Assembly (NCBI GenBank): GCA_004369085.1
Contig: ML210261.1
Span: forward strand, 2,804 to 33,583
DNA from: Coprinopsis marcescibilis
Lineage: Eukaryota > Basidiomycota > Agaricomycetes > Agaricales > Psathyrellaceae
DNA: 30,780 nucleotides
Direction of reading: 5' to 3'
The notes beneath the pieces are model-generated. The model did no database searches. It saw only the letters and a program-made list of their open reading frames with translations, and had not been told where the DNA came from. Positions 1-30,780 of this stretch are shown piece by piece. Position 1 is the first letter of the stretch. The number at the start of each line of letters is the position of its first letter. The position numbers were made by a program, and so were the translations under genes.

Positions 1-528
1 GTAGCAGTACCAACGATAACGGGACAACATCAGCGGGAAAGCCAAGACACCCCTGTCACGCGACGGTCAAGAAGCGCCGCACACATGAAACCCGGTGGAA
101 CGCGGCAAGTCGGAAACGATATGTTTTCAATCTTCGCCCGGCATACCAATCCCCGAGGGTAGCGGATGCCGTAAAAAGCTGTAGTCAGTGCATCCAGATT
201 ACAGAACAGATGCGCAGATATGTCGTGAATGTGATGACAACGGCCCAAGTCTGACAAATCTGGAACGGAGAGTGTTGGAAAGGGAGCCTAGCCGACGGGT
301 GGCAAGAAAGAGAGCTGTGCAAGATTGATGAAGATTTGTGCATATGTCGTGATGGGGTAGACGAAGAAGAGTGTCGTATGTCGCACGAGAGCATGATTAA
401 GCAGATGAATGGTGGTGGGTACAACCTTGCCGAAGGAAAACGTCGTGGCATCCGCACAATAGGGAAGGGTCGGAGCAAGGATAAACGGAAAAAGCCATGT
501 CACCCGATCGAAGAGTGAAGACTCTGGA
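1..528. other. 3' flank of the four-motif zinc protein gene, no gene seen
   Basis: This stretch lies downstream of the stop codon of the minus-strand gene that ends at 529. Several short frames are open on both strands, but none shows a family motif, coding-like codon use or a join to neighbouring exons. The part nearest 529 is probably the 3' UTR of that gene. I see nothing else here. Confidence 0.5.
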
Positions 529-3415
529 TCAGGCGTCCAAGAGGCGGATGACATCGCCCTGGAAGACCACCTGGCCTTTCTCCTTCAACCATGAGACGCA
601 CTTGACAACCTCTGCCGTATCAAAGTCTTCGTGCTTGTCGATGGGCATGGCGGCGTTAAGATATCCAAGCAGAGCAGAGATGGTCATATCGTCCGTCGAT
701 TCGTACGTTGTATGCATGAGATGCTCGATAGAGTTCGCAACAAACTGTCGCCTAATGAAAAACATAAGTAACCATCCCAAAGACAACTGAGATAGATATA
801 CCGTCCGGCCGGCGAATCAAGTTCCGCCATCCCGCGTCTAACCTGAGAGCCAGAATATGACTGAGAGATATGGGCAGGCGGAGCCAACGCCCTCCTCCCT
901 CCTGCGGCGACGGCCTGATATCCGATACGCGAGCTGTACACGACGGGGACATCCTCCTCCCCGTACGCCTCCACCGAATCCGCATCCGCATCCACATCTT
1001 CATCTTCATCGATCCCATGTCCAGATACATCCTCCTCCCAGTTCCTCACGCGCCTCATCACCTGTGTATATCCACCATTGCCGTTCGCCAACGGTCCACC
1101 ATTAGCCACAGAGGCGGACGACGAAGCCGTAGGCGGACGCGAGCTTCCACCAGACCCACCACCATGCACCTCCCTCCCACTTCGCAAGACTTCGGACGAC
1201 CTCCTCGAGCCACCATGGCGCGGGTCGAGCCCATGCGGAGACTCCGCAGTTTGGTAGCCCCTCGGCAAAGTCCTGACTTTGCTGTAATACTGATCAGGCG
1301 GGGGCCGGCGTCCATAACTATCGCGATAAGCCGCAGACGACGAGGAAGGCGCCGGGCCTTGCGAATGCATGTGGCCGTTGCTCGTGCTAGGCCGTTGGTG
1401 ATGGGTCAAGACCCTACCAGACGAATACCCCGAGTGCGAAGAGAGAGGATCGAGGCTCCGCTTGGCTGGGCGACGAGAGTCAACGCCGTTGCTCGGGTTC
1501 TCGATGATCTGCACAGACGCCGAGTCATCTTCCGAGTCCGACGAGTTGCTGCTGTCGCTCAACAGTTCGTCTTCGTCTTCAGGTACAGTCTGGGGATCAG
1601 CTTGCGCACGACGGGCTTTAAGTCGTACGATTTCGTCCATCTTTTGCGCACGACGTTGACTGAGCCACGAACGTTAACAAGGAACCAACGTTCAAGATAA
1701 ACAAGAACTCACTGTCGAGCAACACACTTGTTTCGATGCTGCTGCCACGGGTACGCGCAGAACGAGCTGTCCTGGCGAAGTTGAACCCACTTTTGACAGA
1801 GTTTGCAAAAGACGCGGTTGGGCTCAACCTCACCGATAAGGTGATCCTTCCTCAACGCATCCGCCCTCTGCTCCGCATTCCTCCTGCGAGATTCGTGGAT
1901 AGGGGCAAAGCTGTTCGCATTAAGGTCATGGAAAGGCGGGGAACCCGAAGCAGAGTGTGCGTATCGTTGTTGCTGCTGCTGCTGCTGCTGCTGAAGTTGT
2001 TGTTGTTGCTGTTGCTGTTGTTGGTGCTGCTGGATTCGTTGCTGGTGCTGTTGTTGAAGGGTATGCGCAGGGGTGGTGCCGTTCGAGATTGGCTTTGGTG
2101 AGGCATGGGCCGAAGCAGCGGAACGATGTTGCAGCAAATTGGAGCCGCCGGAGCCAGAGTTGAGGGCAGCGATCTGGGTGCCTGAAGGCGGAGGCGCTCG
2201 TGGGATTTCTTTCGCCATCGACCGACTAACAATAACGCTTGGGGTTAGAACGATGTGAGATTAATGTGTAAGCCAACATACGAAGAGGGTCCGGCGGGGT
2301 TATTCTTGGTACAGCTAGCACGATGATGCAGCCATTTTTGCACGGCCAGGAGGTGGTCGTCAGCCGAGACGCACAACCACTGATCGCAGCGGCCGCACAG
2401 CAGGCGTTCGGCATCGAACTTGCGAATATCAGGGTCTTGCGAAAAGAGGTTGTTTCGTTCTTCCAGGGCATAAGCATTCTTGTTGTTGCTGTGGATAAGC
2501 GATGACCGTTAATGATGGACATTTCAAACATACTCGGAACAACCGACGACAGAGGAAATTATGTCAAGTGACATGACATAAGCGAAGGGTATGTATCATG
2601 GTCCTTGTAAAAAGATGGGGAAAGAAGTACACGGAGGCGAAACAAACAGCACGAGGATGACATACATCTTTTTTGCGAGGCAGCTTTTTCGGTGTGCGTC
2701 CCAGGGTATCGAGCAATAGGTCGAGTTGGGCCGCAGGCGAATCCATTTGTCACAAGACGCACAAAGAACCCGGTAGGGCTCGAACTGGGCAACATAGGGG
2801 TCGGCTCTTAGGTAGTCTATCCTCTCGTCCTCCGTCCGTTTAGCGCGACGTCTCTTTGCGGGAGGGTGGGTCAGAGAATCAGCGTTGTTCTCGGGTGTGT
2901 ATACAACAGTAGCTGCAGCATCGGTTTTACGTTCACGGGACGAAGAGGGAGGTGGACAGCTGAGGATACAGGCCATGGATCAATGAGTCTGAAACATGCA
3001 GACTGCGTGCCGAAGATACACGTACCATGCTGCCCGATGCGTCTCCCACAGCTTGACCGTAAACCCGCCAGACTCGTCGTGGATGCTAACATTCAGGCGA
3101 CATTTTGGACACACGATGTGGCCGTTGTTGTACTCTTCGTGGACGTCGCCGTTGTCTGAGGGCCCCGGTGTAGACCCTGGCTTGTGTTTAGTCTCGGCAT
3201 CATCCGATGGCGGTTCTTTGCGTTTAAGGGGGTTGCTACGACATGGTGAGGCGCTGAATGCGATGCTCTGGCAGAGAAAGCTTACGCTGGAGAGGGCTTA
3301 GGTGTCGTCGGTGGTGGTGAGGTCGAGGGGTTGGAACTGGTAGGGAACTATGAGGAGGAGAGAATAGACAACCATGGAGGACTTACACAGTCTCCTGCTT
3401 AACTTCGTCAGACAT
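529..3415 (-). CDS. Protein with four C-x2-C...W-x2-H-x3-C zinc-binding motifs, polyQ tract and C-terminal winged-helix-like segment
   Basis: Eight exons (3415-3387, 3336-3286, 3235-3026, 2959-2666, 2488-2282, 2225-1713, 1659-802, 751-529) join in phase to 794 residues; all introns are GT...AG. The start MSDEVKQETV is the first ATG of the reading frame. Four copies of one putative zinc-binding unit follow, with metal ligands at about C69/C72/H93/C97, C163/C166/H186/C190, C226/C229/H250/C254 and C404/C407/H427/C431. Each has a Trp three residues before the His, and copies 2-4 share a leader like F-x3-R-V/L-x-C. A basic AKRRRAKR stretch before copy 2 looks like a nuclear signal. After copy 3 come a glutamine tract (about 320-350), a Ser/Pro-rich and acidic region, and a 74-residue folded C-terminus resembling a winged helix. 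Nucleic-acid or chromatin binding is inferred; I know no named family for it. Confidence 0.82.
1962..2056 (-). repeat. CAG/CAA trinucleotide tract coding for polyglutamine
   Basis: On the plus strand this is a run of ctg and ttg triplets; read on the minus strand it gives CAG/CAA codons for Gln, broken by a few His, Leu, Arg and Ile. It lies inside exon 6 of the four-motif zinc protein, between motifs 3 and 4. The mix of CAG and CAA suggests an old, partly stabilised repeat that may vary in length between strains. Confidence 0.9.
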
Positions 3416-6400
3416 TCAGACGTGGGCAGGGGATGTAATGGATTTGGTGGAGGGGCTGGGGTGAGAAGAAAGATGTAAGCGAACAAGGTGAGGGTGCTTT
3501 AGTAGCGGAAGACCGGTTAGACTGGTAGGCCATGGCGGGTACATATGTAAATACGCAAAAAATAACGAAGAAAGAAGTCAACTGCAGCTGTGCAAATCAA
3601 TCCATTGCCAAAACATATTCCGTGGGAACTGCGTGCCCAATCAGGAGTGGATCTGATGGCGTGCCGAACCCCGATGAATCTGCCCAGATCGGAGGGTCAA
3701 TTCGAAACGACGTCCTGCGCTTTCTTCGTTTATTTCGGGCATGTAACAAATGAGGGAAGTAGTTACCTCCGCCCAATGACCCCCTCTTACTTTGCCTAAA
3801 CTCGGCCTGACATCCCCGTTTCTACAGGATCCGAAACCTCGAATTTGTCTATCCGATTTATATTTCTGTCCTTACGTTTTCCTGTTTCTTGAGGCGCTGT
3901 TCTGTTTTCCGTATTCTTTGATTGATTCTCCGATCCGTCGACGTCCATCCAGCAGAGTCATTCCTCCCTCCTTGCAGATAACATACCGTTGTTATACAAC
4001 TAACACCAACTCTGGACTTGAATGATACAACAAATGTGTTCATCGAACAGCGGACACCATTGTGGATAAGTATCACTTAACCGTGCTCCTATATCAAAAA
4101 TCTAATTTTATCTCTCTTCCTTCCTGTTTACATACATGATAAACACCGCAATTTCCAGACAGAGAAATTTGACGACACACCATCAACGCGTGTTGCCACC
4201 CAGATGTCTTTCTTGGTTCTTGGGCTGGCGAGGCCGTCTCCTAATGGAAGTCAATTTACCTACTTACCTCAAACCCGCACCACTTAACTGACACGCTCCT
4301 TCTTTTTACTCGAGCAGGCCATATGTCTGTCGATGGACGGACCCTGCTTGTCGGATCACACCACTTTCAGCACTGGCGTAGACCAAAGAAGAAATATACC
4401 ATCTTCCATTTATTTTCTCCTCCCCGAATCGATCTTCGCTCCTCGACAAGAGGCCTCGATCGGTGCTGACATCAAGGAGAGAAAGGAAAAGTGCGACTCG
4501 AACGCACATCATCCAGGTTGGTGGATCTCTTCCTCTCCAGTCCACTCTCGACATCGGATTTCCAGATTCATTTTCATTGCATTCTGTTCGACAGAAGAAG
4601 CCACGATCGAACTACTAACATGTAACCACTGTCCTCACCCCAACGTCCACTCTGCCCTAGTGTTCCTCGCCTTACTCTAGCACGACCCAGTGCCAACACT
4701 TTGGCGAGGACAGAGCACTCCCTACCTAGATCATCCAGCGAAACCAGAAATCCATTTAACGCAAGGAGAATTCTTAACCCTTGGGAAGCGCAGCAAGAAG
4801 CCTTGGCAACAACTAGAAAAAAGGCAATACTACGCTCATTCTTGAAGAATCGACCTCACCCCAAAGTTTCTACGCCACAATTCCCGAGGATCTAAGCCCC
4901 TCCTCCGAGAAAATAAGATAATCCATATATCAAGAATGGCTCTGGATCAAAGAGTCATTAGCCGTGGTCGACGTATGGTTGGCTGACACGGTGCACGCCC
5001 CATACGTATGTGATGTCTTTGCTAAATGACTACCTACTAGTTCACATTCGTCACACCTATAACCATTAGCTGATCTAACTCAGCAACCTTACTGCCTTTC
5101 CGAAACAGAGCCATGACGTTCGTCGCACTGCCCTTCATTCTCGTGGTGCATCCATCGGTTTTCTCGGCATCTGCATCGAACGACACGAACCTAAAACTTC
5201 AGGACACACCCGTGACAGACAATGCATACAGCGGCTCTACAGCCCCATGTCAGGCGAATCGCGCCGCATCGATCCATTTCGGGAACATCAACTGCCCTTT
5301 CGAGCCTCGGTCTCGGAAACAAGCTAGAAACTTCCATGTTAGACATCTGACATGCGCGAGTCGATCGTCGCCTTCATTTTGGGGCTTCAAAGACCCCCTT
5401 TTCAAGTTTCCCCTCCAATTCCCATTCCCATCTCTATTTTCTAGTTCTATATTTCTATTCCTAATCCTAGTTCCCTTTCTGGCGAGGGCTATGTCGGTGG
5501 CCCACCCGTTACTTCAAACAAAACGCAAGGGCCAGTGATACATATCAAAGAAAGCGGTAGCTTTAACCCTCAGCACCTGCCCTCACGTACTTACGTTTGT
5601 AGGTATGTAGGGGTTCACGCTCACTGCGCATCCTTCCGTAAACCAAGCGACCGGCTAGCCCATTATGTCTCATCCGACTCGACATAAAAATGCTTACCAT
5701 TTCGGACAAATACTTTCCACAGAATCAAGCGGCACAAAGTTCCCGGATAACGCGTCGACACTCATCCGATTTAACATATCATTGCTGACCACACTGGGTA
5801 CCCTACCAATTCACATGCTCAACAGAGACGCCACCCACATCACTAAGCAACACCTGGTCATCCATCTATCTATTTTATCTATGTATCCATTATACAGTCA
5901 TACCATCGGGTAATGATTCGATCACTCACAACGGGCACGTCCTGGTTGTTCTCTGTCAGTCCATAAGACAATAGAAACCCACCTTTCTTCCCTCGTCTTC
6001 CCCGGGTCGGCCGATGACATGATAATCCCATATTCCAAAACGGGATGTGGAAGCCCGACTCCCCCGCTTCCTTTCCCGCCTCCAAATTCTACACCTGCAC
6101 TTGAGGTAGGTTACCACCTCCACATGTAAGCACCTCGCGAGAACCTCAAAATCCCTAGTTGCCTCATCACCCCTGCGTAAATACCCAACCTCAATGGACC
6201 AAAAAGCGGCAGCTCGGAGCCTTCTTCGGGTAACGCGGCTGAGTGCTGCGCCGTGCGCGTCAAACATCCAATCACTTCCCAATCCAACACGGTAACCAGT
6301 TACCACACCCAATTATGCTATGTCCCATCCCCCCATCCCCTACCCCATTCGGATAATGCTCGCCAAGCCCTTGACGTGCGCTGCGCATCGCCTGCGGCGG

Positions 6401-6970
6401 TTAGCGATTGCCTAGCATTCCGTCCCAGGTTCTCACATGGATGATGTATGTCAAGAATTTGCTATGTTGAGCCTTGATCTCTCTGATCTTTCCGACCGTA
6501 CGTATGTCGACTGTAGTAAGCTGTGGGCGTTTCGGTATGGGTACAACGGTCCCGCAAGTATTGCAGTGGGGGTGGCTGTGCAGTGGGCTAACCCCTGATA
6601 TCGATAGCGCTTCCAAATGTATTGGTATGGTATCAATAATCATACCATTTACAGATCTACTTTTGAATACTGTATGGGAGAACGTTGGTAATAACATAGA
6701 TAAGGCATAATGCAACAGGACTGACTGATCATCGAATTCGCAGAAATTGCGCGTCAACAAAGTTACAAACGCATCTTGTGTCGTTTCATTACGCCGAGTT
6801 TGCCGCCACTCGGTTCGAGGTTCCTAGTCGGTCTCACACTGCTACTTCTCCCCATGAACCAATTATCCTTGTGAAATGAGGTTTGAGCAGCTCAGGTTCC
6901 GAACTCTACGCCTCAGCTATGTATACTAACTGGACAGGAACGGTACCCCAGAGACAAACCCAAGTTCAAC
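3416..6970. other. Long intergenic stretch, no supportable gene
   Basis: The first few hundred bases are the promoter side of the minus-strand gene that starts at 3415. The remainder has only short frames on both strands. The longest, 5113-5538 plus (141 codons), begins with a hydrophobic stretch but has low-complexity Phe/Ser/Pro content and no recognisable domain. A perfect tRNA-like T-arm lies on the minus strand near 4484-4500, but no full tRNA could be folded around it. A short inverted repeat (TGGTATG...CATACCA) occurs near 6620-6650. Confidence 0.45.
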
Positions 6971-6974
6971 GATA

Positions 6975-7001
6975 AGCCCAGCCAGCCCAGCCAACCCAGC
7001 C
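6975..7001. repeat. Short tandem repeat, 9-bp unit, three copies
   Basis: Three adjoining copies of the unit AGCCCAGCC, with one substitution in the third (AACCCAGCC). No open frame that looks like a real gene crosses it, so it is a plain intergenic microrepeat. Confidence 0.8.
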
Positions 7002-10000
7002 ATCCCCGCGCTCAAAGGAAGCTCAAGTGTCAAGTTACGATACCTAATAATACGAAAGACATAGAACAACGTCCCTTGAGTCAGGAACATCATTGGCCTA
7101 AGCGCCCTTCGATCTCCTCGGTGATCCTTTCGACATTAATTCCATTGCCAATCAGCACTACCCAAGGGCCCATGCTTGTCGACTATCGTGTTGAATTGGT
7201 CCTCAACCACTCTCGAGATGAGACTCGACGTCAATATACCCTTTATGGCATGGACATCTTCAAACATCCTGCACGGCCAACGGACCATCTACCGAGGCTC
7301 GTGCAAGTCATACTGAACTACCACGCCTCCGAGTCTAAGTTCACATACATATCATCGGTGTATATAACTTCGGAGACCCAATTAAACCTTCTCTCTCATA
7401 ATTAGTCCTATCCCTTGAAACATATAACACACGGCCCAATCACCCGAGGCAAACATCGTCAACATGACACAGCATCGGCTCTCCAGGGGTCTCGAGGGCT
7501 CCAACGTGTGTGTAACCGAGGCAGGACAAGACACACCGGGATAGCTTCATTATTTCGCCCCTATATGCGATGTAAGCTCCTGTCCGTACATGTAAACGGT
7601 CACAACAAGCATGCGGCTGACCTACTTCTCCTTCGCCGAGGGTTCCGAACACTGTTTTATCGGTTTCTTTCGAAAGATGTCACAATATACATGACGTGAC
7701 TACACAAACACTGCACACACTGCCAACCCTTCTCGAAAACCAAAACAACCTACATTCTACTTGACCTTTCTCCTTTCGCTACTCGATCAAGCGGCAGACT
7801 TCTAAAAAGACCGAATGCCGACCCAGGACAATTTGCACGCTAAGGAAAGCCACATGCGAACAAAGGACCCTCAACGCTCGACACCCCGGTGAACACGAAC
7901 GTGTCCGGGAAATCCTGCCAACTCTACTGCCTCCGCGGATCACCAAAGAAGGGGTCCAACTGTCAACGGTCTCTGCCCTCATGACACTACGGCTCCGGCT
8001 TCCCCACTCCAATTCCGCTTCGAGGCGGCTTCTTCTACTTCGACGCCCAACTGTCCCTATCCACCGTAAGACAAGTAGCTGCTCGCACCCACTTGACTCT
8101 GATGATATGCGGAGTCAAGAGTATTCAAAGCAATCTCAGCTACTCGCATACTCGGTAACAATCAGCGCCAGAGGAAGACGTCCGCTTCTACGAATTCCGG
8201 ACAAGGTTTTAATTAATAAAGTAACAAAGGAAGCAAGCGGAAGGCGGAAAGTCATTCTTGGTCTATTTGAGTAAGCGGAGAACGACATTGCGACTAGTGA
8301 TTAATCAATCGACACATAACCAGGAGGTCGTTCTTCCGGACAACGGGCCCATCTGGCGGCCATTTCTCCAGAGTCCACGCAACGCTGGACTCGAGCAGCA
8401 AAAAATACATTCTCGAAGCTTTAATTCATTCCACAGGACTGTTTGGGACAAAAGTCCGACCACACGACCCAGTCTGAGGAGAGGCCGCTCTGCCATAACC
8501 AGATCAAGGCAAGTAGTCTAACATCTATCTATCCGCCGCACTTTCGATCAGACCGATTCTCATTCCGAGAAGCTCGACCAATTAGCACGACTGCGTCCTC
8601 CAGGTTTGGAGCCCTTTGTCAGCCATAGTCGCAATGCAGAACCGAGAGGCCGGACATCACAGGAAGCCAATCCAGCCTTGAATAGTGGATTAGACAGGGA
8701 GGCTCAACAGATTCCCGACTAACTGACACTGACGCCAGCCAGCCACCACAGCGCTGATCAGATCATTGCTATCACTGTCTTCCAGAAGGGACTCTTTGAA
8801 ACAGATGGTCCGGCGTATTGGCGTAGTAAAATACTGCGCCAATGTCGATTAATTGGAATGAAGGGGGACGGAACTCGATGAGGCTCCCCTCCACGCTCCT
8901 GAATCGACATTTGACACGACACACGTAGGACCCGCCACTAGTGCATACTCGGAAGAAGGGACAGCCTTCCGAAAGAATGAAGCGCCGTTTGTTCCTCATG
9001 TTCTCGCCAACAAAAAGCCCCACCCGATTCTGATTCTTGACAGAATCTACTGGGGCACTCATCGGGTTTAGTAAGCTAGTGTTTCCCCAGAGAAGAATAT
9101 GCGATTCTTATCTAGGAGGACCCGCGCGGGATGAAATGAGGAAGGAAGGAATATCATTATCAATGCAATACATAACCAAGTCGCCCGGGTACCCGATACC
9201 CATACTACGAGGATTATTAGTCAAACATAACTCAGAAGCGCAAGCTTAAGCAACGTCACAACCGTTATTTCGCTCGATGGGCGGGTAACTGGAGAACTTC
9301 ATTAAAAGACAGATCGGAAGTTTAGAAACAAGTCAGCGGGAGAATATCGTCTAGATGACCTGTTCCTACCTGTAAGGGGAAAACAAGAATGTAGAGGTTG
9401 GACCAGGGAGTTCCCCTGTATAAAAGAAGGCGGAGAAGACTCGCGAATCGTGGCATCGTCAGGTGAGGAGGGGATAGTGTGTCAACAGAACAATTCATGT
9501 GGTCACTGGTAATACACCTAGCACTCGAGTGACGGTTCTTCGCTCTACGTATATGGGTCTGTGATCAGGCGGCAAGACCGGAAGAGAAGGGGCGATGTTC
9601 ACGGGAACCTTATCGGCACAGGTGCATAATTGCAAGTGGAGACTGAAACTCAAGCGCGCAGCCCGAGTTTAGTGAAAGCGTAGAGAAGGAAAGACAGGAT
9701 AGGAGAATAGCAGAAGGAAACATAAGGGTATGTCAATTCTAACTCTAAGGGACAGGCCGAATGAAAGAGTAAGGATATGATAGGTCTTCGGGACTCCTTA
9801 GTCCTTCTGACTGCACCACAGAGACAGGTTCTTTTCCATCCTCGTTCGAGTTTCTGGGGTCGACCTGCATCCATGCTTCGGCAGAATCGGCACCCCATCC
9901 GCTTGAAGCTTATAGTAAGCCAGAGCACTGAATGCGGCCAGGCACCCACTACATTGGTCTGCGGGAACAGAAATCAGATGCACCACATGGTCACCTGCTC

Positions 10001-12078
10001 CTCGAGAACGTGTTTGCCGACAATGAAACTCAGCGAAGCGAGGGCAACTCTGGGGCTTAGCAATCACATCGTCGGAAATCTCTAAGGATGCAACGGCATA
10101 CCGCCTGCAAGCTCCAAGTCCCTGTATATCCAAACTAGGCGGCGTGCGCCTGTGAGATGTGTCAACCTGGTGGCCTTACAAGTGAGGAGATGGCAATGAT
10201 CTGATTCAGAATGCATCCGTTCCGATAGAGGAGACGGTCCAATCTCTCAGGTACACCCAGATATCCGATTAGGAAGCCTATTCTCCCGGTCCTATCACAA
10301 AGGGAATGGCTACATCGTCGGAAAGGTTCCACTGGCCCTAAATCCTCGGGAGAGCTGGCAACATACCATCTTGTTGGTAAGTTAATGGGCAGGATTTCTG
10401 TATTAGGAAGATGGATTTATACATTTCCCTCACCGTTTAAATGGATAATGATGCCGATGCGTCGTCTGGGGTTACCTGGTATCCTGCTATTTGCATGGAC
10501 AGGATGAACTGGAAAAGTTACAGCTTCTGCGGCTGAGCTGACGTAAATTCCTTTCGTCTACATAGTTCTCTTTCTGGTCTCGAAAGAAAAGAAAAAAAGA
10601 AATAGGAGGCACATCGAAATTGACGAAGACGTTGTCTCCATCACGGCTGCTGATGCCGCGCACGGCACAGGCTTGTCGCGCGTCGGCATGGACTGCGTGG
10701 CCGAGAGTGAAGTTCGGAGGAACGGCACTGGTCAGTGGTAGGGACATCAGGCTTTCTCCTCGACTGCCACCTTGCCTGCCTGGTGTTAAATCATTCGCTT
10801 CGTCTTTCAACGACCAACCACTGGCAGGAGCCAAATTCAAGTGATTTGTCTTATACTTTTTGAACTGAGTTTGACATACCGCTCCGCCCCCGACTTTCCT
10901 AAACCAGGCTTCCAAGCCTCCCCCCTACTTCGTCAAGGTTCAGCCTTTTACCCTCGTTTAAAACGGCAAAGTCTACCATTCTTCCAGGTGGCATTGAATG
11001 CCTCTGATTCGCTGCCTTGCACATGTCGCCAACTCAACGAGAAGTACCCGGGACGACAGATCGGGTCCAACGCACCATTTGAAGAGTCGAGAGGTTGCTT
11101 TCAACTTGTAGACTCTGAAACTTAAAGTCCCGAAGTTTCCTGACGTTCGTGTTTTCCAAGCTCCAGAATCCAGAAGAAACCAAAGAATCATGGGTAGGTC
11201 ATCAGACGGCGCCAGGCGCCGGAACCCCAGGCTTGGTAGACCACGTGAGAGTCGGCCTGACGTGCAGCTTTCGAACGAGGCGGTACTGTACATACTTATA
11301 CGGTGCTGCGTACTGCGGATTATCACGTTATGATTGGCATGCACTTAATGCTTCACGTCATGAAATACAGGGCATGAAGGCGAGCAAATACAAGTGCCTC
11401 CAAACTTCAAAGGTCATTTTATCTGGCGGTGTAGTGGTACGCCTTGCACAAGAGTGAGTATACTGTTCGTCGTTCAATCGTAAGCTGACACTTTGCCGGC
11501 TCTCCACAGCCTCGACCAACAAAGCTCATGTATCCTGTAATACACTGGGTAGAGTAGTACTTCAATCTCGTCCACTGCCAAGTGACTAACGTGGGCTAAT
11601 TTATTTATCCACATTATACAGCATGTCGATCAACGCGGCTGCGTTTTCTACGTATTGTATATGGCTTCGTCACAGGCTCCCTGCCCATTCAAAGCGCAGG
11701 TTTCCCCGATCTCCTTCAAACAACTTCTTCCGTATGCAGAAGATTGGTCTCGAGGCAAATAGTGAACCCGTGATTGGATTTTGGGTTATAAAGCCGGTCG
11801 CACTGAGATTCGAAGGTCAGTATCCATCACCCTCTGCACTGATCTCCTAAATTTGTACTAATTAAACGGTCGACAAGAGAGTACTGGCATGGGCTGTTTG
11901 CTTCTTTTATTCGGTGCCGCTCGGTAACGAGCACATGTGGAGCATCATACGAAGAATAAAGTATTGATTATGCGTAGGCGCCCACACCGAGGTTGCTGCT
12001 TCCGAATCTATTTTGGACTGCTCGCTGTAACTTAGCTGCGAATACAGTGAGGCTGGGGTTCGATGGAGCCGCAAGCTA
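7002..12078. other. Long intergenic stretch with scattered splice-like and codon-biased fragments
   Basis: No complete gene could be assembled. Two fragments stand out weakly. On the minus strand, 10487-10747 is an 86-codon frame with strong C-ending codon bias in its middle. On the plus strand, 11149-11755 has a frame that continues through a textbook GTGAGT...CCACAG intron (11454-11509) and perhaps a second intron (11530-11621). Neither has a known motif. Transposase, integrase and reverse transcriptase motifs were looked for by eye and not seen. The stretch may hold decayed genes or repeats. Confidence 0.4.
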
Positions 12079-12872
12079 TCAATAACGGCCGGTGAGGAAA
12101 ATGTCTGGGAATGCAGCCTTGCATTGTTTGCATCTGACTTTCACAGGAGTCAGGTATGGCATCGGCGCTGGGCAACGAACAACGGTGCACTCGCAGACGA
12201 CCTTCAACTGGGAACAAAAAGGAGCCCTCATAGGGCATCTGTGAAGGAGTTAGTATTTCCGATTGTCCGTGTTCCTAAGTACGATGGTTCGATCGCCGTG
12301 GTTAAGGAGACAGATGTTGGGATTGACGTCAGACTACTGGTTGTTCTGGACAACATCTGACGGAAACGGTATGTCGTGAGAGTCGTCAAATTTAACAATA
12401 ACCCTGAAGAACTCTGGGTTTCTTCTTCGGCTCGAGCAGCAAGTTGCTACCTCGGGACACTTAGTAGGCCTTTCAGCTCGACGAAGTTGTCCGTTCGTAG
12501 TGAAATTGGTCTCTGTCAATGGGAGTCTCTTATCAATCCATGGCTCTGTGGCAACGAGACCGATAGACAGCACCGGTATTCAAACGTTGGTGATTCGGTT
12601 TGAACCCCAGTGGATCAGAACGGCTTGTGATTTTCTCGACCTCTTGGAGGAACAGATGATCTGAACATGGTCGCAATATGTCAACTCCTTTAGATATCTC
12701 AAAAAGGAAACGATCTCTGATCGGAATGGCCACATGGTTTGGAGAAACCCACGCCGGCACGGCAGCTGTTAACTCGGGGGCATTCTGAAGAGTCAAGTCA
12801 ACGCCTGCTTTACCGCAAAGAATATTCAGGAGACAAACGTGGAGTGCAAACATCACAGGGGAAGAATGACAT
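12079..12872 (-). CDS. Tentative small cysteine-rich protein (six exons)
   Basis: I do not recognise this protein. A spliced reading of 12872-12814, 12765-12753, 12687-12586, 12512-12451, 12403-12338 and 12238-12079 gives 153 residues in phase, and all five introns (48, 65, 73, 47 and 99 nt) begin GT and end AG. It starts MSFFPCDVC and the last exon carries several Cys pairs (CEC, then RCKQC) before ending at LTGRY. The last intron has a good branch-point-like TACTAAC before TTCACAG. The cysteine spacing suggests a small metal-binding or secreted protein, but there is no clear signal peptide. The splice sites were partly chosen to keep the frame open, so the model may be wrong in detail, or the locus may be a decayed gene. 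Confidence 0.33.
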
Positions 12873-13108
12873 GGAGACTTGAGGAAATTGATTTGAAGCA
12901 AAGGAAAGAAGAAAAGAAGTGTGGGAAAAGAGTTGCATAAATGTCGGTGGTCCGGATCGGGGATGATATGTCAGAAACGGCGCAGGACCCAATGAAGGTT
13001 CCCCTTTTCCCACCACGCCTGCTGATTCAATCCCCCATCTGTCCGAAATAAAGACCTTGCAACACATCTTCTCCATTACCGGTTTGTTTCTCGTGTCTCC
13101 TCAATACT
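12873..13108. promoter_or_regulatory. Divergent promoter region between the cysteine-rich candidate and the Zn2Cys6 factor
   Basis: A gap of 236 bp separates the start of the tentative minus-strand gene from the ATG of the plus-strand transcription factor. A pyrimidine-rich stretch (12990-13080 on the plus strand, 12890-12930 on the minus strand) is typical of fungal promoters. If the cysteine-rich gene is real the two share this promoter; otherwise it serves the factor alone. No specific binding site could be named. Confidence 0.4.
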
Positions 13109-16100
13109 ATGCCCCCTGAACCGACGAAATCGAAGGTGAAAAGACGCACAAGCAGGAAGGACCTGGACGATTTTCGTTTTGATGGGACGCATGCCCGAGA
13201 ATTGGAACTGAAGCGAACCAGAGGTGCGATATTCGCAAGATATTCCCTCCACATACCTTTTCTGACATCTTTTCCGCTCTTTTCTCGCAACTGGGGAACC
13301 TTTAGGAGAGGTAACTGCCCATCCCTTTGTGTTAACGATCAAAATTTGACCGATAGCCAGGTCAGTTGTGCCGAGTGCCGCAGGTATGCGATCATCGCAC
13401 ATTTGGAAGAGGATATGCTCATGTTTTGTCACAGATTGAAGATCAAGTGCGACAAGCAGGTTCCTTGCCAATCCTGCGTTGTGAGTACCCTTTCCCGACT
13501 GTTCTTTCAAGTCGTTAACCGGATATGTTGCGTTCTGCAGCGTCGAGGATGTGTGGCACTTTGTCCCAATGGTGCGTGTACTCTCATATCATTGCCTTCT
13601 TATCACTGACCGATTGTCCAATATAACAGGGAGCTTATCGACTGGTCAAGGCACGCGGTACGCTGACGACATCATTCACTGGGTTTCGACTGACAGTTCA
13701 ATAGCTTCGTGCTGGCAGCGACCGAGCACCTACACAAACGTATCGGCAACTTGGGTGGGCGTGTTCGACAACTCGAAGATGCACTTGCAACCCTACAAGC
13801 GAGCCACTCCACGGAACCCCATCCGCTCCTACACGACGATCTAATTACTATCGACGAACCTGAACCTGAAGCAGAAATGACGACCGGTGAAGCTGCAGGA
13901 GGGCAGGCTGGAGATGTGATCGATGCGTTTGGAACCCTTTCGATCTCAGAGCATGGTGTCTCACGTTTCTTTGGTCCAACTGGAGGTTCAGAGGTGCGTC
14001 GTCATGTCCATCCCACCAGGACGTTTGACTGACGTTCTCCACAGAGTCTTTTGGCGGTAGGCCGGCCTAGTTCTTCAAGCTGACAACAATTGCTCAGGTT
14101 ATACTTTAGGCTGGTTCCGATTCGGCTCCCCATGACTCGCCAGAACTGTCAGCTCGCACACCAGAGTCCACCCGGGACTCCAAAAGCCCGATGAGCATTG
14201 GGGATGTGACCCTATTTTCCCAATACTTCCCATTTACACCACTTGGACAACCGCCTCAAGTTCAGGAGCTCATCGAAACACATCATCTACCCCCCTACGA
14301 TAAGGCTTTGGAATACTGCGATGTGTACTTCGAGCAAGTGTCTTGGTTGTTTCGAGGTGTTACGAAGGAGCAGGTTCTCGACATGATCCCCGTCGTATAC
14401 AAGCGACAGTCCCCGAGCCCAGGAGAAGAGTATACTGGCCCGCACGACCTGGCTCTCCTCTTTGGGATATTTTCCATTGCCTCTCTCGTTGGCCACGATC
14501 CATCCGTTCCACACAGCGACCATTATTATCAAGTCGCCCGCGCTGCGCTCTCCCTACAACCTGTTTTGGAGAAACCTTCGACTGTCACCATTCAAACGAT
14601 GCACCTGCTCAGCATCTACAATGCCATGAGCGGCAGCGATCTAAAGAGCGATGCGAGCATGGAAACCACTTGGTCACTCATCACCTTGGCGTCGCATCTA
14701 TCACTGACGGTACGTCACTCACAACCTTTCCCTGTCAATATTCCGCTGATTCAGGCCTTCATTTAGATTGGACTACGTGAGCGTACATTTTCAAGGGTTT
14801 TGACTTTCATCCTGACCCTTGGAACCAGATCGAGACAGTGCAAGATGGGGCCTATCGCCGAAGATGGTTCAACGGCGCCGAATATTATTTTGGGATTTGT
14901 TCGTCGCTGACGTATGGCAGGTAAGTGGTCACCTTCTCTTCAAGTATGCAGGTATTCCCGACTGAGAAGCCTTGTGGTTAGAGCTTGAATACAGGAAGAC
15001 CTCCAGCATTCTCCCTCCCCTATATCGATTGCGGTCTCCCACAGTACGAAGATGTCGCAACGAATCTTGAGAAAGGATGTAAGTTCTTGGCCTTGCTTTA
15101 ACTCTATCCAACTACTGATTCAAAGATCATCAGTCGAGATATGGCAATTCAGATTCGCTGCTGAAGTTGTTGCGGAAGTCTCAGCTCGAACCTTGACGGC
15201 GGAAACTCCGAGCTACGCCACAATCATGGATTTGGATCGCAAAGTTCGCGAATTTCCCATTCCAGAAAGTATGATGTCGAAACCAGGCGACGACTTCTCC
15301 ACCGCATTCCAGCTCTGTGTGCTCGACCACATCCGCGAAACAGGTGAGTTCTTCGTTTCCTGTTATCGACGTCGTTCTCGGATTTTTTACTTCACCAATT
15401 TGCCTATCGAAGTTTGAATTCTAATCCTTTCCTTAGTTCTTTTATACATCCATCGAAGCTTCTTTGCTCAAGCTATCATCGACCATCCGAAGAATCCGCT
15501 GAAAAGCCCCTATGCTCCTTCGTTTTTGGCCGCGTATCGCGCATCCTCTACCATCCTGAAGTCTGTACAAGAACATTTTACTCTTTGGCCTCAGTCAAGC
15601 TCTCGTTTCTGGACGATGTGGACGTTCGCCTTCAGTGCCTCAGTGAGTGGTATATTTATGACAGCCTGCTTGCCCAGGAGTCCATTGATCGGTCATGCAG
15701 GTCGTGTTCGGCACTGTTGTAACGCGAGGGCCTCGGAGTCCACTGGCCAAATCGGCCATGCGAGAGCTGGAGCAAGCTTGCATTCTATTCTCAAAGGCTT
15801 CTGTGTACAGTATGCGAGCTACGAAGGCATTGGTCAGTCATTCAACTTCTTCATCATTGAGGTTTCCGTCAGAATCTCAACAAGTCCTGAAAATGGAATT
15901 AGCCTATCCTCAAGAAGCTTAGCGAAAAGGCTCGCTACGCTCTGTCGGCTGCACAGAGCGACCCATCTGGAGATAACGGTCTCCATTGGACCATCAAGCA
16001 GGAAGACACTGAGGACGAGCTGGCGATTTTCGCGGGTCACACTCGATTCGTCAACGCTAAGCGCAACCCAGATCCCAACGGAGCTGGCCCCGACCGTGCT

Positions 16101-16871
16101 GGCGGATCACCGCCAAACCAGATACCTGGAACTGAGCTCCCTCTCTCCGTCTCAACGGCACCTTCCATTCGACAACCACAGCCGGTTTTATCACATCGCT
16201 TCGACCCTTCTTCGAGCAATGATTCCAGGATGGATACCTCAGAAACCAACTGGTCTGACAACTCCGCCGCTCATCATATCCCAATGCAACCAGGGGAGAC
16301 GCACTATGATTATCCTCACTCGGCCCACGAGCGGCCAATGGACTATAATTGGATGCACTCTCACCAGGACATCCCACCCGTTAGGTTCCATCACGCCTCG
16401 CATCCTCCAGAGCCCAGATTATCTCGTCCCGTCCAGAGCAACAATCCTATTCATATCTCTCCCGCTGATCACAGTCAAGTATACTACAGCTCTCGAGATG
16501 AAGGTGTTAACGTACGGTCACCTTCCCCATTCTACCCTCCACACAATCAAACCTATCCCTCGACTTACGGTCATCGCATGTCCACCAGCGCCGATCCACC
16601 GCCAGTAGCATCCTCTTCCTCGGCCGGCCCGCGATACCTCGGACGTCAACCTTCGCAGTCCTACCCACATCCTCACTCACCGACGACACCTTATACGTCT
16701 ACATTTTCATCATATCCAGCTGCCGCGACGTTCACGTCCCAATCCGCACTACCCAATCCTGCCCTCGCAGACCTTGGAATCGCCTCAAGGGATTCAAGAT
16801 TGGACGAGAAGTGGAGCATGTTTATGGCAGATTCAGGTATTCTAGAGGAGTTCAACTACCGCCCTTCTTAG
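13109..16871 (+). CDS. Zn2Cys6 fungal-specific transcription factor
   Basis: Sixteen exons join in phase to 954 residues: 13109-13223, 13306-13310, 13361-13383, 13435-13480, 13541-13571, 13630-13657, 13705-13993, 14045-14056, 14110-14709, 14767-14776, 14829-14920, 14982-15078, 15134-15343, 15437-15642, 15701-15832, 15903-16871. The DNA-binding cluster has Cys at 43, 46, 53, 59, 62 and 71 (C-x2-C-x6-C-x5-C-x2-C-x8-C) inside CAECRRLKIKCDKQVPCQSC. It is followed by CPNGSLSTGQGTRF and a coiled-coil dimer helix (about 84-116). The fungal factor middle domain follows, with the hallmark HRDSARWGLSP...RRRILFWDLFVAD...TGRPPAFSLP. The tail is rich in Ser, Pro, His and Tyr, as in activation regions. The family binds CGG-containing DNA sites; target genes are unknown. 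The 5-nt second exon is needed to join RG to the first Cys in frame. Confidence 0.93.
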
Positions 16872-17136
16872 TTAGGTGTATGTTATGTCAGCGTTTGTGT
16901 CTTTCTTTGACTGTGGTGAAGTTTTCGCTCTGTATAGCACAACGTTTTTTGGCTCGTTTAAATGACCCGTACAGATGATCGCAATTTCGCAAAGGTGATT
17001 CGCTGATGTGAGGGTGGGTTCACCCTGTGGGTTTGTTAAAATTCATTTTTCTCCATCCTTATGTAAAATGCACTCCAATTCTTGAGTTCTTGATTCACTG
17101 CCACCAGTACTTAGTTACCAAGTAGGATTCGCCGGG
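16872..17136. promoter_or_regulatory. 3' UTR of the Zn2Cys6 factor and promoter of the tandem kinase gene
   Basis: Only 265 bp separate the stop codon at 16869-16871 from the first candidate ATG of the kinase gene, in the same direction. It must hold both the end of one transcript and the start of the next. T-rich runs lie around 16900-16950 and 17030-17060. I could not place a polyadenylation site or a TATA box with confidence. Confidence 0.35.
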
Positions 17137-20100
17137 ATGCCCGCGACGAGACTCCGCCCCATAGACATGCATGACAATGACATGCATAGCATCAAAAAGC
17201 TCCGACGAAGTGAGGCAATATGTCACTCCAAGATTTCACCTCGACTAATCACAATTGGACGCCCTGGGATCTGGATCTCTTCCTCAACTCTTACAGGAAC
17301 CATGACGGTCTGTCCCAGAGGCTCGACGAGCGGCAACATCACGAAGATCATTAAGATTCTTGGGGAGTCACCCTCACCCAGTCGGCTGACCGCAGAAAAC
17401 ATTGAAGCCTGGCTGACTTCAAACGCAGCGCAACTCGACGCAGCGACGCAGCTCCTTCCTCCAGAGCATCGACCGTTCGCCTTAACGCTATCATCGCAGA
17501 CATTTGCCGTATGTCTGTACCCAATCAGTCTATTGATATTGAATTTAACTTTCCCCTCGCCAATTTCACGGTTACCGCCCACTGAAGCGATCTCTTCTAC
17601 TATGCCTGGCCGCCCTGTTGGATGCGAACGCTGACGATTGGTGCGTATTCAATATCTCGACCGCGGTCTCTTCTGATCACAACAGCAGTCACTTTAAGCA
17701 CCTAAATGACCTACAAGCACGTATATCCAGCGCTAGCGCGTCTCGGCAACTTTCCCGATATCGATCAGTTTTGGAAGACTTGGTTCGCTTGATAGGTTCT
17801 CTGCCGGTTAGTTTGGAAAATCTACACACTTTATACTTTCGCTGAAACATCACAGGATCTTGACCCTTCTCTACAATCTACAGCTCAAGAGGCAATCAAA
17901 ATCGATCTTCAGTTTATGGCGGCTTGGTTCCTTGACAATCATCCTTCCCTTGACAGCGTGACCACGTTTATTGGGACTTATCTGCAGGACGAAAGACAGG
18001 AGCTGGTGAACTTTTTCCAAACTGTATGGTATCTTTCTTATTAGTACTTATATCTTTGCTGACAAAACGACTCTAGCTACTCGACTTGACAGAGTTGAAA
18101 GGCCTTCACGCGCTTTTGCTGGAAACTCAACTAATGTTAGCTAAATTAACTGGGTTGGTGCCTAGAGGTCTCGTCTACGACGGAGATGTTGAATTTGAGC
18201 GGGACTGCACCTTTGTCCACGGGCAATATGGAAGTATATGGAGAGGTACGATCGAAGGGCAGGTCGTAACTATTAAGCCCGTTCGAAGGCCAATCAACAG
18301 GCCCCCGCAACTAATAAAGGTGCGTTAGACGTCCAAGCACACCTTGCTATGGTTATTATCTAACCTGTTCGCAACTCCAGAGTTATGCTCGAGAGGCCAT
18401 TCTCTGGGGCCGGTTGGATCACCCCAACATAGCTCCGTTCTACGGAATGTACCTGCTAGGCACTGGAGAACGGCGTCTTCTCAGCGTCATAACTCCATGG
18501 ATGTCGAACGGAAACGTATTGGACTATCTTTCCCGACATCCAGTCGCCGACCGAACGAAGCTGGTGCGTTCGAATTTTTTAGTTTTCACGTTACAGCCTA
18601 ATAGAATCTACGGCAGATCCTCGATGTCTGCCACGGGCTGAACTACCTTCATGCTTTCAATCCACCAGTTATTCACGGTAACTTGAAGAGCGTATGTCAC
18701 CTCGTTAAAACTGTAGCTCTCGATCTCATCTACCTTAGACAAACGTGCTAATCACCCCAAGAGGGCGTGCATGTTTGACGGACATTGGTTTTCATATGCC
18801 TAAACCGAAATTCGATTATAGACCCACCGCCTTCTGTTGGCGCTTCTCAGCTCCGGAAATACTATTTGCAGCCTACCCCAAACCTTCAACATCGTCGGAT
18901 GTCTATGCCCTTGGCTCGGTTTGCTACGAGGTACGTTGGCTGCCCTTCTCCGCAACGATGATTGCCCACTCCCTACTCAGATCTTCTCCCCACATCCGAG
19001 ATTCTCCTCATTATCTAACCCCTCCCAATTACTCGACTCCATTCGAGATAATAAGCCGTGCTTGAAGCCCGACCGAATGGACTTGAACCTTTGGGAGATG
19101 GTCCAACGTTGCTGGGATCCATTTCCACAGAAGAGGCCATCCATGGGAGCCTTCCTCCGGCATGTTAGTATGCAAATCGCCACAGTTCCCCGTATTCCTA
19201 ACGGGATGGAGGGGTGGGACGCTCGTCTCAATCCACGGTTTCTCGAACCTCCTTCATTCTCGATAAAACGTAAGACGCGACACCTGATAAGAAAAAACTT
19301 CCCCGAGTACCTTACTGACACTTTCCCGCAGGACCGTCGAACCTGCTATGGTTATCGCGTACTCTCCAAGTTGTTGAAGACGTCCCGCGCGCGCCTGAAG
19401 TAACCCAATTTTCTGAATGGCTGGCTGCAGATGCCGGCTATCTAGACTCTGTCATATGTTTTTTCCCCCGTGAACATCGCGAATTTGCGTCAGACCTGAC
19501 CAAGGCGTTATTCCCAGTGAGTGCGGACGGGACATCTTCAACCGCTGATGGTCCTAATCATGTCTTTAATACCATCAGCGACTCCACTTGTTTTGTCTCG
19601 CATCGATTCTGGCTAAGCCATCTTGCGAAAACGCAGGGTAACCTTGCATTTTTCTTCTCTAATTTCATTAATCTTGGCTAAAGCACCTTCTCAAGCTTAA
19701 CCGAGCTTTTCTCTCTCCACGCCCAGTGGTCCGGGAGTAGTCCTGTGGATATCCTTCCGCTTCACGGCTCGCTCAAAGAAGATCTCTTGCGTATTATTAA
19801 GTCTAACCCTTTGGTTAGTTTCTTTAAAACCATAGTTTTAACGTGAACTGACTCGTCGAATCTCAGGTAGTGGGCATATCCCTCACAGAATCTGTTCAAG
19901 GTGTTACTGATACAGATGTACGCCACTTGGGCATCTGTGTAATTCACGTCCTTGTGTCCGACAATGCACGACGAGGGCTTCTCGAAGCCAACGACTCCGA
20001 CATCGGAACACGAGAACAAAATGTTGTAGACCTACTTCATTCCGTGAGCCTCCATATTTCATCATTGTAATAGAACATCCGAATAACTTCTGCATAGATC

Positions 20101-22511
20101 CTTGACATCGATGACCTGCAGGATCACCAGCCCAGGTTGTTGCGCTCACTTCTCAAACTCTCCCATCGGACTGGACTTTTCCCAAAGTCGCTGGTGTACA
20201 CTGACGTGACTGTTGAAGGGACAGATTTTGTTGCCGGGGGAAGTTTCGGTGATGTTTGGAGGGGAACACTTCGAAACAGGCCCATTGCTGTGAAGACTAT
20301 TAGGTCTATCAAAGATGGCAAGAAGATGATTCAGGCGAGTTCCGCCGAGTCACTCATCTTCCAAAATCTGACTCGTAGTCATTTTCTTAAGGCATTTAGT
20401 CGGGAGGCAGTGATGTGGAGCAGACTTAACCATCCTAACGTACTTCCCTTCCTCGGTGTTTACTTTTGGCGGCCAAATCCCAGCTCAGATCTCGAACGCG
20501 TGTCGCTGTTGTCGCCATGGATGGAGAGAGGGAACGTACTCGAGTTTCTCGAAAGGTATCCCTCCGCAGATAAAACCTCGCTTGTTCGTCTCACTCTGCG
20601 TACATTATCCTCCTGATCATGGCTCACTTCATTCCAGCTACTTGATATAGCCAATGGCCTGCATCATTTGCACAGTCTTAACCCACCTGTCGTTCATGGC
20701 GACTTAAAAGGGGTAATGACTTTCCCTTTGTATCTTAACATGCAACTTATTCTCTGATGTTAACTAGAACAACATCCTTGTAACTTCTGCTGGTACGGCA
20801 TGCTTGGCCGACTTCGGACTATCGAAACTTGTGGTGGACTCGGCAGGTCAAAACTCTCCAGTGTCGCATTCATGTCTAGGCGGGAACGAGCTCTTTTGCG
20901 CCCCGGAGATCCTCGGGGAGTCTAGTGCTCTTCAGGTTGAACCGACCGCCTCGAGTGATGTCTATAGCTTCGGATGCGTGGGTTACCAGGTACGATCTCC
21001 TTCACTCTTAAGACTTCCGAGCAGACATCCCGACGCTCATCTCCTAAAATCCTCCTGTATCGAACAGATATTCACAGGGAGACCACGATTTGCGCACATA
21101 ACTGCCATTTGGCCACGTCTCCACGCCGCAAAGAAGAACCGACCTATTCCACAACCGACCAATATGCCTTCAATGTTGTGGAAGTTCACTCAAGAGTGCT
21201 GGGCCCCCGGGTCGGGTTCCAGACCTTGTACTGCGGACCTCATAACATCCATCGTGCGAGTGATAAACCAGTCAGGTAAGCTTTTGCATGAGTGCAAAAT
21301 CATATGAAGCTGACGGGTCTGTGTAGTCTTGTCCGAAACCGTCGAGTCCTTGAATCGACCCAAGGTTTCAAAGGAGGAAAAGTTCCGCATCATAGAGAAC
21401 ACGATGAGGGCACTGGCGAGACATGATGCGTCCAACGTAGACACCATCCCACTCACTTCAGTTCGGGAAGCGTTGGCCGAGATTTTGGCGGATGATCCGC
21501 GAAAGGCTCTTGTCCGTAAATTCCTGAAGGAGTACACGGACAGTAAGTTGGTCCTATTTATGCTATGGATCAATTGGTTTACTCACATCCGCTATTTCAG
21601 TGTGCCTTCTCGAGCTGACCGGGCATTCGGGGATGGTCTCATCAGTTTCAATATCTAACGATGGGCAACTCATCGTCTCTGGGTCAATGGACCTCACAAT
21701 TCGTAGGTGGGACGCGTCCACTGGCAAGCAAATTGGCGAGGCCCTACGCGGTCATACCGGAGCAATCCTCTCCGTCGCGCTATCTCCAGACGGCAGGAGA
21801 ATCATCTCAGCATCGAGCGACAGCACCATTCGAATTTGGAGTACCATAACTGGGGAAGAAGTGGTTCCGTCAATAACTGGGCACGATGGCCCTGTTCGTG
21901 CCGTTTCGATGAGCAGGGACGGGTCCCGAATTGTCTCTGCGTGCAGCGATCATACCATTGGGGTATGGGATGCTGACACGGGAAAACCGCTAATTCCCCT
22001 TCTAAAAGGTCACGAAAGGAATGTGCTTTCGGTCGCCGTGTCGCATTGCGGAACTCGAATAGTCTCTGGGTCGTCAGACAGGACCATTAGGATATGGGAT
22101 GGCCTTACAGGGATTCAAGTCGCGCCACCACTAAAAGGGCACAAAAACTGGGTACAGTGCGTCGCGCTTTCTCCAGACGCCTCAACAATCGTCTCTGGCT
22201 CGAGCGACAACACCATTCGTCTATGGGACGCCAGGACAGGAGAGCCCATCCGCAGTCCATGGAAAGGGCATACAGATTTTGTTAAATCCGTTGCATTCAC
22301 GGCCAATGGTGAACACGTCCTGTCTGCTTCATCCGACAATTCCGTCAGGATATGGGCCGTGTCTGAAGGTGAAGAGATTTCGGCTCCCCTTCGAGGGCAC
22401 ACAGATCGTATATGGTCAGCAGCAATCTCGGAGGACGGAAGGCGGATTGTTTCTGGTTCTTTTGATGAGAGCATTCGATTATGGGATGCTGAGTTGGCAT
22501 TTGCAAGATGA
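17137..22511 (+). CDS. Tandem pseudokinase-kinase protein with C-terminal WD40 propeller
   Basis: Nineteen exons join in phase to about 1450 residues: 17137-17508, 17588-17806, 17856-18023, 18077-18319, 18381-18563, 18617-18691, 18739-18930, 18981-19269, 19332-19516, 19579-19637, 19684-19813, 19867-20043, 20098-20334, 20392-20583, 20638-20712, 20768-20989, 21068-21275, 21327-21542, 21601-22511. Order: helical modules (about 75-285), kinase-like domain 1 (about 285-565), helical module (about 580-800), kinase 2 (about 800-1075), helical linker, and seven 43-residue WD40 blades to the end. Kinase 1 keeps the ATP-site Lys (TIK, 320), helix-C Glu (339) and DIG (435) but has HGN (415-417) where the catalytic HGD belongs. 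Kinase 2 has GGSFGDVW, AVK (830), Glu 848, HGDLKG (927-932) and DFG (947). Both fit the tyrosine-kinase-like group. Intron sites match between halves. The intron at 20335-20391 starts with GC. The N-terminus before residue 70 is uncertain. Role as a sensor kinase is inferred. Confidence 0.85.
21610..22499 (+). repeat. Seven WD40 repeats of 43 codons (129-nt unit)
   Basis: The last exon of the tandem kinase gene codes for seven consecutive blades, each opening with a G-H dipeptide (GHSG, GHTG, GHDG, GHER, GHKN, GHTD, GHTD) and closing with x-x-W plus D, S or A. Spacing between successive GH pairs is 43 residues. Blade sequences are much alike (IVSGSSD-x-TIR recurs), as in WD40 repeats that undergo exchange between copies. 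Seven blades make one closed propeller, which would serve as a binding platform. The final blade ends only a few residues before the stop. Confidence 0.92.
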
Positions 22512-23354
22512 TCGGATGTAGATTGCGGTTTCCATGGATGTGAACAAGAACCTGTATGGGTGGCTTGTTTTTCTACTTAGCCAGTCGTCCCTAATACACT
22601 GATTCGGGGTGTCTCCGGTGTTGTACGTACTTAGCCGAGATGTAGTGTGCCTTTCGAGGTTTCGCCCAAATAAAATGAGTACGGCTTGGGTTTGCAAAGT
22701 TTAAGGCAAACGTGCGGCTAAGTTTAGGGTGAGACCGCAGCCATATGTAATGTACCAGTGGTATACACGCTACTTTCGAGAGGTGGGTCTTACAGGTCCA
22801 CACTCGAAAGTCGGAAATCTACGCCTGTATTTTTTGACTGTATAGTATTGATGGGTTTGGGTCAATACATAGTGGCTATACCGTGGGAACGTCCATGCGC
22901 GAAGGGCGAGTTCGACTCCCAACCCCGCCAACTTGTTGCTCCTAAAGCCCAAAGAGTTCACCGAAGGTCACAAACATTCTGGCCATAAACCATACGGTAA
23001 ACGTTGCCATCTTCAGGTGGCGTTGGAGTGTTATTGATTTATTTGCGGCTGGTCCCAATAGAAAAAACGTGCCGTGTCGGCCTCGCTGATACTTACGATG
23101 TGCCATGCCCAAAGTGTAAGTATGTATTGAATCGGATGCTGTGCATTCATCAGTCCATCTCCATCAAAATTATCCCATTTTCTTCCAAAGATCCGTGAAT
23201 TTGAATAGAATTTCCAAAGCGACGGACGCTAGTGCGCCGTGTACCTGGCACCTGTCAGACTGACTTAAATATGTGGGCTGATGAACATATGGGCGTCACC
23301 TCTGGTCCCGTCTCCCGTCTCCCACCTCCGCATCCTGCATCGACGACTCATAAG
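22512..23354. other. Intergenic stretch with a hairpin
   Basis: No gene seen. A 9-bp perfect inverted repeat (ACTTTCGAG at 22772-22780, CTCGAAAGT at 22803-22811) with a 22-nt loop could form a hairpin. Near 22909 the string GAGTTCGACTCC resembles a tRNA B-box, but the flanks do not pair as a T-stem and no D-arm or anticodon arm was found. The distal part should contain the promoter of the 7-TM gene. An in-frame ATG at 23271 would add 28 Pro-rich residues to that protein and is less likely to be its start. Confidence 0.45.
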
Positions 23355-24693
23355 ATGCCTGGCGCGGAGCGCTCGGCGTACGATGTTAATCTTTACACAT
23401 CCATCTCAATGTATCTCAGGGTGAGTCCATTTTTAAGTCAATATTCGTCGACTTAGGGCACATGGCATTTTCTCCCTAGGTGTTGACTTTCGGTAAGTGT
23501 CATATTACGGCTTGGTTCAAATTTAATCATCGAGTTTGCGCCCAGGGGTCTATCTCGCTCTTTTCGCATTGGCCATTCCGCTAATTGTACACAGAGCGAA
23601 AAAAAGGGCGACATGGGTGCGTACAGCCAATCTTTCAAGCGAATCCCTTACTTACTATTGATCTATTTTTGATTTCAAGGTTCTTCTCGCTGCAACTGTC
23701 GTCCTATTTTTGCTCATATCCCTCACCAACAGTTAGTAATATGTGTCTCGTTCTCTAAAGCGTTGCTAGCCTAACAGCCTCTGACTTTAAGGTTTGGCGT
23801 TTTATCGGTTTGCAATGGCTTATGGAATGCAGGTAAAGAAACCTGAGCTGCCCGTCGCATACTATCGGGGTCTGGGCGACTGGAAGAATACAGTACAGGC
23901 ATTGCTTGTCGACTTGATAATTTGGACGGCTGATGCTTTAATCGTTAGTCTACGTGCATCTCGTTCATCTACCCTCGACTCTCTCACACTCTATTCTAGA
24001 TACACCGCTGCTATATAGTATGGGACAGGCACTGGCCAGTCATCGTCGTACCCTGTGCTCTGCTCCTGATCAGCATAGGTGTGTATTAGGAACATTAGAC
24101 AAGATATCTCTAACGGTACGCCAGGGACAAACTCCGCCATCCTTGCATGGTGGATCGACAATACAGTCCTCCAGCCCCACCAGTTGCAACCACTTGTTCG
24201 GAGCAACTATCCAGTCAATCTCTTATCAAACTGCATAACGACTGGCCTCATCTCGTATCACATCTGGCGCGGTCATGTCGCGTCACAAAGAGCTGGTCTT
24301 CAGTCAGATGGCGTCAACCTCTCGATGGTCCTGCGAATCGTTGTCGAGAGTGCTTCCATCTACACCGTTCAGCAGTTTCTGCTTCTCATCTTATCCTCCA
24401 TAAATCATCCAGCCCAGTTCATTTTCTTTGGCCCGCTGGCGCCGAGTATAGGTAAGCTATCAACGGAGCTTGTTCGTAGAGATATTCCTCATCAGCCACT
24501 AGGGATCGTTTTTCTTTTGGTCGTCATTAGGACTCACGTCGCCCAGAGCTCGGCAACATCTGAGCTTATAGTTCTCCCAATTTTGTCTCAGCCACGGTCC
24601 GAAAACAGGCCTGTACGAACACCACCTGCAGCGCCCAAGGATACAAAAACTGGTTACAGCGAAGGATCTTCATGGCTTGAAGGCGATGGGTAG
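23355..24693 (+). CDS. Seven-transmembrane orphan membrane protein
   Basis: Eight exons join in phase to 316 residues: 23355-23420, 23480-23492, 23546-23616, 23680-23731, 23792-23943, 24000-24078, 24125-24451, 24503-24693. I count seven hydrophobic helices, among them GVYLALFALAIPLIVH, VLLAATVVLFLLISL, the helix through LLVDLIIWTADALI-IHRCYIVW, VIVVPCALLLISIG, a helix at NLLSNCITTGLISYHIW, VLRIVVESASIYTVQQFLLL and GIVFLLVVIRTHV. The short N-terminus, the HRCYIVW motif after helix 3 and the VESASIY motif in helix 6 match a large family of uncharacterised Agaricomycete 7-TM proteins. The cytosolic tail is Pro/Ser-rich. The last intron (24452-24502, 51 nt) is a multiple of three with no stop, so retention would insert 17 residues between helices 6 and 7. 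No ligand or partner can be named. Confidence 0.85.
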
Positions 24694-25665
24694 TGCAGTT
24701 GGCTCCGATTTAAATTTAGTACATACTCTAGTAAAGCGCCATTAATAGGTTTGCGTAAGTAACATACAGTCTTACAAATTTATACTTCATGTTGACTCAC
24801 CCGCGCCGGGGAGGCTGGTATGTACAGAAACGAAGCCTTCCACGTCACCCGGCCTTCTGTTTCACACTTTACTCAGCACAGCTATCCCACATACGTACAG
24901 ATTCTTTTAGATGGCCGATAAGTGCCGCAAAGTGTGCACAACGTGCTCATTTCGGACGCCTAGGCTCGTTCGGCACTTCACGCTTGAACTTATCCTGTTA
25001 CAAAGTTCTCCTTAAAGCTGACATTGCGTGTAGTATCAGAGCCTCGGCCCTCGGCTCGAGAATCGAAATCATCCAGATTCAAGGCTCGCCCTTTCTACTG
25101 CGACAACCGGCCACCCTGTAATAGCCTCCCACGCATGCGATTTCCTCTCATGTGGGTTGTCTGTACAGCAGACACACTCGTGGTAAGTAGTTCATGCAGT
25201 GCTGTTACCTACACCTTGACACATAGGGTCCTCAATGCTACATGATATGTGGCCAACGCCGGCACATCCGATTCCGTGGCTGTTCCGCCTGTTGTTCGTT
25301 AGCATCCTTCAGTCCTTGTGCGTGAACCTTCTAACTTCACGAGGGGTGGTATATTACACCATATTGAAGCCCCTTATAGCAGCCTTTCCATAAAGCTGGC
25401 TCAGCGCTTGCTCTCTGTCGCCGATGGCTATTTGACTTTAGGCTCAACGGTTGATTTCGTAAGCCCACCTTGCCCAGTAAACAAGTATTTGTACAAAGTG
25501 TTAGATGAATATTTATCAGTCCGTTCTTATAGGTATACACTAAAGTTTTACATTCGTCAAGTACACGCGTCAGCGTCCGTAAATCTGCTACTAAGCGTCG
25601 AGTACATGATCAGATTCAATCCACAATTCTCGAATCAGTTTCCTCGAACGAGAATCGTTACTAAT
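24694..25665. other. Intergenic stretch carrying a retrotransposon remnant
   Basis: This gap lies between two convergent genes. Its centre holds the LTR-like and primer-binding-site-like sequences listed separately. Past 25043 about 620 bp show no protease, integrase or reverse transcriptase motif in any frame, so any element is truncated. The last bases before 25666 would be the 3' UTR of the minus-strand membrane protein gene. Confidence 0.45.
24790..25043 (+). mobile_element. Probable LTR and primer-binding site of a Copia-type retrotransposon remnant
   Basis: The sequence TAGTATCAGAGCC at 25031-25043 differs at one base from TGGTATCAGAGCC, the usual primer-binding site for initiator Met-tRNA in LTR retrotransposons. 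A 234-bp block just upstream starts TGTTG (24790) and can end TGACA (25023), the TG...CA form of an LTR. It contains an inner stem pairing AAGTGCCG (24920-24927) with CGGCACTT (24971-24978). No coding remnant follows and no second LTR was found, so this looks like a broken 5' end. Exact ends are inferred. Confidence 0.45.
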
Positions 25666-26581
25666 TTACACATTCGTATTGTGTGGAGGTGAATTCGGCG
25701 GCCTAAATCCTCCAACAAATGGGGGGTTCTGATCCTCGTTGTGCTGTACAGAGGAATGGTCAGTCACCGAAAGAGCCTCGGCATACATAATGAGGCAACT
25801 CACGATGGTATGTGCAGCAGCCGGAGCAACAGGGGTCTAAATCATCGAATCAAAGTCAGCATGAAATTACTTCCAACGTCGAAACTTGATAGCTCCACCC
25901 AACGTACCATCGGCCCACTCGATTGCTTCTGTCCTTGTTCACCTTCGATATAAGGCGGTGGAGCTGGAGGATCATTCCTAAACCGGTTCTCTCCAGTCGC
26001 GTACTGGGCAGAAGTCTGATGGGTGGGAGGAGCATGTGGAGGAGGCGCGTAATTATGCGGCGGTCCCCCATACGCATAACCGGCCCCACCAACCTGAGGG
26101 CCGTTGTAATTTGTTTGCCCTCCAGCGTACGCCGTAGGTTGAACACCGGGGACGTTCATACCGGGGTGCCCAAGCTTCTGCGCCATTGCGTTCCGATGCG
26201 CGACCGCCCTCATTCTTTTCCTTCGCATAAGGAAGGCCAATAGTACGAAGAAAATGAGCAAAACCCCGCCTATTGGTTAACAGTGATCAGTTAGATCCTC
26301 ATAAGCGCAAATCCTGGAGCCTCAAATTAATGAACTGGACGTATTGAAACAGAAAGGTTTCTCGATTCGATTCGATCGCAGAAGCCTTCCCATTGCAAAC
26401 TGAAAGAATATTGTCCAGTCACAAATGTTCAAGACAGGCACTCACCAATAACACATCCCGCAATAACCCTCGCAGGTGTCGTCCTCCTCCTATACGTAAT
26501 CTGCCCATTCACTGCCTTCAAAAGCCCCAGAATAACCAAGCAAGTCTGAGCCAAATGGCTCGCAGCCATCCTCGTCGACAT
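25666..26581 (-). CDS. Single-pass membrane protein with Pro/Gly/Tyr-rich cytosolic tail
   Basis: Four exons (26581-26446, 26269-25908, 25836-25804, 25743-25666) join in phase to 202 residues; introns are 176, 71 and 60 nt. The N-terminus (MSTRMAASHLAQTCLVILGL...AVNG) looks like a signal peptide. A very short basic segment, ITYRRRTTPARVI, leads into one strong membrane helix (AGCVIGGVLLIFFVLLAFL), then a stop-transfer RRKRMR. The rest is a disordered tail with many Pro, Gly, Tyr, Asn and Gln and a PPAPPPYIEGE motif, and it ends with FVGGFRPPNSP. Similar one-helix proteins with RRR and a PPxY-like tail are common in Agaricomycetes and uncharacterised. PPxY-type sites can recruit WW-domain ubiquitin ligases, but that is inference. 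The gene lies downstream of the Atg14 gene on the same strand. Confidence 0.8.
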
Positions 26582-27124
26582 GTTGCGCAATCAGAGATCG
26601 GGTATGTGTGCTCGGAACGAAGGTTATGCGTCTGTCGAATGAAAGATCGCCGAAATCGTAGATAGGGAAGAGATTGGTGGAGAAGCGGAAGAGAGGGAAT
26701 TAGATCGAGCAATTCGGGCCAGCATCTCTAAAAGGTCTTGCACTTTGGCTGGGCGAGGAGACATGGGAGTAACCGACGTCATACCCCAAACCAAGCCAAA
26801 GACCTTCATCCCCCCAACCCCTATTCTCCTTTTTGCACCGCTTCGAGACCATTCTGGGACGAACCAGTCAGCCTTTCACAATAAACAATTAGAGACACCC
26901 TACCTTCGCCAACCAAGGATTCAAGAACAAACCTCGGCTGTAGTACACCCTTACCTTCACCTGCTTCTCCTGCCTGAAAAGAATATCAAGAAATCTACCA
27001 TACACATTATCGACAGCAAAGATAAAATACATGGACTAGTAGTATATAACAAAACACGCGACAAACAACGAATTGAAAGCAAACGAACGCAGCAGAACGT
27101 AACAGAAGTACACCCACCCGCAAC
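26582..27124. promoter_or_regulatory. Spacer between the Atg14-domain gene and the single-pass membrane protein gene
   Basis: Both neighbours read on the minus strand, so this 543-bp gap holds the Atg14 3' UTR (near 27124) and the promoter and 5' UTR of the membrane protein gene (near 26582). On the minus strand a TTTTAT-like A/T-rich run lies around 27020-27060, suited to transcript end formation. The open plus-strand frame through 26745-27128 has no domain or codon bias and is treated as chance. Confidence 0.4.
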
Positions 27125-29986
27125 CTAAAAACCGTCATCATCTTCCTCTCCCTCAACAAGATCCCACTCATCCTCACCACTCCTCCTCCCAGTTCCCTTG
27201 CCCGCATTCGCATTTAGGTTCGCAGTCGAATTCCAGGGCCCGGCTCCGCCACTCCCCACTTCCACAAACTCCTCCTCAACACCCTCCCCAAACCCAAAAT
27301 CTCCCTTATCCCCCCTAAAACTACTAACCCCCTTCCGCCCACTGACAACCCTCACACCTTTCGCCCTCTCCCGATGTGCACTGCTAATCACCTGGAGAAC
27401 CTGCCCGAAATCCATCACAAACGATGCAGGAGTGGGCGGAGCAAGATGCGTCAAATAATGCACATTCGCATTCGCATTCGTACTCGGGTTCGCACCGGGT
27501 TTGGAACTCGAACTCGGAGGGTGCACAACGAGATTAGACGGCGGTGACGCGGTGGACGACGTGGAGGGAGCCCTTTCCATAGCCGATGGCGAAGGTCCCG
27601 AAATCCCTACACCCGTCGTACCAGTCGGGGACACCACTCCCGCTCCACCAATAGAATACGCATACGCACTGGTCTCATGCGCCCACCTCCCCATCTCCCC
27701 CGCACAGCACACCCTCCACAAATTGCTCAAAATTTCCCCTCCCTGATTAAGCGGGATATCCACACCCTGCGTGTGTCCCAAATAGGCCACATTGTAGATC
27801 AACATCGCCAGGCCAGTCGTGAAGCTCGGCTGGCTCGAGCTCGTCTTGGAATGGGAGCCCGCATTCGAGTTTCCAGTCGAGGAAGTTGAGGAGCGATGGA
27901 TGCTCCCAGAGGCCTTGCTAGGCCGCCCTGTTCCATACATCACAGAACCCGCACCAGAGGCAGATGCGCTCTTTATCACCGGCACCGCCCTCTCGTTCCT
28001 CCCCGCAGTCAACCCGGCAGCAGCAGGCAAAGGCATCGCAGCCAAAATAGACTCCGCCAACGCCCTCTCGGCTCTCTCCTCACGCTCCTCCTCCTCCTCC
28101 AACGCCCTCTTCCGGGCCTTCTCCAACTCTTCCTCCTCTTCATCAAATCCCATCTCATCTCCTCCCAAAGGAGATTCATCATAAACATCCAAAGGCCTCC
28201 TCGCCCCCACCGCCACATCCACCCCCAAAGGCGTAGATTTCAATTCCGGATTACTCAAAGGCGTCGATCGTCCCGATAGATTGGACAGAGCCGACATCGT
28301 CCTCGAACGTCCTCCCCCAGTCGCATACCCAACCACACCCGCTGCTAACGCAGTGGCAGACCCAAAGATACTCGTCCTCCTTGTCGGCGTGGGGGTCGAG
28401 CTCCGGCTGCTGCTCCCGCTCCCGCTTGCAGTCGTACTGGATGTTTGCGGTGGGGCGGATTCCTGCCTGGTTTTCAAAGGTGAAGGAACAGGATCATTAT
28501 GAGACGGTATACGTCGATGGCCACTATCAGCATGCGATACCGTGGTTGTCGATTGTTGGTCCGCGTTGGAACTAGGTGACAGTGGTGCAACTGGTGGCAC
28601 GGGTACCGCATTCGATGAGTTGCTCAGATGCAGTGGATGTTTGGTATACCATCTACAATGAATTTTGAGTTTTGAGATATCGAGATGAAAGAAAACGAAA
28701 CGAACCTCGCCCAAGAACCAGCCCCATTCTCAGCGATCGGCCCACCCTTGATCGCACCAATCCAAGGCTGACCCAGCCCAACCTTGCCCCCAGTCCATAC
28801 AATCTCAAACGGTAGTTTCACCCCGAGATAAAACGAAAGGAGGTTGATGAAATGCAGCGTAAGCGTCAGGACGGCGTTGATATGGTCTGGCGGGTAACCT
28901 AAAAGAAATGTCGTCAATACCAGGGTCAACGAAAAGAGAGAAGACGGGGAAGCAAAACGCATGGAAAGAACCGCAGCAGCGTGGCGATGAAAAGGGTTAA
29001 AGAAAAATAAGAAACAGACGCAACTCACGTCTAATATCACCAGGCACAGGGAAAACCAACCCAGGCCCAATCGTCCACTCTCCCCTCGTACCCTTGCGTC
29101 CACCGATTGGCGGCCGCCCTCCGACTTCCACAATGTTGAAAACTTCCACCAGTTCTTGCACCAGGCCAGAGCGGGCTCTTATAAGGGTATGCGACAGCGA
29201 CGACATCGCAGGGGAGGGCGGGATCGGGGTGGCAGTCAAAGTTGAATGCGAGTACGGATTCCCAAACGGAGTGTTTTGATAGACAAAGGGCGCAGTCGAG
29301 TTTGCAGATGAAGGGTCTGTAGGTATTGGGAATGAGGGGTTGTAGTTTGGTGTGCTTAAGAATGGGCCGGCAGTAACAGGTGTACCAGCTAGTGTGCCTG
29401 CGGCGTACGCAAGGATGGGCGACGTCAGTGCGGCGAGTGTACTAGGAAAGCTAGAGATGTCGGGCGAATTCATTGCTGTGGCTGTAGGTGTCGACGCTGA
29501 CGAGCTGGAAGTCGAAGACGAGGCAGAGGGTGGTCGGACCGCCATTCTGGCTGCTCCGAGCGTTCTACGGCGTTGTGCGAGGTCTTCACGTAGTTTCCGA
29601 ATTCTATCGCGTTCTACAAGGCTGAGAGTCAGTTCAAGTGAGATGGAAAGAGGGCGATGATTTCGTACTTCGCTCGATGTCTTTCCTCGCAGTTGCCAAT
29701 CCAGCCACAAGTTCTTCGACGCGAAACTGGATCTCTGCGACTCGCCCTCTGGCAAGTCTCGCTGGCTCCACTACATTGTTCAAAGAAGCTGTGGCATTCG
29801 CGACGATGCTCTTCAAATCGGAGCTAAGATGCGTGTGTTGGGAGTGAAAGTCTCGCAAACTGTGGGACAAAGGATATGGATCAGTCGAGCGTAAGTGGTG
29901 GGGATCCAAGTAAAGACGCACTGGGTCTTTATACAGGTTCTACAATAGAGCTGACGCTGTCGAACTTCACAATTTCGACACTCCAT
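27125..29986 (-). CDS. ATG14: Atg14/Vps38-type subunit of the Vps34 phosphatidylinositol 3-kinase complex
   Basis: Five exons (29986-29922, 29859-29669, 29613-29029, 28898-28706, 28652-27125) join in phase to 853 residues. The N-terminus has the paired cysteines of the family (C3, C6, C15, C18 in MECRNC...YCRTC), then a coiled coil to about residue 105. The core block has PGLVFPVPGDIRRYPPDHIN and LSFYLGVKLPFEIVW (about 265-330), then GQPWIGA and YTKHPLHL. A later block at about 620-670 (NVAYLGHTQGVDIPL...LSNLWRVCC) completes the domain. These are hallmarks of the Atg14/UVRAG family, which joins Vps34, Vps15 and Vps30/Atg6 to make PI3P on autophagic or endosomal membranes. About 270 Ser/Thr/Gly-rich and Glu/Arg-rich residues separate the two conserved blocks, making it longer than typical yeast Atg14. 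Atg14 versus the related Vps38/UVRAG cannot be settled by eye, so the symbol is provisional. Confidence 0.85.
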
Positions 29987-30780
29987 CTTCTACAAAGTCT
30001 GTCTAATCGATGGGGTACAATTCGGGACAGGCCGATATGTGTTCTATATCTCTTGTAACCAACATTTAGGTTTGATCTAAGGGAAATGGTGCTCTGAGAC
30101 ACACCTTTTCATCCACACATTGCTGGCTATCGCAGAAATTGAGAAAGAATGGCACAAATAGCGCAAGTGTGTCTGAGTCAAGCTCGCTGCCTGACACGAG
30201 CCGTAGCTGCGGGCAGGGGGAGGGGCCTCGAAGAGCGCCAAGCGCTAAGGATCTTGACAAACAGGTACAACATCTGAGTCAGCTCCGTGTCGTTCGGGAT
30301 TGCGTTCAATTGGAGTTTGCAAGTTCGCTCTACGTGAACCGCGATGCCAAATTGTGCGCAAGTCCAAAGATCCAGAGGCTGGAGCTACAGGCCACTGTTG
30401 TAGTGGCAACTCACCTAATAAGGTAGTTTTGTCTGTTATGCTCCCTGGGACCTATTATGTGAAGGCCATTGAAAAGCGGGCAGGGTACACCAGATAGGAC
30501 AGACATACAAACGATTTCCCCCCGAAGCCTTGCAAGTGGAGGTGTAAGGTCTTTGAGACCGATATTATATAGCTGGTGAAGCCGTGATGAGGGTAAGAGA
30601 AGGAAGGAACAATCTTGATTTCGAATGCAGAATCCGAGCAATTATAGGCTCTCGTATGGTCCGGCGTAAAGTCAAGAATAGAACGACTCGATCTCACAAC
30701 GAGATAGGACTCCGGGGCCATAAGAGCAAGCAAGAGCTCAAAAAAGAGAGGGAAACAATTCGCACCGAGCGCCGAAGACG
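29987..30780. other. Upstream flank of the Atg14-domain gene, no gene seen
   Basis: The part next to 29987 should hold the promoter of the minus-strand Atg14-domain gene. Beyond it, frames of 60-95 codons are open on both strands but have no domains and no coding-like codon use. A plus-strand frame rich in Lys, Glu and Arg runs off the end of the window from about 30700; it could be an exon of a gene that continues outside, but nothing here proves it. Confidence 0.4.

Follow-up and report, generated by a model that had tools for sequence, protein, structure and literature searches.

Gene structure and domain order

The window (the whole stretch of DNA that was analysed, 30,780 nucleotides from Coprinopsis marcescibilis) contains at positions 17137..22511 of the forward strand a sequence that can be read as one 20-exon gene of 1,431 amino acids, in a single spliced frame with no internal stops. 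Two public proteins that match the genome exactly agree with this species. The predicted protein consists of a helical module (H1), a pseudokinase (K1) and a tail, together named unit 1; a second helical module (H2) and a kinase (K2), together named unit 2; a linker (L3); and a seven-repeat WD40 domain. A previous sequence-only reading proposed 19 exons and about 1450 residues joined in phase; the uninterrupted frame was confirmed, and both counts are revised here. The features, all on the forward strand, are as follows.

17137..22511, forward: whole gene; 20 exons, 1,431 amino acids; start codon at 17137 or 17302 (17302 in the public protein P0122)
17317..18196, forward: helical module H1 (aa 61-278); all-alpha, 11 helices
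18197..19181, forward: kinase 1 (K1, aa 279-536), predicted pseudokinase; HGN at 18674-18682, DIG at 18781
19182..19269, forward: tail at the C-terminus of unit 1, followed directly by a phase-1 intron
19270..19331, forward: intron 9, phase 1, 62 bases; junction of units 1 and 2; spliced out in P0122
19332..20208, forward: helical module H2 (aa 566-782), with no Met inside
19638..19695, forward: intron 11; alternative end at 19683; P0122 continues into this intron and terminates there (GGG TAA)
20209..21256, forward: kinase 2 (K2, aa 783-1050); HGD at 20695-20703, DFG at 20810
20335..20391, forward: intron 14, GC-AG type, 57 bases; the frame stays open if it is retained
21276..21326, forward: intron 18, phase 1, 51 bases; junction of kinase 2 and L3
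21327..21542, forward: exon 19 (linker L3), with homology to the part of Tle1-like-WD40 genes that precedes the WD40 domain
21543..21600, forward: intron 19, phase 1; junction of L3 and WD40
21601..22511, forward: exon 20, WD40 (aa 1129-1431 and stop); seven repeats, with a first strand able to close the propeller

All 19 introns of the gene have plausible ends. A custom spliced alignment of the kinase unit of the related protein P0001 (from residue 826) to the window recovered the inner boundaries of exons 10-18, those of intron 14 among them; the sole mismatch was the start of exon 12, placed at 19684 instead of 19696. The three introns at the module junctions (9, 18 and 19) are the only ones in phase 1, the remaining 16 being in phase 0 or 2. 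Under random placement, phase-1 introns would occupy all three junctions with a chance of 1 in 969, a signal that is weaker than this figure suggests because phase-1 introns are also common in P0001 (5 of its first 6).

Unit 1, unit 2 and L3-WD40 are very probably encoded as one gene, whose joined transcript we infer. The public model P0122, located on the contig of the window, maps with 591 of its 591 residues onto exons 1-11 and therefore crosses the junction between unit 1 and H2. Alternatively, unit 1, unit 2 and L3-WD40 could belong to two or three neighbours that join in frame by chance. This would agree with the end of P0122 in intron 11, with the end of the single-unit protein P0001 at the K2 C-terminus, and with the stop that the frame meets at 21305-21307 if intron 18 is retained. 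However, P0122 ends in the middle of H2, after it has passed the junction. Moreover, Met is absent from residue 546 to residue 821, which leaves unit 2 without a separate start upstream of its kinase, and in L3 the first Met comes no earlier than residue 1083. The linking introns 9 and 18 leave little room for promoters, and together with the Met-free stretch their length of only 51-62 bases makes separate genes improbable. The claim of the sequence-only reading that the locus encodes one protein and not three neighbouring genes is thus favoured by the open joined frame, by P0122 and by the Met-free H2.

Two helical-kinase units and a WD40 propeller

By sequence comparison, the kinase part is made up of two homologous units, each formed by a helical module and a kinase, an arrangement missed in the previous reading. 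The two halves share 33% identity over 485 aa (E=5e-84), and the HMM search of the joined protein that had been proposed as a check found two kinase domains (PF07714; E=1.4e-30 in the first half and E=1.6e-35 in the second) and WD40. The residues bear out the proposed order of a degenerate kinase followed by an intact one. In K1 the HxD motif is changed to HGN and DFG to DIG, with the beta-3 Lys, the alpha-C Glu, the DxG Asp and the APE Glu retained; in K2 every residue checked is retained (beta-3 Lys, alpha-C Glu, HxD Asp, DFG and APE Glu), and K2 is predicted to be active. The span from DxG to APE comprises 20 residues in K1 and 27 in K2. The closest solved structure for K1 is that of plant CTR1. 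The helical module gave a single weak match among PDB sequences (E=0.33). In a Foldseek search, the top match was MLKL at an rmsd of 16.2 and the other 49 matches listed were kinases; the VIA-align rows cover mainly residues 209-484, which correspond to the kinase.

The last exon matches the Pfam WD40 family in seven stretches (E=2e-70). When modelled alone from a single sequence, AF2 returned a confident all-beta fold in the best of five models (mean pLDDT 94.0, pTM 0.90), with the remaining four at pLDDT 92.9 to 64.9. On the basis of this model and the seven repeats, the exon is predicted to form a seven-bladed propeller, as had been proposed. The identity between blades is 26-56%, with a mean of 44%.

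Judged by homology, L3-WD40 corresponds to the C-terminal half of the Tle1-like-hydrolase-WD40 genes that this genome also contains, a relationship that had also been overlooked. The L3 homology scores 29.5 bits, compared with at most 7.7 bits in 500 shuffles. In nine of the ten L3-WD40 relatives a phase-1 intron lies at the residue of intron 19, and in the tenth (C19) it is one residue off, the introns of the relatives having been placed by a custom aligner guided by the protein of the window gene. PF09994, the Tle1-like family formerly named DUF2235, was matched upstream of nine of these ten relatives. None of the 44 PF09994 matches in the genome falls on the contig of the window (C116). The intron between L3 and WD40 appears to be inherited from the Tle1-WD40 family. 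An L3 profile compared with 360 public proteins revealed no convincing L3 (best score 5.9 bits), and the matches listed in a public search with the L3-WD40 part were mainly WD40 proteins with multiple repeats, many of which have NACHT among their Pfam matches. No literature on the combination of DUF2235 and WD40 in fungi was found.

Relatives and putative origin of the gene

The helical module and kinase unit of the window gene is shared with an Agaricomycete family, here called H-kinases (P0121, P0123 and P0001; partly named TKL/TKL-ccin). In the two members whose introns were checked, P0121 and P0001, these match the units of the window. The family members have one unit, with a GTPase or other partners, and none among the matches listed has two units and WD40. 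At the catalytic HxD position unit 2 has the Asp of the family, whereas unit 1 has Asn. This Asp is present in 199 of the 200 single-kinase proteins compared; the exception, P0122, is unit 1 of the window itself. Unit 1 is thus predicted to be a relative of the H-kinase family by descent and not an active member.

Public proteins were searched three times, each search scoring about 8,000 candidates. The full layout in other species, and any public protein for the K2-WD40 part of the window locus, were absent among the best 120 of 235, 120 of 1,659 and 120 of 7,855 matches.

In the kinase tree, K1 and K2 fall within a nine-row Coprinopsis clade (100/97); the tree was built without plant rows, and plant matches score far below fungal ones among the best 120 of 235. 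K2 pairs with P0001 of contig C154 (100/100), and K1 is basal in its clade with weak support (96/65). The window WD40 pairs with the C154 WD40 with moderate support (88/85), in a tree with long branches and no strongly supported fork. A recent tandem duplication of one unit is not favoured, since K2 groups with P0001 and not with K1. On contig C154 the single-kinase gene and a Tle1-WD40 gene are adjacent on the same strand. H-kinase and Tle1 genes are co-located on two of the four other contigs (C154 and C201; Poisson P of about 0.007, based on a count of 16 loci by eye), which is only suggestive as evidence of origin.

We think it probable that the gene is a mosaic. Unit 2 would derive from a single H-kinase gene and L3-WD40 from a Tle1-like-hydrolase-WD40 gene, both joined at phase-1 introns, and unit 1 would have come in from a different H-kinase gene that may have carried a GTPase. 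The tail of the H-kinase-GTPase protein P0121 (WDNRVNPR) likewise ends at a phase-1 intron, the tail alignment being short and without statistics. The suggested route, in which phase-1 exon modules were joined from gene types that are still adjacent, makes the origin testable in Coprinopsis populations.

A recent fusion, or a decaying fragment without function in which L3-WD40 is a remnant of a Tle1-WD40 gene, is very improbable. It would fit the lack of a full-layout relative among the public matches listed and the fast evolution of K1, whose branch length is 0.96 compared with 0.27 for K2; fast evolution of K1 also fits a loss of function. Against decay, no module contains a stop, although the observed differences, placed at random, would produce 10.6-17.1 stops per module on average; the way splice sites are picked tends to keep frames open in this test, except in the single-exon WD40. 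The differences from relatives are concentrated at the third codon position (61.8-74.4%, compared with 25.1-50.5% at positions 1 and 2), and, as with the stop count, they are mostly older than the fusion. The plausible ends of the introns and the pLDDT of the propeller model also speak against decay.

Comparison with known systems and possible function

In JAKs the pseudokinase JH2 precedes the kinase JH1 and controls it, and GCN2 has RWD and HisRS-like domains. The previous reading compared the window gene to both. The likeness to JAKs extends to residue detail, with a pseudokinase (by its residues) N-terminal to a kinase, Asn in HxD and a short activation loop; as far as the text available in PMC4718504 describes it, JH2 likewise carries Asn where the catalytic Asp would be, together with a short activation loop. 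Membership in either group was not sustained. The window gene ends in WD40 and its relatives are fungal; FERM and SH2 gave no match in the Pfam scans of the units (only kinase families in unit 1, only kinase or kinase-like families in unit 2). RWD and HisRS-like domains were not matched in the unit scans (residues 1-565 and 566-1056) or among the best 25 of 53 families for the whole protein.

By analogy, the wheat tandem-kinase fusions are the closer functional parallel. In the part of PMC10260399 available, WTK6-vWA (Lr9) is described as tandem kinases, one perhaps inactive, with a C-terminal protein-interaction domain. Its kinases are of plant type and its kinase 2 is the suspected pseudokinase, whereas in the window gene it is kinase 1; the window gene also differs by a helical module before each kinase and by WD40 as the extra domain. 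The available text of PMC6170490 gives no additional conserved domain in the 92 original plant TKP members, and the window gene departs from this through its WD40. Compared with the Tle1-like hydrolase-WD40 genes, it has the same L3-WD40 half and phase-1 intron, with two kinase units in place of the hydrolase head.

NLRs are defined by NACHT. The window gene resembles fungal NLRs (NACHT-WD40, HNWD type) in having a modular head and WD40 repeats, but it has seven repeats with blades 26-56% and not >85% identical. In published accounts, as far as their available text goes, >85% identical repeats make up 21.6% of the WD-repeats of fungal NLRs and are not defining, and protein kinase is among the listed N-terminal domains. 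No NACHT or NB-ARC was found in the Pfam scans of units 1 and 2, and no NACHT on C116 among at least 82 genome matches (86 of 181 candidates scored). An NLR reading is not favoured given these scans and the divergent blades. Within the literature searched, at the level of listings and often of their top entries, neither the exact layout as a described system nor a named fungal pseudokinase-before-kinase protein of this kind was found, in agreement with the earlier statement on the layout. The known kind is the tandem pseudokinase-kinase fusion, to which the layout of the gene adds a variant. If the joined protein is made, it would be a fungal case of the order known from animal JAKs, with an extra domain as in the wheat fusions.

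As a whole, we give a probability of roughly 55% to a mosaic fused gene in which K1 gates K2 and the propeller senses or docks. The mechanism taken by itself, with K1 as allosteric partner of K2 and the propeller as sensor, dock or bait, is tentative and drawn by analogy. K1, having lost its catalytic Asp, would hold or shape K2 as JAK JH2 does JH1, and the helical modules would position the kinases. The propeller would bind a ligand or partner, or serve as an integrated bait; binding would release K2 to act on downstream proteins by phosphorylation. The contact between K1 and K2, the activity of K2 and the sensor role of the propeller are predictions, and a role of the gene in immunity or non-self recognition may be taken as a lead.

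It is rather unlikely that K1 is instead a bait or scaffold and not a regulator of K2, with foreign or partner proteins binding K1 or the propeller and K2 signalling. The wheat fusion with its extra C-terminal domain is a resistance protein for which the accessible text of PMC10260399 proposes a decoy role, and K1 evolves faster than K2. However, the Lys, Glu, DxG Asp and APE kept by K1 suggest a retained nucleotide pocket and a folded switch over a free surface, and the candidate partner of K1 or the propeller is hypothetical. A further possibility, which we hold open without favouring it, is an ordinary signalling kinase of this lineage that serves development or nutrition and in which the WD40 does no more than provide a docking platform. 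The text available in PMC2838846 reports an expanded set of TKL kinases in the mushroom Laccaria, and AIG1/septin-like GTPases are among the other partners to which the H-kinase module is fused. This alternative overlaps in mechanism with the gated-kinase reading and differs from it in biological role.

More speculative, and in our opinion doubtful, is the idea that mushroom-forming fungi independently evolved tandem pseudokinase-kinase receptors with swappable sensors, as non-NLR innate receptors paralleling the wheat fusions; executioners of the Tle1-like hydrolase type would have this WD40 sensor in common with them, and a single kind of sensor could thereby act through a kinase in one case and through a lipid-attacking head in the other. 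The occurrence of L3-WD40 with both kinase and Tle1-like hydrolase heads offers a handle on propeller recognition.

A degenerate first and an intact second kinase were also observed in Piloderma croceum P0003, Tricholoma furcatifolium P0127 and Mycena galopus P0151. Unlike the window gene, these proteins have no WD40 in their Pfam matches, and their first domains branch at other positions of the tree than K1, that of P0151 being long-branched and insecurely placed. The loss of the catalytic Asp in these first domains suggests a possible trend. Other kinase-WD40 proteins examined were P0015 and P0039 (Pleurotus) and P0150 (Marasmius); P0150 has a kinase and a partial helical-module match (22 bits), and by eye its WD40 appears unlike the L3-WD40 type.

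Gene model of the predicted fused gene

As the sequence-only reading had claimed, the exons of the gene join in phase without an internal stop into one long protein: a single frame runs across 20 exons (not 19) and encodes a predicted protein of 1,431 aa (not about 1450), deduced from the genomic sequence. The genome searched comprises 36.3 Mb in 448 contigs, and the window is C116:2804-33583. Eighteen introns are of the GT-AG type and one (intron 14) is GC-AG.

Features of the window:
13052-16868, plus strand: Zn(2)-Cys(6) cluster (PF00172, Pfam), then long open stretches with no Pfam match
17137-22511, plus strand: fused gene, consisting of unit 1 (helical module H1, kinase K1, tail), unit 2 (helical module H2, kinase K2), linker exon 19 (L3) and WD40 propeller (exon 20)
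27128-29770, minus strand: two open stretches of the Atg14/Vps38 family (PF10186; E=5.3e-11; 3.8e-6, below the family cut-off)

The first of these is perhaps one regulator gene directly upstream of the kinase gene, and the last perhaps a single autophagy gene.

The model was compared with two public proteins of Coprinopsis marcescibilis. P0001, a protein with a single helical module and kinase, maps without mismatch onto contig C154 (1310/1310 residues). In a spliced alignment of its kinase unit (from residue 826) to the window, performed with a custom-written aligner, the inner boundaries of exons 10-18 were recovered, the GC-AG intron included; the sole discrepancy concerns exon 12, which begins at 19684 in this alignment and at 19696 in the model, so that four residues are uncertain. 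The GC-AG intron itself (20335-20391, 57 bases) is open if retained, and a longer form with 19 additional residues in K2 is therefore possible.

P0122, a public 591-aa model of this locus, maps onto the window without mismatch (591/591). Translation in this model begins at an inner Met (17302), and exons 1-11 are joined, exon 3 being one residue shorter. At its end the model reads into intron 11; thus it crosses the junction between unit 1 and H2 and stops within H2. No public protein spanning K2 and the propeller of this locus was present among the matches listed, neither in 120 of 235 (787-2504 aa) nor in 120 of 1,659 (270-859 aa). Between residues 545 and 822 the joined protein contains no Met, which leaves unit 2 without a start codon ahead of K2. 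Introns 9 and 18 measure 62 and 51 bases, respectively. Since retention of intron 18 ends the frame at 21307, a shorter product stopping after K2 is possible from the sequence.

The two kinase units and the propeller

Units 1 and 2 are homologous over the helical module and the kinase (160/485 residues identical, E=5e-84), and eight of their introns match. The HMM search proposed in the sequence-only reading returned Pfam matches for both kinases and seven WD40 repeats, and the proposed order of a degenerate kinase followed by an intact one was borne out by the residues. In K1, Asn replaces the catalytic Asp (HGN) and DIG stands in place of DFG, while the Lys, the Glu, the DxG Asp and the APE Glu are retained; the Gly of HGN is ordinary here, since all eight remaining rows of the unit alignment read HGD. 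K2 retains every residue checked, including the catalytic Asp and DFG. The stretch from DxG to APE has 20 residues in K1 versus 27 in K2.

The AF2 model of P0122 (50 sequences) has a mean pLDDT of 83.6, and its helical module 1 consists of 11 helices, mostly above 90. Foldseek and VIA-align matched the kinase part to solved kinases; neither placed the fold of the helical module among solved structures. Exon 20 alone gave a confident all-beta fold (best model pLDDT 94.0, pTM 0.90; the others 92.9, 88.7, 87.1 and 64.9), with the first strand positioned so as to close the propeller. This fold agrees with the propeller described previously, the count of seven blades being taken from the seven repeats in the sequence.

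Ancestry of the modules and their junctions

Among 63 kinase domains placed in a tree, K2 and P0001 form a pair (support 100/100). K1 belongs to their Coprinopsis clade of nine rows (100/97) and is shown as its basal branch, with support that is not strong (96/65). The branch of K1 is longer (0.96 versus 0.27 for K2).

For the L3-WD40 end the genome contains ten relatives: four on C15, two on C159, and one each on C154, C257, C54 and C19. Nine of them are preceded by matches to PF09994 (Tle1-like hydrolase), none being listed upstream of the copy at C15:157035; none of the 44 genome matches is on C116. A profile built from eight relatives gave the L3 of the window 29.5 bits; the scores of 500 shuffles reached at most 7.7 and those of 360 other proteins at most 5.9. 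In a tree with long ends and no strongly supported branch, the window propeller groups with the C154 propeller (88/85). On C154, the P0001 gene (end at 33910) and the Tle1-L3-WD40 gene (first PF09994 match from 38665) share a strand, and no clear gene was seen by eye in the scanned part between them, some of which reads N. On C15, four L3-WD40 genes lie within about 48 kb (128777-176554), three with Tle1-like matches upstream; this cluster is a local expansion.

All three module junctions (tail 1/H2, K2/L3 and L3/WD40) are marked by phase-1 introns, and none of the remaining 16 introns is phase 1; random placement of the three phase-1 introns would yield exactly these junctions in 1 of 969 draws. 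In P0001 a phase-1 intron likewise precedes the helical module, and the exon lengths (185) agree; in P0121, which carries a GTPase after its helical module and kinase, one follows the kinase tail ahead of the GTPase. By eye, seven of eight L3 exons of Tle1 genes begin at a likely phase-1 acceptor, that on C19 being unclear. A phase-1 intron directly precedes the propeller in 10/10 L3-WD40 relatives, its position being identical in nine and shifted by one residue on C19. These placements come from the custom aligner, guided by the window protein, and several of the alignments are unreliable upstream of the intron. The junction pattern is interpreted here as exon shuffling. Two points count against the pattern as a signal: phase-1 introns are also frequent in P0001 (five among the first six), and the L3/WD40 intron is inherited.

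The likely course would begin with a pair like that on C154, in which the hydrolase head was lost and the kinase acquired the L3-WD40 exons; another gene with helical module and kinase would have supplied unit 1. The tail of unit 1 resembles that of the GTPase-bearing proteins, a likeness given without statistics. P0121 itself maps 846/846 to one gene on C201 and 800/826 to its near-identical copy, the two lying on opposite strands with about 7 kb between them; C201 carries Tle1-like matches as well.

Differences from relatives were highest at codon position 3 in 4/4 comparisons. No stops were seen, against means of 10.6, 10.6, 17.1 and 16.5 expected under random placement of an equal number of changes, a comparison in which splice-site choice biases towards open frames except inside the single-exon WD40. 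At the sequence level, this shows modules under constraint, which would mostly predate the fusion.

Possible working and other tandem kinases

K1 has kept those nucleotide-pocket residues that were checked; it lacks the catalytic Asp, and its activation loop is shortened. The same is described for JAK JH2 (PMC4718504), which K1 resembles in the lost Asp and the shortened loop. An allosteric mechanism would be the simplest: K1 would hold K2, and binding of a ligand or partner by the propeller would free K2. The main alternative to such gating, by analogy, is a decoy role as proposed for wheat WTK6-vWA (PMC10260399). Protein kinase is among the N-terminal domains listed for fungal NLRs (PMC4986451, PMC10197012), and the fused gene shares their head-plus-WD40 logic. 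It is these likenesses, to wheat tandem kinases and to fungal NLRs, that suggest a possible role in immunity. The observation of the sequence-only reading stands, and its interpretation is partly supported.

Among the top-ranked open-licence PMC papers on fungal tandem kinases with WD40, DUF2235 with WD40, and Agaricomycete pseudokinases, none that describes this layout was listed, in line with the earlier statement that none was known. For Laccaria bicolor, many TKL kinases have been reported (Kosti et al. 2010, PMC2838846); "WD40" and "pseudokinase" have zero occurrences in the main text of that paper.

Among 200 single-kinase proteins from any organism (domain >200 aa, from 240 proteins), the catalytic Asp is present in 199, the exception being P0122, the window's own unit 1; the Lys position holds Lys in 188, a gap in 8 and another residue in 4. 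Eleven proteins of named fungi have two or three long kinase segments. A first domain without Asp precedes an intact last domain in five (P0003, P0127, P0151, P0008 and P0009, the last two from one species, Polyrhizophydium stewartii, a chytrid). The second domain is degenerate in P0137 and P0141; every segment has the Asp in P0002, P0006 and P0129, as do both in P0124, where the second DFG is altered. The count covers neither fungal proteins whose segments are short, partial or split (P0143, P0158, P0161, P0164, P0182, P0194, P0212), nor non-fungal organisms and viruses (e.g. P0012, P0018, P0019), nor unnamed organisms (e.g. P0021, P0155, P0184, P0201). In the kinase tree, P0003 and P0127 have first domains that are separate from K1 with strong local support; the first domain of P0151 is also separate, on a long branch whose position is uncertain. 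Degenerate-first, intact-second pairs thus probably arose more than once.

A degenerate or broken first domain is found in the fungal tandem kinases P0151 and P0182 (both Mycena) and P0008/P0009 (Polyrhizophydium). The precomputed Pfam list of P0008 also includes leucine-rich repeat families.
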